DNA of 64,000 nucleotides, from the NCBI RefSeq assembly GCF_019264485.1, contig NZ_JAHVAA010000011.1, positions 434,001 to 498,000 of the forward strand. Reading direction: 5' to 3'. This DNA is from Sediminibacterium sp. Its GTDB lineage: Bacteria; Bacteroidota; Bacteroidia; Chitinophagales; Chitinophagaceae. Both the position numbers and the translations under genes were made by a program. Positions 1-64,000 of the stretch are shown here, piece by piece. The first letter of the stretch is position 1, and the number at the start of each line of letters is the position of its first letter. The notes beneath the pieces are model-generated. The model did no database searches, was not told the origin of the DNA, and saw nothing but the letters and a program-made list of their open reading frames with translations.

Positions 1-2
1 CG

Positions 3-476
3 AACGGCAAAAGGGTGGTGTATGAACCGCTTGCATATGGCACAGAGAAGATGTCGGAAACAGTAGTAGATGAATGGAAAAGGAAACTGAGGATCGCTGC
101 CGGCAGTATACAGTTTTTAGGGCGAATGAAAATGCTGAAGTTTTTTAGTAACCAGCCTTTAGCTGCATTTCAGTTCATGAGCCGGAAATTATTTCGATGG
201 CTCATTGTACCTTATTCATTGGTTGGATTATTGCTGATCGGGTCTTTACAAGTATTTCAGACCGATGACCGCTGGATACTGATTATCTGTATTGCTCAAT
301 TCTTTTTTTATTGCTGGGCAGTAGCGGGGTGGTTTTTTAGCAGGTACAGAGGATTGCCAGGCGTGTTTTTCTTTCCTTTTTATTTTGTTATGGCTAATGC
401 GGCCATTATTGCAGGAACCAGTCAATACATAATGGGTAAGTCATTTGTTTTATGGGTTCGGGTTAAGCGAAGTTAA
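3..476 (+). CDS. Membrane glycosyltransferase, family 2-like (C-terminal part only)
   Basis: The frame is open from the left edge and stops at 474-476, so the N-terminal part lies outside the window. The visible ~157 residues resemble the end of a processive GT2 enzyme (cellulose/hyaluronan-synthase-like), which transfers sugars from nucleotide-sugar donors at the inner membrane. A charged segment containing YEPLAYGTEKMSE and WKRKLRIAAGSIQ is typical of the stretch just after the catalytic QxxRW region. Three hydrophobic segments follow, at about residues 62-84, 88-110 and 119-138 of the visible part. The DxD and QxxRW motifs are out of view, so donor and product cannot be named. The gene converges with the SusD gene and shares its terminator. 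Confidence 0.7.
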   Translation, partial: NGKRVVYEPLAYGTEKMSETVVDEWKRKLRIAAGSIQFLGRMKMLKFFSNQPLAAFQFMSRKLFRWLIVPYSLVGLLLIGSLQVFQTDDRWILIICIAQFFFYCWAVAGWFFSRYRGLPGVFFFPFYFVMANAAIIAGTSQYIMGKSFVLWVRVKRS

Positions 477-482
477 GTACAT

Positions 483-518
483 AAAAAAACTCCCCGCCGA
501 GGCAGGGAGTTTTTTATT
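483..518. terminator. Bidirectional intrinsic terminator
   Basis: An A-tract and T-tract flank a stem of CTCCC/GGGAG, extended inward by GCC/GGC across a C/A mismatch. It lies between the convergent glycosyltransferase and susD genes and can stop transcription from both sides. Confidence 0.85.
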
Positions 519-537
519 CTTAAGATCGAAATCTGAA

Positions 538-2055
538 TTAGTATCCAGGATTCTGAACCAGGTTTTTATTGGCACCCAGTACACTTTCAGGAATTGGCAG
601 TGCCCATTCTCTTGCAGTAGCTGCAAGTGTGCAGTTACCGGCAGATGAGGTTGGCGTTCCGCAAATTGAACCACGCTGAATAATACGCGTAGTACGCTTC
701 AGGTCGAAGAAACGATGGCCTTCACCAAACATTTCTCTTCTTCTCTCATCAGCAATGGCGTTAATCAGTGCAGTACCGGTTAACACTACTGGTGTATAAC
801 CAGTGATACGTGCAGCACGCAAAGCATTCAGGTCGGCCAATGCAGTTACTTCATTGGCTCCTCCCAAACGGGCATTTGCTTCAGCACGGATCAGGTACAT
901 TTCACCACTACGCAGTGCAACGAAATTGGCATTACCATCTACAAGTGTTCCTTTACCTCTGTACTTGGTAATAGCAAGGTTCGGAGTAGGATTACCCGCG
1001 GCAGGTACATTGGTAAAGTAAGCCTGATAACGCAGGTCATTACTTTGAATTAAACCGGTAGTTCCAGCTGCTGTTGCTACTTCTGGAGCAGGTCTGAAAT
1101 AACTACGGTTACTTGTTGCAAAGAAAGCAATAAATGAAGGACCAGACTGACCAGCTTCAAACTGAACGTTCCAGATGATTTCTCCTCTGTCTGTTTGTTT
1201 GTACATACCGGTAAATGCAGACTGTGTGGTAGCCAGTGGACGACCATTCAGAGCGTTGGTAGCGGCAGTTGCAGCATCAGCCCAGTTACCTGCATAGAGG
1301 TTAACCCTTGCCAATAATGCATATACTGCATTACGATCGAGGAAGGGTCTGGTTAAACCGCTGGCAGGGTTTACCGCCTGATCTACATTTCCTAACAAAG
1401 TAACTGCCTGATTCAAATCTGCAAAAATGTTATCGTAGTAATCTTTATTATTATTACGAACAGGTTTTACAGAAGTAGAAACGGTGAAGTCTTTGATATA
1501 AGGCATTGCCAGATCAGCAGTACTGCTGCGATCATATTTTACCGCAAAAAAACGGAACAGATCGAAATGGGCCATGGCACGTAATGCGTAAGCCTGTCCT
1601 TTAATCCTGTTAGACTGTCCCTGGTTATTGGCATTGGTAAATTTGTCAACATCTCTCAGGATAATATTCGCGTGTGCGATGGTATTATACGGAGCAGAAT
1701 ACAAGCTTGTAATCTGGCCGGTTGATGAGTTGAAAATCCAGTCAGCCATTGCTCTTGAGTTAGCCAGTGTTTCGGCAGAAACCTCATAGAGGTTGTCGCT
1801 CATTACATCCGGCATTAGTGCCCAGCCAGAACCGGTACCACTACCGGATCCGAAATAATCGGCTGCTCTTAAACTTCCGTATGCACCTGTTAAAACTTCT
1901 TCCACCTGTTTCATGCTGGAAGGGTTACTCAAGGCATCCAGAGAAAATTCGGGAGTCAGTTCAATGACTTCCTTTTTGGAACACCCCTGCACCAATGTAA
2001 ATGCTGCAAAGGCGACGATTGTATTTTTTATGATCTTATTATACATATTATGCAT
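538..2055 (-). CDS. SusD/RagB-family starch-binding-like outer-membrane lipoprotein
   Basis: This is the glycan-binding lid of a SusC/SusD import complex on the cell surface. The 505-residue length is usual for the family. The N-terminus is a lipoprotein signal ending in LVQGC, with Cys25 as the lipidation site. The middle is the helical TPR-like SusD fold (ALRAMAHFDLFRFFAVKY is the characteristic helix). The C-terminal half holds ERRREMFGEGHRFFDLKRT, a hallmark segment near the end of SusD proteins, and the protein ends in NPGY. The ATG at 2055 is used; a second ATG at 2046 is also possible. It starts 12 bases after the susC stop, so the two are co-transcribed. The glycan bound cannot be read from sequence; xylan-derived material is inferred only from the neighbouring xylan genes. 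Confidence 0.95.
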   Translation of the reverse strand: MHNMYNKIIKNTIVAFAAFTLVQGCSKKEVIELTPEFSLDALSNPSSMKQVEEVLTGAYGSLRAADYFGSGSGTGSGWALMPDVMSDNLYEVSAETLANSRAMADWIFNSSTGQITSLYSAPYNTIAHANIILRDVDKFTNANNQGQSNRIKGQAYALRAMAHFDLFRFFAVKYDRSSTADLAMPYIKDFTVSTSVKPVRNNNKDYYDNIFADLNQAVTLLGNVDQAVNPASGLTRPFLDRNAVYALLARVNLYAGNWADAATAATNALNGRPLATTQSAFTGMYKQTDRGEIIWNVQFEAGQSGPSFIAFFATSNRSYFRPAPEVATAAGTTGLIQSNDLRYQAYFTNVPAAGNPTPNLAITKYRGKGTLVDGNANFVALRSGEMYLIRAEANARLGGANEVTALADLNALRAARITGYTPVVLTGTALINAIADERRREMFGEGHRFFDLKRTTRIIQRGSICGTPTSSAGNCTLAATAREWALPIPESVLGANKNLVQNPGY

Positions 2056-2067
2056 TTTGATTGGTGA

Positions 2068-5031
2068 TTAGAATCCAACATTCAGACCGATGGTTGTTTG
2101 TACCAGTGCTGGGTATTGTGCACCCACCAGCGATACTCCTGTTGCTTCAGGATCAAAGCCCTGGAATTTAGTACCAGTCCACCAGTTCTGACCCTGAACG
2201 AATACACGGGCAGAACGGATACCTGTTTTCGACAACAATTTAGTCGGAACAGTATAGCCTAATGTTACGTTACGTAATCTCCAGAAACTGCCGTCTTCCA
2301 GGAAGAAAGTAGTTTGTGTCTGATAAGGATTGGATGGGCCTAAAGCGGTAGCACCAGATGTTGGTCTTGGGATATTGGTAATATCACCGGGATTTCTCCA
2401 CTCTTTCAAGAGTTCAACCCACATATTATCAAAGAAATAAGTAGGGTTAACTACGTTGTTTTTATCATTGTTATACTGTACCCTGTTGAGGAAGAAGTTC
2501 AACTGAGCACTCAGGTCGAAACCTTTGTAAGACCATGATGAAGTGATACCACCAAACCATGGGGCATCTGAAGTACCCTGGTACACTTTATCATTTGGTG
2601 TGTATACCATGGTAGTGCTCTTATCTTTCTTCTGGTATTGCGCGTTACCATTAGCAGGGTTAACACCAGCATACGGAACGAGGTATAAAGTATTCAGCGC
2701 TTTTCCTTCTTTCAGGATAGTGATACCAGCTACAACTGAGTCTGTAGGCAGGTCAATAATTCTGTTCTGGTTGTAAGTGAGGTTAGCAGCAATAGTCCAT
2801 GAGAAATCTTTTGCTCTTAACACATCACCACGGAGTGATAATTCAATACCACGGTTACGTAAGCTACCGAAGTTACTTGGAATGCTACCAAAACCACTGA
2901 TAGACGGATCGATTGGAAGTGCATAGAACAGATCAAGTGTTTTTCTGTCATACAATTCAATACTACCACTCAGTCTTCTTTTCAGGATAGAGAAGTCGAT
3001 ACCAACGTTGATCGTACGGTTGGTTTCCCAACGGTAGTCTAAGTTACCTGGTGATCCTGGAGACCATCCACTAACACCTGCATAGGTAGAGCGACCGAAG
3101 ATAGGAATAGGGAAGTCACCAGCCTGTGTATTGTTGTTACCGGTTGTACCGATACTGGCACGTAAACTCAGGTTATCAAACAATTTGCTGTTCTCCATGA
3201 ATTTCTCCGAAGAAACAGACCATGTAACACCCACAGAACCAAAGTTCGCATAACGGTTGTTTACACCAAAACGTGAAGAACCATCGCGACGGCCTACTAA
3301 GGTTAGGTAATATTTACTGTCGTAACCATAGTTGAAAATACCGAAGTAAGACTGGATACCATTTCTGCTACCACCACCACCAATGGCAGGGATATAGTTA
3401 GCATTGGCGGTACTACCTGCAGTTAAACCTGCTTCGTTGGTAAAGCCATTAGTGAAACCATAACCGGTAAAACCAAAGTTTCTTGAATCACTCTTAACAA
3501 CTTCTGTAAATATCCCACCATCAAACTCATGCTTACCAAAGTTTTGCTTGTAGTTGATAGAAGTAGTTCCGGTATAACGGAAATTCCAGGCACTATTTCT
3601 GCTCAATGCACCGGCTCTTGCCTGAGCACCTGCGGTACGTGGGTCGTTAAATGCTGTAGATTCGTTATTGGTATAATCAATACCCCAGTTAGTTCTGGCA
3701 GATAAACCTTTCAGGAAAGGGAAATGGAATTCCAGGTAACTGGTTGCCACTGTTTTTATCTGGATAGAATTATTATAATCAAGGAACAGTTCCATGGCAC
3801 CGTTAGGCTGACCAGAAGTCAGGTAACCAGGACCACCGAATTGCTGAAAATCTCCAGTTCTTGGGTCTCTGTCTCTTTCATAAGGGTTAGACCAACGGAT
3901 AGCATTCAATGGAGTTGCCAGACCTGTATTGGCTTCACCTGTTTGTTTCAGTTTAGAGAAACCTGCCTGCAGGTTAATACCAAAGCGCCAGTTTTTAATG
4001 GTATTGTCTACGTTGATACGGGCAGTATAACGTTTTAAACCAGTAGTTTGAACGATACCTTCCTGATCCATATAAGATAATGAAGCAAAGAATTTGCTGG
4101 TAGCAGTACCACCGCTTGCACTGATCATGTGCTGATGGGTCATACCTGTTTGCATTAAAGCATCTTTCCAGCTAAAGTTTACTTTGCGTAAGCTGTCTGC
4201 TTCAGCAGTAGTCCAACCGTAAGGGTTACCACGCTGTAATTCATAGGTAATTTTCTGATCGCTGTTCATCATCACCAGGCGATCCTGAGGCAATGTGCTC
4301 CATCCCACTTGAGCATCATAGTTCAGTTGCAGTGTTCCTGCACGACCGCGGCGGGTAGAAATAACGATTACGCCATTTGCACCACGAGAACCGTACATAG
4401 CTGTAGCCACGGCATCTTTCAGCAATTCAACACGCTCAAAGTCGCCCTGGTTTAAGCTGGAGAAGTCAGCAGCAGTAATTTCAATACCATCCATAATATA
4501 TAATGGTACGTTACCACCACTGATTGAACCATTACCACGGATACGAACAACGGCATTAGCACCTGGCTGACCGCTATTGGCAATAACAGAAACACCCGCA
4601 GCCTGACCCTGAAGGGCCTGGTCGAATGAACCAAAAGGTTGTTTCTTCACCTCCTGGGCTGATACGTTGGCAATGGCACCAGAGAATTTCTTACGCTGGA
4701 TGCTGGTATAACCGGTTACAACAACTTCAGATACACTGTTGGCATCTGCAGTAGTTAATGTAATGGATAAAGCACTTCCTGTTAAGGTTACGGTACGGTC
4801 GTTATAACCGATGGAAGTAACCACGATAGAAGTGGTGGCCGTAGGCACAGCAACCGAAAAGTCGCCACTCGCACTGGTGGCGCCAACTGGTTTGCCATTG
4901 GCACTAATGGTAGCACCGGAAATAGGTGTACCATTCGATTCTGTTACCTTACCGGTAACAGTTTTGTTTTGAGCGAATGCAGATGCTGTAAAAAGCATAA
5001 GCACCGTCAGTAGTGATACAAGTTTTCTCAT
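2068..5031 (-). CDS. SusC/RagA-family TonB-linked outer-membrane transporter
   Basis: This is the TonB-dependent beta-barrel that imports oligosaccharides with its SusD partner. The order is signal peptide (residues 1-20, ending ASAFAQ), one carboxypeptidase-regulatory-like beta-sandwich domain (about 23-100), a plug with the SusC signature SVSEVVVTGYTSIQRKK and later VRIRGNGSI and PLYIMDGIE, then the barrel ending in GLNVGF with a C-terminal Phe. The 987 residues are typical. The ATG at 5031 is preferred because the frame can be extended only to a TTG at 5040. There is no N-terminal STN domain, so FecR/FecI-type signalling is not indicated. It heads a two-gene unit with susD. The divergent neighbour is a large T9SS-exported protein. 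Confidence 0.95.
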   Translation of the reverse strand: MRKLVSLLTVLMLFTASAFAQNKTVTGKVTESNGTPISGATISANGKPVGATSASGDFSVAVPTATTSIVVTSIGYNDRTVTLTGSALSITLTTADANSVSEVVVTGYTSIQRKKFSGAIANVSAQEVKKQPFGSFDQALQGQAAGVSVIANSGQPGANAVVRIRGNGSISGGNVPLYIMDGIEITAADFSSLNQGDFERVELLKDAVATAMYGSRGANGVIVISTRRGRAGTLQLNYDAQVGWSTLPQDRLVMMNSDQKITYELQRGNPYGWTTAEADSLRKVNFSWKDALMQTGMTHQHMISASGGTATSKFFASLSYMDQEGIVQTTGLKRYTARINVDNTIKNWRFGINLQAGFSKLKQTGEANTGLATPLNAIRWSNPYERDRDPRTGDFQQFGGPGYLTSGQPNGAMELFLDYNNSIQIKTVATSYLEFHFPFLKGLSARTNWGIDYTNNESTAFNDPRTAGAQARAGALSRNSAWNFRYTGTTSINYKQNFGKHEFDGGIFTEVVKSDSRNFGFTGYGFTNGFTNEAGLTAGSTANANYIPAIGGGGSRNGIQSYFGIFNYGYDSKYYLTLVGRRDGSSRFGVNNRYANFGSVGVTWSVSSEKFMENSKLFDNLSLRASIGTTGNNNTQAGDFPIPIFGRSTYAGVSGWSPGSPGNLDYRWETNRTINVGIDFSILKRRLSGSIELYDRKTLDLFYALPIDPSISGFGSIPSNFGSLRNRGIELSLRGDVLRAKDFSWTIAANLTYNQNRIIDLPTDSVVAGITILKEGKALNTLYLVPYAGVNPANGNAQYQKKDKSTTMVYTPNDKVYQGTSDAPWFGGITSSWSYKGFDLSAQLNFFLNRVQYNNDKNNVVNPTYFFDNMWVELLKEWRNPGDITNIPRPTSGATALGPSNPYQTQTTFFLEDGSFWRLRNVTLGYTVPTKLLSKTGIRSARVFVQGQNWWTGTKFQGFDPEATGVSLVGAQYPALVQTTIGLNVGF

Positions 5032-5678
5032 TTGTTCCAATTTTTAAAAGTTTAGGCTTGTTTCATAAAATGTAGTGGGTACATTTTCGTTTAGGTGATG
5101 GAAAATTTTAATGGTGTTTGATTAATTTCTTTCTTTTCGGTATTTTTCTATCCAATACCTCAAAAAGTATCTTTTTTACTGTTTTTAAATGGTAAAGTGA
5201 GTTTAAATGACAAACGATGCTTCTTTCGAATAAATGATATTTCATTATCTACAGCACAAAATCTCACAACGTCAGTTTTTCTAAAGGCAGGATCGAAGCA
5301 TCAGCACCTTAAATAAGACCACCAGCGGGTCAAAGTGCTGCATTAATAGGTGTAAATGTTAATAAAAGATTAATGCAAACAAAAAAATAAATAAATATTA
5401 TTTTATTATATGCTCAAGTATATTTAAATGAATTTTTTAAGTGTTATTTTTTTTGAAATAAGAGGATATTTATGGTCGATTTTGCCGGCTAAAATCTCCT
5501 GGAAAATTAACAAAAGGCTGAAATATTGATCAATCAAGCCAGGTTTTTTCTACTATCCCTGCGAGGAAAACACCGTACATTTTCTAAAAAATACCGTTTT
5601 TTCCACATTGAATTAACAGTTAATATGCAATTGATTATTAACGTTTTGTAACCCTAACTAACCCCAAAACGAAAACGT
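5032..5678. other. AT-rich divergent intergenic region (susC and T9SS protein)
   Basis: This 647-base gap must hold the promoters of both divergent genes. It is strongly AT-rich, with A/T runs around 5380-5460. I found no convincing Bacteroidota promoter (TTTG, about 20 bases, TAnnTTTG) on either strand. A small inverted repeat is visible: CAGCAC at 5305-5310 and GTGCTG at 5335-5340. No open frame here looks like a gene. Confidence 0.5.
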
Positions 5679-8600
5679 ATGGAAAAAAAGCTACGCATTT
5701 TTCTCACCCTTTTATCTATTGTATTGATCAGTATCACTACAAAGGCGCAAACGAATTACTACGTTTCTGCCACAGATGGGGATAATCTGAACGATGGATT
5801 AAGTGCTGCAACAGCTAAAGCTACTATTACTGCAGCAGTAGATGCTGCATCAGCTGGAGACATCATTCATATAGGTGCCGGTACTTATGTTCAATCTTCT
5901 ACCATTCAATTGAATAAATCAGTTACACTCAAGCCGGTTGGTATTGCCGGGTCGGTAACCATTCAAACCAGTGGTTCCGCTTATCTGTTTTTGGTAACCG
6001 CTCCACAGGTTTCCATCCGCGACCTGGTAATTACTAAAACAGATGATTCACCCAGCCATAACCTTATTGGCGTTCAGGCCAGTAATTTTGAACTGGCAGG
6101 ATGTACCATCAGTGGCCAATATGCCATGACCGGTGGAAATGTTTCCCGTGCACTGGAAATATCGGGCGGACTAACCGGATTGAATATTCATGATAATACC
6201 ATTTATAATCTCCGTCAACCCGGCTATATCAATAACAATGTAACAGGTACCATTGCCAATAATCATGTGTACGGTACCCGTGGATGGGTACTGTTATCAG
6301 ACTGTTCCATCAGTTTTACCGGTAACCAATGGGGTTCTGGGGCTAATGCCAATTATTATGATATTGCCATTCTGAATGCTGCAGTGAATAAATACACTGA
6401 TATCGCTGCAGTGAGTGCAGCAAATAATAATGCAAACATCGAAAACCAGCACAGCTCATATGGAGCTCCTGTTTTGTCTATTGTATATGTAGATGCTTCC
6501 TATGCAGGTACTACCAAAAATGGGTCTGTTCGTGATCCGTATGCAACTATTACACAGGCTATCCCCCGTGTTGCAACCGGTGGTAAAATCATCGTTGCAC
6601 CAGGAACTTATACTGGTAATATTACCATCAACAAACAGGGTATTAGTTTACTATCTACCGGAGGAGCTTCTGTAACACATATTAATTCAACCGTTATTGG
6701 TCTAAATACTGTTGCACTTAGTTCTGGTACTAATAATGTAACCATTGGTGCTCCCGGTAAAGGTTTTACCATTACAGGTTTTGATAGTAATGGTTCATCA
6801 GAAACGGGTGCTGTTTATTTATTGGGAAGTCATACCAATATCCGTATCGAGGGAAATGAAATTGTAGCAAATGGAGAACATGGTATCGGTTCCAATTTTA
6901 ATACTGCTATTGACAATATCATCATCAATCAGAATACTTTTTCGGGTAAAACATTTGCGGGGGCAGAACCAGGCGGTTGCGGTTCTACGGGACAATTTGT
7001 AGCCGGTAACAATATTCCCAGACAATTAGTAGTATTAGGAGGAAGCAATACTGTAACCAATTCGAAGAATGTAAGTTTTACCAATAACAGGGTAATTGGT
7101 ACAACCGGTGGATACAATAGTGCTTCCGGATGTTTTCAGGGAAATACACAGATAACTATCGATGTAATTGGTGCTTTTATTTCCGGAAATATTTTTGATG
7201 GTGTTACCACAACAGGATCAAGTTTACGTACAAGAGGTAATGCTACTTCTATCAGTTGTAATACTTTTTATAACAGAAACCTGGGCGAGGGAGCTACCCA
7301 TATTTTCTTTTTCGATCAGGATCCTTTAACCGGAGCAGTACCCAATACCATTCATGGTGTATTGGAAGCCAATGCATTTCCGGGTGGAGGAACCGGTTTC
7401 ATAGCAGGTAATATTCCTGGCAATTCCGGAACTTATTTTATCTATAGAGATACAGTACAGGCAACAGCCGTAAATGCAGCATTGGGAAATATATATCCAA
7501 TGGCAAACGGTTTTGCCGGCCTGGCCACATTCGTTCGCCCTTTGTTTGATTACAGTGTGGTGAATGATGCCAATGCCTGTGGTGGTACTGTAACACTTCA
7601 AACACCCGAAACCTATAGCTATTGTGCTAACAACGCTTCTGTAACCAAAGATTTCCAAGGTGCTTTCTTCCCGATTGGAACTACAAAAGTTACCTGGACT
7701 ATTACAGACAGTAACGGTAATACCGATACAGCTTCTCAGTATGTAACAGTAATCGATAATGAAAACCCGACCATCGAAGCCATGCCTGCCACTACGTTGT
7801 GTTATAATGCATCGGGCAATTATCAGGTGCCATCATTAGTAGCCACAGATAATTGTGGAATCTATTCTGTGTCATATGTCATCACAGGTGCCACCAACAG
7901 AACAGGAACTGGTTTGGATGCCAGTGGTAATTTTAATGTAGGCAGTTCCACTATCACTTTTACGGTAATGGATGTAAATGGAAATATAAAAACGGGTTCT
8001 ACAGATGTAATCATCACTGCAGCGCCGGTTGCAGCATATACAGTAAGTACACCCGATGCCTTTTGTAACCAGCTTGTATTAACCGCCAATGCTGCTCCGG
8101 GAGCAAGTTATACCTGGAAGCAGGGTACAACAACAGTTTCAACTCAACAAACACTTGGTCTTGGCTTAACGAATACTGATGGAACCTATGAATTAACCAC
8201 CACCACTTCAAACGGTTGCACTTCTTCACCTGTTACATATGTTTACAACAAACAGACGGTTGCGGGCAATTATACAATCCTTGTAGCCAATGATGTAAAA
8301 CTGGGTGTTGGCAATAAAGTGGTTACAGGAAGTGTAGGTGTGATGAACACGCTGGGAAGGGCCATTTTTGAACAAAACAGTTCAGTCGCAGGAATGGGTG
8401 CATTTGTAAAAGCACCCAAGGTATATAAATACGGAACGGGTATCAACCTCGCATCTGTAATATTGGGAAGAGCAACTGTAACACTTCCAAGCATGAAGTA
8501 TAATACGGCCTCAACAAAAAACCTGCGTAATTATACTGTGAACAGGAATACTACAGTCACTTTAAGCGGTAATTATGCAGACCTGATCATCCGTGAAGGG

Positions 8601-9371
8601 GCTAATGTGGTTTTAAGCGGTGATAATTTTAAAACAATCTGTATTGGTGCAGGCGCACGGGTACAGTTTACTGCTTCAGTGATCAATATATCCGATATGG
8701 TAGTGGAAGCCGGAACAAGTTCAGCCAATACCACCGTACGTTTTGCTGCAGATGCAGAAATGAAAATTACGGGCAGTGCACAACTCATGTCTAACACAAG
8801 AGTAAACCCCGATCAGCGAAAAGTTACTTTTTACATGGGCGACAGTAATAATGATGATGAGCGCTTTACTGTTACCGGGACCAATATTCAGTTCACAGGA
8901 AATGTATACCTGCCAAAAGGCCTCATAAAACTGAACCCTGATGGCAGAAGCAGCAGTACAAATTCCAATGTATTCATGACAGGTTTCTTTATTACACAGA
9001 ACCTGGAAAGCACACTGCCAAACGTTACCTGGAATAGTTATTCATGTGGTAATGCTTTACCGGTTGTTTCAAGCGGATGGACTTCTTCACAGTTCACAAC
9101 AGCAGAGAACAAAACAACTGATGAAAGCTTTACAGTGCAGGTTATCGGAAATCCTTCAACCAGTTATTTCACCCTGAAATTACAAAGCAGCAGCCAGGCA
9201 GCAGTACAGATCAGGGTAACAGATGCTACTGGCCGGATGGTAGAAGCAAAAGCCAATAATAATGCCAACAGCACTGTTCAGATTGGACATGATTTCAAAC
9301 CGGGTATTTACTATGCTGAATTACTACAGGGCTCAAGCCATAAAGTGGTTCAGTTAATGAAACTGCGTTAA
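5679..9371 (+). CDS. Secreted multidomain beta-helix/HYR protein with type IX secretion sorting domain
   Basis: A 1230-residue exported protein. Residues 1-24 are a signal peptide (ending TTKAQ). Two parallel beta-helix blocks follow, each opened by a YYVSATDGDN or VYVDASYAG type start and a later GTY (about 25-250 and 265-620), the pattern of DUF1565/pectate-lyase-fold proteins. HYR/Ig-like repeats with TDSNGNTDTASQYVTVIDN lie near 645-780 and a PKD/Ig-like segment near 785-855. A further solenoid-like region follows at about 860-1130. The last 80 residues (VQVIGNPSTSYFTLKL through GIYYAELLQ) form a type-A T9SS C-terminal domain, so the protein should cross the outer membrane and be anchored or released. 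No catalytic residues were recognised. Its position beside susCD and the xylan locus suggests polymer binding or depolymerisation, which is unproven. Confidence 0.85.
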   Translation: MEKKLRIFLTLLSIVLISITTKAQTNYYVSATDGDNLNDGLSAATAKATITAAVDAASAGDIIHIGAGTYVQSSTIQLNKSVTLKPVGIAGSVTIQTSGSAYLFLVTAPQVSIRDLVITKTDDSPSHNLIGVQASNFELAGCTISGQYAMTGGNVSRALEISGGLTGLNIHDNTIYNLRQPGYINNNVTGTIANNHVYGTRGWVLLSDCSISFTGNQWGSGANANYYDIAILNAAVNKYTDIAAVSAANNNANIENQHSSYGAPVLSIVYVDASYAGTTKNGSVRDPYATITQAIPRVATGGKIIVAPGTYTGNITINKQGISLLSTGGASVTHINSTVIGLNTVALSSGTNNVTIGAPGKGFTITGFDSNGSSETGAVYLLGSHTNIRIEGNEIVANGEHGIGSNFNTAIDNIIINQNTFSGKTFAGAEPGGCGSTGQFVAGNNIPRQLVVLGGSNTVTNSKNVSFTNNRVIGTTGGYNSASGCFQGNTQITIDVIGAFISGNIFDGVTTTGSSLRTRGNATSISCNTFYNRNLGEGATHIFFFDQDPLTGAVPNTIHGVLEANAFPGGGTGFIAGNIPGNSGTYFIYRDTVQATAVNAALGNIYPMANGFAGLATFVRPLFDYSVVNDANACGGTVTLQTPETYSYCANNASVTKDFQGAFFPIGTTKVTWTITDSNGNTDTASQYVTVIDNENPTIEAMPATTLCYNASGNYQVPSLVATDNCGIYSVSYVITGATNRTGTGLDASGNFNVGSSTITFTVMDVNGNIKTGSTDVIITAAPVAAYTVSTPDAFCNQLVLTANAAPGASYTWKQGTTTVSTQQTLGLGLTNTDGTYELTTTTSNGCTSSPVTYVYNKQTVAGNYTILVANDVKLGVGNKVVTGSVGVMNTLGRAIFEQNSSVAGMGAFVKAPKVYKYGTGINLASVILGRATVTLPSMKYNTASTKNLRNYTVNRNTTVTLSGNYADLIIREGANVVLSGDNFKTICIGAGARVQFTASVINISDMVVEAGTSSANTTVRFAADAEMKITGSAQLMSNTRVNPDQRKVTFYMGDSNNDDERFTVTGTNIQFTGNVYLPKGLIKLNPDGRSSSTNSNVFMTGFFITQNLESTLPNVTWNSYSCGNALPVVSSGWTSSQFTTAENKTTDESFTVQVIGNPSTSYFTLKLQSSSQAAVQIRVTDATGRMVEAKANNNANSTVQIGHDFKPGIYYAELLQGSSHKVVQLMKLR

Positions 9372-9402
9372 TCCCCCTTGCCATACCAATTGCTTAATGC
9401 CT

Positions 9403-9433
9403 GAGGCCCGCCATTTGGCGGGCCTCTTTTTTC
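9403..9433 (+). terminator. Strong intrinsic terminator
   Basis: A perfect 10-bp stem (GAGGCCCGCC, loop ATTT, GGCGGGCCTC) is followed by a run of T. It ends the T9SS protein transcript. Confidence 0.93.
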
Positions 9434-9520
9434 TCTGCGGTCTACCCCCGCGTTCTTCTTTCTCTGCGGTGATGATTTGAGTATGATTCACCGCAGAGAA
9501 AGGAGAACGCAGAGATTTCG
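9434..9520. repeat. Long inverted repeat, copy A of the CTCTGCGG family
   Basis: The arms at 9450-9472 and 9488-9510 are reverse complements over 23 bp with one mismatch, around a 15-base centre. The core is TTTCTCTGCGGTG. A second member of the same family lies at 41740-41847. Copy A sits between the T9SS gene terminator and the 3' end of the deacetylase gene. Confidence 0.85.
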
Positions 9521-9528
9521 TGAGGAGA

Positions 9529-10302
9529 TTATTTTTGGAAAGACTTAATATGAGCTGCTACTTCTACCATGGGTGCAACAAGAATATCTTTTTCATTTTG
9601 TTTGAGGTAGGTTAGAAACTGACGATGGGCACTGAGCGATACATCCAATCCATTTCCGCCACCCACACCATGAAAAAGTATAACCAGTAAAGAATTAGTG
9701 GCAACCGCTTTTTTTACCCATTCAATCATTTCTTCTGCTGAATGATTGTTCACCATATAACAATCAACATTGTATAAATCAATCTCATTGATTTTGTGCA
9801 TTTGATTCCTTACGGCTCTGGCGGCAACAAAATCATTCTTCATCGCATGGATAAAACCAGAGTCTCCAATTTTCATATCACCACAGGTATAGGCAAATGT
9901 TCTTTTAGTTTTTCCATCCAGGGCATGCAAAAAAAGATTGGTCATGCGGGTTTCGTCTATCATTTGCTGAACAGTATAGCTTCTCATATCGTATTCAGGC
10001 TTTACCCATTCTCTCCCTTTACCACCTACACAAGGATGAAAAAGGGTATGATTGCCCAATTCGTGCCCTTTTTTATCAAGATTTTTCCACTCATTCATTC
10101 TTTTCTGTACAGAATTGGAAAAAGCAGTAACGTAAAAACTGGCTTTAAGTCCCAATGAGTCGAGTAATGGTGCTGCATTGTCGAGATGCTGGTCAAGGGC
10201 ATCATCATATGTAATTACCACGGCACATTTTTTCCCGTTCCAGGGTTGTGCATCGATACGTGCAACAGTAAAAAATAGCAAGAAACAAAGCAGGGCTCTC
10301 AT
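9529..10302 (-). CDS. Polysaccharide deacetylase (NodB fold, CE4-like), exported
   Basis: A predicted metal-dependent deacetylase of 257 residues with a signal peptide (1-18, ending RIDAQ). Motif 1 is TYDDA (Asp33-Asp34, where most family members have TFDDG). Motif 2 is NHTLFHP, giving the metal ligands His85 and His89. The later part has the conserved SFYVTA and a HGVGGG stretch near residue 215 that would hold the C-terminal catalytic region. CE4 enzymes remove acetyl groups from xylan, chitin or peptidoglycan; as the last gene of the xylan operon (11 bases after GH30), acetyl-xylan is the likeliest substrate. That assignment is by context. Confidence 0.8.
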   Translation of the reverse strand: MRALLCFLLFFTVARIDAQPWNGKKCAVVITYDDALDQHLDNAAPLLDSLGLKASFYVTAFSNSVQKRMNEWKNLDKKGHELGNHTLFHPCVGGKGREWVKPEYDMRSYTVQQMIDETRMTNLFLHALDGKTKRTFAYTCGDMKIGDSGFIHAMKNDFVAARAVRNQMHKINEIDLYNVDCYMVNNHSAEEMIEWVKKAVATNSLLVILFHGVGGGNGLDVSLSAHRQFLTYLKQNEKDILVAPMVEVAAHIKSFQK

Positions 10303-10313
10303 AATATTGAAAA

Positions 10314-11606
10314 TTAATTAGTAATCACCAATGTGGTAACACTGTTCGCGGGCGCATCAAATGTTACTTTTTTATCTGAAATGGTTAATGTTTTTTTATT
10401 CATGACCATTGTTTCAGAACTGGTATAAGATACAACACCTGTTTGTGTAATTCCGGTTACCTGTACATTGTTTATCGGGAAAGCTTCGGGATTAATTATG
10501 ACCATGACAGTCTGATTATCTTTTTTATAGGCCGATAGTTTCAGGTAAAAATTCAGGGTAGCATCTGTGCCAATGCGTACAAAACCCGGTCGTATAAACT
10601 TTGAAAAATGGGAGAAAGCAAAGCCACGTTTTAATACGGCACCATTGGTAGTGCCTTCTTCTCCATCACCAAGAAAAGAGTAATAACGCTGAAGGTACCA
10701 CCAGATATATGCGTTCCAGTTATTCAGCATTGCGTCATGCACAGAAACAAGCATTTTTATAGTCTCTCCCCATTTGGCAGCTTCTGTATAAGTGCTCCAT
10801 TTGGCTGCCCCTGTATTACCTGTATTCAGGTTTAAGAGGTATTCTGTCATCCATATTTCTTTTTGTTTCTGTTCCGCTAATGGAAATTTTGCCAATCCTC
10901 CACCATAAATATGTCCGGCAACAATATCAATTTTCTGCGCAGCAGCATCGTTCGATAAAATTGCATTAGTCATGTTCTGATTAAAATTTAATGATTCAGG
11001 AGCCGCTACTTTTGCACCTGTAATCTGACCAGGCGCGTTTAAAAAGTTAATCATTTCATCAGCGGTCCAGTCGCAGGATTCATAAGTAGGAGTCCAGTCG
11101 GGTTCATTCTGAATAGATACTACATCAATTGTGGCCCCATTTGATTTCATATAGGCCAGAAACTCATTGATATAGTTTTTAAACGCTGTATAATTTTGTG
11201 GTAATAATCTACCCCGTATATCACTGTTATTGTCTTTTAATGCGGGAGGGGGCGACCATGGACTCGCCAATACTTTAACGCCATTTTTATTGGCTTCTTT
11301 CACGGCTTCGATAATAATGGGCCATTCAGTTTTATTAGAAGATAACCTTACCCTGAATATACTTAACCCTAATTCGTCAACACCCATACCAAAAGCTTTC
11401 TGCGCTTCTGCGGGTGTAAGTGATTGTGTTCCCCACATACGATTGGCGCCACCAAAGCCTGCAATGGTCTGGTAAGTGGTTTGCGGAGCATAGCTAATGG
11501 TTACTGACGGAGTACTGGATGGTGGATTGACAGATGGATCTGTTTTTGATTTTTTACAGGCTATTAACAGAGACAGTATACAAAAACTGAAAAGAATATT
11601 TTTCAT
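10314..11606 (-). CDS. GH30 glucuronoxylanase-like lipoprotein
   Basis: This retaining endo-xylanase probably cuts the xylan backbone next to (methyl)glucuronic acid branches. A lipoprotein signal ends in LLIAC (Cys17), so it sits on a membrane. The barrel starts near residue 45 with AGFGGA. The acid/base is Glu168 in IQNEPDW and the nucleophile Glu255 in WMTEYL. After IWWYLQ come Arg307 and Tyr309 in the beta8-alpha8 loop, the position where GH30 subfamily 8 enzymes bind the uronic acid. The RGFAFSHFSKFIRPG segment and a beta-sandwich side domain (about 340-430) complete the GH30 layout. It lies 91 bases after GH51 and 11 before CE4. The endo-acting glucuronoxylanase role is well supported by motifs, though GH30_7 cannot be fully excluded. 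Confidence 0.85.
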   Translation of the reverse strand: MKNILFSFCILSLLIACKKSKTDPSVNPPSSTPSVTISYAPQTTYQTIAGFGGANRMWGTQSLTPAEAQKAFGMGVDELGLSIFRVRLSSNKTEWPIIIEAVKEANKNGVKVLASPWSPPPALKDNNSDIRGRLLPQNYTAFKNYINEFLAYMKSNGATIDVVSIQNEPDWTPTYESCDWTADEMINFLNAPGQITGAKVAAPESLNFNQNMTNAILSNDAAAQKIDIVAGHIYGGGLAKFPLAEQKQKEIWMTEYLLNLNTGNTGAAKWSTYTEAAKWGETIKMLVSVHDAMLNNWNAYIWWYLQRYYSFLGDGEEGTTNGAVLKRGFAFSHFSKFIRPGFVRIGTDATLNFYLKLSAYKKDNQTVMVIINPEAFPINNVQVTGITQTGVVSYTSSETMVMNKKTLTISDKKVTFDAPANSVTTLVITN

Positions 11607-11697
11607 GCACAGGTTTTATGATAAACGATATATATGCTTTTCATGTACTGCTTACTCGGTATTTTAATCAGGGGTAAGTAAGTAGTATACGAGGGAT

Positions 11698-13242
11698 TTA
11701 TTTTAATTCGAGTACTACGACACTAAATGGGGGCAGACTGATTTTTAGTTCATTTCCATTTAATGTGGCTTTGTTGAAAGAAGCAGGTACAACTGTATTT
11801 GGTTTATCGAATGTATTGTGGTCTTGTATGTTAGATGAACTAAGGATACGTCCTGTAACAGATTTTGCTCCAGAGTTACCAAGGTTAATGGTAATGGTTT
11901 GTTCTTTGGTGCTATGTATATTAACCAATGAAACATGTGTAATTCCGTTTTTATCTTTTGAAGCCGAAGCAGAAACTGCCTGAAGTTTCTTATCTCCCAT
12001 TACATAATCTTCACTGGTTACGGTTACAGGAATCATTACAGCATCCTGGTGTACATTGTACATCTCCATTACATGATAGGTAGGAGTAAGGATGAGTTTT
12101 TCTTCTTTAGTAAGAATAACAGCCTGTAACACATTTACAATTTGTGCCAGATTAGCCATACGAACACGATCAGCATGGTTATGAAAAATATTGAGTGATA
12201 AACCGGCAATCATAGCGTCGCGCATCGTGTTCTGCTGATAGAGAAAATTTTTATTAGTACCCGGCTCCACTTCATACCAGCCACCCCATTCGTCTACAAT
12301 AAGCGCTACTTTTTTCTTCGGATCATATTTGTCCATTATTTCACTGTTCTTTGTAATAAACCTTTCCATGCGCCATGCCTGTTCCATGGTACGGAAATAT
12401 TCCTGCTCGGGAAATAGCGTAGCTGAGCCTTTAGCCGACCAGTTGATCACAGAATAGTGATGAACAGAAAGACCTTCGATCAGTTTTGAAGGGATATCGC
12501 GCATCACGGTTTCTGTCCAGTTATAATCTTCAGAACCTGGTCCTACAGCAATACGAAACAAATTCTCAGAGTTGCCATAATTGGTGATATGTGTAGCATA
12601 TTTTCTGTATTCACTTACGTACTGACTTGCAGTCATATTGCCACCACAATCCCATGACTCGTTACCAACGCCCCAGTATTTTACGTTCCATGGTTTTGAC
12701 CTGCCGTTTTTGGCACGCATATCGGTTAAATAACTGCTGCTATTGGCATGATTTACATATTTAACCCAGTCGGAAGATTCCTGTACTGTACCACTTCCCA
12801 TATTCAACGCGAGATAAGGCTCTGCTTTTATCATATCACAGAGTTCAAGAAATTCGTGTGTTCCAAAAGCATTGTTCTCTCGCACATTTCCCCACGCTAC
12901 ATTTTCTGTATGTTTTCTTTGTGCTTTGGGGCCAATACCATCCATCCAGTGATATCCATCAGCAAAACATCCGCCGGGCCAGCGAAGTACACCTACTTTC
13001 AGTTTTTTCAACGCTTCTACTATATCTGTTCTAATGCCATTTTTGTTGGGAATCTTTTTATTATCGCCTACATATAAACCATCATACACACAGCGACCAA
13101 GATGCTCAGCAAAATGTCCGTATATGTTTTTACTGATGGTGTCTTTCGCCTCTGAAGTGCGCAGTATAATACTATTTTGTGCAGAGGCTATACACATAAA
13201 CAGTATGATGTTTGTTATCAAAAGGATACTTCTTTTTTTCAT
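11698..13242 (-). CDS. GH51 alpha-L-arabinofuranosidase, exported
   Basis: The enzyme removes arabinofuranosyl side chains from arabinoxylan or arabino-oligosaccharides by a retaining mechanism. The 514 residues are the usual size. A signal peptide ends in CIASAQ (about residue 22). Early landmarks are IYGHFAEHLGRCVYDG and LRWPGGCFADGYHW. The acid/base is Glu195 in GVGNESWDCGG and the nucleophile Glu318 in IVDEWGGWY. The C-terminal beta-sandwich (about 390-514) is present. The signal peptide places it in the periplasm. The gene follows CE15 by 27 bases in the xylan operon. Confidence 0.95.
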   Translation of the reverse strand: MKKRSILLITNIILFMCIASAQNSIILRTSEAKDTISKNIYGHFAEHLGRCVYDGLYVGDNKKIPNKNGIRTDIVEALKKLKVGVLRWPGGCFADGYHWMDGIGPKAQRKHTENVAWGNVRENNAFGTHEFLELCDMIKAEPYLALNMGSGTVQESSDWVKYVNHANSSSYLTDMRAKNGRSKPWNVKYWGVGNESWDCGGNMTASQYVSEYRKYATHITNYGNSENLFRIAVGPGSEDYNWTETVMRDIPSKLIEGLSVHHYSVINWSAKGSATLFPEQEYFRTMEQAWRMERFITKNSEIMDKYDPKKKVALIVDEWGGWYEVEPGTNKNFLYQQNTMRDAMIAGLSLNIFHNHADRVRMANLAQIVNVLQAVILTKEEKLILTPTYHVMEMYNVHQDAVMIPVTVTSEDYVMGDKKLQAVSASASKDKNGITHVSLVNIHSTKEQTITINLGNSGAKSVTGRILSSSNIQDHNTFDKPNTVVPASFNKATLNGNELKISLPPFSVVVLELK

Positions 13243-13269
13243 ATGCTTGGTTTTAAATTGAATAAACGA

Positions 13270-14817
13270 TTATTGTGCAGCTTTTTTTTCATAATTAAGA
13301 AAACGAGAAGCCCATGGAATAAAATGCTTAAAGTTCGGTGCATCGGTATGTCCGCCATCATGCTGGCGCCAGGCTAATTGCCCATCTAACAAACCCGTTA
13401 GTACCGGCGGCATTTTTTCTTTCAGATAGTCATTCGATACGCCAATATCTTTTGCTCCCAATAATTTAAATACTGAACCGGCAGCAACAGTAGACATATA
13501 ACTACCTGTCTGGTCAAGCCATTTAGCATCTCCTTTTTCAGGAATACCATAACTGATAAATGTTAATCTTGGTGCTGCCAGTGCAATCAGCTCATGAGAG
13601 TCAACAGTCAGGTCGCAACCTGTTTTTGCACCAAAACCCGATTCAGATGTGCCATACCGTAAATAGTTGCCGGCCATCCAATGATATTCTCCGCTGCTGG
13701 TAAGGCTTTCAACTGCTTCCCCAAATATGCGTCTATGTAAAGTAGCTCCCCCTTTGCCAGATGAACCGATTAATCCTACTGCAAAACGTTGATCAAAAGC
13801 AAGCGTAACCAATGCGGCTTTACCGTAACGTGATACACCTTCAATACCTACTTTTTTTGCATCAACCAGTGAATCTGTTTCAAGATAATCTAAAGCTCGT
13901 GAAGCTCCCCAAGCCCAAGCACGCAACGAACCCCAGTCTTCTGGTTTGCGGGGTTGTCCTTTGTTTACCAAACCAATAATTCCTTTGGTTAATCCAGCTC
14001 CATTATCTGCCTGAATACTACCGGGCTCAATAGTGAGGTAACCCCAACCGGCAGCCAATAACTGCTCAGTAGGTGAAGGATCTCCGGGTGGCGGAGCTGC
14101 AAATGGATTGGCACCCGCCAACCTGGTGATAGGTGAATAAGCAGGATAACGATCAAAAATAACTTTCATCGACGGATCATTTTTGATCATCAGTTCTTTG
14201 AATGCAGTATTTAGTTTTTCGAGATCGGCAGGAGAAGGTTGTGCAGGTGCGGGAAAAGAAGGGAAACCAAACATCATCAATACCGGTACAGGACCTTTCA
14301 CATTGGTAGGTACAACAAGCATCATGTTAATGTCTACATTCAATAAAGGATATTCGCTGTTGTCAACATATCCTACCAACTGCTTAACTATTGCAGGAGT
14401 TCTGCCGATAAATTCTCTGTCGGTTACTTTTACTTTCCAGTTTATGTTAGGAATTTTATTTGGAATACGTCCATACAATTCTTTTTCAATAGCGTTTATC
14501 AGTTCAGGTCTTCTTTCCTTCCACCACATGTCTGCACCTGCTACTTTTTTTCCTGATGTTGTTGTGAGGATATCCGGTAACTCCGGACATGGATTTGCTT
14601 TTGCCTCATCGTAATTGGCTGGATTGGCTGCATTTTCATTGGCATTAGGGCCGGGCCTTAATCGCTTAATGCCCAATTGCTGCATCATGTTTTGATGATC
14701 CTGTTGTGTAGTAAAGTTTACAGGTTTTGGGTATTTGCTGCTGTCTACAACAATTGTTTGTGCAGTTACCCCGTAAAAAAAGATGATGAATAAGTTGAAC
14801 AATGATATTTTTTTCAT
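13270..14817 (-). CDS. CE15 4-O-methyl-glucuronoyl methylesterase
   Basis: Glucuronoyl esterases split the ester between xylan glucuronic acid branches and lignin alcohols. This 515-residue alpha/beta hydrolase has a signal peptide (ending GVTAQ, about residue 20). The nucleophile is Ser329 in GVSRYGKAA, the CE15 signature, followed by GSSGKGGAT at 351-359. The catalytic His lies in HDGGHTDAPN (His486 or His490). The GAGLTKGIIGL and WAWGASRALDYLE segments are also family landmarks. It is 72 bases after the acetylesterase gene. Together with GH67 and GH115 this argues that the target is lignified or glucuronate-rich plant xylan. Confidence 0.93.
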   Translation of the reverse strand: MKKISLFNLFIIFFYGVTAQTIVVDSSKYPKPVNFTTQQDHQNMMQQLGIKRLRPGPNANENAANPANYDEAKANPCPELPDILTTTSGKKVAGADMWWKERRPELINAIEKELYGRIPNKIPNINWKVKVTDREFIGRTPAIVKQLVGYVDNSEYPLLNVDINMMLVVPTNVKGPVPVLMMFGFPSFPAPAQPSPADLEKLNTAFKELMIKNDPSMKVIFDRYPAYSPITRLAGANPFAAPPPGDPSPTEQLLAAGWGYLTIEPGSIQADNGAGLTKGIIGLVNKGQPRKPEDWGSLRAWAWGASRALDYLETDSLVDAKKVGIEGVSRYGKAALVTLAFDQRFAVGLIGSSGKGGATLHRRIFGEAVESLTSSGEYHWMAGNYLRYGTSESGFGAKTGCDLTVDSHELIALAAPRLTFISYGIPEKGDAKWLDQTGSYMSTVAAGSVFKLLGAKDIGVSNDYLKEKMPPVLTGLLDGQLAWRQHDGGHTDAPNFKHFIPWASRFLNYEKKAAQ

Positions 14818-14889
14818 CTGTTACTTGTTTTGAATACCCATATGATGAGCCCATTTTATTGTATAAGTACATTGTATCTGCATAAAACA

Positions 14890-16824
14890 TTACTGATCGG
14901 TTCTGAAAGGCGAAGCTGGCAAACCTTCTTTGTTATAGAGATTTGGATGCACTGGGTTATCGGCCCATGCATAACGCACATACAATGGCTGAGTAATTTC
15001 ATCACTCCATACAATCACTTTATTTCCTTCAATCTTAGCCTTGGCCCATACGAATTTTTTATCAGCGCCAGCAATGGCAAAATCGCCAGGTTCTTCTCCA
15101 TCATTTGTAATTAACCCGCTGCCAGTGTGTTCAAAGCTGATGATGATTTTGTTGCCTTCAATAGTAGCTGTTTTAAAAAGAGGGCCTGAGTAAATGATAT
15201 TTTCTCCATGCGCCAATTTTAAAGCAGCCAACGCCATTCTTTCACCCACATCTTTTTTATTATCCGGATGGATATCGTTCCATTCACCTAAATCAATGGC
15301 TACAACCATGGCACTGTTGGGTGCTCTTAATGCTTTTAGTTGTGCTTCTCTCAACATGGCCCATCCACTTTCAGAAGGGAGATAGTTGTAATCCATAAAA
15401 CCCGGTAACTGTACATAAAGAAAAGGTAATGTACCCTGCTTCCATTTGTTGCGCCAGTCATTCATCAGCGCACGCATCAGTTTTTCATATTCCTGTGGTC
15501 TTCCTGCATTGCTTTCGCCCTGGTACCAGCAGAATCCTTTAATGGTATAATTAATTTCAGGTGCCACCATTGCATTATACAAAGCGGCAGGCTGATTTTG
15601 CGCATTGATGCCCCCTCCACCAAAACCCCCACCGCTAACAGGGCGATTAACCAATCCAACTTTATATTGCCAGTCACCTTTCAAATCAACTGTATCTGTG
15701 CCCGAAAAAATGCAGTAAGGCTTATCAGGAACAAATCCACCTTTACCATTGGTATTGGTTACACGAATAACAAAAGTATTCTTACCTGCTTTTAACAGGT
15801 TGCCCGGAACATAGTATCTCCTTTGCGGATATAAATAAGTCGTATTCCCAACTTGTTTTCCATTGATATAAAGTTCATCTGCATCAACAATTCTGCCAAG
15901 GAAAACCCTTGCCTGCTTGCCAACCATGGAAGCAGGTATGTTTACCTCACGACGATACCATACCACACCATTTAAATCCTTTACGCCCTGGTCTTCCCAA
16001 TAACCGGGAATATTTATGTTACGCCAGTTAACAGGAACATATGCAGGATCAAACCATTTTAAAGTACCAGTCAACCCTGCATCGGCAGGTGGTGAGGGTC
16101 TGTTGAAATTGCCAGCCGGTCTGCGGTTCAAACTATTCAGGTAAGCAGTGTCTTTATTTTTCTGGATGCTTACGGTTAAAGCAGAAAAATCTTTCAAGCC
16201 TTCTTCGCTTGTCCATGCTTCAATAGGCGTACCACCTACACTGGCATTAATGATGCCAATGGGAACTTTATATTGCTGGTATATTTTTCTTGCAAAAAAA
16301 TATGCTACTGCAGAAAAAGGGCGAACATCTTCACCAACAGCTGATTTCCAATAACCGGAAGGCAGATCATCCTGAACACCGCGTAAACTGGTTAATGTTG
16401 GTATCCAGAATTGTCTGATCTCCGGATTATTGGCTTCTGCAATATCTTTTGCATAAGTAACATCATGAATATTCAGTTGATGTACCATGTTCGACTGTCC
16501 GCTACAGAACCATACATCTCCTATAAGTATATCTTTTAGTATGATTTTATTTTTGCCACTTAGTTCCATAGTATAAGGTCCCCCGGCTTTCATTGGTACC
16601 AGTTGAAAAAGCCACTTGCCATCGGTGTCTGCTGTAGCCTGATATTTTTTCCCGTTGAAACTAGCCGTAATATTTTCACCCGGTGTTGACCATCCCCAGA
16701 TATTCACTTTTGTATCTCTTTGTAAAATCATACTATCCCTTACAAGTCTGGGTAGCCTTATCTGGGATTGTGTTTCATTTTGAAGAAGCAACATGCCAAG
16801 TAATGCAAAAACAATTTTTTTCAT
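14890..16824 (-). CDS. SGNH acetylesterase (sialate O-acetylesterase-like, CE20/CE6-type)
   Basis: A deacetylase of 644 residues with a signal peptide. The nucleophile Ser111 lies in WFCSGQSNM, the block I motif of the sialate O-acetylesterase/SGNH group. A beta-sandwich domain resembling GH2 jelly-roll domains (about 255-400, including RRYYVPGNLLKAG) is inserted in the catalytic domain, as in CE20-type enzymes. GFCWYQGESNA and the final Asp/His block (DIHPDNKKDVGERMA) complete the active site. The ATG at 16824 is chosen because it opens a signal peptide and lies one base after the stop of the upstream esterase gene; an upstream start at 16875 would overlap that gene. The likely job is removing acetyl groups from xylan oligosaccharides. 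Confidence 0.88.
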   Translation of the reverse strand: MKKIVFALLGMLLLQNETQSQIRLPRLVRDSMILQRDTKVNIWGWSTPGENITASFNGKKYQATADTDGKWLFQLVPMKAGGPYTMELSGKNKIILKDILIGDVWFCSGQSNMVHQLNIHDVTYAKDIAEANNPEIRQFWIPTLTSLRGVQDDLPSGYWKSAVGEDVRPFSAVAYFFARKIYQQYKVPIGIINASVGGTPIEAWTSEEGLKDFSALTVSIQKNKDTAYLNSLNRRPAGNFNRPSPPADAGLTGTLKWFDPAYVPVNWRNINIPGYWEDQGVKDLNGVVWYRREVNIPASMVGKQARVFLGRIVDADELYINGKQVGNTTYLYPQRRYYVPGNLLKAGKNTFVIRVTNTNGKGGFVPDKPYCIFSGTDTVDLKGDWQYKVGLVNRPVSGGGFGGGGINAQNQPAALYNAMVAPEINYTIKGFCWYQGESNAGRPQEYEKLMRALMNDWRNKWKQGTLPFLYVQLPGFMDYNYLPSESGWAMLREAQLKALRAPNSAMVVAIDLGEWNDIHPDNKKDVGERMALAALKLAHGENIIYSGPLFKTATIEGNKIIISFEHTGSGLITNDGEEPGDFAIAGADKKFVWAKAKIEGNKVIVWSDEITQPLYVRYAWADNPVHPNLYNKEGLPASPFRTDQ

Positions 16825-16825
16825 A

Positions 16826-17908
16826 CTAATTGATCTTTTTAATGAATTGTGTACTGCCATATCTTGTCCAGTCAAATCCTTCTACCTTGCTTGTGTTTAT
16901 TTTGAAATAGAGATTGAAAAATTCATGCGTGGCGTAAAAATGATGTATTGTATTTGCCAATAACCTGGTCTTGTTTTGAGGGCCAGAGAACCAATACAGT
17001 TCTTTGTCTTCTATTTTTAATTCAATTGTTGAGCCATTGGGTAACTGATAGGTTCCTGTATATTTCTCGAGTTGCTCATTGCTTAACGCCAGTTTATTTT
17101 TTTCAAAAATGTACTGAAGTCCTCTTGTATAGGTTTCAGACTTAGTACCGGAATGTCCGGTGTTTTCCAAAACTTTTGAACGAATATGTACATTATTATA
17201 CTTCTTATCAATAAGAAAAGAAGCCATTTTTTCAAATGAAGAACGTCCTCTCTCCACGTCGCCAATGGTCATGTATAAACGAATGGGCTTATCAATTTTC
17301 TTTTCAGAAAAAATTTTTTCATACTGGTATAGTACCTGATTATCCCAGCCAATTGCCGGGCTGGCCGCAGCATACCCGGAAAACATTTCGCTATGTGTAA
17401 GCATGGCATAAATGGTAAATAAACCTCCTAGTGAACATCCCATCAGGATTCGTTCATCTTTACTCGCCCGGTAGTTTTGCTCTATAAATGGAAATAATTC
17501 GGTTTTCATAAATGAAAGAAACCGATCGGCACCTCCGCTTTGTAATAGTCTTGCTTCGCGGGTAGGGGTGTAGTCTCTCGCCCGAAGACTGTCGGGATTT
17601 GGTTTTTTACCTCCCCAGGTAACACCTACTATAATAAGTTCAGGAATAAAACCGTCATAGTAATATTGGCCATAAATAGATTTTACCAAAGGGAAGTCCC
17701 ACTGCGAATCCATTAAGTACACAACAGGATATTGTTTTGTACTGTTGCTATAACCACCCGGTAATAAAATCTGTAATTCATATTCCTGCCCATTTACAAT
17801 TTCAGATTGGATAAAACGTATTTCTGAACCCGGAATGCTCACCGGAGCATATTGTGCTACAGCAGGAACTGTGCAAAACAGCACCAATATGAAGACTATT
17901 TTTTTCAT
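16826..17908 (-). CDS. Alpha/beta-hydrolase esterase (CE1/esterase D-like), exported
   Basis: 360 residues with a signal peptide (ending PAVAQ, about 19). The hydrolase domain is of the esterase D/Fes/feruloyl esterase group: VVYLMDSQWDF, then nucleophile Ser159 in GCSLGG, with Asp216 (TIGDVERG) and His251 (NTGHSG) as probable partners. A C-terminal beta domain (about 285-360, YTGTYQLPNG) resembles the DUF3471-type extension seen in Bacteroidota esterases. In a xylan locus the expected substrate is a feruloyl or acetyl ester, but specificity is not visible. The start overlaps the stop of the preceding gene by four bases (ATGA), so the two are translationally coupled. Confidence 0.85.
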   Translation of the reverse strand: MKKIVFILVLFCTVPAVAQYAPVSIPGSEIRFIQSEIVNGQEYELQILLPGGYSNSTKQYPVVYLMDSQWDFPLVKSIYGQYYYDGFIPELIIVGVTWGGKKPNPDSLRARDYTPTREARLLQSGGADRFLSFMKTELFPFIEQNYRASKDERILMGCSLGGLFTIYAMLTHSEMFSGYAAASPAIGWDNQVLYQYEKIFSEKKIDKPIRLYMTIGDVERGRSSFEKMASFLIDKKYNNVHIRSKVLENTGHSGTKSETYTRGLQYIFEKNKLALSNEQLEKYTGTYQLPNGSTIELKIEDKELYWFSGPQNKTRLLANTIHHFYATHEFFNLYFKINTSKVEGFDWTRYGSTQFIKKIN

Positions 17909-19275
17909 TGACTTGTTTTTAATGCTAGTGCTAACCCCGTGGTGGTTGTATAATATTTAGCCAGCATATTGGGAACTTCCCATGAAGGCATATTGTTGTG
18001 TTTTAAGTATTTCAGGTAGCTTTCTGTTACACGTGCAAAATGTGCTTCATGCCCTTCTTTCAGCGAATCGGGTATTTTCACTGCCCAGCCTTTTGTAGAT
18101 TTTACGAGTTGAATACCCGGATACTTAGTTGAGAGCTTTTGTATGGCAGCAGACAATACAGCTGGATAGTTAGCTTCTTTCCTGGTCGGTTCAATGTATA
18201 ACTGCGGCTGATAGTTCTCTTCTTTTCCCTGGCGTATAATGAGATTGGTTTTGGTTCCCCTCATAATGGAGTAATGTGTATCGCCTGTTCCTTCCGGTGC
18301 TTTATAGTTCCATGTTACAGAGGTTTTTGCATGCACACCTTTAACAGTATAGTTAATTTCACCATTGGAAAAAACCTTCGCAACAGAATCGGTAACCACC
18401 GGCTGCAGGAAGGAAGGGAATGTATTTAGCTTCGTGATGGCACTAAACTGGCTTAGTGTTACAGGAGTGGCCCAACGTCTGGCTTTTAATACATCAATGT
18501 CTTTGGTGTAATCAATAACTGTTTCCGGAAAACATTCCCATTGCACCAGGTCAACAAGATGTGTCATTACATCAACAATACCTTCACCCTGTTGCGATAC
18601 ATCTAAAAACCAGGCTGGTCTTGTAAGTACAGCACCAGATACAAACTTGTAAAAATGGTGCACGCTTTCCTTGGTAATGGCCGGGTTATCAATACTCCCT
18701 TTTTCAAGAGTACCAAAAACATCGGGCAGCATCGATAATTCTTTTTGCAAAATGGTATTGATCTCAAATCTTTCTGTCATAATATCATATAACAGCAATT
18801 TGTTCTTAGCAGCTATCGAAAAAGCCTGTTTCAATTTGTCAAAACCAGTTGCATCAATTACCATTGGTTTATCGGCCAATACATGAAACCCGTTTTGTAG
18901 AGATGATAAAATATAGTCTGTTTTCTTTTGGTTATTACCACTGAGTATCACCAGGTTTCCTTTCTTTTCAGCAATCATTTTCTCAAAAAAATCGGCTCCC
19001 GTGTATACCTGCTCATTCCAGTGAGTAGGATTTTCTTTCCTGCTGTTGTAGCTGTTAATCCTGTCGAGATGCAACTGTAAGTCGTTTCCTTTTGGTGCAT
19101 AAACCTGTACTATGGAATCAACATCTGCGTACATGGTTTTTTGTACCAATGCAGCATGAAAATGGCCCGGATCAAGTGTAACAAGCTGAAAAGGTTTTTG
19201 ATCAATCTGTTTTGATTCAGTACACGACACTGTTATCAGTGTAAAAAATAGTATGGGGATGATATTTTTGTTCAT
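17905..19275 (-). CDS. Lipoprotein of the Gfo/Idh/MocA-like oxidoreductase group (divergent)
   Basis: 456 residues with a lipoprotein signal (LITVSC, Cys18). The N-terminal half looks like a degenerate Rossmann domain: FQLVTLDPGHFHAALVQ stands where a GxGxxG NAD loop is expected, and VLADKPMVID matches the usual EKP region with Asp-Lys-Pro. The C-terminal half (about 190-456) fits the putative oxidoreductase C-terminal family found in Bacteroidota. NAD(P) binding may therefore be altered or absent. It lies between a Tat-exported Gfo/Idh/MocA protein (four bases upstream) and a secreted esterase (four-base overlap), so it belongs to the xylan operon. Function unknown; a periplasmic sugar or uronate redox step is a guess from context. 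Confidence 0.7.
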   Translation of the reverse strand: MNKNIIPILFFTLITVSCTESKQIDQKPFQLVTLDPGHFHAALVQKTMYADVDSIVQVYAPKGNDLQLHLDRINSYNSRKENPTHWNEQVYTGADFFEKMIAEKKGNLVILSGNNQKKTDYILSSLQNGFHVLADKPMVIDATGFDKLKQAFSIAAKNKLLLYDIMTERFEINTILQKELSMLPDVFGTLEKGSIDNPAITKESVHHFYKFVSGAVLTRPAWFLDVSQQGEGIVDVMTHLVDLVQWECFPETVIDYTKDIDVLKARRWATPVTLSQFSAITKLNTFPSFLQPVVTDSVAKVFSNGEINYTVKGVHAKTSVTWNYKAPEGTGDTHYSIMRGTKTNLIIRQGKEENYQPQLYIEPTRKEANYPAVLSAAIQKLSTKYPGIQLVKSTKGWAVKIPDSLKEGHEAHFARVTESYLKYLKHNNMPSWEVPNMLAKYYTTTTGLALALKTSQ

Positions 19276-19279
19276 TCAA

Positions 19280-20659
19280 TTACTCTTTTACTTCGTATTG
19301 TTTTCTCTGTGGGCGACTTAACATGGCATTGGCTTCAGCATCGTTGCTGAATTTTTCTGTTTTAGGATCCCAGTATAATTTTCTTTTCAATTTCATGGCA
19401 ATATGATGAAGCAGACAGGCCGAACAGGCACGATGTGCTTCTTCAACAGGTGCAATGGTTGCTTTATTATCCCTGATGGCTTCCAGCCAGTTACCATGAT
19501 GCGCTTTACTCACTGTAAAACGAAATTCATTTTCACCAATAACAGAAGTCAGTAAGGACGGATCGCTTGCGTCTAACCTTTTTGCTCTTTCACCTGGTTT
19601 GGTTGGGTCTGTAGATGTAACCTGGTAATCGCCTCTTGAAACAAAAATCCATCCTTTTGTTCCTTCGAATTTTATGCCGTTCTGAAATTCATTGCTAACA
19701 ATCATGGTAACACCATTGGCATATTTTGCTCCGGTTTTAAATATGCCATGCACATCCCATAACCCTCCGGTAGCAAACTCTGCTTTGTCGCACCAGATTT
19801 CTACGGGGCCACTTGATTCCATTCCCATACCCCAATGAGCACTGTCAATATGATGCGCGCCCCAGCCTGTAATCATCCCCGCACCAAACTGCTCACAACG
19901 TAACCAGCCCGGACGATCATAACCACTTTGTGGATGCACCCTGTCAATTGTATAATACACTTCGGGAGTAGAAGCGAGCCATAAATCGTAATCGAGGTTC
20001 GATGGAACAGGCATTTGTTCTTTGTTGCCACCAGACGGGTCGCCGGGTAAGCCAACATACACAGTTTTCAAATCACCAATCCTGCCATTTCTTACCAGTT
20101 CTGCAGCATAACGAAATTGTTCACTGCTTCTTTGCTGGCTTCCTATCTGGAATTTTACCCCGCTTTTGCTAACTACATTGCTGATAATTCTCCCTTCCGC
20201 AATGGTAAGAGAAGCAGGCTTTTGCATATAGATATGTTTGCCTGCCCTTGCTGCTGCTGCACCAATCATGGCATGTGTGTGGTCGGGTGTGCTGATGAGA
20301 ACGGCGTCGATATCTTTATTCTGTAATAGTTCCCGGTAGTCGGTGTACATTTTTACGCCATCGTAAGGAGCGCCATTTTTTTTGCTGTAAAAATCATTAA
20401 CCAGTTTCCTGCCTTCTTCGGCACGCTTACTATCAAGATCGCAAACTGCCATGAGTTGTGCATAGTTGTGTTGCCATACACCCGGCATATCATGAATCCT
20501 CGATATTCGTCCTGCCCCAATAGCAGCAACATTGATACGGTTACTGGGCGCATTTTTTCCAAACACGCTAACAGGTACAATAGACGGGAATGCCAGCAAA
20601 GCAGAAGCCTTCAGTGAATTACTGAGAAATGCCCTGCGCGATTGCTTTCTTTTTTTCAT
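19280..20659 (-). CDS. Gfo/Idh/MocA-family oxidoreductase with Tat signal
   Basis: 459 residues. The N-terminus KKRKQSRRAFLSNS carries a twin-arginine (SRRAFL) signal, so the protein is folded with its cofactor before export. The Rossmann domain starts with INVAAIGAGRISRIHDMP, and the catalytic lysine region is YMQKPASL (in place of the more common EKP). HHIDSAHWGMGMESSGPVEI is a family landmark in the second domain. Members oxidise or reduce sugar hydroxyls with tightly bound NAD(P). Tat-exported members in Bacteroidota glycan loci have been tied to making 3-keto sugars, so a periplasmic oxidation of a xylan-derived sugar is possible. The upstream gap of 150 bases is the widest within the operon and could hold an internal promoter. 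Confidence 0.85.
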   Translation of the reverse strand: MKKRKQSRRAFLSNSLKASALLAFPSIVPVSVFGKNAPSNRINVAAIGAGRISRIHDMPGVWQHNYAQLMAVCDLDSKRAEEGRKLVNDFYSKKNGAPYDGVKMYTDYRELLQNKDIDAVLISTPDHTHAMIGAAAARAGKHIYMQKPASLTIAEGRIISNVVSKSGVKFQIGSQQRSSEQFRYAAELVRNGRIGDLKTVYVGLPGDPSGGNKEQMPVPSNLDYDLWLASTPEVYYTIDRVHPQSGYDRPGWLRCEQFGAGMITGWGAHHIDSAHWGMGMESSGPVEIWCDKAEFATGGLWDVHGIFKTGAKYANGVTMIVSNEFQNGIKFEGTKGWIFVSRGDYQVTSTDPTKPGERAKRLDASDPSLLTSVIGENEFRFTVSKAHHGNWLEAIRDNKATIAPVEEAHRACSACLLHHIAMKLKRKLYWDPKTEKFSNDAEANAMLSRPQRKQYEVKE

Positions 20660-20809
20660 CTTGAGTTGATTTATGTGATGAATATGATCAACAAAGCCAC
20701 AATAGGTTTTCTATTGTTACATACTTAATTGCAACACAAATCCATTTGAGTGTATTGATATTATTAAGATCATACACTCAGCGTCAACTTCATTTCCGAT
20801 GCAGCATCC

Positions 20810-21793
20810 TTATTTTACTTCAGCCACAAAAGCCTGCCAGGCTTTCTCTGCTTTCGCCGCATCTGTTTTGCCATTAAAAACCACCAGCCTGTATTTCAGT
20901 GTATAAGTTTTGCCTGACTCTAATAACCAGTCTTTATCTTTTGTAGGTGCAAAATTTACAAATACATCACCGCGACCGCCATTTGCTTTTTTGTCCCATA
21001 TGCGTAATGGTTCTGGGTGGTTGTAGTTGGAAGGATGCGATAGCATTACTATCCCGCCTTCCTCATTACCAGGTAGCGATCCATAAGTAATAATCCATTT
21101 AGCTTTTGAATTGTCTGTAGCATCTCTTGTTTTTCCTTCGGAAGTAAGCATTTCTGAATTGTCTTTATTCCAATACTCAGTGGCGCGCCAACCAAGACCC
21201 GCATACCTGTAAGCAACAATCAGTAAGGGGCTTTCAGAAGCACAACGCATTTCAGAACTGATATCGACGATATAAGAATTTTCTTTTTCATTGAATGAAT
21301 GCACTTTAACCGTCTGCCATTCGTTTAGTGCCACTTTTTCAGTCCCATTCTTTTTGAAAACCACATGTTCATGCAGTGCCGTGTATTCAGCTAAACCTGC
21401 GGTACTTTTTTGTGAAGTGAATTTTGCAAAACGAACAGTTCCCTGTCTTCCTTTGATGTTCCAGAAATCAATGGTGTCTTTTTCAAATACCGTATGCGTC
21501 CATGGATTCCATATGCCATAATGATGATAATGATCAGGAGGCTGAATCCTTGTCAGCGTTTGTCCTTTTGGTGTATTCAGTGGATGAATAAAACCACTTC
21601 GTTTATAATTTGTATCCTGCCCTGCAGGCGGATACATTGTTTTAAACTGGTAGGAGAGTAATGTCTGCTGATTGTAACGGATATGTAATGCATCGGTAAG
21701 TTCTATGTTGAACTTTTGCTGACCCGAACAGGTAGCGGGTACAAAAAAAGAAAGAACAGTACCCGTAATAATGATGGTGAGGATACGTTTCAT
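20810..21793 (-). CDS. DUF6807-family (PmoA-like) exported protein
   Basis: 327 residues with a signal peptide (about 1-24, ending ATCSGQQ). The sequence fits the DUF6807 family, sometimes annotated as methane oxygenase PmoA, a name inherited by transfer and not supported by function. Landmarks are SGFIHPLNTPKGQTLTRIQ, the His-rich PPDHYHHYGIWNPW (conserved histidines that may bind metal or substrate) and SHPSNYNHPEPLRIW. The gene is 26 bases after GH3 and upstream of the Gfo/Idh/MocA pair, an association often seen in Bacteroidota and Planctomycetes glycan loci. The reaction is unknown. Confidence 0.8.
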   Translation of the reverse strand: MKRILTIIITGTVLSFFVPATCSGQQKFNIELTDALHIRYNQQTLLSYQFKTMYPPAGQDTNYKRSGFIHPLNTPKGQTLTRIQPPDHYHHYGIWNPWTHTVFEKDTIDFWNIKGRQGTVRFAKFTSQKSTAGLAEYTALHEHVVFKKNGTEKVALNEWQTVKVHSFNEKENSYIVDISSEMRCASESPLLIVAYRYAGLGWRATEYWNKDNSEMLTSEGKTRDATDNSKAKWIITYGSLPGNEEGGIVMLSHPSNYNHPEPLRIWDKKANGGRGDVFVNFAPTKDKDWLLESGKTYTLKYRLVVFNGKTDAAKAEKAWQAFVAEVK

Positions 21794-21819
21794 AAGATTG
21801 TTTTTGGTATGAACTACAG

Positions 21820-24438
21820 TTATAAAATTTGTATGGTACTATTTACCACATTACTGGTTGACTTTGTCTTTACATCTGGCTGACCACCACCGATACTGAT
21901 CTTCACTTTTCCTTTTGGCTGATAACTTTTACCGGTTGTTTCGTTTACCAGTGCAAGGTCTTCAGGTCTTACGGTAAAACTGATTGTCTTGCTTTCACCT
22001 GCTTTCAGCATAACGCGCTGGAAACCTTTCAACGCACGTACAGGTAATTTTCCTTTGGTTTGCTGGTGAGCCACATAAAGCTGAACAACTTCCTCTCCAT
22101 CTCTTGTGCCTGTATTCTTAACCTGCACACTTAGTTTAATGGTTTTATTTGCCATAACAGTGTTAGGTAATTTTAAACCATCATAATTAAAAGTGGTATA
22201 ACTTAATCCATAACCAAAAGGATAGAGCGCTTCTCCACGGAAATAGCGATACGTTCTTCCTTCCATAGAATAATCTGTAAAACCAGGAAGATCGCTGTCT
22301 TTCTCATAAAAAGTAACAGGTAAACGACCGGCAGGATTATAATCACCGAACAGCACATCAGCAATGGCAGTACCGGCACTTTGTCCGCCATACCATGCAT
22401 TTACAATTGCAGGTATATTGTTGCTCTCCCATGGAGTAGCAATGGCGCTGCCTGTCATCATTACAAAAACTATGGGCTTGCCCGTTGACTGTAATGCTTT
22501 TAGTAAAGCTGTTTGTACAGCAGGTAACTGTATCGTGGTACGATCGCCCCCATTAAAGCCAGGATAATCAACACGCATTTCTTCTCCCTCGAGTTGAGGT
22601 GAAATACCGCCTGCAAATACGATGGCATCTACGTTAGACAATCGTTTAGCCAGTAGGTTGAAATCGGTTTTCTCAAAATTACCGGTACGTAACCTCACGT
22701 TTGCTTTACCATCGCCCTGCCAGTATTCAAGAACAATATTGTATACAGAATCTTTTTTTGTTTTAAGGCGATAGGTGCGCGCACCCCAGCGATTACGCTG
22801 CCATGCATTGATGACTTCCCTGTTATTAATGGTAAAACGATAACCATCATCTGCTTCTACCTCTAAACTTATTTCACCGTCTTTTGAAGCCGTAAACGCA
22901 GTACTGTACCTTGCCGAGAAATTATTGGCTCTGATACCATCAGTAACGGCTTCTCCTTCCTGCCAGAAATGGTCAATCGTTTTTTCATTTTTTGTCACAA
23001 TAGGAGAACCGCTGAGTTCACGGTTATTGAAATATTCCGCTTTAAAACCCTGCTGACCCTCCCAGGTAAATTGAGTTGACTGATCATTGTACACAAGAAG
23101 TGTATCAGTCGTGAAGTTGATGGCTTTTTCATAGATCACTTCAACATCAGTACCCAATTTGTCTTTAATGCCCTGTAATAAGGTTACCACTTTGGATGGT
23201 ACACCATTGTAGTTGCCAAGAACAGCAATGCCATTGTCTGCATTCGGGCCAACTACTGCAATTCTTTTGATTTTTTTAGATAGTGGTAAAGTATTTTGTT
23301 CATTTCTCAACAATACAATCGACTGTTGCGCCATTTTCAAAGCATGTGCTTTATGGGCCGGTGCTTCCAGTGCCGATGCAGGTGTTTGTGCATAAGGAAC
23401 AATGGAAGGAGGATCGAACATGCCCAACTTGAACCTTGTGGTAAACAATCGCTTTAAAGAAATATCCAGTTGCGATTCTTTGATGAGTCCTTGTTTAACC
23501 GCATCTATCAATGTTTTATACACTGTTTGTCCGCATTCAAGATCTGTACCATGTAATACAGCGTCTACTGCAGACTCAGTAGCATTTTTATGTGTTTTGT
23601 GGTATTTGAAAAAATCGTCAATAGCCCAACAGTCGCTGGTAACATAGCCTGTAAACTTCCATTGTTTGCGAAGTATATCATTCATTAAAAGATCATTACC
23701 GCAGCAGGGTTGTGTGTTTACCGCATTATAAGCACACATAACACCTTCAACATTTGCTTTTGTAATCAGTTCTTTAAAAGCAGGCAGGTAAGTATCCCAT
23801 AAATCGTAAACAGTGGGATTGAAATTATCCGAATGACGGGATGGCTCGGGGCCACTATGTACCGCAAAATGTTTGGCACAGGCGGCAGCTTTTAAATATT
23901 TAGGATCATCACCCTGTAAACCTCTTACAAATGCAGCGCCGAGATAAGTAGTAAGAAATGGGTCTTCTCCATAGGTCTCCTGTCCACGACCCCAACGGGG
24001 GTCACGGAAAATATTGATATTAGGTGTCCAGTAAGTAAGGCCCAGGTAGCGTTCATTGGTTTTATTTTCCTGGATAGCTTTATTGTGTACCGCTCTTCCT
24101 TCAATCGCAGAAAAGTCTGCCATTTGTTTGAGCGAATTGGTATCCCATGTTGCAGCCATAGCAATGGCCTGTGGATAGGAAGTAACACGATAAGGTGTTC
24201 TTGCTACACCATGTAGCACTTCGTTCCACCAGTCATAAGCCGGAATGCCTAAACGAGGTATGGCAGGAGTTGCATTCAGCATCTGTGCCACTTTTTCTTC
24301 AAGAGTTAAACGTTTCACCACATCATTCACCCTTTGCTCCATGGGTAACCGGTGGTTCCACATGGGCAGCGATTGATAGTCCTGTGTAAAACCGTTAATG
24401 CTGGTCAGGATAAAGGCAATGGCAACAATCTTTTTCAT
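21820..24438 (-). CDS. GH3 beta-xylosidase with inserted PA14 domain
   Basis: 872 residues with a signal peptide (about 1-18). The first barrel contains LTYWTPNINIFRDPRWGRGQETYGEDP and AACAKHFAVHSGPE. The nucleophile is Asp269 in GYVTSDCWAI; Cys-Trp after it is typical of the plant/fungal-like xylosidase branch of GH3. The second alpha/beta domain is interrupted by a PA14 carbohydrate-binding insert (about 455-585, with AEYFNNREL and EVEADDGYRF). A fibronectin III-like domain closes the protein (about 770-860). Beta-1,4-xylosidase is the best call; glucosidase is less likely in this operon. Spacing is 15 bases from GH43 and 26 to the DUF6807 gene. Confidence 0.92.
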   Translation of the reverse strand: MKKIVAIAFILTSINGFTQDYQSLPMWNHRLPMEQRVNDVVKRLTLEEKVAQMLNATPAIPRLGIPAYDWWNEVLHGVARTPYRVTSYPQAIAMAATWDTNSLKQMADFSAIEGRAVHNKAIQENKTNERYLGLTYWTPNINIFRDPRWGRGQETYGEDPFLTTYLGAAFVRGLQGDDPKYLKAAACAKHFAVHSGPEPSRHSDNFNPTVYDLWDTYLPAFKELITKANVEGVMCAYNAVNTQPCCGNDLLMNDILRKQWKFTGYVTSDCWAIDDFFKYHKTHKNATESAVDAVLHGTDLECGQTVYKTLIDAVKQGLIKESQLDISLKRLFTTRFKLGMFDPPSIVPYAQTPASALEAPAHKAHALKMAQQSIVLLRNEQNTLPLSKKIKRIAVVGPNADNGIAVLGNYNGVPSKVVTLLQGIKDKLGTDVEVIYEKAINFTTDTLLVYNDQSTQFTWEGQQGFKAEYFNNRELSGSPIVTKNEKTIDHFWQEGEAVTDGIRANNFSARYSTAFTASKDGEISLEVEADDGYRFTINNREVINAWQRNRWGARTYRLKTKKDSVYNIVLEYWQGDGKANVRLRTGNFEKTDFNLLAKRLSNVDAIVFAGGISPQLEGEEMRVDYPGFNGGDRTTIQLPAVQTALLKALQSTGKPIVFVMMTGSAIATPWESNNIPAIVNAWYGGQSAGTAIADVLFGDYNPAGRLPVTFYEKDSDLPGFTDYSMEGRTYRYFRGEALYPFGYGLSYTTFNYDGLKLPNTVMANKTIKLSVQVKNTGTRDGEEVVQLYVAHQQTKGKLPVRALKGFQRVMLKAGESKTISFTVRPEDLALVNETTGKSYQPKGKVKISIGGGQPDVKTKSTSNVVNSTIQIL

Positions 24439-24453
24439 AAACAGTTTATTGAA

Positions 24454-26103
24454 TTATTGTTTATACACGTCGTCGTTGTTTTTTATTTCAAACCAGTTGT
24501 ATAATGCTTTATTATCAGTTGGTTTTCCATTTGATGTAGCATACATGGCATACACACATCCTACAAAACCTCCGGCAGATTTAGTGCTCAGGTAACGCGC
24601 ATCTATACCATCTGCCAGTAAAATCCATTTGTCTTTTTGTGTAGCGAAATAGAAAGCATACGCATCTGTTCTGGCTTCTATTTTAAAATAAACCTCGTTA
24701 CCTGTATTGCTGTTGAGAATTTCAGATTTCACAAGGGTATCAGCTTTGAATAGTTCTACTACTTCCTTACCGTCTTTTACAGATTTACACAGATAATAAC
24801 TGATTTTCTCATTTTGAAATAATAGTAATCCAGCCTTTTCATTTGCTGCTTTTGCAGTGAAGTTTAGTGCTGTAGAAGCATATCCTTTTAAATGTGGTTG
24901 ATGGAAGGCTAAGAATGATGGATTGCCTTTTCCCGAACAGGTTTCAGGCTGCAACTGCATTGATAGTGAACCCGGTTTTTCTGTAAGACTGTACCATTGA
25001 TTTCGAACAGTTCTCAAAAACTGGTAACGGATATTTAAGGAGGATTGACTGAATTCATCTTTGAAATGATAGTTTCCATTAAAGGGCTCCCGTTTTATAT
25101 CGGCTTTGGCATTGATAGGATAACTGTATTTTACTTCATCACCACCCAAATCAAATTCAGGCCAGCCATCTTTCCATACAACAGGTGCCATAAAAGTTTC
25201 GCGACCAGTATTGTAATAATCATCTTCATAAGCGCGACAGGCCAGAAATACGCCCCACCATTTACCGTCTTTCCCTTCTACAAAATCTGCATGACCTGCT
25301 GTGGTAACAGGGTATTTTCTTTTAGGATCAAGCTGTCTTTGTGTAAGAATCGGGTTCTTTTCATAAGAAACAAACGGCCCTTCAGGCGATTTACTTCTGA
25401 AAACCACTTCAGAATGATCATAACCGGTTCCTCCTTCAGCGCAAATGAGGTAGTACCAGCCATCTTTTTTGATAAAATGCGGGGCTTCAATCCATACCGG
25501 TTTTTTGGCCATATCTGTACCGCCATTGATGAGTAGTTTTTCTTCACCAATCACTTTTAAGTTTACAGGATCAAATTCAAACATGCGTATGGTACGATGG
25601 CCATTGTGCAGGGAAATATTATTGGGTGGAATACTGTTAAAAAGAATATAGGCTTTACCATTGTCATCAAAGAACAAAGAAGGATCAATGCCATTCACCT
25701 GCGGTAGTTTTACCGGGTTACTCCAGGGGCCTTTTGGATCTTTGGCGGTAATAACGAAATTACCCAGCTTGCTTACTTCGGTACATACAATATAAAATGT
25801 GCCATTGTGATAAGAAATAGCTGGTGCGAATAAACCTCTTGATACACCAGCACCATCCAGGTTCAACTGTTCAGGACGATTCATCGCATAACCAATCTGT
25901 TTCCAGTTCAACAAATCTTTGCTATGAAAGAGTGGTAAACCCGGGTAATAGGCAAATGAAGAGTTGACAATATAATAATCATCGCCTGCTCTGCAGATGC
26001 TTGGGTCAGGATAATAACCTGCGAGTATGGGATTCTGAAAAGATTGTGCACTACCTGTAGCCATTACAGTATAGAGTAGTATAGCAGACAATAATTTCCT
26101 CAT
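24454..26103 (-). CDS. GH43 beta-xylosidase/arabinofuranosidase with C-terminal sandwich domain, exported
   Basis: 549 residues with signal peptide ATGSAQ at about residue 20. The five-bladed propeller has the three GH43 acidic residues: Asp33 (GYYPDPS), Asp140 (NGIDPSLF) and Glu206 (VWIEAPH). A beta-sandwich of the GH43 C-terminal type (about 330-549) follows, as in subfamilies 10-12. It inverts the anomeric centre and probably releases xylose or arabinose from oligosaccharides in the periplasm. The ATG at 26103 is used rather than a TTG six bases upstream. The gene follows the cytoplasmic GH43 by 20 bases. Confidence 0.92.
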   Translation of the reverse strand: MRKLLSAILLYTVMATGSAQSFQNPILAGYYPDPSICRAGDDYYIVNSSFAYYPGLPLFHSKDLLNWKQIGYAMNRPEQLNLDGAGVSRGLFAPAISYHNGTFYIVCTEVSKLGNFVITAKDPKGPWSNPVKLPQVNGIDPSLFFDDNGKAYILFNSIPPNNISLHNGHRTIRMFEFDPVNLKVIGEEKLLINGGTDMAKKPVWIEAPHFIKKDGWYYLICAEGGTGYDHSEVVFRSKSPEGPFVSYEKNPILTQRQLDPKRKYPVTTAGHADFVEGKDGKWWGVFLACRAYEDDYYNTGRETFMAPVVWKDGWPEFDLGGDEVKYSYPINAKADIKREPFNGNYHFKDEFSQSSLNIRYQFLRTVRNQWYSLTEKPGSLSMQLQPETCSGKGNPSFLAFHQPHLKGYASTALNFTAKAANEKAGLLLFQNEKISYYLCKSVKDGKEVVELFKADTLVKSEILNSNTGNEVYFKIEARTDAYAFYFATQKDKWILLADGIDARYLSTKSAGGFVGCVYAMYATSNGKPTDNKALYNWFEIKNNDDVYKQ

Positions 26104-26123
26104 GATCAACGAATGTTTTACTG

Positions 26124-27158
26124 TTATGGTTTGTATGGTTGAATGGTTTGTATAAGACCATTCTCGTCATGTATCAGCTCGGTTACTTTTACACTTCTCA
26201 GGTGTGTAATACCTTTACTTAAACTACTGTCGTGATAAAACAGGTACCACCTGCCTTCAAATTCACAAATGGAATGGTGTGATGTCCAGCCGACTACCGG
26301 TTCTAAAATTCGTCCACCGTATGTAAAAGGACCATATGGGTTATCGCCGATAGCATAACAGAGAAAATGGGTATCACCGGTAGAGTAAGAAAAATAATAT
26401 TTGCCTTTATACTTGTGCATCCAGCTTGCTTCAAAAAAACGTCTGTCGGTATCACCAGCCAAAAGCGGATGGCCATGTTCATCATTGATGATAATATCTT
26501 TAGGTGTTTCGTCAAATGAAAGCAAGTCATCTGTCAAACGTGCAATTTTTGCAGAAAGAGCTGGTTCTCCTGTTTCCGGCAGATGTGCGAGTGGTCCCTC
26601 GCCTTCAGCTTTAAATGAGCCTGTTCTCCATCTTTGTAACTGACCTCCCCAAATACCACCGAAATACATATAGTAAGAGCCATCATCATCTTTGAAAACG
26701 GCGGGGTCAATAGAAAAGCTTTCCGGAATAGGCAAAGGCTGAGGAATAAAAGGCCCGGTAGGAGAATCACTTGTTGCTACACCAATTCTGAATATTCCCT
26801 CAAGATCTTTTGCAGGAAAGAATAAATAATAAACACCGTTCTTTTCAGTGGCATCAGGTGCCCACATTTGTTTTGATGCCCAGGGAACATCTTTAACATG
26901 AAGTGCCGGGCCATGATCAATAGCTGCCGAACTGGGCGTATCCATAGAGAGTACATGGTAATCTTCCATGGCAAAATGACTACCCAGGTCATCAAATGGG
27001 GTGTCGTTTTCTATATCATGTGAAGGGTAAATATAGATTCGTCCATTGAAAACATGTGCAGATGGATCGGCAGTATAAATATGTTTCACCAGGGGCTGTG
27101 AAATAGCCCGTTGGTTCAGTTCCTCAAAGTTAATATGGTCAATAGCATCTTCAGGCAT
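26124..27158 (-). CDS. GH43 subfamily 1-like beta-xylosidase, cytoplasmic
   Basis: 344 residues and no signal peptide, unlike the other glycosidases of the locus, so it should act on imported xylo-oligosaccharides. The catalytic acids are in YTADPSAHV (general base), FSIDPAVF (pKa modulator) and FFEASWMHKY (general acid). The single-domain propeller and the NDTPFDDLGSHFAMEDYHV segment match GH43_1 exo-enzymes of Bacteroidota. It lies 11 bases after the transporter gene, which fits uptake followed by intracellular hydrolysis. Confidence 0.92.
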   Translation of the reverse strand: MPEDAIDHINFEELNQRAISQPLVKHIYTADPSAHVFNGRIYIYPSHDIENDTPFDDLGSHFAMEDYHVLSMDTPSSAAIDHGPALHVKDVPWASKQMWAPDATEKNGVYYLFFPAKDLEGIFRIGVATSDSPTGPFIPQPLPIPESFSIDPAVFKDDDGSYYMYFGGIWGGQLQRWRTGSFKAEGEGPLAHLPETGEPALSAKIARLTDDLLSFDETPKDIIINDEHGHPLLAGDTDRRFFEASWMHKYKGKYYFSYSTGDTHFLCYAIGDNPYGPFTYGGRILEPVVGWTSHHSICEFEGRWYLFYHDSSLSKGITHLRSVKVTELIHDENGLIQTIQPYKP

Positions 27159-27169
27159 ACTAAATATGT

Positions 27170-28612
27170 TTATGCGTTACGTCGTTCTTTTAAATCTGTT
27201 TCAATTCGTGTTTCCATTGTTTTGTTGATTTCATAAAAAAACAACAGCCCTGCACCAACCAGAAAAGGGATGGCGGGAAATACACTTACGAGTAATTTGG
27301 TGCCATTAATGGCTGATGCTGTTTGTACGGCATCGCTGTTGGGTACATAATCGAATAAATTGAGTATGGCAGTTAATAAGGCACTGCCAATACTTAAGCC
27401 TGCTTTTAAACCCACCATCATTGCAGAAAAAATAATAGCAGTGGCACGCCTGTTGTTTTTCCATTCACTGTAATCTGCCACATCTGCAATCATGGCCCAC
27501 AATAATGGAATGGTAATACCATAAAAAAAGCCATGTAGTATTTGTGATATAAACATGAGTGCTACTGAAGTGGGAGGGAAGAAAATAAATGCGAGGATAA
27601 AAATTGTAGATATGAACAGCGTTATGCCAAATACATCTCTTTTACCATATTTATCGGCATAGCGTTTCGATAAGGTAATACCCACAATCATAAAAATAAT
27701 ACCACCCGCATTGAACAAGCCAAATCCTGCTGACACAGGATCTTCACCAAAAAAATTCATGCCAAGACCAGATAAGAAACCGGTTATTGGTGCTACAAAA
27801 GCTGTCAAGCTTTCTTTGTCTACATAATTTTTGAAATAATAAACATAGGAGCCACCTTTCATTGCCAGCGTAATAAATACCAGTGTGGTAAGTGTAAGCA
27901 TGATCACCCAAGGCCTGTTCCGGAACAGATCGCCCAGGTCTTCTTTCAGGCTCGACTTTTGTTCGGGCTTGGGTACAATGCGTTCCTTCGTGCTTAAGAA
28001 GGTAATAATGAGCATTATGGTACCAATAATCGATAACCAGGTCATCACGGTTTCAATACCGGCTGCTTTATTTCCATTACCCACTGTTTCAATAATGGGA
28101 AGCATGAATACCTGAACAAAGAATTGTGCAAACATGACAGCCACAAAACGATAGGCCGACATGCTGTTGCGTTCTTTCATATCGCCAATGATCACACCAC
28201 TTAAAGCTGAATAAGGGAGGTTATTGGCCGCATAGAACAGCAACAAAAGTGTATATGTAATAACAGCATAAATAACTTTTCCCTTATAAGAGAAATCGGG
28301 GGTGCTGAAAGCCAGTAAAGCGATGGCTCCAAGCGGTACTGCTGTCCATAGTATCCATGGTCTGAACTTGCCCCATCTCGACACCGTTCTGTCTGCAATG
28401 GCTCCAATGATAGGGTTAAAAGCAAATGCCGCTACGAGTCCAACAGTAAGCATAAGGGCAGATGCATGACTCGTTTCAAGTCCATATATATCTGTATAGA
28501 AATAGGCGAGATAGGTCATCAGTGTCTGAAACACCAGATTCGCGGCAAGATCGCCTAAACTATAACCTACTTTTTCAAGTACTGATAATTTGGTTGTGGC
28601 TGATTGATTCAT
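27170..28612 (-). CDS. GPH-family (MFS) sugar:cation symporter
   Basis: 480 residues, about 12 hydrophobic segments. The start KVGYSLGDLAANLVFQTLMTYLAYFYTDI and the GVVIGDMKERNSM-like loop (here GVIIGDMKERNSMSAYR) are hallmarks of the glycoside-pentoside-hexuronide:cation symporters (MelB/XylP/UidB type). It probably carries xylose, xylo-oligosaccharides or glucuronides across the inner membrane. The neighbouring cytoplasmic GH43 points to xylo-oligosaccharides. It is 26 bases after GH10. Confidence 0.9.
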   Translation of the reverse strand: MNQSATTKLSVLEKVGYSLGDLAANLVFQTLMTYLAYFYTDIYGLETSHASALMLTVGLVAAFAFNPIIGAIADRTVSRWGKFRPWILWTAVPLGAIALLAFSTPDFSYKGKVIYAVITYTLLLLFYAANNLPYSALSGVIIGDMKERNSMSAYRFVAVMFAQFFVQVFMLPIIETVGNGNKAAGIETVMTWLSIIGTIMLIITFLSTKERIVPKPEQKSSLKEDLGDLFRNRPWVIMLTLTTLVFITLAMKGGSYVYYFKNYVDKESLTAFVAPITGFLSGLGMNFFGEDPVSAGFGLFNAGGIIFMIVGITLSKRYADKYGKRDVFGITLFISTIFILAFIFFPPTSVALMFISQILHGFFYGITIPLLWAMIADVADYSEWKNNRRATAIIFSAMMVGLKAGLSIGSALLTAILNLFDYVPNSDAVQTASAINGTKLLVSVFPAIPFLVGAGLLFFYEINKTMETRIETDLKERRNA

Positions 28613-28638
28613 ATGGCTTGTTTAAAAGGATAAAATCC

Positions 28639-29757
28639 TTATTTATTTTTTGTTCCTATCACTTTATAATAAGCAGGTTTTGGATTGAATTCGCGATCGA
28701 ACAGTAATGGATAATTGGTTCTTCCTCTTACAGGCCAATCATTCAGCCAGCTTTGGCCATCGTTCACCCCCCAGAAAGTAACCCTTGTTATCTTGTCTTT
28801 GTGTTTTAAGAATAATTTAAACAGGGCTTCGTAATCATTCGCCAATTGCTGTTGTACACTGTCTGGTAAACCATTGGGGTAGGGGTTAAGTGCAGGATTA
28901 CTGGCCACCCGCTGATTTACATCTGCGCCCTGAAAACTTCTGGGTAATACTTCAATATCAAGTTCTGTGAACATTACTTTAAGACCCATCGCGGCATATT
29001 GAATAATACTTTCTTCAATGTCTTTGAAAGGAACTTTACCTACATGCCAATGTCCCTGTATGCCTACACCATCAATACGAACACCGGCATCCTGAATTTT
29101 TTTGATCAATGCAATACAGCCGGCTCTTTTGGCAGGTTGCTCATTGTTATAATCATTATAATAGAGTTCTGTTTTAGGTGCAGCCGCTGCTGCAAGTCGA
29201 AATGCTTCTGTTACAAAATTATCTCCGAGCCTGCTCAGGAAAACTGACCGGCGCATAGTGCCATCTTCGTTCAGGGCTTCATTCACTACATCCCATGAAA
29301 AAATCTGATCCTTATAACGACCAGCTACAGTATTGATGTGATTGGTAAAAAAAGTCCGGAATGAATCCACACTCCTGATATTTCTTGCAAAAGCCGGTAA
29401 CTGGCTATGCCAGATCAGGGTATGTCCATTGATCTTAATTTTATTCTTCTTTCCATAAGCCACCATTTTATCAGCCAGATCAAAATTGTAAACATCCCAT
29501 TGCGGATGAATAATTTCTGCTTTCATAATATTCTCTGGGGTGGCCATATTGAAGTGCTGGAGGATAACTGCATTGGCTTTAGCATCCCGCTCTTCAATTT
29601 GTGCAGTATTCATGGCCGTGCCAATTCCAAAATCTTTGGCAAATACTTTTTTCAGTGATGTTTTTTTCTGGGCACTCACCCATTGAGTTCCCATTGAGCA
29701 TGTAGCGATCGCAAGTACAATGCAACGAACGAGGGTTTTGTTATTGTTATATGGCAT
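28639..29757 (-). CDS. GH10 endo-1,4-beta-xylanase, exported
   Basis: 372 residues. The TIM barrel has the GH10 acid/base Glu160 in SWDVVNEAL and the nucleophile Glu265 in FTELDIEV, with KINGHTLIWHSQLP, HWHVGK and the closing TFWGVNDGQSWLND motif. The ATG at 29757 opens a signal peptide (ending WVSAQ) and sits four bases below the GH115 stop; a longer frame from 29826 would overlap GH115. It is the main backbone-cutting enzyme of the locus, retaining in mechanism. There is no CBM, so it is a compact single-domain xylanase. Confidence 0.96.
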   Translation of the reverse strand: MPYNNNKTLVRCIVLAIATCSMGTQWVSAQKKTSLKKVFAKDFGIGTAMNTAQIEERDAKANAVILQHFNMATPENIMKAEIIHPQWDVYNFDLADKMVAYGKKNKIKINGHTLIWHSQLPAFARNIRSVDSFRTFFTNHINTVAGRYKDQIFSWDVVNEALNEDGTMRRSVFLSRLGDNFVTEAFRLAAAAAPKTELYYNDYNNEQPAKRAGCIALIKKIQDAGVRIDGVGIQGHWHVGKVPFKDIEESIIQYAAMGLKVMFTELDIEVLPRSFQGADVNQRVASNPALNPYPNGLPDSVQQQLANDYEALFKLFLKHKDKITRVTFWGVNDGQSWLNDWPVRGRTNYPLLFDREFNPKPAYYKVIGTKNK

Positions 29758-29761
29758 AGGA

Positions 29762-32329
29762 TTATTTTTTATTTGGTTGATAAATTGTTTCTGAAGGCCC
29801 CAGATAACTTGGTTTGTTATTGCCAAAATCGACTACGATTTTTTGAAGGACTACTGTTGGATCAACCATCCAGTATTTGATGGTATGTTTACCGGGGCTA
29901 TTGATAGTATGTTTGGTCGATTTGATAATGATACTTTCCGATACCCATTTATTCCAGATGCCTGTACCGGTATTTTTATCTTCTTTATTGATACTGATGA
30001 TCTGTGGTTGCTCATCATCCACAGAAATAGCATAGGATAAACCATTCTCTGTATTCTGCACATTCAGGGTTGGGGAGAAGTAGGCATTGATCGCGAAATT
30101 GCCTTTACTGCTTGTATAGATATCATACGATACGTAAGGTGTACCTGCACCAGGTTGCTGACTCGGTGCGGTTACCGGCATTACGGTTATTGCCGATCCT
30201 GTTCTTCCCAGATCAGGAATAACTGTCCATTTTATCGTATTGCTGTTGTAGATGTTGGTGTAATGATCTGCAGCAATTGATATGCCTCTTTGGGTGTCTT
30301 CATAAAAAGCAGCTCCCTTTTCACGCTGCGGAACCGCTGCCCGTATAGCAATTACCGGTGATTCTGTTTGTTGCTCTTTTACTGAATCCGCCGGTACATA
30401 CCGAACCATTGGCATACGCTGACGGTTTGGCTGCTGCCAGTAGGTATAACCAATATGTGTCTGGCTCATCATGTGATTCCATTTGCCATTATTGAGCCGG
30501 TGATATTCGAGTGTAATCAACGAGTCCTGTAGGTATAATGATTTTACTTTATCGGCGTATATATTGGCCGCTGCATATTTTTTTGCATAAGCCTGCTGGT
30601 TCAATGCCACATTATAATACATATCGTAAAGATTACTGCATGCTTTTACAGGATGTAAAACCAATTGAAAAAAAGCATCTCTTTTTTCTGCAGGTAATTT
30701 GTTGTTAATAATTTCTGCCTCCTGCAATAGTGTTTTGTATTCATTCACTACAGTCGGCCATTCATTGTAATTGAAACTGTAAGTATTCGCATCCAGCAAT
30801 TCGGGTTTTCTCCTGCCATTGTATTTGCCATATTTAGTCATAATGCCTGCAATCTCTTTTGCATACTGGTTTCCAAACTGTGCTTTCGCCCATTGAATAC
30901 TGTATGTTTCCAGGTCATTGGCTTTAATGCGCTCAGGATTCCATGCATAGTCAAGAAAAAATGAAATAGGATATTCCATGGGTTTAATATCACCCACATT
31001 CACGATCCAGATTTCACGTGCATTGTATTCCCAGGCGAGGTTCATCTGTTCCCATATTCTTGGCAATGGGTTGGTGTTTACCCATTTGTAATTTCTGGGC
31101 CCACCCACATAATCGAAATGGTAATAAATGCCATATCCGCCTTTTCTTGGTGCTTCTTTTGGGTTGGGTAAGCGACGTATATTGCCCCAGTTGTCATCGC
31201 ATAATAACAGCGTAACGTCATCCGGTACACGCATACCTTTATCGTAATAATCCTGAACCTCTTTATATAAAGCCCATAATTGAGGTGTTTCACTGGCAGG
31301 TTTACCGGTTACTTCAGTAATAATATCTCTCTGGTCTTTTACAATTCTCTCCAGTAAAGCTGTAGCAGTTTGTCTCGACATAGGTTCATCTCCATCCCCT
31401 CTCATACCTACCGTTACAATTTTTTCATTGGAAGCTCTTTTCATTCCGGCGCGCCAGAATTCTTTGAGCTTAGCCTCGTTACTATCGTAGTTCCATTTAC
31501 CGGTACCATGTCTTCTCCATTCATCATGGGCACGCATCAATGGTTCGTGGTGAGAAGTACCGATTACAATACCGTATTTATTGGCAGCCTGTATATTGAG
31601 CGAATCGTCATCATAAAATGCATTACCCCACATAGCGGGCCAGATATAATTTCCTTTGAGGCGAAGAATCAGTTCAAAAACTTTTTCATAAAGCCGGTGA
31701 TTGAAACCACCGAATTTCTCTCTGGTCCAGCCAGACAGGGCAGGGGCTTCATCATTGATAAAAATACCCCGGTATTTTACTTTAGGCGCATCGGTTATCG
31801 ACAGATTTTTTTTAATGAAAACTGCATTCTTTTTTTCTACAGGAACATCAGCCCACCAATACCAGGGAGATACCCCTAACTGTTTTGAAAATTCAAATAC
31901 ACCATATGCAAGCCCTCTCTTATCTGCCCCGGCAATAACAATGGCATTGGTAATTCCTTTTAATGGGTTACTGATTGTTTGAAGATGGTAGGCCTCCCAT
32001 TTGTTTAGGATCTCTTTAGTGGTTACCAGTTTTTTTGCTTCAAGTGTTTGTAGTAACGCCGACTTGCCGATAGTACCAAGTAAGATTAAGGTTCCGGTAT
32101 TTTCTGGAACAGTAGCAGTAATTTCAGCAGTAATACCGGTTACAGATTTAATATCTTTTTGTAAAAGAGTAGCTGTTAAATGCACAAGCGCTTCTTCAGA
32201 TTTATCAACATAAATAACCGTATTTCCCAGTGCAAAGCTATTGCCTGTTGATGTAGGTGAAAATATGGCCTGCCCTGTTAATGTAACAGAAACTATGCAA
32301 GCGATGATCAAAAAAACAGTTCTTTTCAT
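29762..32329 (-). CDS. GH115 alpha-1,2-glucuronidase, exported
   Basis: 855 residues from the ATG at 32329, which opens a signal peptide (CIVSVTLTGQ); a longer frame from 32362 would overlap the SDR gene. GH115 enzymes remove (4-O-methyl-)glucuronic acid from internal as well as terminal xylose residues of xylan. Landmarks are the N-terminal domain with KRGLAYGVFEFSKQLGVSPWYWWADVPV, the barrel with YRGIFINDEAP, LKGNYIWPAMWGNAF, MRGDGDEPM and LLCDDNWGNIRRLP, then the helical domain and a C-terminal beta domain (about 700-855). Its presence next to GH67 gives two alpha-glucuronidases with complementary attack. Confidence 0.93.
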   Translation of the reverse strand: MKRTVFLIIACIVSVTLTGQAIFSPTSTGNSFALGNTVIYVDKSEEALVHLTATLLQKDIKSVTGITAEITATVPENTGTLILLGTIGKSALLQTLEAKKLVTTKEILNKWEAYHLQTISNPLKGITNAIVIAGADKRGLAYGVFEFSKQLGVSPWYWWADVPVEKKNAVFIKKNLSITDAPKVKYRGIFINDEAPALSGWTREKFGGFNHRLYEKVFELILRLKGNYIWPAMWGNAFYDDDSLNIQAANKYGIVIGTSHHEPLMRAHDEWRRHGTGKWNYDSNEAKLKEFWRAGMKRASNEKIVTVGMRGDGDEPMSRQTATALLERIVKDQRDIITEVTGKPASETPQLWALYKEVQDYYDKGMRVPDDVTLLLCDDNWGNIRRLPNPKEAPRKGGYGIYYHFDYVGGPRNYKWVNTNPLPRIWEQMNLAWEYNAREIWIVNVGDIKPMEYPISFFLDYAWNPERIKANDLETYSIQWAKAQFGNQYAKEIAGIMTKYGKYNGRRKPELLDANTYSFNYNEWPTVVNEYKTLLQEAEIINNKLPAEKRDAFFQLVLHPVKACSNLYDMYYNVALNQQAYAKKYAAANIYADKVKSLYLQDSLITLEYHRLNNGKWNHMMSQTHIGYTYWQQPNRQRMPMVRYVPADSVKEQQTESPVIAIRAAVPQREKGAAFYEDTQRGISIAADHYTNIYNSNTIKWTVIPDLGRTGSAITVMPVTAPSQQPGAGTPYVSYDIYTSSKGNFAINAYFSPTLNVQNTENGLSYAISVDDEQPQIISINKEDKNTGTGIWNKWVSESIIIKSTKHTINSPGKHTIKYWMVDPTVVLQKIVVDFGNNKPSYLGPSETIYQPNKK

Positions 32330-32339
32330 ATACACAATT

Positions 32340-33086
32340 TTAAAAACCGATACTATTACCACCGTCTACCGGCAATACAACACCTGTTATATACTTCGAT
32401 GCGTCGCTGGCTAAAAAATAAGCAGCTTCACCAATATCAGTAGGCTGACCCATTACACCCATTGGTGTTCTGCCAAATACTTTTGCTTTTCTTTCCGGAT
32501 CACTGTCGAGTGCTTTTGCAGTCATATCAGAATAAATAAATCCAGGTGCAATGGCATTCACGCGAATTCCTTTTGGTGATAGTTCAACGGCCATGGCCCT
32601 GGTCATACCATCAATGGCTGTTTTACTTGCACTGTAAGCAATAACTTTTGGCAGACCATATTGCGCAGCCATGGAACTGATATTGATAATGGAGCCTGTT
32701 TCTCTGGAAAGCATATGTTTTACCACTTCACGGCTGATGGCAAATACGGCCGATACATTGGTGGTAAGAATCCGCTGGAACTCTTCATCAGTTACTTCTG
32801 TAAAAACTTTTTTCATATTGATACCGGCATTGTTCACCAATATGTCTATCTGACCAAAACGTTTTAATATATCTTCTACCAGTGCCGGTATGGAAGAAAG
32901 GTTACTGAGATCGCAACTAACTGCATGGGCTCCTTCACCTAATTTTTCTTTGGCCTGCGACAGTTTCTCCATATCGCGTCCCACGATAATAGTTTCAATA
33001 CCCTGGCGGATAAATTTATCTGCAATGGCGAAACCCAAACCAGAGCCACCTCCGGTAACAACCGCTATTTTTTTATCTGTTGACAT
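32340..33086 (-). CDS. Short-chain dehydrogenase, probable fructuronate/mannonate or related oxidoreductase
   Basis: Classical SDR of 248 residues: VVTGGGSGLGFAIA nucleotide loop, NNAG, Ser in INISSMAAQ, YSASK (Tyr-x-x-x-Lys) and the closing DGGNSIGF. The ATG at 33086 is preferred; the frame can be extended to a GTG at 33105-33107 but that touches the GH67 stop. It lies between the two alpha-glucuronidase genes and uxuA is in the same locus. The plausible role is therefore reduction of fructuronate to mannonate (replacing UxuB), or another uronate/polyol redox step. The family call is firm, the substrate is inferred. Confidence 0.8.
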   Translation of the reverse strand: MSTDKKIAVVTGGGSGLGFAIADKFIRQGIETIIVGRDMEKLSQAKEKLGEGAHAVSCDLSNLSSIPALVEDILKRFGQIDILVNNAGINMKKVFTEVTDEEFQRILTTNVSAVFAISREVVKHMLSRETGSIINISSMAAQYGLPKVIAYSASKTAIDGMTRAMAVELSPKGIRVNAIAPGFIYSDMTAKALDSDPERKAKVFGRTPMGVMGQPTDIGEAAYFLASDASKYITGVVLPVDGGNSIGF

Positions 33087-33106
33087 AAACTTGTTTTTAT
33101 GGTTCA

Positions 33107-35257
33107 CTAATTTCCAGGTGCAAACGGAAAACGTAAACTCTTATAATAATCCAGTGTTTTATCAGGTTTTTCGTACTGACCGGGGATAGGTTTTTTGCTG
33201 AATGTCTGGAAGTATAACAAACAGGCATTTCTCCACCATACAGCTTCATCATACTGAACATTAAGCAATGAACGAACCTGATCGAATCTTTGCTGATCTA
33301 CATAAGGGTTGAGATTGGCCCATGATTGCTGCATCTCTTTTACTTTGGCAGCACCAGAATAATAGTGATGACAAAGTTCGTCCCACAACGATCTTCCGCT
33401 TCGCATTTTAAAAGTCCAGGGAACATGATGAAACCAGAGCAGGTTTTTTTCTTCGCAGGTATTCATATCCTCCCATAATTTTCTTGCTTCGGGATGATAT
33501 TGTACTAGTGCATTACTACCTGTTGCAGTGCGGTTAAAACCAATGCCCATGCTGTCTGCTTTATGGTAATACACAGGATTCCAGTCGGGTCTGTTGAGGT
33601 TATTCACCCAGGGTGCAGGCCCATAATGATGGCCGGTTCCCATGATATGATGTAAGCCAATGGGGTTTGAATATTGAACAAATATATCCCGGCTCTCCAT
33701 CATCAGCTTTGATGCAGTTTGAATAAAAGCAGTATGGTTGGAATAGGTCATCCGCAACCATTCATCCGCAATTTTTTCAGCACTCAGTGAATGGTTCCAT
33801 GCAAGACGGCCCAGTGCATACCAGTTAGCCTGTGCAAATGGGTGGCCGGTCCAGTTCACATCGGTTCCTATATTGGCCACACCGGTAATGCCTGTAAGTG
33901 TTTGGTCTTTATTAAAACTTCCGTCCAGTACTTTGGCAACCGTGCTTCCTTTGCCACTGGTATAGGTATCGCTGTCGAGACATTCTTTAAACAATGGACC
34001 CAGGTACACCAGATTGGTAGCCTGTCCTAAGTATTCCTGTGTAACCTGAAACTCCATCATGAGCGGCGTTTTTGGCATGGCACCAAACAGTGGGTGAAAA
34101 GGTTCACGTGGCATAAAATCAATGGCACCATTTTTTACCTGCACCATTACATTTTTGTGAAAAGCGCCATCCAGTGGTACAAATTCATCATAAGCCTGTT
34201 TATGCCTGTCTACATTTTTTTCTGCACTGTATACAAAAGCGCGCCACATAATAATACCGTTAAAAGGCGCTACTGCCTCTGCAAACATATTGGCCCCATC
34301 GCTGTGCGATCTCTTATAATCCTGAGGGCCAGGCTGTCCTTCACTGTTGGCTTTTATTACAAAGCCTCCAAAATCGGGTATATGCTGATAAATCTCTTTT
34401 ACTTTATCCTTCCACCACTGCCTTACTTTTTCATCTAATGGGTCTGCCGTTTTTAAACCACCAATTTCTATTGGTGCACTGAACCTGGCTGTGAGGTAGA
34501 CCTTAATACCATAAGGCCTGAATACATCGGCCAGCGCTTTTACTTTTTCAAGATAATTTTTAGTAAGAATGGTGGCATTGGCATTTACATTGGTGAGTAC
34601 CGTACCATTAATGCCAATGGATGCATTTGCTCTTGCATAATCTTTATAGCGGGGATCAATATAACCGGGTAAGCTGTGCCAGTTCCACAAGGAGAAACCG
34701 GCATAACCTCTTTCCACTGTTCTGTTAAGGTTATCCCAGTGATTCAGCATTCTCAGTTTTACTTTCGGAACAGACACTGTTTCTAAGTTACTGATCGATT
34801 GTTGCGTCTGAAGCAAGCGAAGAAAATGAAACACGCCATACAGGATGGCCTTATCTGTATTGCCGGATATAATAATTCTTTTTTTTCCGCTGAGGTTTTT
34901 GGAAATAATTATAAAACCTTCTTCTCCTGTTTGTGCCAGTAATTCTTTTATACCTGCGGTGGCGAGAAGAGAAGATGTACCTCTTGCTGCAATAAGCGAT
35001 GCAGCAGATCCCATTGCACTGGGGGAAGAAAATTTCTGCTGAAGCATGTCCGACAAACCGTTTGTTAGTTCCTCTCTGGCCATGCGAATGGTTTCAGAAT
35101 TGCCATCAACATACATACTGCTGATCTGTTGGCGATACTTGCCAAGTAGGGTCTGGTCCTGTATGGGTTGATAGCGAAGCCATAAATCATACCCGGTCTC
35201 AGCATTTAACTGAGAATAACTACAGATAAGTAAAAAGAGGAACAATATTTTTTTCAT
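33107..35257 (-). CDS. GH67 alpha-glucuronidase, exported
   Basis: 716 residues with a signal peptide (ending QLNAE, about 19). The N-terminal beta-sandwich is followed by the barrel. The inverting catalytic set can be placed by comparison with characterised GH67: general acid Glu306 in KANSEGQPGP, and Asp380 (NGAIDFMPREP) and Glu408 (QVTQEYLG) as the base pair. LWNWHSLPGYIDPRYKDYARANASIGING is a family landmark (positions about 190-218). GH67 releases 4-O-methyl-glucuronate only from the non-reducing end of xylo-oligosaccharides, complementing GH115. First structural gene after lacI (25 bases). Confidence 0.96.
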   Translation of the reverse strand: MKKILFLFLLICSYSQLNAETGYDLWLRYQPIQDQTLLGKYRQQISSMYVDGNSETIRMAREELTNGLSDMLQQKFSSPSAMGSAASLIAARGTSSLLATAGIKELLAQTGEEGFIIISKNLSGKKRIIISGNTDKAILYGVFHFLRLLQTQQSISNLETVSVPKVKLRMLNHWDNLNRTVERGYAGFSLWNWHSLPGYIDPRYKDYARANASIGINGTVLTNVNANATILTKNYLEKVKALADVFRPYGIKVYLTARFSAPIEIGGLKTADPLDEKVRQWWKDKVKEIYQHIPDFGGFVIKANSEGQPGPQDYKRSHSDGANMFAEAVAPFNGIIMWRAFVYSAEKNVDRHKQAYDEFVPLDGAFHKNVMVQVKNGAIDFMPREPFHPLFGAMPKTPLMMEFQVTQEYLGQATNLVYLGPLFKECLDSDTYTSGKGSTVAKVLDGSFNKDQTLTGITGVANIGTDVNWTGHPFAQANWYALGRLAWNHSLSAEKIADEWLRMTYSNHTAFIQTASKLMMESRDIFVQYSNPIGLHHIMGTGHHYGPAPWVNNLNRPDWNPVYYHKADSMGIGFNRTATGSNALVQYHPEARKLWEDMNTCEEKNLLWFHHVPWTFKMRSGRSLWDELCHHYYSGAAKVKEMQQSWANLNPYVDQQRFDQVRSLLNVQYDEAVWWRNACLLYFQTFSKKPIPGQYEKPDKTLDYYKSLRFPFAPGN

Positions 35258-35282
35258 GGTATGGCGACAGCTTGTTGAATAA

Positions 35283-36311
35283 TTATTTTTTTCGGAGAGA
35301 GGATTGACGGATGATCAGGTTCGATCGTATGACAATAGTATTGGTATGTTTTATGTTAGATAAACCTTTCAGGTGGTTGATCAGGTTTCTTGCTGCAATC
35401 TCGCCCATGTCAATACCCGGATAGTCAATGGTTGTTAACTGCGGTTCAATGATCTTTCCAATCGCATCATTGTTAAAGCCAACAATAGCAATATCTTCAG
35501 GAATACGCACGCCGTGCTCTTTAAGTGTTTGCATGCAAACGGCAGCAGAGAAATCGTTGGTTATAAAAGCCCCATCGGGTAGCGGGTTCATTTTGAGGAT
35601 TTCAAGTGCGGCTTCTACACCGCACTGCTCACTAAGGTCTTTTATAAGTACATATTTTTTATTGAAAGGAATATTGTTATCGTACAAGGCATCTGCATAT
35701 CCTTTGTGACGCTGTGCGTATACATTTCGTTTCAGGCTGGCGGTAACGAGTACAATTTTTTTGCAACCCTGTTCAATCAGGTGTTGCGTGGCCTGGTAAC
35801 CGCATTTATAGTTATCGATGATTACTTTGGTGCTTTCCCCTTTTTCTTCTACACGGTCAAAGAAAATTACCGGGATACCTTTTTCCTCAAAGAGTGCATA
35901 ATGAGCCAGGTCTGCTGTATCGAAAGCCAGGGAAGCAATGAGCCCGTCAACCCTTTTATGGAAAAGGTTAACGGCATTTGCAGCTTCTTTAACTGAACTT
36001 TCTGAGGAGTGGGCAATGATGAGATCGTAACCGGCTTCTGTAGTAACTTTTTCTATACCGGCCAATACTGAAGTGATAAAATTACTGTTCAGTTCGTGTA
36101 CAAGTACCCCAATGGTATTGGTCTTTTGTTTGCGAAGATTACTGGCAAAATTATTATGTCTGTACCCCAGTTCACGGGCAGTTTCCTGAATTCTCTTGCG
36201 GGTATTTTTATTAATAGCGGGATGGTCCTGTAAGCCACGGCTCACTGTTGCAGATGATAACTCAAGTTTTTGAGCAATATCATAGATGGTGACTTCCTTT
36301 TTCGTTTTCAT
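35283..36311 (-). CDS. LacI-family transcriptional regulator
   Basis: 342 residues from the ATG at 36311; a longer frame reaches 36356 but would include the operator-like sequence. Residues about 6-30 form the HTH (TIYDIAQKLELSSATVSRGLQD), then the hinge helix and a periplasmic-binding-like effector domain (TNTIGVLVHELNSNFITSVLAG). It heads the minus-strand xylan operon and faces xylBA-uxuA across a 1 kb gap with two matching operator candidates, one only two bases upstream of its own start codon. It is the obvious local regulator, with xylose, xylobiose or (methyl)glucuronate as possible effectors. Use of LacI rather than a hybrid two-component sensor is notable for a Bacteroidota xylan locus. 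Confidence 0.93.
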   Translation of the reverse strand: MKTKKEVTIYDIAQKLELSSATVSRGLQDHPAINKNTRKRIQETARELGYRHNNFASNLRKQKTNTIGVLVHELNSNFITSVLAGIEKVTTEAGYDLIIAHSSESSVKEAANAVNLFHKRVDGLIASLAFDTADLAHYALFEEKGIPVIFFDRVEEKGESTKVIIDNYKCGYQATQHLIEQGCKKIVLVTASLKRNVYAQRHKGYADALYDNNIPFNKKYVLIKDLSEQCGVEAALEILKMNPLPDGAFITNDFSAAVCMQTLKEHGVRIPEDIAIVGFNNDAIGKIIEPQLTTIDYPGIDMGEIAARNLINHLKGLSNIKHTNTIVIRSNLIIRQSSLRKK

Positions 36312-36313
36312 AT

Positions 36314-36327
36314 TGCAATCGGTTGTA
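36314..36327. promoter_or_regulatory. LacI-type operator candidate O1 (autoregulatory)
   Basis: TGCAATCGGTTGTA matches the purine/pyrimidine palindrome TGYAAYCGRTTRCA at 13 of 14 positions. It lies two bases upstream of the lacI ATG, so binding would block transcript elongation or translation of lacI and the operon behind it. Confidence 0.65.
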
Positions 36328-36413
36328 TAAAAATCGCAAAAAAAAATTAAAATCAAATTTTAGTTTTTCTGAAGACGAAACCAACTGATCTAAAGCATTG
36401 ACAGAAGGTATTG

Positions 36414-36444
36414 AAGCAGGTAAGTTTTCAAAATTTACCTGCTT
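36414..36444. repeat. 31-bp near-perfect palindrome in the lacI-xylB gap
   Basis: AAGCAGGTAA (36414-36423) and TTACCTGCTT (36435-36444) are exact reverse complements. The inner GTTTT/AAAAT continues the symmetry to a one-base centre, with one G/T position. No T-tract follows on either strand, so it is not a standard terminator. It lies about 100 bases upstream of lacI and may be a protein-binding site. Confidence 0.75.
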
Positions 36445-36564
36445 AAGTGAGTATATTGGCTAATTCATGTTAAAAAGAATAGGGAGCGTCTGGTTTAGAT
36501 GCCGCTGTTATAGCTGTTTAAAAGGCTTTGCTGACAACCATTTCAGCAGTTTCGTAATAGTGTT

Positions 36565-36631
36565 TAGCCGTTAGCGGTCAGTTTTCCGGGAAAGCTGCTT
36601 ATAGTTTTTTATCCGTGTAGCCTTTAGCGGT
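36565..36631. promoter_or_regulatory. Pair of direct repeats, possible regulator sites
   Basis: TAGCCGTTAGCGGT at 36565-36578 recurs as TAGCCTTTAGCGGT at 36618-36631. One base differs and the offset is 53 bp, about five helical turns. The first copy contains the partly symmetric CCGTTAGCGG. This could be a cooperative activator site. Confidence 0.4.
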
Positions 36632-36722
36632 TTGTTTCTGGCTTTGATCCGTTTGTGCAGATTATGAGGTAGTGGAAAGGCTCCCAATAAGGATCAAAAA
36701 CGGGATTTTTTTGTAAAAAAAT

Positions 36723-36736
36723 TGCAATCGGTTACA
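36723..36736. promoter_or_regulatory. LacI-type operator candidate O2
   Basis: TGCAATCGGTTACA matches TGYAAYCGRTTRCA at all 14 positions and shares 12 bases with O1. About 18 bases downstream, TATATTCG (36755-36762) resembles the Bacteroidota -7 box TAnnTTTG with one mismatch. O2 would then cover the -33 region of a plus-strand promoter for the structured RNA and xylBA. Confidence 0.68.
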
Positions 36737-36768
36737 TTTTTTGATAAATTCTCTTATATTCGTCTTGG

Positions 36769-37169
36769 AATGACTGATAACTGGTCGAATCATGTCTGAA
36801 ATTGCTTGCTGCGTTATATGAGAAAGTGGAAACTATTAAATAGTAAATCCTGTTCATTTTACCCGAACAGGCTCCCTTCCCTTATCACTGCACCTGCAAT
36901 TTTTCATGGATAGTATTTGTGTAATAAATACACAGATTACCAGCAGGTATCAACTTTTCAAAAGCATAACAAAACTGAATTAGTATAGGGTTCCATCCCG
37001 TTCGATTCTATTCAGACATCGTCTGAAAGGTGAATTGGATGGTAATCGGTTCTTCGGGACCGGGTTGGTTATTAAGCGTCATAAGGGTCACTTGCCGGTG
37101 TGGTTTGCTTGCAGGTTAGACCGACGATTGGCAAGGGGAGTTTGGCGTTTTACTCTCCTTGCTTTTTTT
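36769..37169 (+). ncRNA. Candidate structured RNA (about 400 nt) upstream of xylB
   Basis: No convincing protein frame lies here, but consecutive stem-loops do. They are a long-range pairing AAATTGC (36799-36805) with GCAATTT (36896-36902) enclosing a 7-bp hairpin (36849-36871); a 6-bp hairpin at 36918-36934; a three-part stem at 36993-37042 (CCATCC/GGATGG, ATTC/GAAT, TTCAGAC/GTCTGAA); a UUCG-capped hairpin at 37047-37062; and nested CGTC/GACG with GGTC/GACC (37077-37126). The block ends in a strong terminator. The 5' end is a guess from the -7-like box. It could be a stand-alone RNA or the attenuating leader of xylBA, whose start is 196 bases past the terminator. It does not show rnpB, tmRNA or SRP landmarks. 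Confidence 0.55.
37131..37169 (+). terminator. Intrinsic terminator ahead of xylB
   Basis: GCAAGGGGAGT (37131-37141) pairs with ACTCTCCTTGC (37152-37162) with one G/T wobble. A 10-base loop separates the arms and seven T follow. It ends the structured RNA candidate, or acts as an attenuator for xylBA. Confidence 0.88.
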
Positions 37170-37365
37170 GAGTCTCGTGATAATGAGAATGGAGGAAAAT
37201 GAATTGATATAAATCATTATCAAATTAATATAATGGATGAATGAAGAACGGGCTGTTTCCATCAAAATAAATGTGAACAGTTGTTTGTTTTGATAAATAA
37301 GGATGAACAGCATGCTTCACCATCCAAGGTTTCAAGTATCTTGATCATTATTAATTATTGACGGA

Positions 37366-38877
37366 ATGTTATTATTAGGTATAGATGTTGGAACTTCTTC
37401 TGTTAAGGTTTCAGTTGTCGATGCCGCTACACATCAATGTGTGGCATCAGGGCATTACCCGGAAACAGAAGCAGAAATCATCACCCCGCATCCTGGCTGG
37501 GCTGAGCAAAGTCCCGATCAGTGGTGGGAGTATGTAAAACAGGCTATACTAAAATGCAATACCAGCGGTAACTATGATCCACAGGATATTACTGCTATTG
37601 GTATCGCATACCAGATGCATGGATTGGTATTGGTAGATAATGATGGGCATGTGTTGCGTAATGCCATTATCTGGTGCGACAGCCGGGCAGTTGAAACTGG
37701 TAATAAAGCTTTTGACTTCATCGGTCGTGAATATTGTTTAAGCAGGCTGCTCAATTCACCCGGCAATTTTACTGCAAGCAAACTGGCATGGGTAAAGGAG
37801 TACGAGCCGGCTGTTTACGATAAAATACACAAGGTTATGTTACCCGGCGATTTTATTGCCTTTAAAATGACCGGTGATATTACCACCACTAACGCTGCAC
37901 TTTCGGAAGGTATTTTCTGGGACTTTAAGCAGGAAGGACTATCGACAGATATCATGCGTTATTTCGGATTCGATAATGCGCTTATTCCCAATATACAATC
38001 TTTGTTTTCTGCGCATGGTTACCTGAAAGAATCAGTGGCCAGCCGTTTGTCGTTAAAGGCAGGCATACCGGTTGCTTATAAAGCAGGTGATCAACCCAAT
38101 AATGCGCTCTCGTTAAATGTAATGAAGCCGGGTGAAGTAGCTGCAACTGCAGGAACATCGGGCGTTATATATGGTGTGAGTGATGAGCTGGGTTATGATC
38201 CTTATTCCCGTATCAACAGTTTTGCCCATGTAAATCATAGTGAAGCACTCAGGCGAATTGGTATACTGCTTTGCATCAATGGAACAGGTATTTTCAACCG
38301 GTGGATCAAAACCATCACGGGCGGTTCACAATCTTATTCAACACTGAATGAAGCTGCTGCATCCGTACCTGTTGGAGCAGAGGGTTTACTCGCCATACCA
38401 TTTGGCAATGGTGCCGAAAGGATGTTGGATAACCAGATAGTCGGCGCTCACTTTGAACAGATTGATCTGAATATGCATGGCATAGCACATATGGTAAGAG
38501 CAGTACAGGAAGGCATTGCTTTTTCTTTCCGTTATGGTCTCGATATCATGCGGGAGAATGGAATGAACCCACAGGTAGTACGTGCATCAAGGGCCAATCT
38601 CTTTCTGAGTGATGTATTTGCAAAAGCATTCGCTGGTGTGAATCAGGTATCTGTTGAGTTTTATGACGGAGATGGAAGTTACGGTGCAGCCATAGGAGCA
38701 GGAATGGGAGCCGGCATTTTTTCCAGTGCCGCTGAAGCTGCTGCAGGGAGAAAGCCCCTTGGTAATATTACTCCGTCTAATGTGGGTTTATATGAAGAAC
38801 GTTATGCAGCATGGAAAGAATCATTACAAACAAGAATTGAAATGCTGAAAAGCCATGAACCCGTTTCAGTAAGTTAA
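37366..38877 (+). CDS. xylB: Xylulokinase
   Basis: FGGY-family sugar kinase of 503 residues that phosphorylates D-xylulose to xylulose 5-phosphate. The ATP-binding start is [14 protein letters not shown]. The substrate-region MHGLV (XylB uses Met-His-Gly) and [12 protein letters not shown] are xylulokinase-specific. The probable catalytic Asp242 lies in [12 protein letters not shown], and the C-terminal actin-like half has the glycine-rich end ([16 protein letters not shown]). The gene is followed 37 bases later by xylA. Its upstream region carries the O2 operator, the structured RNA candidate and a terminator, so expression may depend on read-through or on a promoter after 37170. Confidence 0.96.
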
Positions 38878-38914
38878 AAATATCTTTATTGTATCATACA
38901 CTTATTTAAGAATT

Positions 38915-40243
38915 ATGTCAATCGTATTAGGTCAACAAGAGTATTTTAAAGGCATCGGCCAGATCAGGTATGAGGGTGTGGAATCTGATAACCCGCTCGC
39001 ATATCGCTGGTACGACGAAAATAAAGTGGTATCCGGAAAAACCATGAAAGAATGGCTGCGTTTTGCCTGTGCTTACTGGCACAGCTTCTGCGGCAGTGGT
39101 GCAGATCCCTTTGGTGAACCCACACATATTTTTCCATGGGACAAGAAAACAGATGCTGTTGAAAGAGCAAAAGATAAAGCTGATGCGGCATTTGAATTCA
39201 TGACCAAACTGGGTCTTCCTTTTTATTGCTTTCATGATGTAGATGCAGTTGATTTCGGGAATGATGTAGCAGAAAATGAAAGAAGACTGCAAGCCATCAG
39301 CGAATACTTTGCCGAAAAACAAAAAGCAAGCGGTATACAACTCTTATGGGGAACGGCTAACCTGTTTTCCAACAGACGATATATGAATGGTGCGGCTACC
39401 AATCCCGATTTTCATGTGCTGGCACATGGCGGGGCACAGGTAAAAGCTGCACTAGATGCCACTATTTCATTGGGTGGACAAAACTATGTGTTCTGGGGCG
39501 GACGTGAAGGATATATGAGTTTGCTGAATACCGATATGAAACGCGAGAAAGAACACCTGGCACGCTTTCTTCATACGGCTAAAGACTATGCGCGTAAACA
39601 GGGCTTTAAAGGCACATTTTTTATTGAGCCCAAACCCTGTGAACCCAGTAAACATCAGTATGATTATGACAGTGAAACCGTGATTGGTTTTTTACGTCAG
39701 TTTGATTTGTTGAACGATTTTAAACTGAACATTGAAGTAAACCACGCAACGCTGGCCGGACATACATTCCAGCATGAATTGCAAATTGCGGCCGATACAG
39801 GCACATTGGGATCTATTGATGCCAACCGCGGCGATTACCAGAATGGATGGGATACTGATCAGTTCCCCAATAATATAAACGAACTCACCGAAGCAATGCT
39901 GGTTATTGTAGAAGCCGGCGGTTTTGCAGGTGGTGGTATTAATTTCGACGCGAAAATCCGCAGAAACAGTACTGATTCAGCAGACCTCTTCCATGCGCAT
40001 ATTGGCGGTATCGATACATTTGCACGTTCATTGGTAGTGGCAGATAAAGTATTGAACCTGTCTGATTACAAGAAAATCAGAACAGAAAGATATAGTTCCT
40101 TCGATAGCGGAAAAGGGAAAGAGTTTGAAGCAGGTAAACTGAGCCTCGAAGACCTCCGGAACTATGCAGTAGAGCAGGGTGAACCCGCAATGAGAAGTGG
40201 CAGACAGGAATACCTGGAGAACCTGATTAACCGTTATATCTGA
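38915..40243 (+). CDS. xylA: Xylose isomerase
   Basis: 442-residue metal-dependent isomerase converting D-xylose to D-xylulose, class II length. Catalytic His107 and Asp110 are in [10 protein letters not shown]. Metal ligands lie in [18 protein letters not shown] and [17 protein letters not shown] (about 235-275), with [17 protein letters not shown] (about 308-324) further on. It is cytoplasmic. It follows xylB in one operon and is closed by a terminator at 40276-40316. Confidence 0.98.
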
Positions 40244-40275
40244 TTTATATAAACAAATCATAAACCTGACCATGG

Positions 40276-40316
40276 GATGCGGTTTGATGCATAATGCTTC
40301 AGCCGCATCTTTTTTT
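40276..40316 (+). terminator. Probable intrinsic terminator between xylA and uxuA
   Basis: GATGCGG (40276-40282) pairs with CCGCATC (40303-40309), with a 20-base loop and then seven T. The large loop makes it weaker than average. It would lower uxuA expression relative to xylBA. Confidence 0.65.
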
Positions 40317-40333
40317 AAACGTAATTTTATTGT

Positions 40334-41500
40334 ATGTTAATGCATCAGACAATGAGATGGTACGGGCCACAGGATGTGGTGAAACTATCAGATATCAGAC
40401 AGGCAGGTTGTGCCGGAGTAGTTACAGCTTTACATCATATACCGGTAGGAGCTGTATGGACAACCGATGAAATTAAGCAACGTAAAAAACTGATTGAAGA
40501 TGCCGGAATGACCTGGACGGTAGTGGAGAGTTTACCGGTGAGTGAAGATATTAAGAAGCAGAATGGCCAATACCTTGAACATATTGCCAATTATAAAACA
40601 AGTCTGCAAAACCTTGCTGCCTGTGGGATAGAAGTTGTTACGTATAATTTTATGCCCATACTCGACTGGTTAAGAACAGATATTGCCTACACGATGCCTG
40701 ATGGCAGCAAAGCTCTTTATTTTAACAGACTCGGGTTTATTGCATTTGATTTATACCTGCTCAAAAGACCCGGTGCAAAAGAAGAACATAGTTTGACCGA
40801 TCAGGAAGCTGCGGCAGCCTATCTGAATAGCCTGAACAAAGATGAACAGGAGCAATTATTCAGGAACCTCCTGCTGGGTTTGCCCGGAAGCGATGAAGCT
40901 TTTACAGCGCAACAGGTTTTGGATGCATTGGAAAACTATGCAGGTATTAATGCTGATACATTGCGTAAGCACCTTGTTTATTTTTTAAGAGAGGTTGTTC
41001 CAGTTGCTGAAGCCGCTGGTGTAAAAATGGCCATTCATCCGGATGATCCGCCATATCCAGTTTTAGGTTTGCCCAGAATTGTGAGCACTGAAGCAGATGC
41101 TGCTTTCCTGCTCCAGTCTGTTGATTCTCCTGCCAATGGTTTGTGTTTTTGCACAGGATCGTATGGGGCAAGGGCAGACAATGATATTGTTGCTATGCTT
41201 AAACGATTTGGCGACCGTGTTCATTTCCTGCATTTGCGCAATACCAAAAGAGACGCGGAAGGAAATTTTTATGAAGCAGCTCATCTGGCGGGTGATACCG
41301 ATATGTATGCAGTAATTAAAGAAGTATTACAGATACAGCAGCGAAGAAATATTTCAATACCCATGCGCCCCGATCACGGGCACCAGATGCTGGATGATCT
41401 CCAGAAGAAAACCTATCCCGGTTATTCTGCCATTGGCCGTTTGAAAGGACTGGCAGAGTTGAGAGGTGTTGAATATGCGCTTGATAAAATGATGCGTTGA
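40334..41500 (+). CDS. uxuA: Mannonate dehydratase
   Basis: 388-residue UxuA-family enzyme that dehydrates D-mannonate to 2-keto-3-deoxygluconate in the glucuronate branch. The start [28 protein letters not shown] is diagnostic (from residue 7). Later landmarks are [35 protein letters not shown] and [10 protein letters not shown], which hold the metal-binding His, Cys and Asp. It completes the route from glucuronate released by GH67/GH115/CE15 action. Glucuronate isomerase (UxaC) and KDG kinase/aldolase are not in the window. The ATG at 40334 or the one at 40340 may be used. Confidence 0.96.
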
Positions 41501-41531
41501 AAAATCCTGCCGGCTTTGTGTATTTTTATGG

Positions 41532-41738
41532 ATGCGTAACACCACCAAGCTAAAAGCTGTTCTTCAATATTATCATATTGACCTTTCCATGAACGACCAG
41601 GAGTTGATGGTGCTAAACCTCTTTCATAAACAAACCGGTGAAGTCATGACTTTTGAAGATGCATCATACAGCAAACTCATCAGCAAAGCCTATTCGTACA
41701 TGAACAAACAGTTAAAAGAAACCACAAAAAATATATAG
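41532..41738 (+). CDS. Small conserved-looking hypothetical protein (68 aa)
   Basis: A short acidic/basic cytoplasmic protein with no signal or membrane segment: MRNTTKLKAVLQYYHID, then LSMNDQELMVLNLFHKQTG and a C-terminal helix SKLISKAYSYMNKQLKE. It looks like two short helices around a small beta hairpin. It starts 32 bases after uxuA, and its stop touches the following inverted repeat. It is called real because its composition and phase look coding and no larger frame competes. Function unknown. Confidence 0.6.
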   Translation: MRNTTKLKAVLQYYHIDLSMNDQELMVLNLFHKQTGEVMTFEDASYSKLISKAYSYMNKQLKETTKNI

Positions 41739-41739
41739 T

Positions 41740-41847
41740 TCTCTGCGTAAACTCCCTGTTCTCCTTTCTCTGCGGTGGGGTTCCTAACGTCACCCTGACG
41801 AAGGAAGGGCACCGCAGAGAAAGAAGGGCGCAGAGGTTACGCTGAGA
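41740..41847. repeat. Long inverted repeat, copy B of the CTCTGCGG family
   Basis: A roughly 108-bp cruciform. The core TTTCTCTGCGGTG (41765-41777) faces CACCGCAGAGAAA (41810-41822). Outer arms continue with CTCTGCG-type and CGCAGAG-type sequence, and inner TTCCT/AGGAA and CGTCA/TGACG stems close it. It shares its core and outer arms with copy A at 9434-9520. It fills the gap between the small plus-strand gene and the stop codon of the HExxH gene. Confidence 0.85.
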
Positions 41848-42732
41848 TTAATTTCTTCTTGCTGGTCTTACGTTCTTTCCATGATACACATCAGTGGGGA
41901 TTTTATGTCCCCAGTAAACCTCGTCGAGTAAAGCATACAAATCGGGGTCATATGCTTTCAGGTCATCGGGCGACTGTATGCGTTTGTCGCCATCATAAAA
42001 TTCATAGTTCGACCAGAACCACCATTGTGTGCCTTCTGCCCAATACTCAGCAACCGTATTGATGGCATACTGCCCTTTGTACATGCCTTTTTCTTTTGCA
42101 TTTGCATAAGCGGTATTAATGCGTCGCAGCATGGCCGTGTCGGCTACACGCATGGCGCTCATAATATTGTGGCTGAATTCATGCACTAAAATATTTTCAC
42201 CATAGTAACGGGTACCTGCATAGCCTAAAATATTTTCTTCCGCACAGGAAGTTATCGTGCCGCCCATACCACGTGCCCTTCTGTTCCAGTATTCTCTATC
42301 AGTCATGCTGGCAATACCTCCGGGCTTGTCATAGTTTTCTCTTTCACCGGGTGTGAGGCGCCGGTCTTCTCTGGTGGGTTTTTTCCAGTTGCTTCTTTCC
42401 GGTAAATCGGTTTCCATTTCTGTTTCTGCCATGATCAATAAACGTGCACCCTGCTTTACCAGGGCTGCACGGATATCGGTACGTTTCAACAACATGTAAT
42501 TGATGATATCTCTGGCAACCAGTAAAGCATCATCTGGTACTTTATGAGAAGACACAACGGGGATGCCGAATGCATCGGTGTATTTTTTATAAAAAGTATC
42601 AAGTTTTAATTCGGCTGGAGGAGTGGAAATAACGGCTGAAGAAAAACTTTGAACAATTTTTTGTCTGCCGGTCTGAGCACTGGTTACAATGATCGAAAAT
42701 AAACAGCAGGCTGATAAGCATATACGCAGCAT
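41848..42732 (-). CDS. Exported HExxH metallopeptidase-like protein
   Basis: 294 residues with a signal peptide (ending IVTSAQ, about 20). His184-Glu185-x-x-His188 in LVHEFSHNI is a gluzincin zinc motif, and Glu229/Glu233 in TVAEYWAEGTQWWF, about 41-45 residues later, could be the third ligand. The order resembles the lethal-factor/Pro-Pro-endopeptidase-like group, but the family is not certain. Substrate unknown. The gene stands alone on the minus strand after copy B of the inverted repeat and before dapA. Confidence 0.65.
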   Translation of the reverse strand: MLRICLSACCLFSIIVTSAQTGRQKIVQSFSSAVISTPPAELKLDTFYKKYTDAFGIPVVSSHKVPDDALLVARDIINYMLLKRTDIRAALVKQGARLLIMAETEMETDLPERSNWKKPTREDRRLTPGERENYDKPGGIASMTDREYWNRRARGMGGTITSCAEENILGYAGTRYYGENILVHEFSHNIMSAMRVADTAMLRRINTAYANAKEKGMYKGQYAINTVAEYWAEGTQWWFWSNYEFYDGDKRIQSPDDLKAYDPDLYALLDEVYWGHKIPTDVYHGKNVRPARRN

Positions 42733-42867
42733 GATACAATGGTTTAATTGGTCGTACTACAAAATACTCAGTCGCTGCAAGCACGAACTGTTGCAGATTA
42801 ACCGATTGTTCGCAATTTTTGACGCATAGGCCAAACATTACCCATAAACGGTCAGCAGGAAGATATT

Positions 42868-43749
42868 TTACTTGGCTAAGTACTGTTTAACAGACTGGTG
42901 CAATCCACTGCTCAAAGGCACAACAGGTAAACGCACTTCATTTTCAATCAAACCCTGTTCAAACATAAAGGCTTTTACACCTGATGGATTATTTTCAGCA
43001 AACATCAGATCATATGCTTTTAATAAAGGATCGTTGAGTTGCTTGGCTGTTGTAAAGTCATGTTTCAATGCCGCACGAACCATATCGGAGAATTGTTTAG
43101 GGAATGCATTGGCTGCCACGCTGATAACGCCATTCATACCACAGGCAATCTGTGCCATGGCCAGCGCATCATCACCACTCACCACCAGAAAATCGGCGGG
43201 TTTGTCGCGTAGAATTTCCATACATTGAACCATATCGCCACTGGCTTCTTTCATACCGGCAATATTGGCTACTTCATGTGCAAGGCGAAGGGTAGTAGAA
43301 GCGCTCATATTGCGCCCCGTTCTTCCCGGAACATTGTATAAGATAACGGGTTTTGGAGAGGCTTCGGCCACCGCTTTATAATGTTGAAAAATGCCTTCCT
43401 GCGAAGGTTTGTTATAATAAGGTGCGGCACTTAATACCGCAGCAGCTTTGTCTAAAGGAAAATAACCGAGGTCTTTCACTACTTCATGGGTGCTGTTACC
43501 ACCAACACCTACTACTACAGGTACACGGCCTGCTACTTTCTCAAAAGTATAGTTTACAATGTCTTTCTTCTCCTGTTTCTCAAGGGTAGGGGTTTCGCCT
43601 GTTGTTCCCAAAGTAATGAGGTATTCTACCCCGCCACCAATCATGGCATCGATTACTTTTCCCAGTGCATCAAAATCTACACTAAGGTCTTTTTTAAAAG
43701 GTGTTACCAATGCTACACCCGTTCCTCTCAATTGTGTTTCTAAAGACAT
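42868..43749 (-). CDS. dapA: 4-hydroxy-tetrahydrodipicolinate synthase
   Basis: 293-residue DapA, first committed enzyme of lysine/diaminopimelate synthesis, condensing pyruvate with aspartate semialdehyde. Thr-Thr of TLGTTGETPTL (49-50), Tyr138 in ILYNVPGRTGRN and the Schiff-base Lys167 in AGMKEASGD are all present. The ATG at 43749 is preferred to a TTG six bases earlier. It is cytoplasmic. accA lies upstream on the same strand, separated by a 7-bp-period array. Confidence 0.97.
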   Translation of the reverse strand: MSLETQLRGTGVALVTPFKKDLSVDFDALGKVIDAMIGGGVEYLITLGTTGETPTLEKQEKKDIVNYTFEKVAGRVPVVVGVGGNSTHEVVKDLGYFPLDKAAAVLSAAPYYNKPSQEGIFQHYKAVAEASPKPVILYNVPGRTGRNMSASTTLRLAHEVANIAGMKEASGDMVQCMEILRDKPADFLVVSGDDALAMAQIACGMNGVISVAANAFPKQFSDMVRAALKHDFTTAKQLNDPLLKAYDLMFAENNPSGVKAFMFEQGLIENEVRLPVVPLSSGLHQSVKQYLAK

Positions 43750-43780
43750 TATCAAGACTCTTTTAAATGATATAACCTAC

Positions 43781-43808
43781 TTTCTTATTTCTTATTCTTT
43801 ATTCCTTA
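43781..43808. repeat. Heptamer array between accA and dapA
   Basis: Four 7-bp units: TTTCTTA, TTTCTTA, TTCTTTA, TTCCTTA. Units are variants at an exact 7-base period; the reverse complement resembles the array at 63166-63200. Confidence 0.7.
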
Positions 43809-43818
43809 TTGGACATTT

Positions 43819-44796
43819 TTATACCGCTTCTTCCCAGAATCCCATCTTACCATATTTCTCAATACGGTTGTTGATACGCTCGGTTGGGTTGATGCTTCTG
43901 ATCTCATTCAGGGTTTTGATGAGATAAGATTTCAGGATATCAGCTGCTTCGGCATAATCCCAATGTGCACCTCCTAATGGTTCGTGTACAATTTCATCTA
44001 CTAATCCAAATCCTTTCATATCTGTAGCCGTGAGACGTAATTGTTCAGCCGCTGTTTCTTTTTTATCCCAACTGCGCCAGAGGATGGAGCTGCAACTTTC
44101 CGGAGAGATAACAGTGTACCAGGTATTTTCCATCATCAGCACTTTATCGCCTACACCAATACCCAATGCGCCACCGGAAGCACCTTCGCCAATAATTACA
44201 ACGATCACCGGCACTTTCAGGCGAATCATTTCATAAATATTACGGGCAATGGCTTCACCCTGTCCACGTTCTTCTGCTTCCAGTCCTGGGAAGGCACCGG
44301 GTGTATCTACGAGACAAACAATGGGTTTATTGAATTTTTCGGCCAGACGCATTAAACGTAAAGCTTTGCGGTAACCTTCAGGATTGGCCATACCAAAATT
44401 GCGCAACTGGCGCAGTTTGGTATTGGTACCTTTCTGCTGACCAATAAACATCACGGTCTCACCATCGAGTTTGGCAAAACCGCCCACCATGGCTTTATCG
44501 TCTTTAAAATTGCGGTCGCCATGGAGCTCCACAAAATCGGTACACATTTTATCGATGTACTTGAGTGTATAGGGTCTGTCTGGATGACGGCTCAGTTGCA
44601 CACGCTGCCAGGGAGTAAGGTGTCTGGTGATCTCTTTTCTTTTTTCAAGGATAGAGTCTTCCAGTTGCTGAATGGTAGCTGTATAATCTATTTTAGGGTT
44701 CTTTTCGGCGAGTTTTCTGGTATCCTCAATTTGTTCGTACAGTTCCTTGATAGGGTTCTCAAAATCAAGGAATTGTCTGTTTGGGTATTGGGGCAT
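43819..44796 (-). CDS. accA: Acetyl-CoA carboxylase carboxyltransferase subunit alpha
   Basis: 325-residue AccA. The N-terminal helices ([17 protein letters not shown]) are followed by the crotonase-fold carboxyltransferase domain with [40 protein letters not shown], the oxyanion region [15 protein letters not shown] and [18 protein letters not shown], all typical. It transfers the carboxyl from biotin to acetyl-CoA in fatty acid synthesis, together with AccD, which is not in the window. It is cytoplasmic and constitutive housekeeping. Confidence 0.97.
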
Positions 44797-44945
44797 AATG
44801 ATCGTTTAGAACGGTAAAATTAGGGGTTCAGATTTTTTCCTGAAAAGATTTGTTTATGAAAAGTCTTTACCCTTATCTTTGCCGTCCCGAAAACGGACTG
44901 AAAGGGATGTTTTTAGGATGATTTAACTGGTTTCCCAGTAATCAC

Positions 44946-45019
44946 GGATCGGTAGTTCAGTTGGTTAGAATGCCGCCCTGTCACGGCGGAGGTCGCGGGT
45001 TCGAGTCCCGTCCGGTCCG
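44946..45019 (+). tRNA. tRNA-Asp (anticodon GTC)
   Basis: All arms fold. Acceptor GGATCGG pairs with CCGGTCC (one T/G), the D arm is GTTC/GAAT, the anticodon stem CCGCC/GGCGG encloses loop CTGTCAC with GTC at 44980-44982, and the T arm is GCGGG/CCCGT around TTCGAGT. The discriminator is G. CCA is not encoded. A terminator follows at once. Confidence 0.97.
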
Positions 45020-45021
45020 CA

Positions 45022-45055
45022 GAAAGTCTCAGCTACAAAAGCTGGGACTTTTTTG
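45022..45055 (+). terminator. Intrinsic terminator of tRNA-Asp
   Basis: AAGTCTCAGCT (45024-45034), a five-base loop, and AGCTGGGACTT (45040-45050) form an 11-bp stem with one wobble, followed by T residues. Confidence 0.88.
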
Positions 45056-45082
45056 TTTATGGCATAATATGTCTGTATCCTG

Positions 45083-45118
45083 CAAAGCCTCACATTTCTG
45101 TGAGGCTTTGTTGTTTTT
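45083..45118 (+). terminator. Second intrinsic terminator
   Basis: CAAAGCCTCAC (45083-45093), loop ATTTCT and GTGAGGCTTTG (45100-45110) form a perfect 11-bp stem before a T-rich tail. It backs up the tRNA terminator. Confidence 0.85.
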
Positions 45119-45155
45119 AGGTGAATCGTCTTTGAGACCAACACCCCATTCCCTG

Positions 45156-45175
45156 CACCGGATTTCAATCCGGTG
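45156..45175. repeat. Short perfect hairpin upstream of the HGSNAT-like gene
   Basis: CACCGGATT and AATCCGGTG are exact reverse complements around a two-base centre. There is no T-tract. It could be an operator or leader hairpin about 50 bases upstream of the next start codon. Confidence 0.5.
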
Positions 45176-45227
45176 GAGAATGGTAGCGAATAATTTTTAA
45201 TTCGTATCTTTTCCTCAAACCCTTCCC

Positions 45228-46409
45228 ATGACCAACAACCTGACTGCCGAAAAATGGAGAATATCTTCTATTGATATCCTCCGTGGGCTGGTAATGATCA
45301 TCATGGCACTCGACCATGTACGCGACTTCTTTCATATCTCTGCCATGGTTGAAGACCCTGCCAATCCGGCCACTACAACACCCGTACTGTTTTTTACACG
45401 ATGGATTACACATTATTGTGCGCCCATTTTTGTGTTCCTATCAGGTACTTCCGCTTTTTTATCCGGACAAAAGAAGACCAAGAAAGAATTGTCTTCCTTC
45501 CTGCTCAAACGAGGGCTGTTTTTGATGGTGTTGGAAATTGTTGTCGTCAATTTTATCATTGTATTTGATCCCCTATACCGTTTTATATTCTTTCAGGTAA
45601 TTTGGGTCATCGGATTATCGATGGTACTCTTATCTTTTCTGATCTATCTGCCACTGCGTGTGCTATTCATTATTGGTATCGTAATGGTTGCCGGGCATAA
45701 TATGCTCGATGGTTTCAATTACAATAACATGAATGAAATTCCTTTCTGGCATGCATTCTTTCACCAGCAGATGTTTACCAGTTATGCAGAAGGAAGATTT
45801 TTTGCTGTGTTATATCCGTTGATACCCTGGCCGGGAGTAATGTTGCTGGGTTATTGCATGGGGGCATGGTATGTAAAAGAATTTGATGCAGCCAAACGCA
45901 AACGTTTATTACTTGGTTGGGGACTTACTACCATCGCCGCTTTCTTTATACTCCGCTGGGTGAATGTGTATGGCGATCTGGTGCCATGGTCTACCCAGAA
46001 AGATAATACCATGACCATTATTTCTTTTTTCAATGTTACCAAATACCCGCCATCTTTGTTGTATTTGTGTATGACTTTAGGCCCTGCTTTATTATTACTC
46101 ATCTGGCTTGAAAAAGTAAAAGCCGGTTGGACAAATGTGGTAAGCGTTTATGGTCGTGTACCGATGTTTTATTATCTCTTACACTTCTTTACTATTCATG
46201 TGCTTTGTATTGTTGCTTTCTTCGCTGTAGGAAGACCATTAAGTGATATGGCAGCCGGTAATTTTGCATTCCGACCCAATGATTTTGGATTCACTTTACC
46301 AATAGTATACCTGATATGGATTGCTGTAGTAGCAGGTCTTTATCCGTTGTGTAAACGATATGATACATTCAAGCAACATAATAAAAGATGGTGGACGGGG
46401 TATTTATGA
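45228..46409 (+). CDS. HGSNAT-like (DUF1624) integral membrane acyltransferase
   Basis: 393 residues with about ten hydrophobic segments. The start RISSIDILRGLVMIIMALDHVRDFF matches the heparan-alpha-glucosaminide N-acetyltransferase catalytic family: the conserved Arg-Gly of DILRG and the catalytic-type His of LDHVRDF. The following loop WITHYCAPIFVFLSGTSAF is also a family landmark. Such bacterial proteins are thought to transfer acyl groups across the inner membrane to glycans, but no bacterial substrate is known to me. It is monocistronic and convergent with mutS. Confidence 0.82.
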   Translation: MTNNLTAEKWRISSIDILRGLVMIIMALDHVRDFFHISAMVEDPANPATTTPVLFFTRWITHYCAPIFVFLSGTSAFLSGQKKTKKELSSFLLKRGLFLMVLEIVVVNFIIVFDPLYRFIFFQVIWVIGLSMVLLSFLIYLPLRVLFIIGIVMVAGHNMLDGFNYNNMNEIPFWHAFFHQQMFTSYAEGRFFAVLYPLIPWPGVMLLGYCMGAWYVKEFDAAKRKRLLLGWGLTTIAAFFILRWVNVYGDLVPWSTQKDNTMTIISFFNVTKYPPSLLYLCMTLGPALLLLIWLEKVKAGWTNVVSVYGRVPMFYYLLHFFTIHVLCIVAFFAVGRPLSDMAAGNFAFRPNDFGFTLPIVYLIWIAVVAGLYPLCKRYDTFKQHNKRWWTGYL

Positions 46410-46414
46410 GTTTA

Positions 46415-46513
46415 AGTCAAAAGTGAAAAGGCAAAAGTCAAATAGTGAGTAGTGAGCAGTCAGTAGTGAGTGAATTATTTTATACTCACTATTCACTACT
46501 CACTATTCACTAC
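46415..46513. repeat. Inverted pair of heptamer arrays between convergent genes
   Basis: Array 1 (46415-46470) is eight units: AGTCAAA, AGTGAAA, AGGCAAA, AGTCAAA, TAGTGAG, TAGTGAG, CAGTCAG, TAGTGAG. Array 2 (46483-46510) is TACTCAC, TATTCAC, TACTCAC, TATTCAC, running into TACTTCAG, which contains the mutS stop codon. The two arrays are largely complementary and could fold into a long hairpin between the HGSNAT-like gene and mutS. Confidence 0.85.
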
Positions 46514-49146
46514 TTCAGTTTTTCCTTTATCTCATTCAGCTTCATCAATGCCTCCACAGGTGTGAGCCTGTTGATGTCTATTTCGCTGAGTGTTTTGCGG
46601 ATATCGTCGAAGGTTTCGGAGTGCGCATCAAAAATAGAGAGCTGCATTTTAGGGCCACTGATTTCTTTCACAGCCTGCTGTAATCTCTCTTTCGGACTTT
46701 CCGTCTTTCGGAGTTCCGGACTTCCCTCATCCACATGCTTTTCTTCAAGCTGCGCTAAAATTTCATTGGCTCTCTGAATCAATTCAGGGGGCATACCCGC
46801 CATTTTGGCCACATGAATACCAAAACTATGTGTGCTGCCGCCGGGGGCCAGTTTACGAAGGAAGATGATTTTGTTGCCTACTTCTTTGTTGGTAACATGG
46901 AAGTTTTTTACACGTGGTAATTTTTCTTCCAGTTCATTCAATTCATGGTAGTGGGTGGCAAATAATGTTTTGGGTGTATGTGGCGAACCATGCAGGTATT
47001 CCACAATGCTCCAGGCAATAGAAATACCATCATACGTTGAAGTGCCTCTTCCAATTTCATCCAGTAATATAAGACTGCGGGTAGATATATTGTTGATGAT
47101 ACTGGCGGTTTCATTCATCTCCACCATAAAAGTAGATTCACCGCCACTCAGGTTATCACTGGCGCCTACACGTGTAAAGATTTTATCGGTAAGTGGTACT
47201 TTGGCAACAGCAGCAGGTACAAAACTGCCGATATGTGTCATCAAAGTAATCAGCGCCGTCTGTCGGAGAATGGCACTCTTACCACTCATATTGGGCCCTG
47301 TAAGAATAATGACCTGTTGTGCTGAGGGGTCTAAAAAAATATCGTTGGTGATATAGGGTTCTCCCGGCGGAAGATTTCTTTCAATAACAGGGTGGCGGCT
47401 TTCTTTCAGATCGAGTATATGACCTTCGTGCAGTTCCGGTTTTTTATATTGATACAATAATGCAGTTTCTGCAAAAGACAGCAGACAATCTAATTGCGCC
47501 AGCACCTGCGCATTTTGCTGAATCGCTACAATATAAGGTTGTAAGTTCTGTAATAAGCGATCATACAACTCAAGTTCTATCGCTAATATTTTATCTTCCG
47601 CTCCAACAATTTTTTCTTCGTATTCCTTTAGTTCAGGTGTAATGTATCTCTCTGCATTGGCCAGTGTTTGTTTCCGTATCCAGTCTGCCGGTACTTTGTT
47701 TTTATGTGAATTGGTGACTTCGAGATAGTATCCGAATACATTGTTGAAACTGATTTTTAAAGAGGAGATACCCGTTCTCTCAGCTTCGCGCTGCTGAATA
47801 TTGATCAGAAACTCTTTTCCCCCGGAAGCAATACTGCGGAGCTGATCAAGTTCGGCATGTATACCCGCTCTGAATACTTCACCTTTATTGGCAGCAACAG
47901 GTGGGTTATCTGTTAATGATTCAGTAATAGATTTTATCAGCGTCTCACAGGGGTCTAACAATTTAGCTGCACGCAGGAGCAAAGGATCTGTAGCAGTACT
48001 GCACTGATCCTTTATTTGGGCTACCAGTTGCAAACCTTTTGCCAGTTGTAATACTTCTCTTGGATTTATTTTTTTATTGGGTACTTTACCTACCAGTCGT
48101 TCAATATCTCCACATTGTTCTATGGCCTGTAAGAGTGGTTTGCGTGTTTCTGTATGCAGCAAAAAGTATTCAACTGTATTTAATCTCTCCCTGATGCTGG
48201 CTGCATCTTTTAAAGGGAATATCAACCATCTTCTCAATAATCTGGCACCCATCGGACTCACTGTGTGATCAATTACTTTGAGCAGGGTATTGCCTTGTTC
48301 TGTTCCGGTGCTGAGTATTTCAAGGTTGCGGATGGTGAAGCGGTCCATCCACAGAAAATCATCTTTCTCCATTCTTTGAATGGAACTGATATGTTGCAGG
48401 TTGGGATGTTCTGTTTCTTTCAGGTAATATAAAATGGCGCCTGCAGCAACAAGACCTTTTGACAGATGTTCTACGCCAAAACCTTTTAAAGTGTGGGTCT
48501 GAAAATGTTTGAGTAAACTTTCTGTTGTAAAAGCTTCATCAAATATCCAGCTCTCCATGGTATAGGTGTAGAAGCGGTTGCCATGTGTTTCTTTAAAAGC
48601 CTTCTGGTAATTACGCTGGAAAATAACTTCTGCAGGTTTCAAACCCTGTAACAGGTTATCAATATATTCTGCATTGCCTTCTGCAATAAAAAATTCTCCT
48701 GTGGAGATATCGAGAAAAGCAATACCCGTTTCTGTTTCTGTAAAATGAATGGCAGCCAGAAAATTATTATTGCCCTGATCGAGTAATTTATCGTTGGTGG
48801 CAACACCAGGTGTAACCATTTCGGTAACACCTCTTTTTACAATACCTTTTACCGTCTTAGGATCTTCCAACTGGTCGCAGATAGCTACACGGTGACCTGC
48901 TTTTACGAGCTTATGCAGGTAAGTATCGAGCGCATGATGCGGAAAACCGGCCAGTTCACTTGATGATGCAGCACCATTATTTCTTTTGGTAAGCGTAATA
49001 CCAAGCACACGTGAAGCAATAATGGCATCTTCTCCAAAAGTCTCATAAAAATCCCCTACACGAAACAGCAAAATCGCATCAGGATATTTCTGCTTAATGG
49101 CCCTGTGCTGTTGCATTAAAGGAGTGTCTGCCGAAGATTTTGCCAT
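46510..49146 (-). CDS. mutS: DNA mismatch repair ATPase MutS
   Basis: 878 residues. The N-terminal mismatch-binding domain has the Phe-x-Glu motif in GDFYETFGEDA; connector, lever and clamp domains follow. The ATPase has Walker A GPNMSGKSA, Walker B SLILLDEIGRGTSTYDG and the signature FATHYHEL. The ATG at 49146 is chosen because MAKSSADTPLMQQHRAIKQKYPD is the normal MutS start; the frame extends to 49182 through non-conserved repeat sequence. An 8-bp-period array (46689-46728) lies inside the gene, coding for the linker after the ATPase domain (about residues 807-820, SPELRKTESPKERL). The gene ends in a heptamer array. Confidence 0.97.
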   Translation of the reverse strand: MAKSSADTPLMQQHRAIKQKYPDAILLFRVGDFYETFGEDAIIASRVLGITLTKRNNGAASSSELAGFPHHALDTYLHKLVKAGHRVAICDQLEDPKTVKGIVKRGVTEMVTPGVATNDKLLDQGNNNFLAAIHFTETETGIAFLDISTGEFFIAEGNAEYIDNLLQGLKPAEVIFQRNYQKAFKETHGNRFYTYTMESWIFDEAFTTESLLKHFQTHTLKGFGVEHLSKGLVAAGAILYYLKETEHPNLQHISSIQRMEKDDFLWMDRFTIRNLEILSTGTEQGNTLLKVIDHTVSPMGARLLRRWLIFPLKDAASIRERLNTVEYFLLHTETRKPLLQAIEQCGDIERLVGKVPNKKINPREVLQLAKGLQLVAQIKDQCSTATDPLLLRAAKLLDPCETLIKSITESLTDNPPVAANKGEVFRAGIHAELDQLRSIASGGKEFLINIQQREAERTGISSLKISFNNVFGYYLEVTNSHKNKVPADWIRKQTLANAERYITPELKEYEEKIVGAEDKILAIELELYDRLLQNLQPYIVAIQQNAQVLAQLDCLLSFAETALLYQYKKPELHEGHILDLKESRHPVIERNLPPGEPYITNDIFLDPSAQQVIILTGPNMSGKSAILRQTALITLMTHIGSFVPAAVAKVPLTDKIFTRVGASDNLSGGESTFMVEMNETASIINNISTRSLILLDEIGRGTSTYDGISIAWSIVEYLHGSPHTPKTLFATHYHELNELEEKLPRVKNFHVTNKEVGNKIIFLRKLAPGGSTHSFGIHVAKMAGMPPELIQRANEILAQLEEKHVDEGSPELRKTESPKERLQQAVKEISGPKMQLSIFDAHSETFDDIRKTLSEIDINRLTPVEALMKLNEIKEKLK
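46689..46728. repeat. Octamer array inside mutS
   Basis: Five 8-bp units: CTTTCGGA, CTTTCCGT, CTTTCGGA, GTTCCGGA, CTTCCCTC. They are the same family as the octamer arrays at 52740-52772 and 62208-62333. The array keeps the mutS frame open and encodes a charged linker. Confidence 0.75.
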
Positions 49147-49159
49147 AGGAGCAAATATA

Positions 49160-49290
49160 GAATTTGTCCAAGGGACTCCCATGGAGAAAATGAGACAATT
49201 TGTCCAAAGGACCCTTATGGGGAAATTTGGAAATGAAAATAGCCTTTTTGCTTTGCAAAAAGGCTATTAAACTATGTGCCATTTCCAAAT
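49160..49290. repeat. Cruciform and imperfect duplication between M28 gene and mutS
   Basis: AATAGCCTTTTTGC (49238-49251) and GCAAAAAGGCTATT (49255-49268) are perfect reverse complements. An outer pair ATTTGGAAATG (49225-49235) and CATTTCCAAAT (49280-49290) extends the structure. Upstream, the block beginning AATTTGTCCAAGGGAC (about 49160) is imperfectly repeated about 36 bases later (AATTTGTCCAAAGGAC). On the minus strand the hairpin is followed by a short T run, so it may end the peptidase transcript. Confidence 0.7.
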
Positions 49291-49330
49291 TAGCAAATTT
49301 CCATCCCGTCGCTGGCGGGACCAAATTGGA

Positions 49331-50887
49331 TTAATTCCTCGGTTTCGGCATTGCCTTCCTCGGCAGCTTCGCATCGCGCTGGGCGGTGTTGTAGGTGAAA
49401 GCAGCAACGATAGTGGCTATTTGTTTGAGGTCATCTGCAATCAGGTGATCGTAAACGTCCATATTGCTGTGGTGTGTACGGGTATCGTATTCAATAGGAT
49501 CCTGAATAAACTGAAAACCGGGTAAACCCACACCATCAAATGCCTGGTGATCGGTACCGCCGGTATTGCTGATGGTTACTGTGGTGGCACCCAGGTCTTT
49601 GAAAGGCTCTAACCATGCGCTGAAAATAGGTTTGCACTCTGCATTACCCTGTAAATAAATACCACGAATTTTTCCGGTACCATTATCAATATTATAATAA
49701 GCAGAGAATTTTTCGTGAGCCGGTAAAGTCTGCATGGTAGCAGGATCAGCAAATGTTTTCTTTACATAATTGCGTGAACCCAATAAACCCTGTTCTTCAC
49801 CACTCCATAAACCAATACGGATGGTTCTTTTAGGCTGTACACCCAATGCTTTCAGGATACGAATAGCTTCCATCATTACGGCAGAACCTGAAGCGTTGTC
49901 TGTAGCGCCGGTACCAGACTGCCATGAATCGAGGTGGGCACCAATCATAACGATTTCATCTTTTAATGCAGGATCTGTTCCCGGAATTTCAGCGATTACA
50001 TTATAACCCTGTAAATCTTTGGTCTGGAATTTTGTTTTTACATCTACATCCATTTTTACAGGTGTGCCAGATTTGGCCAAACGTAAAATGGTGTTGTAGT
50101 CTTCAATACCCAAAGCCATATCTAAAAAGTTTTCAGGATCGGTTCCTTTATAAGCACCGCCGCCCTGGGCAAAAATGGTACCGTCGTGGTTACGGGTGCT
50201 GGTAGTAAACATACCCACTGCGCCTTCTTTCAGCGCCATGGCTTTCAAGAGTGCCAATGCACGAACAGCAGGGTTAGGGGTTCCTCTGAAACCACCGCCA
50301 CCACCGGGTCCGCCAGGATTAACGGGAGGAGGTGTTGCAGCAGCCATTCTAGCCAGTTGAGAATCTGTATAACGAACAGCATCAGCTTTGAAACTGTGTT
50401 TATACTCGGTTAGTTGGTCAACAATCAAAATCTTATTTTTCAACTGCCCCCTGTAAGCTTCAATTTGAGCAGAGTCTTTAACGGTTATTACCAATACCTC
50501 ACCATTCTTTAAACCTTTGGTTCCGGCTGTCCAGGTTTTGGGCCAGGCAAGAATGGGTTTGTAATAAGGAGCGGTAACGGCAACATACATTTTTTCAAGA
50601 TCCCAGCCTTTGCCAAATTCACCCCATGGGTCGATGGTGGCATTGGCAACGCCCCAACCGGTAAGTGCTTCTTTTGCATAGTTGGCGGCACGTGCATAAC
50701 CGGCAGAGTTGGTAAGACGGTTGCCGCTTTTATCGGTTAAATTAAAGGCAATATCCATTACCTGTGAACGCTGTAATCCTTCTTCACGGATTTTCTTCAT
50801 CATGTCAAGGTCAACTTTCTCCTGTGCCATTGCGGCCACGGGCATACTCAGCGCCAGTAACCAGGCATAACGGTTTAATTTTCTCAT
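49331..50887 (-). CDS. M28-family zinc exopeptidase, exported
   Basis: 518 residues. The ATG at 50887 opens a signal peptide (VAAMAQ, about 20); the frame upstream of it is heptamer repeat and is not counted. A PA-type insert with a glycine-rich loop (PPPVNPGGPGGGGGF, about 215-230) precedes the catalytic domain. Zinc ligands of the M28 aminopeptidase/carboxypeptidase fold are in IGAHLDSWQ (His318), ATDNASGSA, WSGEEQGLLGS (catalytic Glu and ligand) and TRTHHSNMD. It probably trims peptides in the periplasm or outside the cell. It is transcribed alone toward mutS. Confidence 0.92.
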   Translation of the reverse strand: MRKLNRYAWLLALSMPVAAMAQEKVDLDMMKKIREEGLQRSQVMDIAFNLTDKSGNRLTNSAGYARAANYAKEALTGWGVANATIDPWGEFGKGWDLEKMYVAVTAPYYKPILAWPKTWTAGTKGLKNGEVLVITVKDSAQIEAYRGQLKNKILIVDQLTEYKHSFKADAVRYTDSQLARMAAATPPPVNPGGPGGGGGFRGTPNPAVRALALLKAMALKEGAVGMFTTSTRNHDGTIFAQGGGAYKGTDPENFLDMALGIEDYNTILRLAKSGTPVKMDVDVKTKFQTKDLQGYNVIAEIPGTDPALKDEIVMIGAHLDSWQSGTGATDNASGSAVMMEAIRILKALGVQPKRTIRIGLWSGEEQGLLGSRNYVKKTFADPATMQTLPAHEKFSAYYNIDNGTGKIRGIYLQGNAECKPIFSAWLEPFKDLGATTVTISNTGGTDHQAFDGVGLPGFQFIQDPIEYDTRTHHSNMDVYDHLIADDLKQIATIVAAFTYNTAQRDAKLPRKAMPKPRN

Positions 50888-50908
50888 ATTGGTTGGTTTG
50901 TGGGTTAG

Positions 50909-50936
50909 ACCATGGTCTATAGTCCATTGACCATGG
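50909..50936. repeat. Heptamer array upstream of the M28 gene
   Basis: ACCATGG, TCTATAG, TCCATTG, ACCATGG: four units of exact 7-base period, starting 21 bases upstream of the peptidase start codon. Confidence 0.65.
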
Positions 50937-51016
50937 TCGAAAAGGAGAGTCAATTTACTTATTCTGTTACAATCAGCCATCATCATTATTTGAGTGGTTG
51001 AGTTTACCTTTGCAGG

Positions 51017-51541
51017 ATGCGAAAACTAAGCATGGATGAGCTGGGCCGTAAATCGGTGGCAGCATTTAAGGAGGCAGAAAAGAACCGGATAGTATTGGTA
51101 TTAGACAATATCCGTAGTATGCATAATGTAGGAAGTGTATTTCGTTCTGCTGATGCTTTTCTGGTGGAGGGTATATGTTTATGTGGTTATACCCCACAGC
51201 CACCTCACCGCGATATTCATAAAACGGCACTGGGAGCTACAGAAACCATCGACTGGATACATTTACCCACCACTTTGGAAGCAGTTCAGCAACTCAAAGA
51301 GAAAGGTTATAAAGTATTTGCACTGGAACAGGCAGATGGGAGTATTTTACTTGATAAGTTTGTGGCGCAGGATTTTTTCCCGTTGGCCATTGTTTTAGGA
51401 AATGAAGTAGAAGGTGTTGATGCCGAAGTACTGAAACTATGTGATGGATGTATTGAAATCCCGCAATTTGGTATGAAACACTCACTCAATGTTTCCGTTG
51501 CAGCTGGTATTGTTTTATGGGAAATGGTGAGAGGAAAGTAA
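51017..51541 (+). CDS. TrmH/SpoU-family RNA 2'-O-methyltransferase
   Basis: 174-residue SPOUT methyltransferase. Motif 1 is VLDNIRSMHNVGSVFRSADAF, motif 2 AIVLGNEVEGVD and motif 3 IEIPQFGMKHSLNVSVAAGIVLWE (the knot that binds S-adenosylmethionine). It modifies a ribose in tRNA or rRNA; the exact target cannot be told. There is no RNA-binding N-terminal domain, as in the compact Bacteroidota members. Heptamer arrays follow directly after its stop codon. Confidence 0.92.
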   Translation: MRKLSMDELGRKSVAAFKEAEKNRIVLVLDNIRSMHNVGSVFRSADAFLVEGICLCGYTPQPPHRDIHKTALGATETIDWIHLPTTLEAVQQLKEKGYKVFALEQADGSILLDKFVAQDFFPLAIVLGNEVEGVDAEVLKLCDGCIEIPQFGMKHSLNVSVAAGIVLWEMVRGK

Positions 51542-51642
51542 GATGTCAGATGTCAGATGTCGGATGTCTGATGTCGGATTTGGGAATTCGATATTGGATA
51601 TTCATTATTCTTGCTTCTTGCCCCTTGTTTCTTGTTACTTGA
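51542..51642. repeat. Two heptamer arrays between the TrmH-like and UbiA-like genes
   Basis: First array 51542-51576: GATGTCA, GATGTCA, GATGTCG, GATGTCT, GATGTCG, beginning at the base after the stop codon. Second array 51608-51642: TTCTTGC, TTCTTGC, CCCTTGT, TTCTTGT, TACTTGA, ending just upstream of the next start codon. Confidence 0.8.
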
Positions 51643-51664
51643 ATCTAATCTTATTTCGTTTTTT

Positions 51665-52567
51665 ATGACTGCTATCAAAAACTACCTGAGTCTTGTAAAA
51701 TTTTCCCACACCATTTTTGCATTGCCTTTTGCCATGATTGGACTGGTACTCGGTTTTAAACAGGCGACTGTATTGCCTTCCGGCTGGCTGCAGGAGCGTT
51801 TGGGTAGCAGTGTTCATCCCTATATCATCAGTTTTGTATTGGTACTGATCTGTATGGTAACAGCGAGAAGTGCTGCAATGGCTTTCAACCGTTATCTTGA
51901 TCGACAGTTTGATGCAAAAAATCCACGCACCGCTATCCGCGAAATACCAAAGGGTATTATTTCTCCCAATAGTGCTTTGCGTTTTGTGATCTTTAATTGT
52001 GCTTTGTTTGTTCTTGCAACATGGTTCATTAATCCCATTTGCTTTTACCTCGCGCCTATAGCTTTATTCGTGATTCTTTTTTATAGCTATACCAAAAGAT
52101 TTACCATGCTTTGTCATCTGGTACTCGGGCTTGGTCTGTCGCTTGCACCTATCGGAGCATATCTGGCGGTAACAGGTGTATTTGCAGTTTTACCCATTCT
52201 TTTTTCACTGGCGGTAATTTTCTGGGTGAGTGGTTTTGATATTATTTATGCCATGCAGGATGTAGAGTTCGATCAGTCACAGAAACTGTATTCCATTCCA
52301 TCTGTGTTAGGAAAAAAAAGAGCATTATGGGTTTCAAATCTGTTACATCAGCTTAGTATTGGCTGTATACTGGCTGCAGGATTTAACGGCCCGTTTCACT
52401 GGGTATACTGGATTGGTTTTATTGTATTCTGTGGCATGCTGGTCTATCAGCACTCCATTGTAAAACCCGATGACCTCAGTAAAGTAAATATTGCTTTTAT
52501 GACTGCGAACGGAATAGCGAGTGTGGTATTTGGGGTGTTGGTAATCATGTCGTTGTTGTTGAAATGA
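51665..52567 (+). CDS. UbiA-family prenyltransferase (4-hydroxybenzoate/MqnP-like)
   Basis: 300 residues, about eight or nine membrane helices. The ATG at 51665 is chosen since it starts the conserved AIKNYLSLVKFSHTIFALPFA; the upstream frame is repeat sequence. Prenyl-diphosphate/Mg binding motifs are Asn75-x3-Asp79-x3-Asp83 (NRYLDRQFDAKNPRT) and DVEFDQSQ near 200. It resembles the UbiA-like branch used for menaquinone via futalosine (MqnP), more than UbiA of ubiquinone synthesis, because Bacteroidota make menaquinone. This choice is inference. Confidence 0.88.
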   Translation: MTAIKNYLSLVKFSHTIFALPFAMIGLVLGFKQATVLPSGWLQERLGSSVHPYIISFVLVLICMVTARSAAMAFNRYLDRQFDAKNPRTAIREIPKGIISPNSALRFVIFNCALFVLATWFINPICFYLAPIALFVILFYSYTKRFTMLCHLVLGLGLSLAPIGAYLAVTGVFAVLPILFSLAVIFWVSGFDIIYAMQDVEFDQSQKLYSIPSVLGKKRALWVSNLLHQLSIGCILAAGFNGPFHWVYWIGFIVFCGMLVYQHSIVKPDDLSKVNIAFMTANGIASVVFGVLVIMSLLLK

Positions 52568-52576
52568 AAGGAGAGG

Positions 52577-52708
52577 TGAATGGTCAATGGTGAATCGTGA
52601 GTGAGGAAATAATATGTTTTAACCGCATAATAAAGATAACCGAGATCAAATTCCCCTTATTGACTATTGACTATTGACTATTGACTATTGACTATTGACC
52701 ACTCACTA
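52577..52708. repeat. Inverted pair of heptamer arrays between the UbiA-like gene and yqgF
   Basis: Array 1 (52577-52604): TGAATGG, TCAATGG, TGAATCG, TGAGTGA. Array 2 (52660-52708): five TTGACTA, then TTGACCA and CTCACTA. The end of array 2 is complementary to array 1, so a hairpin is possible. Confidence 0.85.
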
Positions 52709-52739
52709 ACTCCCTCCCTTTCCCTAAATTCGCACTACG

Positions 52740-52772
52740 GAGTTTCGGACTTTCCCGACTTCCGGTCTCTCA
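52740..52772. repeat. Octamer array directly before yqgF
   Basis: GAGTTTCG, GACTTTCC, then GACTTCCG and GTCTCTCA after a one-base slip. Same family as the arrays in mutS and at 62208-62333. It ends at the yqgF start codon and so occupies its leader. Confidence 0.65.
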
Positions 52773-53189
52773 ATGGCAAGAATACTCTGCATAGATTATG
52801 GTGGCAAAAGAACAGGTATTGCGGTGACTGATCCTTTACAGATCATTGCCAGTGCCTTAACAACTATTCCTACCAAAGAGCTGATTCATTTCCTGAAAAA
52901 ATACATACAGACGGAAACGGTAGAACTAATATTGATTGGCGAACCACTTGGTCTGGATGATAAACCCACACATGCTACCCCGCTGGTTAAAAAAGCCATC
53001 CAGCAATTGAAAAGAGAATTCCCGACGATACCTCTTGTAACTGTTGATGAACGTTATACGTCAAAGATGGCTTCCCGTGCCATGATTGATATGGGGATGA
53101 AGAAAAAAGACCGCCAGAACAAAGGAAATGTTGACCAGATAGCGGCTACTATTATGTTGCAGGAGTATATGGAGAGAAGTCAAAAGTAA
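52773..53189 (+). CDS. yqgF: Holliday junction resolvase-like protein YqgF/RuvX
   Basis: 138 residues, RNase H-like fold: ARILCIDYGGKRTGIAVTDP carries the first acidic residue, LILIGEPLGLD the second region and VTVDERYTSKMA the third; KKDRQNKGNVDQIAATIMLQEYM is the conserved end. YqgF is essential in many bacteria and linked to rRNA (pre-16S) processing. The final codons (RSQK and stop) lie within a heptamer array that starts at 53178. Confidence 0.94.
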   Translation: MARILCIDYGGKRTGIAVTDPLQIIASALTTIPTKELIHFLKKYIQTETVELILIGEPLGLDDKPTHATPLVKKAIQQLKREFPTIPLVTVDERYTSKMASRAMIDMGMKKKDRQNKGNVDQIAATIMLQEYMERSQK

Positions 53190-53272
53190 AAATTCAAAAG
53201 TCAAAAGCCAGACTATTTTTGAATTTTCACTTTTGAATTTTTGACTTTCAATTGTCGAATTTTCACTTTCTC
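53178..53272. repeat. Inverted pair of heptamer arrays between yqgF and def
   Basis: Array 1 (53178-53212): AGTCAAA, AGTAAAA, ATTCAAA, AGTCAAA, AGCCAGA; it overlaps the yqgF stop codon. Array 2 (from 53216): TTTTTGA, ATTTTCA, CTTTTGA, a unit with one extra base, CTTTCAA, TTGTCGA, ATTTTCA, CTTTCTC. The arrays are mutually complementary. Confidence 0.8.
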
Positions 53273-53341
53273 TTATCCCTCCCCATTTGCTGGTTGCCCA
53301 AATTCGGGGTATTTTCGCCGATTATTAACACAGAACACGCA

Positions 53342-53920
53342 ATGATATTACCTATTGTAGCCTACGGGGCACAGGTGCTCAGAAAGAAAGGAGCGGAAAT
53401 AACAGCCGATTACCCGGGTTTGTCCAAACTGATTGAAGATATGTGGGAAACCATGTATGCCAGTAATGGGGTAGGACTTGCAGCGCCGCAGATTAATAAA
53501 GATATCCGTTTATTCGTGGTAGACAGTTCGCAGATTTTTGAACACCAGGAGGCAGAAGACAAAGGGAAATATCCGGATGAACCGGGTATTAAAAAAGTAT
53601 TTATCAATGCGCGTATTCAATCGCTGGCAGGAGAGGAGTGGCCTTATAACGAAGGTTGTTTGAGTATACCCAATATCCGTGAAGATGTATTTCGAGCAGA
53701 AGAAGTGGTGCTGGAATATATGGATGAACAGTTCCAGCCACAGGTTGAAATGTTTAAAGGTATTACCGCACGTGTTATTTTACATGAGTACGATCATATT
53801 GAAGGGAAATTATTTATCGATTACCTCAAACCCCTGCGCAAAAAAATGTTGCAGGGTAAACTGAATGATATCAGCAAAGGAAAAACAAGGGTGGATTATA
53901 AAATGATCTTTATCAAATGA
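53342..53920 (+). CDS. def: Peptide deformylase
   Basis: 192 residues; removes the formyl group from nascent proteins. The three motifs are GVGLAAPQI, EGCLSIP (metal ligand Cys106) and HEYDHIEGKLF (His148, Glu149, His152). The ATG at 53342 is the conserved start (ILPIVAYG); the frame upstream of it is repeat-derived. Its stop overlaps the next start codon by four bases (ATGA), so the following unknown gene is translationally coupled. Confidence 0.97.
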   Translation: MILPIVAYGAQVLRKKGAEITADYPGLSKLIEDMWETMYASNGVGLAAPQINKDIRLFVVDSSQIFEHQEAEDKGKYPDEPGIKKVFINARIQSLAGEEWPYNEGCLSIPNIREDVFRAEEVVLEYMDEQFQPQVEMFKGITARVILHEYDHIEGKLFIDYLKPLRKKMLQGKLNDISKGKTRVDYKMIFIK

Positions 53921-54852
53921 TACGTACGCTCTTCACCATTTTTATTGTTTTTATTATTTCAGCTTCACTGAAGGCGCAGGATACTGCTGTGCTGGTGGAT
54001 AATCAGGCTTTTACTTTATCTGAAGTGGTGGTGCGTAATAATTTTGATTATAAGCGGTTGCTCTCGCAGATAAAGGAGGATACTACTTTTTATAAAGCCT
54101 TCCGTAACCTTCGTATCCTGGGTTTTACTTCGTACAACGATATAAAAATGCTCGATAAAAAGGGAGCAGTAAAAGCATCTTTATACAGCAAAACCAGGCA
54201 AAACAGGGCCGATGGTTGCAGAACCATGGATGTACTGGAAGAAAAAATCACCGGTGATTTTTACGACAGTAAAAAAGAATTTAATTACACCACACCCGAA
54301 TTGTATGCAGGTTTATTTTTTACAACAGGTAAAGTATGCGGGGAAGACAATATTGTAAAGGGACGTGTAAGAACTACCAGCAATAAAAAGGGAATGGAAA
54401 AGCACAAGGAACAATTAAAAATGTTGTTCTTTAATCCAGGGAAAAAAATACCCGGTATTCCTTTTATCGGTAATAAACTCGATCTATACGATGATGATGC
54501 GCATAAACTCTATGATTATCGTCTCGATCTGGAAGAATATAAAGGGCAGCTCTGTTATGTATTCTCTATTACACCCAAAGAGAATCTTGGCTTCTTTAAA
54601 AGCGACAGGGTGGTGGTAGACCAGATGACCACCTGGTTCGATCAGAAAACACTTGAAGTAATGGGACGAAATTATTCGCTCAGTTATAAGGCAGGTGTGT
54701 ATGATTTTGATGTATCGATGGAAGTGGAAATGGGGAAGTTCGAAGGCTTAACTGTTCCTAAAACACTTCGCTATAAAGGTAACTGGGATGCCATGTTCAA
54801 GAAAAGAGAACGCGCCATTTTTACTGCTACGCTATTTGATTTTAAGAAATAA
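53917..54852 (+). CDS. Exported protein of unknown function, coupled to def
   Basis: 311 residues with a signal peptide (SASLKAQ, about 20). No known domain recognised. It begins with LSEVVVRNNFDYKRLLSQIKEDTTFYKAFRNLR and has a basic stretch, two cysteines (RADGCRTMDV and TGKVCGED), and a C-terminal beta-rich part with MGRNYSLSYKAGVYDFDVSMEVEMG that recalls LolA/outer-membrane-protein-like strands. Proteins of this shape are common in Bacteroidota cell envelopes. The four-base overlap with def is probably positional, not functional. Confidence 0.75.
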   Translation: MIRTLFTIFIVFIISASLKAQDTAVLVDNQAFTLSEVVVRNNFDYKRLLSQIKEDTTFYKAFRNLRILGFTSYNDIKMLDKKGAVKASLYSKTRQNRADGCRTMDVLEEKITGDFYDSKKEFNYTTPELYAGLFFTTGKVCGEDNIVKGRVRTTSNKKGMEKHKEQLKMLFFNPGKKIPGIPFIGNKLDLYDDDAHKLYDYRLDLEEYKGQLCYVFSITPKENLGFFKSDRVVVDQMTTWFDQKTLEVMGRNYSLSYKAGVYDFDVSMEVEMGKFEGLTVPKTLRYKGNWDAMFKKRERAIFTATLFDFKK

Positions 54853-54874
54853 GGGTCGCCAGGGGCAACCCTTA
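54850..54874. terminator. Hairpin between convergent genes, possible terminator
   Basis: AAGGGT-C-GCC and GGC-A-ACCCTT pair around AGG. T-tracts are weak on both sides, so termination is only plausible. Confidence 0.5.
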
Positions 54875-54898
54875 TCCAAAATCCCACACCCTTGTATC

Positions 54899-55903
54899 TT
54901 ATAAGTTATTGATGTAATTGAGTATATCTGCCAGACTTTTCTTTTGCGGTTCTATTTTATACACATTACTTGTTCCCACATCATTCACTAAGCGGGTGCC
55001 CAGGTAAAGATCGGAACCCAGTCTGGAGAAACTCAGTATCCTGATTTTTGCCCCTTTGGGTATGCGTATGGTTGTAAAACTCCTTGACCGGAAATCTGCC
55101 GTAAGGTTCACTACTATTTTCTGGTTCTCGAATACAGCATATACCACTGTATTTTTATTGGTGAAATTCTGTGGCAGGTAAGCAAAAATATTGGTATGGG
55201 GTAAAGTACTGTCAATAAAACGGTTGGCAGCTGTCCACCTCAATTGTGTTGTCGTGAGTTCATAACCTTTCAATGGATTGCCAAGAGAATCCTGTCCCTG
55301 CCATGTTTTAATATGGCTGGTGTCTGTATGTCTTGTCCAGGTATGTAAAGTATCGATACCACTTGAAATAAAAGGAATTGTTTCCCTTGCATGAAATACC
55401 TGCATATTGGTTTTAGGATCTTCCGTATCTGAAAAGCGAACAGTGATAGATGCATTCGGAGCGAGCTTTAATTCCTGACCATTTTTAACTACACGGATAA
55501 AAAAACCGCCGCCACTTTCTACCAGGTAACCCGATGAGGTAGTGGGTTTAAAGAATTTGATAAAATCACCTTTCTTTTTCAACCTGAAAAATTCAATCCT
55601 TACTTTTCCGGTAGCAACTGTGCCTGAGTTTTCTATAAAAGAAGCTGCTGGTACCTGTATACTTATATAATCTTTGAATGTAATTGTATCGCCCAGTGTA
55701 CAATCAAAAGTATCGATGATCAGGTCTGGTAAAAACTGACCGGCCAGTTGATGAATAGGTGCATTACCAGGTGTGGTAGCTACCCAAACCGTATCGTTTC
55801 TGAGATCACCAGGATAGGTGGTAAAATTATCTGACAATTCTTTTTTACAGGCTGTAAAAAAGAAGAGCATTGCAACCGTTGTGATGAATAAATTCTTTTT
55901 CAT
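54899..55903 (-). CDS. Lipoprotein of unknown function
   Basis: 334 residues with a clear lipoprotein signal (LFFFTACKKE, Cys19). The body is beta-rich, with DTITFKDYISIQVPAASFIENSG early (resembling the ZU5/carboxypeptidase-like opening strands of Bacteroidota lipoproteins) and a C-terminal part RIPKGAKIRILSFSRLGSDLYLG. No catalytic motif. It is 56 bases after the membrane-anchored barrel gene on the same strand, so it may belong to the sigma-factor group. Confidence 0.75.
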   Translation of the reverse strand: MKKNLFITTVAMLFFFTACKKELSDNFTTYPGDLRNDTVWVATTPGNAPIHQLAGQFLPDLIIDTFDCTLGDTITFKDYISIQVPAASFIENSGTVATGKVRIEFFRLKKKGDFIKFFKPTTSSGYLVESGGGFFIRVVKNGQELKLAPNASITVRFSDTEDPKTNMQVFHARETIPFISSGIDTLHTWTRHTDTSHIKTWQGQDSLGNPLKGYELTTTQLRWTAANRFIDSTLPHTNIFAYLPQNFTNKNTVVYAVFENQKIVVNLTADFRSRSFTTIRIPKGAKIRILSFSRLGSDLYLGTRLVNDVGTSNVYKIEPQKKSLADILNYINNL

Positions 55904-55959
55904 AATCTTTTCTTATCGCTACATCAATAAGATACCAATGTGTGTTTAATCGTTGCCTG

Positions 55960-57552
55960 TTATTGTCTGTTTAAATTATACCGCAAGCCAATGGATAGCC
56001 CACCCAGACTGAATTTCTGCTGGTAAGAAGCCTGTCCACTGGTGATACCTGAAAGATTATACCTGAAATAGGGTTCAAAGAATAACTGTGTATTCTCACC
56101 CATTTTTTTCAGTACACTGATACCTCCATATATGCCAAGACCAATATTGTTTTTATATACCTGATTTGTGCCTTTGCTGATGGGTACTGCAGACATACTG
56201 CTGTCGAGTATTACACCCTGGTACCAGGATGAAATATTAAAAATTACTCCGGCATTGATACCAAACTTGAGGTTATCGTTTCCAAACTGGTAACCAACCG
56301 TAACCGGGATATCAAAACTGCGGAAACGGTTTTTGATTGAATTGGTTTTATAACCTACCTGTTGTACCGTACTGGTATCGGTTACCCGCAATGTATCGCC
56401 GGGTCCACGAATAATGGTTCTCACAGAAATAACAGTAATGGTTTTTACTTCATCTTCTGTACGATAAGTGAATTTTTCATTGATCTGGGTATACTGTAAA
56501 CCAGTTCGCACGAGGAAATTATCTGTAATGGGTTTCACAATGCGAACACCTGCCGAATAACCCAAACGCATGCTTTCACTACTGTCTTTTTTGGCGAGAT
56601 ACTGTTGTGTGGCCGATTTGTTTTCAATGCTTTTGAAAGCAATATCAGGTGAAACATATACTTCCGCAAACCAGTCGGTATTACGGGTTTTATAGGGTGG
56701 ACAAACAATAATGTTTTTGAATTTCTTTGAATAGGCACTGTTGATTTGTTGTCTCTGCATCAATCCACTCAACCCGAAATTGGCTTTACTTAAGGAGATG
56801 ATATTACCTGGTTCAAAATTGCCACTGAAAGTAACAGGGTAAAGCATCTCTTCTTCACTGTCTTCCGTTGATGAAATAGCTGCTTCATTTTTGGCAGTGA
56901 GGTCAGCGCTTACAAAGGGAACAGGGCGGGTATTTTTTGTTGTTTTATTCAATGCCTGTAATGATTCGATACTACCTGGTGTAATAGATTTTCTCTTGTT
57001 ATTGCTGATGTTGATATTATCGATTTCTTTAGCAGAGTTCCGCTTCTCAACACTGCCGGTGTTGGCTGCATTACGCGAAGGCGTGGATGTTGTTATTGAG
57101 TTTCTGTCTGCCTCAGGTTCCTGTGCTGTTGGTGAAAGCTGCTGCTTATCTGCTGTAGGTTTATTTGAAATTGTATTATGATCAAGGGTTGTTGAGGCTT
57201 TTGTTACAGTATTATTTTCAGGCAGGTTGTTTTGTTGGTTATGAATGGATGCATTTGTTTCGGTAGTGGTTGAGGTTATTGCGGCGGAGCCTGTCTGTGC
57301 TGCAGAATCCTGGCTTTTGGTGAGGCTGCCTGAAGCATCATCACTGAATATAAAATAACCCGTTACTGAGCCGGCCAGTATCAGCAGGGCAAGCAGTGGC
57401 AGGCCCCAACGGAATTTTCTGGGGATGATAATGCCTTTGCGGTCATCATCATCATTGGCAGGGTTCACTTTATCCCACAACCCTGCCGGCACAGGCGAAG
57501 AGTGGTCGTGGAGTTTGGCCCTGACGAAATTGTCAAATTGGTTATCGGTCAT
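55960..57552 (-). CDS. Membrane-anchored protein with C-terminal outer-membrane beta-barrel domain, sigma-factor partner
   Basis: 530 residues from the ATG at 57552, one base after the stop of the ECF sigma gene. Residues 1-45 are soluble and acidic/charged (DNQFDNFVRAKLHDHSSPVPAGLWDKV), a position like the cytoplasmic part of an anti-sigma factor. A single membrane helix lies at about 51-70 (LPLLALLILAGSVTGYFIF). A long Ser/Thr/Asn-rich low-complexity spacer follows (about 75-270), then a porin-like beta domain (about 290-530) ending LGGLSIGLRYNLNRQ. One chain with an inner-membrane anchor and an outer-membrane-type barrel is unusual but recurs in Chitinophagaceae next to ECF sigma factors. 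The regulatory role is inferred. Confidence 0.75.
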   Translation of the reverse strand: MTDNQFDNFVRAKLHDHSSPVPAGLWDKVNPANDDDDRKGIIIPRKFRWGLPLLALLILAGSVTGYFIFSDDASGSLTKSQDSAAQTGSAAITSTTTETNASIHNQQNNLPENNTVTKASTTLDHNTISNKPTADKQQLSPTAQEPEADRNSITTSTPSRNAANTGSVEKRNSAKEIDNINISNNKRKSITPGSIESLQALNKTTKNTRPVPFVSADLTAKNEAAISSTEDSEEEMLYPVTFSGNFEPGNIISLSKANFGLSGLMQRQQINSAYSKKFKNIIVCPPYKTRNTDWFAEVYVSPDIAFKSIENKSATQQYLAKKDSSESMRLGYSAGVRIVKPITDNFLVRTGLQYTQINEKFTYRTEDEVKTITVISVRTIIRGPGDTLRVTDTSTVQQVGYKTNSIKNRFRSFDIPVTVGYQFGNDNLKFGINAGVIFNISSWYQGVILDSSMSAVPISKGTNQVYKNNIGLGIYGGISVLKKMGENTQLFFEPYFRYNLSGITSGQASYQQKFSLGGLSIGLRYNLNRQ

Positions 57553-57553
57553 T

Positions 57554-58090
57554 TTATACAGCAATTTTTTGCAATTGTAAGATTTGTTGTTGCAGCATCT
57601 TCCGCGCCTTTACTAACTGGCTGCGACTGGTGCCGGGTTGTATATGTAGCATTTCTGCAATTTCTTCATGGCTATACCCTTCAATCACATTCAGGTTAAA
57701 TACCAGTCTGTATCCATCGGGTAACTGGTTAATCAGTTTCATCAGGTCGTCTTCTCCCAGATGCGTATAAGCACTGGCTTCCACCTGTGGGCCACTGTTA
57801 CTGTGTTCATCAATATCCTTGAACTTCATTTTCTTTCGCTCTAAGTGGCGAATGGCGGTATTTACTACAATACGCCTGATCCAGCCTTCGAAAGACCCTT
57901 CAAACTTAAACTGGCCGATATATTGAAAAACTTTGATAAAGGCATCCTGAATCATATCTTCTGCCTCCATAGCGTCGTTGGCATAGCGAAGACATACAGA
58001 CATCATTTTACCGGCATACTTCTCAAAAAGCATACGTTGGCAACTGTTTTCCTGCCTGATACAGCCTCTAATCAGATCGTGTTCTGTCAC
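57554..58090 (-). CDS. ECF RNA polymerase sigma factor
   Basis: 178-residue sigma-70 family protein with region 2 (MSVCLRYANDAMEAEDMIQDAFIKVFQ) and region 4 (LPDGYRLVFNLNVIEGYSHEEIAEMLHIQPGTSRSQLVKAR as HTH, positions about 120-160) and no region 1 or 3. The start is GTG at 58090: an in-frame stop 15 bases upstream leaves no ATG option before the conserved start of region 2. It is followed directly by its probable membrane partner gene. Stimulus and regulon unknown. Confidence 0.93.
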   Translation of the reverse strand: MTEHDLIRGCIRQENSCQRMLFEKYAGKMMSVCLRYANDAMEAEDMIQDAFIKVFQYIGQFKFEGSFEGWIRRIVVNTAIRHLERKKMKFKDIDEHSNSGPQVEASAYTHLGEDDLMKLINQLPDGYRLVFNLNVIEGYSHEEIAEMLHIQPGTSRSQLVKARKMLQQQILQLQKIAV

Positions 58091-58187
58091 CTGCGGGGTA
58101 GTTTAGTGGGTTGACGTCGCTTACATAGATACCACTTTATGTGCTATTGTTGCCCGGAACGGGATGAATTTTGCCCGAAAAATAAGG

Positions 58188-58213
58188 AAAACCCGGCCAG
58201 TCAGCCAGGTTTT
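58188..58213 (-). terminator. Probable terminator of the GH39 gene
   Basis: On the minus strand AAAACC-type and GGTTTT-type arms, extended by GGC/GCC with one mismatch, enclose a four-base loop and are followed by a T-rich stretch. It lies between the GH39 stop and the sigma factor promoter. Confidence 0.6.
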
Positions 58214-58261
58214 AACTGAGAAAGAAGCCTTAAAATTTAAAAATCCGACAATGACCCTTCC

Positions 58262-59950
58262 TTATCTCCAGGTGAGTTGTAACAGCGATACACCCTGGCG
58301 GGGCAGTTGCAGCTGAATTACCGCCTGACCATTTTTTATCCTGACTGTTTTCGGGCTTTCGAGCATGGCCAGCTGACCTGCTTTTTCCAGTTCTTTAATT
58401 TGTGCTTGACTTGGTTGTTGTGGTGATCCCATTTTCTTCCAGACCTCATAAGAATTGCTGTGTTGGTCATCAATCCGGTAATGGGTGAGCAGGGCTTTTT
58501 TAGCCGGTATATTTTTGATGCTTACAGATACCGGTGAAGCAGGTGCGGGCAGGTCTTCATCATGGTAGTTCCATACCATTACACTGGCAGTTTTGTTTTC
58601 ATAACTGGCCAATGCATTTATATCTGCTTCTCTTCTCACACTTGAATCACGTACACGCAAAAAATCATAAGCCATATTACCACTTACTTCCACTCTTTGT
58701 CCGCCCATCTTTCCATACATCCTGAATACATTCAATACCGGTTTATCAACCCCATTGGTGGCCAGGTCGCGAAAACCATGGAACCAGGGCTGATCCTCAA
58801 ATTCAAAAGCCCATGAAACGGCACCAATAAAATTTATTTTATAATAATCTGCCAGTTCATATTTACGTGCAAACGCAGCTGCTGTATAACTGGAGAACAT
58901 GGTTCCGTTTCTATAGGCATTTTCTGGATTGGTATGCATACCACAGGCCGCACATCCTTCGGGGTCAGACTCACCAATGATGATTGGCAAGTGTTTTAAT
59001 TCGGGAAAAGAAGACACCAGCTCAAAACCATTGTTTACTGCTCTTAATTGGGTACCGAGGTTCATTCTCACATGGCCTCTTACTACACTGGGTGCTCCTT
59101 TTGCATGAAACGTAATAAAATCGAGCGGCGCACCAATTTTACCGGTGGCATAATTGGTATCTCTTAAAGTATGCTGCAGAAAGCCCTCAAGTAACCGGTA
59201 ACCCGATAAACGACCTAAGGGGCCTGTACCATCTACACCACCCACTTTGGCAGAAGGCAATGCTCTTTTAATGGCATCGGCTGTATAATCGTATAATTTG
59301 AAAAACTCCTGTCTGGTGCCTCTCCAGTAAGCAAGGTCGGGTTCGTTCCAGAGTTCCCAATACCATGTGTCTACTTCTTCTTTGCCATAACGTTCAACGG
59401 AATGTTTTACCCATTCATATACCAATGCGGCCCATTTCTTATAATCTTTGGGAGGATAGGCCCAACCGGTATAAATATTTCCATAAGGATCACCGGGTTT
59501 CCAGTTATGGCGGTAAGGTTCTGGTTTGGTAGAAAGTGCCTGTGGCATAAAACCTACTTCTGCCATGGGTTTGATGCCTCTGGCGAGGTAGGTATCAAAA
59601 ATACTGTCTACAATTTTCCAGTTATAAATAGGATTGCCGTTGGCATCTTCTGTATACGCATTGGTAGAACCCCATTTAAAAGATGCTGACCCATCGCCTG
59701 TAGTGAGCATATTGTGTGCACGAAAATAGACTGGTACCGATGGTTTGATTTGACCAAGTTCCGTCAGTAATTTTTTTCCGTCTTTCATGTACGCATAGTT
59801 GGGTTCATCGCAACCAAACCAGGCCCATACAGGTTCCATTTTTCCTTTTACTTTGTTAATATCTACTTGGATGGAAACAGGCTGCTGTGCCTGTATGTTT
59901 TCAAAACAAAGCAGGATCAAGAATAAGAGTGGAACGATTTTCTTTTGCAT
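58262..59950 (-). CDS. GH39-family beta-xylosidase-like glycosidase, exported
   Basis: 562 residues from the ATG at 59950, which opens a signal peptide (ENIQAQ). GH39 layout: N-terminal strand, TIM barrel with acid/base Glu203 in WELWNEPDL and nucleophile Glu327 in IIIGESDPEG, and a C-terminal beta-sandwich (about 440-562). GH39 includes beta-xylosidases and alpha-iduronidases; in this genome neighbourhood xylosidase or another plant/exopolysaccharide glycosidase is most likely. It stands alone, about 20 kb from the xylan locus, so it is not part of that operon. Confidence 0.85.
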   Translation of the reverse strand: MQKKIVPLLFLILLCFENIQAQQPVSIQVDINKVKGKMEPVWAWFGCDEPNYAYMKDGKKLLTELGQIKPSVPVYFRAHNMLTTGDGSASFKWGSTNAYTEDANGNPIYNWKIVDSIFDTYLARGIKPMAEVGFMPQALSTKPEPYRHNWKPGDPYGNIYTGWAYPPKDYKKWAALVYEWVKHSVERYGKEEVDTWYWELWNEPDLAYWRGTRQEFFKLYDYTADAIKRALPSAKVGGVDGTGPLGRLSGYRLLEGFLQHTLRDTNYATGKIGAPLDFITFHAKGAPSVVRGHVRMNLGTQLRAVNNGFELVSSFPELKHLPIIIGESDPEGCAACGMHTNPENAYRNGTMFSSYTAAAFARKYELADYYKINFIGAVSWAFEFEDQPWFHGFRDLATNGVDKPVLNVFRMYGKMGGQRVEVSGNMAYDFLRVRDSSVRREADINALASYENKTASVMVWNYHDEDLPAPASPVSVSIKNIPAKKALLTHYRIDDQHSNSYEVWKKMGSPQQPSQAQIKELEKAGQLAMLESPKTVRIKNGQAVIQLQLPRQGVSLLQLTWR

Positions 59951-60083
59951 AGAATGGTATGGTGATATTAAAATCGTCAAAATGACACTTATAAATATAT
60001 TTAATCGGTCAGTAATCAATAATACCCGGCAAGGAGTGGGTATTATTGATTACTGTACGATCCGATAAATAGGTGGAGGGTAC

Positions 60084-61199
60084 TCAGACTTTAAGCGTCA
60101 GAAACTGGTCGTGTATATAATCCACCACATCTACCAGGTTCTGGTTTTTATTGAATACAGACAGTTGTCTGTCGGCCCCGGTTCCATGTTCAAATATCCT
60201 GGATACATAATTCAGGGCCTGTCGGCTTCCCAGATCATCTGCTACATCATCTACAAAATCAAGTAATTCCATGATGAGTGTTTTGGTATCGGCTTCGCTT
60301 TCTTTTCCAAAATCAATCAGTGTTCCATCAATACCATACCTGCTGGCGCGCCATTTATTTTCATTAATCAGTGAGCGCTGATACATCATGAAATTAAGGT
60401 TCTGTGTCCTGAGTTTATAAATCTTGGCACAAATGGCCTGGAACAGGGCAGCGATGGTAATGGTTTCATTGATGGTCATGGGTACATCACAAATCCGGAA
60501 CTCAACCGTGTTGAAGAAAGGGTGTACGCGTATATCCCACCAGATCTTTTTTGCATTATCAATGCAATTGGTTTTGATGAGCAGGTTCACATAGCTTTCG
60601 TAGGCTTCAATGCTTTCAAAAAAATCAGGAATACCTGTTCTCGGGAATTTGTCGAATACTTTGGTGCGAAATGATTTATAACCCGTTTTTCTTCCTTCCC
60701 AGAAAGGAGAATTGGTACTGAGTGCATATACATGCGGTAAAAAATACCTTGCCGTATTGGCTATATGAATGGCCATCCTGCGGTCTTCCATACCCACGTG
60801 CACATGTAATCCAAAAATGAGGTTACTGCGTGCGGCTTCCTGTAGTTCATTTACAATCTGGTTATAACGAACATGATCGGTAATCAATTGGTTTTCCCAA
60901 TGACTGAAAGGGTGCGTTCCGGAAGCACCAACCCACAAACCCAGTTCGCCCGCTACATTGGCAATGGTACCACGTAAAGCCGCTACATCATTAAAGGCTT
61001 CTTCAATATCGCGGCAAATATCTGTACCTACTTCTACCACAGCCTGGTGCATCTCGGCTTTTACTTTGTCTTTCAGGATTTTTTGTCCTTCCAGTACTAT
61101 TTTTTGCTCATGACTTTTTAATTCCCGGGTATGGGGGTCGATCACCATGTATTCCTCTTCCACACCTAAAGTAAAATGCGAATAATTCATATGTCCCAT
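60084..61199 (-). CDS. GCS2-family carboxylate-amine ligase (YbdK-like)
   Basis: 371-residue ATP-dependent ligase of the glutamate-cysteine ligase 2 group, which joins a carboxylate to an amine through an acyl phosphate. Landmarks are FTLGVEEEYMVIDP, the catalytic/ATP region GLHVHVGMEDR, IWWDIRVHPFFNTVEFRICDVPMTINET and SRYGIDGTLIDFG. E. coli YbdK has weak glutamate-cysteine ligase activity; the true substrates of most members are unknown. The start codon overlaps the stop of the ATP-grasp gene (TGATG), so the two enzymes are made together and probably act in sequence. Confidence 0.9.
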   Translation of the reverse strand: MGHMNYSHFTLGVEEEYMVIDPHTRELKSHEQKIVLEGQKILKDKVKAEMHQAVVEVGTDICRDIEEAFNDVAALRGTIANVAGELGLWVGASGTHPFSHWENQLITDHVRYNQIVNELQEAARSNLIFGLHVHVGMEDRRMAIHIANTARYFLPHVYALSTNSPFWEGRKTGYKSFRTKVFDKFPRTGIPDFFESIEAYESYVNLLIKTNCIDNAKKIWWDIRVHPFFNTVEFRICDVPMTINETITIAALFQAICAKIYKLRTQNLNFMMYQRSLINENKWRASRYGIDGTLIDFGKESEADTKTLIMELLDFVDDVADDLGSRQALNYVSRIFEHGTGADRQLSVFNKNQNLVDVVDYIHDQFLTLKV

Positions 61200-62152
61200 C
61201 AGATGAGTTTTTGTTTGGCACTGCTGCGTTTGATGTATTCACCCCAGGTGAGGTTATCGGCTCCGTCTTTCTGCGCCTGTGCTTTTTCAATGGCGTAAGT
61301 AGCAGCGGTTTCCACTACCCAGTCGAAATTTTCCTGACCCACACTTTTAAGATCGGCATCGGGAGCAGGGTTACAGAAATCGATGGCATAAGGAACACCA
61401 TCGCGGAGTGCAAGTTCTACGGTATTAAAATCATAACCAAGGTAACGGTTGATGCGTAGCACAATATCTTCCATTTGTTTGAGTCGTTCAGCCGAAGGTT
61501 TAAAATCGGCCACATAGCGTAAATGATGAGGATTGCGGGGCTCATAAGACATGATGCGTACATATTTACCACCAATGCAATAACAACGATAATATTCTTC
61601 AAAAACAATTTCTTCCTGTAACAGCATTACCAGTTCACCTGTTTCACTGTGTTTCTCGAAGAAGTCTTCCATGCTGGTGAGTTTGTATACATTTTTCCAT
61701 CCACCACCTGCAAAAGGTTTCATATAGGCAGGGAAACCCACATAACCGAAAATGCCATCCCAGTCTAATGGGTAAGCCAGGTTGCTGAACGACTGATCAG
61801 AAGTATCTGCAGGCAGATCGCGTGATGGCAGGATCACTGTTTTGGGAACAGGAACATCTATTTTGGTGGCGAGGCAATTATTAAAAAATTTTTCATCGGC
61901 ACTCCACCAGAATGGATTGTTGATAACGGCAGTACCACAGAGGGCTGCATTTTTCAGAAAAGCCCTGTAAAAGGGTACATCCTGACTGATGCGATCTACA
62001 ATCACCGCATAACCACTAGCTTCACCCTGCATCACTTTATCGATCCGAACAGGTTCGGCAGTAATACCCGGAATATTTTTACTATTGATACGCTCCACAA
62101 AGGCCATGGGAAAACTTCTTTCCTGCCCGAACAAGATGCCAATCTTTTTCAT
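61199..62152 (-). CDS. ATP-grasp ligase (RimK-like)
   Basis: 317 residues. The N-terminal domain (KKIGILFGQERSFPMAFVERIN) is followed by the ATP-grasp fold: PAYMKPFAGGGWKNVYKL (lysine and glycine loop for ATP), LLQEEIVFEEYYRCYCIGGKYVRIM, and NTVELALRDGVPYAIDFCNPAPDADL with the Mg-binding acid/Asn pair. It makes amide or peptide-like bonds. Paired with the overlapping GCS2 gene it forms a two-ligase cassette; a cassette of this kind is the sort predicted to build small peptides or modify amino acids. The ATG at 62152 is used, and an octamer array pair fills its upstream region. Confidence 0.88.
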   Translation of the reverse strand: MKKIGILFGQERSFPMAFVERINSKNIPGITAEPVRIDKVMQGEASGYAVIVDRISQDVPFYRAFLKNAALCGTAVINNPFWWSADEKFFNNCLATKIDVPVPKTVILPSRDLPADTSDQSFSNLAYPLDWDGIFGYVGFPAYMKPFAGGGWKNVYKLTSMEDFFEKHSETGELVMLLQEEIVFEEYYRCYCIGGKYVRIMSYEPRNPHHLRYVADFKPSAERLKQMEDIVLRINRYLGYDFNTVELALRDGVPYAIDFCNPAPDADLKSVGQENFDWVVETAATYAIEKAQAQKDGADNLTWGEYIKRSSAKQKLI

Positions 62153-62207
62153 ATGTCAGTAGTTTGGTGTGATTTGTCTTCAATTTAATTAGAATTTTTT
62201 GAATTTG

Positions 62208-62333
62208 AGTCCGAAAGTCGGGAAGTCCGAAAGTCCGTGAGACAGGAAGTCCGATAGAAAGATTATTGTGAAGTGAAATGCTTCGCACTTTCCGACTTTC
62301 GGACTTTCGGTCTTCCCGTCTTCCTCAGTTTCC
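62208..62333. repeat. Inverted pair of octamer arrays in a divergent promoter region
   Basis: Array 1 (62208-62255): AGTCCGAA, AGTCGGGA, AGTCCGAA, AGTCCGTG, AGACAGGA, AGTCCGAT. Array 2 (62286-62333): CACTTTCC, GACTTTCG, GACTTTCG, GTCTTCCC, GTCTTCCT, CAGTTTCC. They are complementary and separated by 30 bases, so they occupy most of the divergent gap between the ATP-grasp and esterase genes. Confidence 0.85.
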
Positions 62334-62347
62334 CCTATTTTTGAAAC

Positions 62348-63166
62348 ATGACCGAAGTGAGAACTGAATCGAGCCTGACGGCGATTTGTTTAACCCAGCA
62401 CCTGTTTCATTCCGAATACCTTGAACGGGAAGTAACAATTGATGTTTATCTGCCGCTGCAATACCAGCCACATGAACAACTGAGTCTGCTGTTGATTAAT
62501 GACGGACAGGATCTTGCCAAAATGCCTTTCGATGAAATATTGGATGGACTGACAGCGGAAGGAAAGATTACTCCGATGATTTGTGTGGCCATTCATTGTG
62601 GCCCAGACAGAAAAATGGAATACGGTACGGCTTATGCAGCCGATTATAAAGGAAGGGGTGCAAAAGCAGGGTTGTACACCAAATTTATTTTTGATGAACT
62701 GCTCCCTTTTATCCGCAAAACCTGTCAGATTCCCTCTTTTAAAGACAAGTCATTTGCAGGGTTTTCACTGGGTGCATTGAGTGCAATGGATATTGTGTGG
62801 AACCATCCGAGTGAGTTTAACCGTGTAGGTATTTTCAGCGGTTCATTGTGGTGGAGAAGAAAAGGATATGAAGATGGATATGAAGATGAAAAAGACAGGC
62901 TGATGCATTTACAGGTTCGAAAGGGCGCTTTCTATCCATGGCTCAAAACATTTATTCAATGTGGTTTATTGGATGAAGCGGAAGACAGAAATAAAAATGG
63001 TGTAATCGACAGTATCGATGATGCACTTGATCTGATTATAGAACTGAAAGCCAAAGGCTACACAGACGAACATATTCATTACCTCGAACTCGAAGATGGC
63101 AAACATGATGTAGCTACCTGGGCGAAAGCCTTTCCGGAATTTTTGAAATGGGGATGGGAGAAATAA
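62348..63166 (+). CDS. Alpha/beta-hydrolase esterase next to the amidoligase cassette
   Basis: 272 residues without signal peptide, so cytoplasmic. Esterase D/enterochelin-esterase-like fold: VDVYLPLQY-type start (here TIDVYLPLQYQPHEQ), LLINDGQDLAKM, nucleophile Ser140 in FAGFSLGALSAMDIVW, and His near 254 in ELEDGKHDVATW. It is divergent from the ATP-grasp and GCS2 genes over a 195-base gap and may cleave or cyclise the product of those ligases. This link is inferred from position only. The stop codon is the first unit of a heptamer array. Confidence 0.82.
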   Translation: MTEVRTESSLTAICLTQHLFHSEYLEREVTIDVYLPLQYQPHEQLSLLLINDGQDLAKMPFDEILDGLTAEGKITPMICVAIHCGPDRKMEYGTAYAADYKGRGAKAGLYTKFIFDELLPFIRKTCQIPSFKDKSFAGFSLGALSAMDIVWNHPSEFNRVGIFSGSLWWRRKGYEDGYEDEKDRLMHLQVRKGAFYPWLKTFIQCGLLDEAEDRNKNGVIDSIDDALDLIIELKAKGYTDEHIHYLELEDGKHDVATWAKAFPEFLKWGWEK

Positions 63167-63275
63167 GGAATAAGAAATCAGGAATCAAGAATCAGGAATA
63201 TTTTTTGAGCGTTAACAATAAACGTAATCGCTGTCGAGTTCCCCATATTGACTATTGACTATTGACTATTGACTA
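63166..63275. repeat. Heptamer arrays after the esterase gene
   Basis: Array 1 (63166-63200): AGGAATA, AGAAATC, AGGAATC, AAGAATC, AGGAATA. Array 2 (63248-63275): four TTGACTA. They occupy the gap before the shared terminator. Confidence 0.8.
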
Positions 63276-63280
63276 TTGCC

Positions 63281-63316
63281 AAAAAAAAGCCACCCGAAAA
63301 CGGATGGCTTTTTTAT
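63281..63316. terminator. Bidirectional intrinsic terminator
   Basis: GCCACCCG, loop AAAA, CGGATGGC form an eight-position stem with one mismatch, flanked by an A-tract and a T-tract. It serves both the esterase (plus) and the TonB-dependent receptor (minus). Confidence 0.88.
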
Positions 63317-63334
63317 TATCAGGAATGTCTCTGA

Positions 63335-64000
63335 TTAGAAGTTGAATCTCAGACCTAACTGGCTGATCCATCTTGCAGCATAAGCAGCATTGGTCGTAGT
63401 GCTTATGTTGTATGGAGTTCTGATATTAGGATTGAAACGGAACTGTGGAGTAAAATTGGTAGCACTTACATAACCTGCAAACTGTAATAACTGGAAGTTA
63501 TCGTTGTTCATGAAGTAAGTACGTCCCCAATTTCTGCTCAACATGTTACCAAAGTTAAATACATCGTATGTTAACTGGAACTGGTAACGTTTATTACCGA
63601 TTTTCAGGTTGAAATCCTGGGCAATTTTCAGGTCAACGATATTCGTGAAAGGAAGACGGCTGCCGTTTCTTTCTGCGAATTTACCACGGTTGCCTCTCAG
63701 GTATTTATCGTTCATGATATAAGCTTCCAAAGCATCTTTTTGTGCCTGTGGAGAAGCAGTTACACCACCACCTGTAACAAAAGTCATAGCAGCTAATTCA
63801 GCCGAAGTTGGAATGTAGATAAGGTCGTTGGTACCACCTGTACCGTCATCACGTACCATTGATCCAACACCATTTACATAACTGAATGGGTTGCCAGACT
63901 GGCCAGTATAAGCTAAAGTAATTGTGGTAGCCAGTTTTTTATTGGCATATTCAAATTTCTTGCTCAGGTATGCAAAAATTCTGTGACCTGCACTGAAATC
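63335..64000 (-). CDS. TonB-dependent receptor, Oar-like (C-terminal part only)
   Basis: The gene enters from the right edge; the visible 221 codons (reading frame open to base 64000) are the end of an outer-membrane barrel. Segments HRIFAYLSKKFEYANKK, TGQSGNPFSYV, GGTNDLIYIP and RNGSRLPFTNIVDLKIAQDF are typical of the last strands of Oar/CarboxypepD_reg-type TonB-dependent receptors of Bacteroidota, and the chain ends QLGLRFNF with a C-terminal Phe. Plug and N-terminal domains are outside the window, so the substrate cannot be guessed. It is closed by the terminator at 63281-63316. Confidence 0.88.
   Translation of the reverse strand, partial: DFSAGHRIFAYLSKKFEYANKKLATTITLAYTGQSGNPFSYVNGVGSMVRDDGTGGTNDLIYIPTSAELAAMTFVTGGGVTASPQAQKDALEAYIMNDKYLRGNRGKFAERNGSRLPFTNIVDLKIAQDFNLKIGNKRYQFQLTYDVFNFGNMLSRNWGRTYFMNNDNFQLLQFAGYVSATNFTPQFRFNPNIRTPYNISTTTNAAYAARWISQLGLRFNF

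What the first reader, a model, noticed from the sequence alone, without database searches (positions are those of the whole stretch)
36769..37169. Possible uncharacterised structured RNA between lacI and xylB
About 400 nt without a plausible protein carries at least five stem-loops in a row, including a three-part stem (36993-37042), a UUCG tetraloop hairpin (37047-37062) and nested stems (37077-37126), and ends in a strong intrinsic terminator. A perfect LacI-type operator and a -7-like box lie just upstream. Either it is a stand-alone regulatory RNA under xylan control, or a long attenuating leader of xylBA. It lacks the landmarks I know for rnpB, tmRNA and SRP RNA. A 6S-like RNA remains possible.
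Basis: partly seen in the sequence, partly recalled or inferred. Interest (0 to 1): 0.75.

Follow-up and report, generated by a model that had tools for sequence, protein, structure and literature searches.

The report
Terminated noncoding RNA upstream of xylB
Three related bacteria carry a conserved folded RNA, about 400 bases long and matching no known RNA family, between a sugar-controlled promoter and their xylose-use genes; the fold looks real, but whether it is a free regulator or a control leader of those genes is not settled.

Summary
Of 55 consensus pairs in the 3' domain, 54 and 55 survive 14 and 12 stem substitutions (randomised p 0.00005 and 0.00015), while neighbouring xylB differs at 52-62% of fourfold sites. 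No Rfam family matches. It was found in 3 of 147 genomes of its genus and, in samples of family, order and phylum, only in the window's own genome. It is not a conserved protein: the long frame is broken in S. goheungense and its synonymous sites are nearly frozen. The promoter carries the LacI-type operator that, in seven relatives where no RNA was found, lies 71-183 nt from xylB; here the RNA and a strong terminator sit in between. I favour a discrete LacI-controlled noncoding RNA ending at the terminator, with xylB driven mainly by its own downstream promoter (0.42). A terminator-controlled leader of xylBA is nearly as likely (0.39): two long-range pairings of the 5' part with the terminator arms are kept in all three genomes. 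No transcript, ligand or target was shown.

The parts
36723..36736 (+). LacI-type operator TGCAATCGGTTACA of the xyl promoter
   Evidence: shares 13 nt with the site at the lacI start; identical in L032 and L033; equivalents 71-183 nt upstream of xylB in seven relatives in which no such RNA was found
36755..36762 (+). -7-type promoter box TATATTCG
   Evidence: same in L032 and L033; the same box type 31-32 nt from the operator start in L044, L049, L050, L053; not found by the pattern in L004, L005, L019
36769..37169 (+). predicted noncoding RNA, about 400 nt (5' end inferred from the -7 box)
   Evidence: fold z -4.04; conserved in two other genomes
36794..36811 (+). conserved 5' block GUCUGAAAUUGCUUGCUG
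   Evidence: 17 of 18 positions invariant in three genomes; 36790-36829 at 80-90% identity
36818..36829 (+). AUGAGAAAGUGG: start codon shared by three genomes; GAGAAAGYGG (36820-36829) can pair with the terminator's 3' arm and U tail
   Evidence: frames of 31, 44 and 8 codons; 10-pair helix kept in all three, 0 of 300 column shuffles as long
36830..36981 (+). variable middle of the RNA
   Evidence: identity per 20-nt bin mostly 10-65%
36877..36883 (+). UUCCCUU, possible antiterminator strand facing 37134-37140
   Evidence: 7 pairs kept in all three; 1.7% of column shuffles of the 5' part as long, 15% if all upstream sequence is allowed
36989..37129 (+). 3' domain closed by 36989-36992 with 37126-37129
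   Evidence: 4 closing pairs, 3 vary and all cells stay paired
36993..37042 (+). hairpin P1, three-part stem
   Evidence: 20 counted pairs, 1 broken cell of 60 (helices 2 and 3)
37046..37063 (+). hairpin P2 (UUCG loop in the window's copy)
   Evidence: 7 pairs, all kept (helix 4)
37064..37077 (+). linker between P2 and P3
   Evidence: lies in 37059-37084, identical in all three
37078..37125 (+). nested stems P3 with invariant GUGGUUUGC (37100-37108) in its loop
   Evidence: 12 counted pairs, 4 with changes on both sides, all cells paired (helices 5-7)
37130..37169 (+). intrinsic terminator: 12-pair stem, 10-nt loop, U7 tail
   Evidence: 0 of 12 pairs vary in three genomes against 16 of 43 pairs elsewhere
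37335..37342 (+). AGTATCTT, possible -7 box of a separate xylB promoter
   Evidence: 31-34 nt before the xylB ATG in 7 of the 10 loci compared, three with and four without the RNA
37366..38877 (+). xylB, xylulokinase-like (FGGY family)
   Evidence: Pfam FGGY_N and FGGY_C
35283..36311 (-). LacI-family regulator
   Evidence: Pfam LacI and Peripla_BP_3

Best explanation
A single-copy noncoding RNA of about 400 nt is made from the LacI-operator promoter that in relatives reads straight into xylB. When the LacI regulator lets go of its operator (presumably on a xylan or xylose breakdown product), polymerase copies the RNA and stops at the intrinsic terminator 37130-37169, about 200 nt short of xylB, releasing a discrete folded RNA. 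xylB is then driven mainly by a promoter of its own just before the gene (AGTATCTT) or by leak-through. The RNA acts as a sugar-induced regulator through its invariant unpaired parts (5' block, linker, P3 loop), by pairing with mRNAs or holding a protein. Shown here: conserved structure, terminator and operator sequence, no conserved long protein frame, a single locus found. Inferred: the transcript, its induction, the second promoter, the mode of action.
For: Stems kept under substitution: 55 of 55 pairs (UBA12329) and 54 of 55 (S. goheungense), null means 50.6 and 48.9; 99.4% of cells paired against 30-51% when partners are slid. 23 of 176 and 25 of 174 positions of the domain differ from the window while 52-62% of xylB fourfold sites differ. 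A strong, fully conserved terminator ends the conserved block, and the sequence after it (37182-37261) drops to 5-55% identity, as expected at the end of a transcription unit. AGTATCTT stays 31-34 nt before the xylB ATG in 7 of 10 loci, including four without the RNA, which fits an independent xylB promoter. The pairing of the 5' block with the 3' tail would also suit a free RNA with joined ends.
Against: No transcript was observed. The promoter corresponds to the xylB promoter of relatives, so a leader role is natural. Two candidate alternative pairings with the terminator arms are kept in all three genomes, and a start codon at 36818 is shared by all three; both fit a leader better. AGTATCTT matches the -7 consensus TAnnTTTG incompletely and I saw no -33 element. 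A local target search (35 of the 39 orthologous gene starts, five RNA segments, both species) gave nothing beyond chance (fraction of null minima as good 0.23-0.94). With three sequences the tool's column shuffles reach the observed pairing in 14 of 500.
Confidence: 0.42

Rival explanations
1. Cis-acting leader: the RNA is the 5' leader of xylBA and decides between termination at 37130-37169 and read-through (riboswitch, protein-bound attenuator, or attenuation through a short upstream frame starting at 36818).
For: The promoter corresponds to the xylB promoter of relatives, same orientation, 3 of 3 RNA loci upstream of xylB. The closing helix abuts the terminator without a gap, and the terminator hairpin is frozen in sequence (0 of 12 pairs vary against 16 of 43, p 0.012), as if its arms had another partner. 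Kept in all three genomes: UUCCCUU (36877-36883) with AGGGGAG of the terminator 5' arm, 7 pairs, 3 of them varying (1.7% of column shuffles of the 5' part, 15% if all upstream sequence is searched); GAGAAAGYGG (36820-36829) with UUGCUUUUUU of the 3' arm and tail, 10 pairs (0 of 300 shuffles). A start codon at 36818 is shared by all three.
Against: These pairings are purine-pyrimidine runs rich in G-U pairs, picked after looking, and column shuffles break natural runs, so their odds are overstated. Before the 3' arm is made, the terminator 5' arm is predicted to pair with a different stretch in each genome: P3 5' arm in the window, the 5' block in UBA12329, the middle in S. goheungense. A third candidate, P3 loop UUUGCY with GGCAAG, is within chance (21% of shuffles). 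The frames from 36818 diverge at once and run 31, 44 and 8 codons. The stretch 37182-37261 after the terminator is unconserved.
Confidence: 0.39
2. A 6S-like or other housekeeping RNA.
For: Stable fold; no RF00013 match in this genome.
Against: Found in only 3 of 147 genus genomes, so unlikely to be the genus's housekeeping RNA; RNase P RNA is elsewhere in this genome. The RF00013 search rang in only 6 of 14 control genomes, so a missing 6S match says little.
Confidence: 0.03
3. A decayed or short protein gene (frame 36984-37202) whose sequence happens to fold.
For: Frame open in the window and, up to a TAG, in UBA12329, 79% amino-acid identity over 63 residues; window/UBA12329 differences lean to third codon positions (12 of 22).
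Against: In S. goheungense two single-base gaps and a TAA break it, and there the differences show no such lean (7, 10, 7). Between window and UBA12329 11 changed codons are nonsynonymous and 9 synonymous, and only 2 of 20 fourfold sites differ against 52% in xylB. No Pfam match at E 0.1. It runs across the terminator.
Confidence: 0.04
4. A multi-part DNA control region whose folding potential is incidental.
For: DNA sites do lie here (operator, promoter), and 36604-36720 upstream of the promoter is also partly conserved.
Against: Pair-preserving substitutions and a terminator with U tail on the + strand point to RNA.
Confidence: 0.07

Closest known systems
GibS of Bacteroides thetaiotaomicron (PMC7366714, passages seen)
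   Same: Intergenic noncoding RNA of a Bacteroidota species with its own transcription start and a likely terminator, linked to sugar supply.
   Different: GibS is about 145 nt and largely unstructured with a 5' single-stranded seed; this RNA is about 400 nt and strongly folded, beside a LacI operator. No sequence relation was tested.
Terminator-controlled leaders and riboswitch candidates (examples in PMC11109978, passages seen)
   Same: Conserved helices followed by an intrinsic terminator, between a promoter and metabolic genes; some candidates there have a start codon and antiterminator too.
   Different: The antiterminator candidates here are weak; known from three genomes only; about 200 nt from terminator to gene.
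lacI-xylB gaps of other Chitinophagaceae (L044, L049, L050, L053, L004, L005, L019)
   Same: Divergent lacI-xylB arrangement with the same operator type.
   Different: Operator only 71-183 nt from xylB; no credible match to model R1 in them.
6S RNA (RF00013)
   Same: Stable folded noncoding RNA.
   Different: No Rfam match; found in only 3 of 147 genus genomes.

Membership tests
any Rfam 15 family | covariance-model match at the gathering score | tested here: not met
   Only a tRNA at 44946-45019 in the whole window; at E up to 10 in 36300-37400 two unrelated matches far below cut-off
6S RNA | match to RF00013 | tested here: not met
6S RNA | broad presence within a genus | tested here: not met
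   found in 3 of 147 genus genomes, some of them incomplete
6S RNA | binding to RNA polymerase holoenzyme | not testable with these tools
   needs an experiment
RNase P RNA | match to RF00010 | tested here: not met
   the genome's only match is elsewhere, G000 C10:48179-48552
stand-alone sRNA | promoter at the 5' end and intrinsic terminator at the 3' end | tested here: met
   operator and -7 box, terminator in 3 of 3; sequence level only, no standard -33 element
stand-alone sRNA | discrete transcript | not testable with these tools
   no expression data at hand
stand-alone sRNA | complementary target at gene starts | tested here: inconclusive
   35 of 39 local orthologous gene starts, none beyond chance; the rest of the genome not tested
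transcription-attenuation leader | mutually exclusive antiterminator kept across homologues | tested here: inconclusive
   candidates of 7 and 10 pairs kept in all three, rich in G-U
transcription-attenuation leader | located between promoter and regulated gene | tested here: met
   3 of 3 loci upstream of xylB in the same orientation; that xylB is regulated from this promoter is inferred
peptide-controlled attenuator | short upstream frame kept in homologues | tested here: inconclusive
   start codon at 36818 in all three, but frames of 31, 44 and 8 codons without similarity past the first residues
small protein gene | reading frame kept in homologues | tested here: not met
   two frameshifts and a stop in S. 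goheungense

The most novel reading that the evidence does not exclude
The RNA is a new riboswitch class that senses a pentose metabolite (for example xylose, xylulose or xylulose 5-phosphate) and sets termination ahead of xylBA, acting as a second, RNA-level sensor beneath the LacI switch.
Probability: 0.12. Interest if true: 0.8.

Novelty: new member of a known kind. Interest (0 to 1): 0.42.

Why it matters
From general knowledge, regulatory RNAs of Bacteroidota outside Bacteroides are little charted. A conserved, terminated RNA found in one small group between a LacI-type promoter and xylB would be a case of a new RNA gene or leader arising inside a sugar operon, and it comes with clear tests: map its ends, and delete it with the terminator left in place. 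If it proves to sense a pentose, that would be a notable new RNA sensor.

Tried and rejected
Rfam scans, strict and permissive: nothing relevant. Phage and plasmid collections: no match; viral contigs with an exact 22-nt pattern: 0. Covariance model R1: found in 3 of 147 genus genomes, and 1 of 394 family, 1 of 396 order, 1 of 395 phylum genomes, the 1 being the window's own each time; these samples overlap. The large-set searches use stricter filters and a loose first look, so diverged homologues could be missed; no metagenome collection was scanned. R1 without filters on nine neighbour loci: six matches up to E 5, best 14.1 bits, L006 4328-4395, E 0.039, read as chance because it is 68 nt long and lies downstream of xylB in a locus without the lacI gap. 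5'-block pattern with 2 mismatches: 49 places in 39 of 147 genomes against 8 places for the reversed control; the three known loci are the only exact ones, the others differ at 1-2 positions and were not studied, so the excess over the control is unexplained. Long-range pairing of the 5' end with the linker (window MFE): the outer AUGAC/GUCAU part is not kept in the other two; GAUAAC/GUUAUU is kept in three, left open. Linker/terminator-loop pairing AAGCGU/GCGUUU: present in all three, but 50% of shuffles do as well. Local target search: a first ranking put GH67 and the gene at 54899-55903 on top (30 gene pairs); with species-specific segments and a null for the best of 35 neither held. Protein reading: rejected; the three weak hits outside the three RNA genomes (E 0.065-0.087 per genome) are what 147 genomes give by chance. 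Before counting pairs I dropped 8 of the 63 consensus pairs as weak; with all 63 the unpaired cells are 0, 1 and 2 in window, UBA12329 and S. goheungense, i.e. 3 of 189 instead of 1 of 165. Papers: searches gave listings with starts of abstracts; no listed title described this RNA. Passages only were seen of PMC7366714 and PMC11109978 (no occurrence of bacteroid-, chitinophag-, flavobacter- or xyl-).

Full report
WHAT IS THERE. On the minus strand a run of genes includes a GH67 alpha-glucuronidase and a LacI-family regulator; on the plus strand follow xylB, xylA and uxuA (Pfam; xylA is named from its xylose isomerase-like TIM barrel and its place after xylB). The 1,054-nt gap between lacI and xylB holds the finding.

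STRUCTURE. The + strand of 36769-37169 folds at -119.8 kcal/mol, z -4.04, 0 of 100 shuffles as good. The strongest part is the 3' domain, 36989-37169: a short closing helix, hairpins P1 and P2, an invariant linker, nested stems P3 and a 12-pair terminator with U7.

COMPARISON. The gap's RNA part is found in two other genomes (L032, a MAG; L033, S. goheungense) at 77% and 74% identity over about 580 nt, upstream of xylB; in L033 a whole lacI lies divergently upstream, in L032 the contig ends within 80 bases beyond the matching lacI start. In the 3' domain 55 of 55 and 54 of 55 consensus pairs survive 12 and 14 stem substitutions; placing the same substitutions at random among stem positions keeps 50.6 and 48.9 on average (p 0.00015 and 0.00005). 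With the structure predicted from the window alone, 57 of 60 and 56 of 59 are kept (p 0.0059 and 0.0001). Five pairs changed on both sides; sliding the partners drops pairing from 99.4% to 30-51%; but in the tool's column shuffles 14 of 500 reach the observed values, so with three sequences the covariation signal is moderate. I had dropped 8 of 63 consensus pairs before this count; with them, 3 of 189 cells are unpaired. The consensus structure was chosen on these sequences, which favours it. Sequence constraint is clear: xylB differs at 52-62% of fourfold sites between these genomes, while the 20-nt bins of 36982-37161 are 50-100% identical, most of them 70% or more; the middle 36830-36981 and the stretch 37182-37261 are much less conserved. 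Among 12 intergenic gaps compared between the window and S. goheungense, 8 were long enough for a 180-nt score; this gap has the joint highest (0.86), with 58034-58261, part of which may be coding.

NOT A CONSERVED PROTEIN. A frame of 72 codons is open here and partly in the MAG, but S. goheungense has two single-base gaps and a stop in it; 2 of 20 fourfold sites differ between window and MAG against 52% in xylB; no Pfam match. Nearer the 5' end a start codon at 36818 is shared by all three genomes, with frames of 31, 44 and 8 codons that diverge at once.

PROMOTER AND EVOLUTION. The RNA starts just after the operator TGCAATCGGTTACA and the box TATATTCG. In seven relatives with a divergent lacI-xylB gap the same operator type lies 71-183 nt before xylB, and in four of them the same type of box lies 31-32 nt from the operator start; in the three RNA genomes the operator is 601-643 nt away. 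No credible R1 match was found in those seven. So the RNA, terminator and following spacer occupy what is a short xylB leader elsewhere. AGTATCTT, 31-34 nt before the xylB start in 7 of the 10 loci (three with the RNA, four without), may mark a second promoter; it is absent in L004, L005 and L019.

DISTRIBUTION. BLAST and model R1 each find it in 3 of 147 genus genomes; R1 finds only the window's own genome in overlapping samples of 394 (family), 396 (order) and 395 (phylum) genomes. No relevant Rfam, phage or plasmid match.

HOW IT MIGHT WORK. Shown: structure, terminator, operator, no conserved long frame. Inferred: that it is transcribed, that LacI controls it, and what it does. For a discrete RNA speak the frozen strong terminator closing the conserved block, the loss of conservation after it, and the possible xylB promoter. 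For a regulated leader speak the correspondence of the promoter with the xylB promoter of relatives, the closing helix abutting the terminator, the terminator hairpin's zero variation (0 of 12 pairs against 16 of 43, p 0.012), the shared start codon, and two pairings kept in all three genomes: 36877-36883 with the terminator 5' arm (7 pairs; 1.7% of shuffles of the 5' part, 15% with all upstream sequence) and 36820-36829 with the 3' arm and U tail (10 pairs, many G-U; 0 of 300 shuffles). The second would equally suit a free RNA with joined ends. Two other candidate pairings are within chance, the terminator arm's predicted partner before termination differs between the genomes, and no target among 35 local gene starts stood out. 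I put 0.42 on the discrete RNA and 0.39 on the leader.

VERDICT. A real structured RNA, undescribed within the searches named, of narrow known range and of a known kind; function open.

Noticed in passing
S. goheungense (G071 C1 about 515102-525141; L064/L065), between the orthologues of window 43819-44796 and 45228-46409: About 10 kb extra, 32% GC against 40% for the 75 kb around it, with a tRNA-Asp gene at its edge (the window has a tRNA at 44946-45019 at the matching place, without the insert); it encodes a phage-type integrase, a DUF1156/N6-N4 DNA methylase, a GmrSD-type protein and an AAA protein: a likely defence island integrated at the tRNA.
   Followed up: partly
window 36604-36715: Block upstream of the RNA's operator, 30-95% identical per 20-nt bin in the three genomes, with repeated ATCCGT; not explained by the RNA or the operator.
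   Followed up: no
window 37262-37301: AT-rich block with TTGTTTGTTTTGATA, 60-95% identical in three genomes; in the window 71% similar over 35 nt to 36715-36749; possibly a second control site for xylB.
   Followed up: partly
window 5032-5678: Divergent intergenic gap with a 60-nt stretch 98% identical to S. goheungense and a 180-nt stretch at 81%; may hold another conserved control region.
   Followed up: no
L049, L050 xylB leaders (Flavihumibacter): Short xylB leaders with small hairpins that seem to change on both sides (AGTG..CACT against TGCG..CGCT), read by eye.
   Followed up: no
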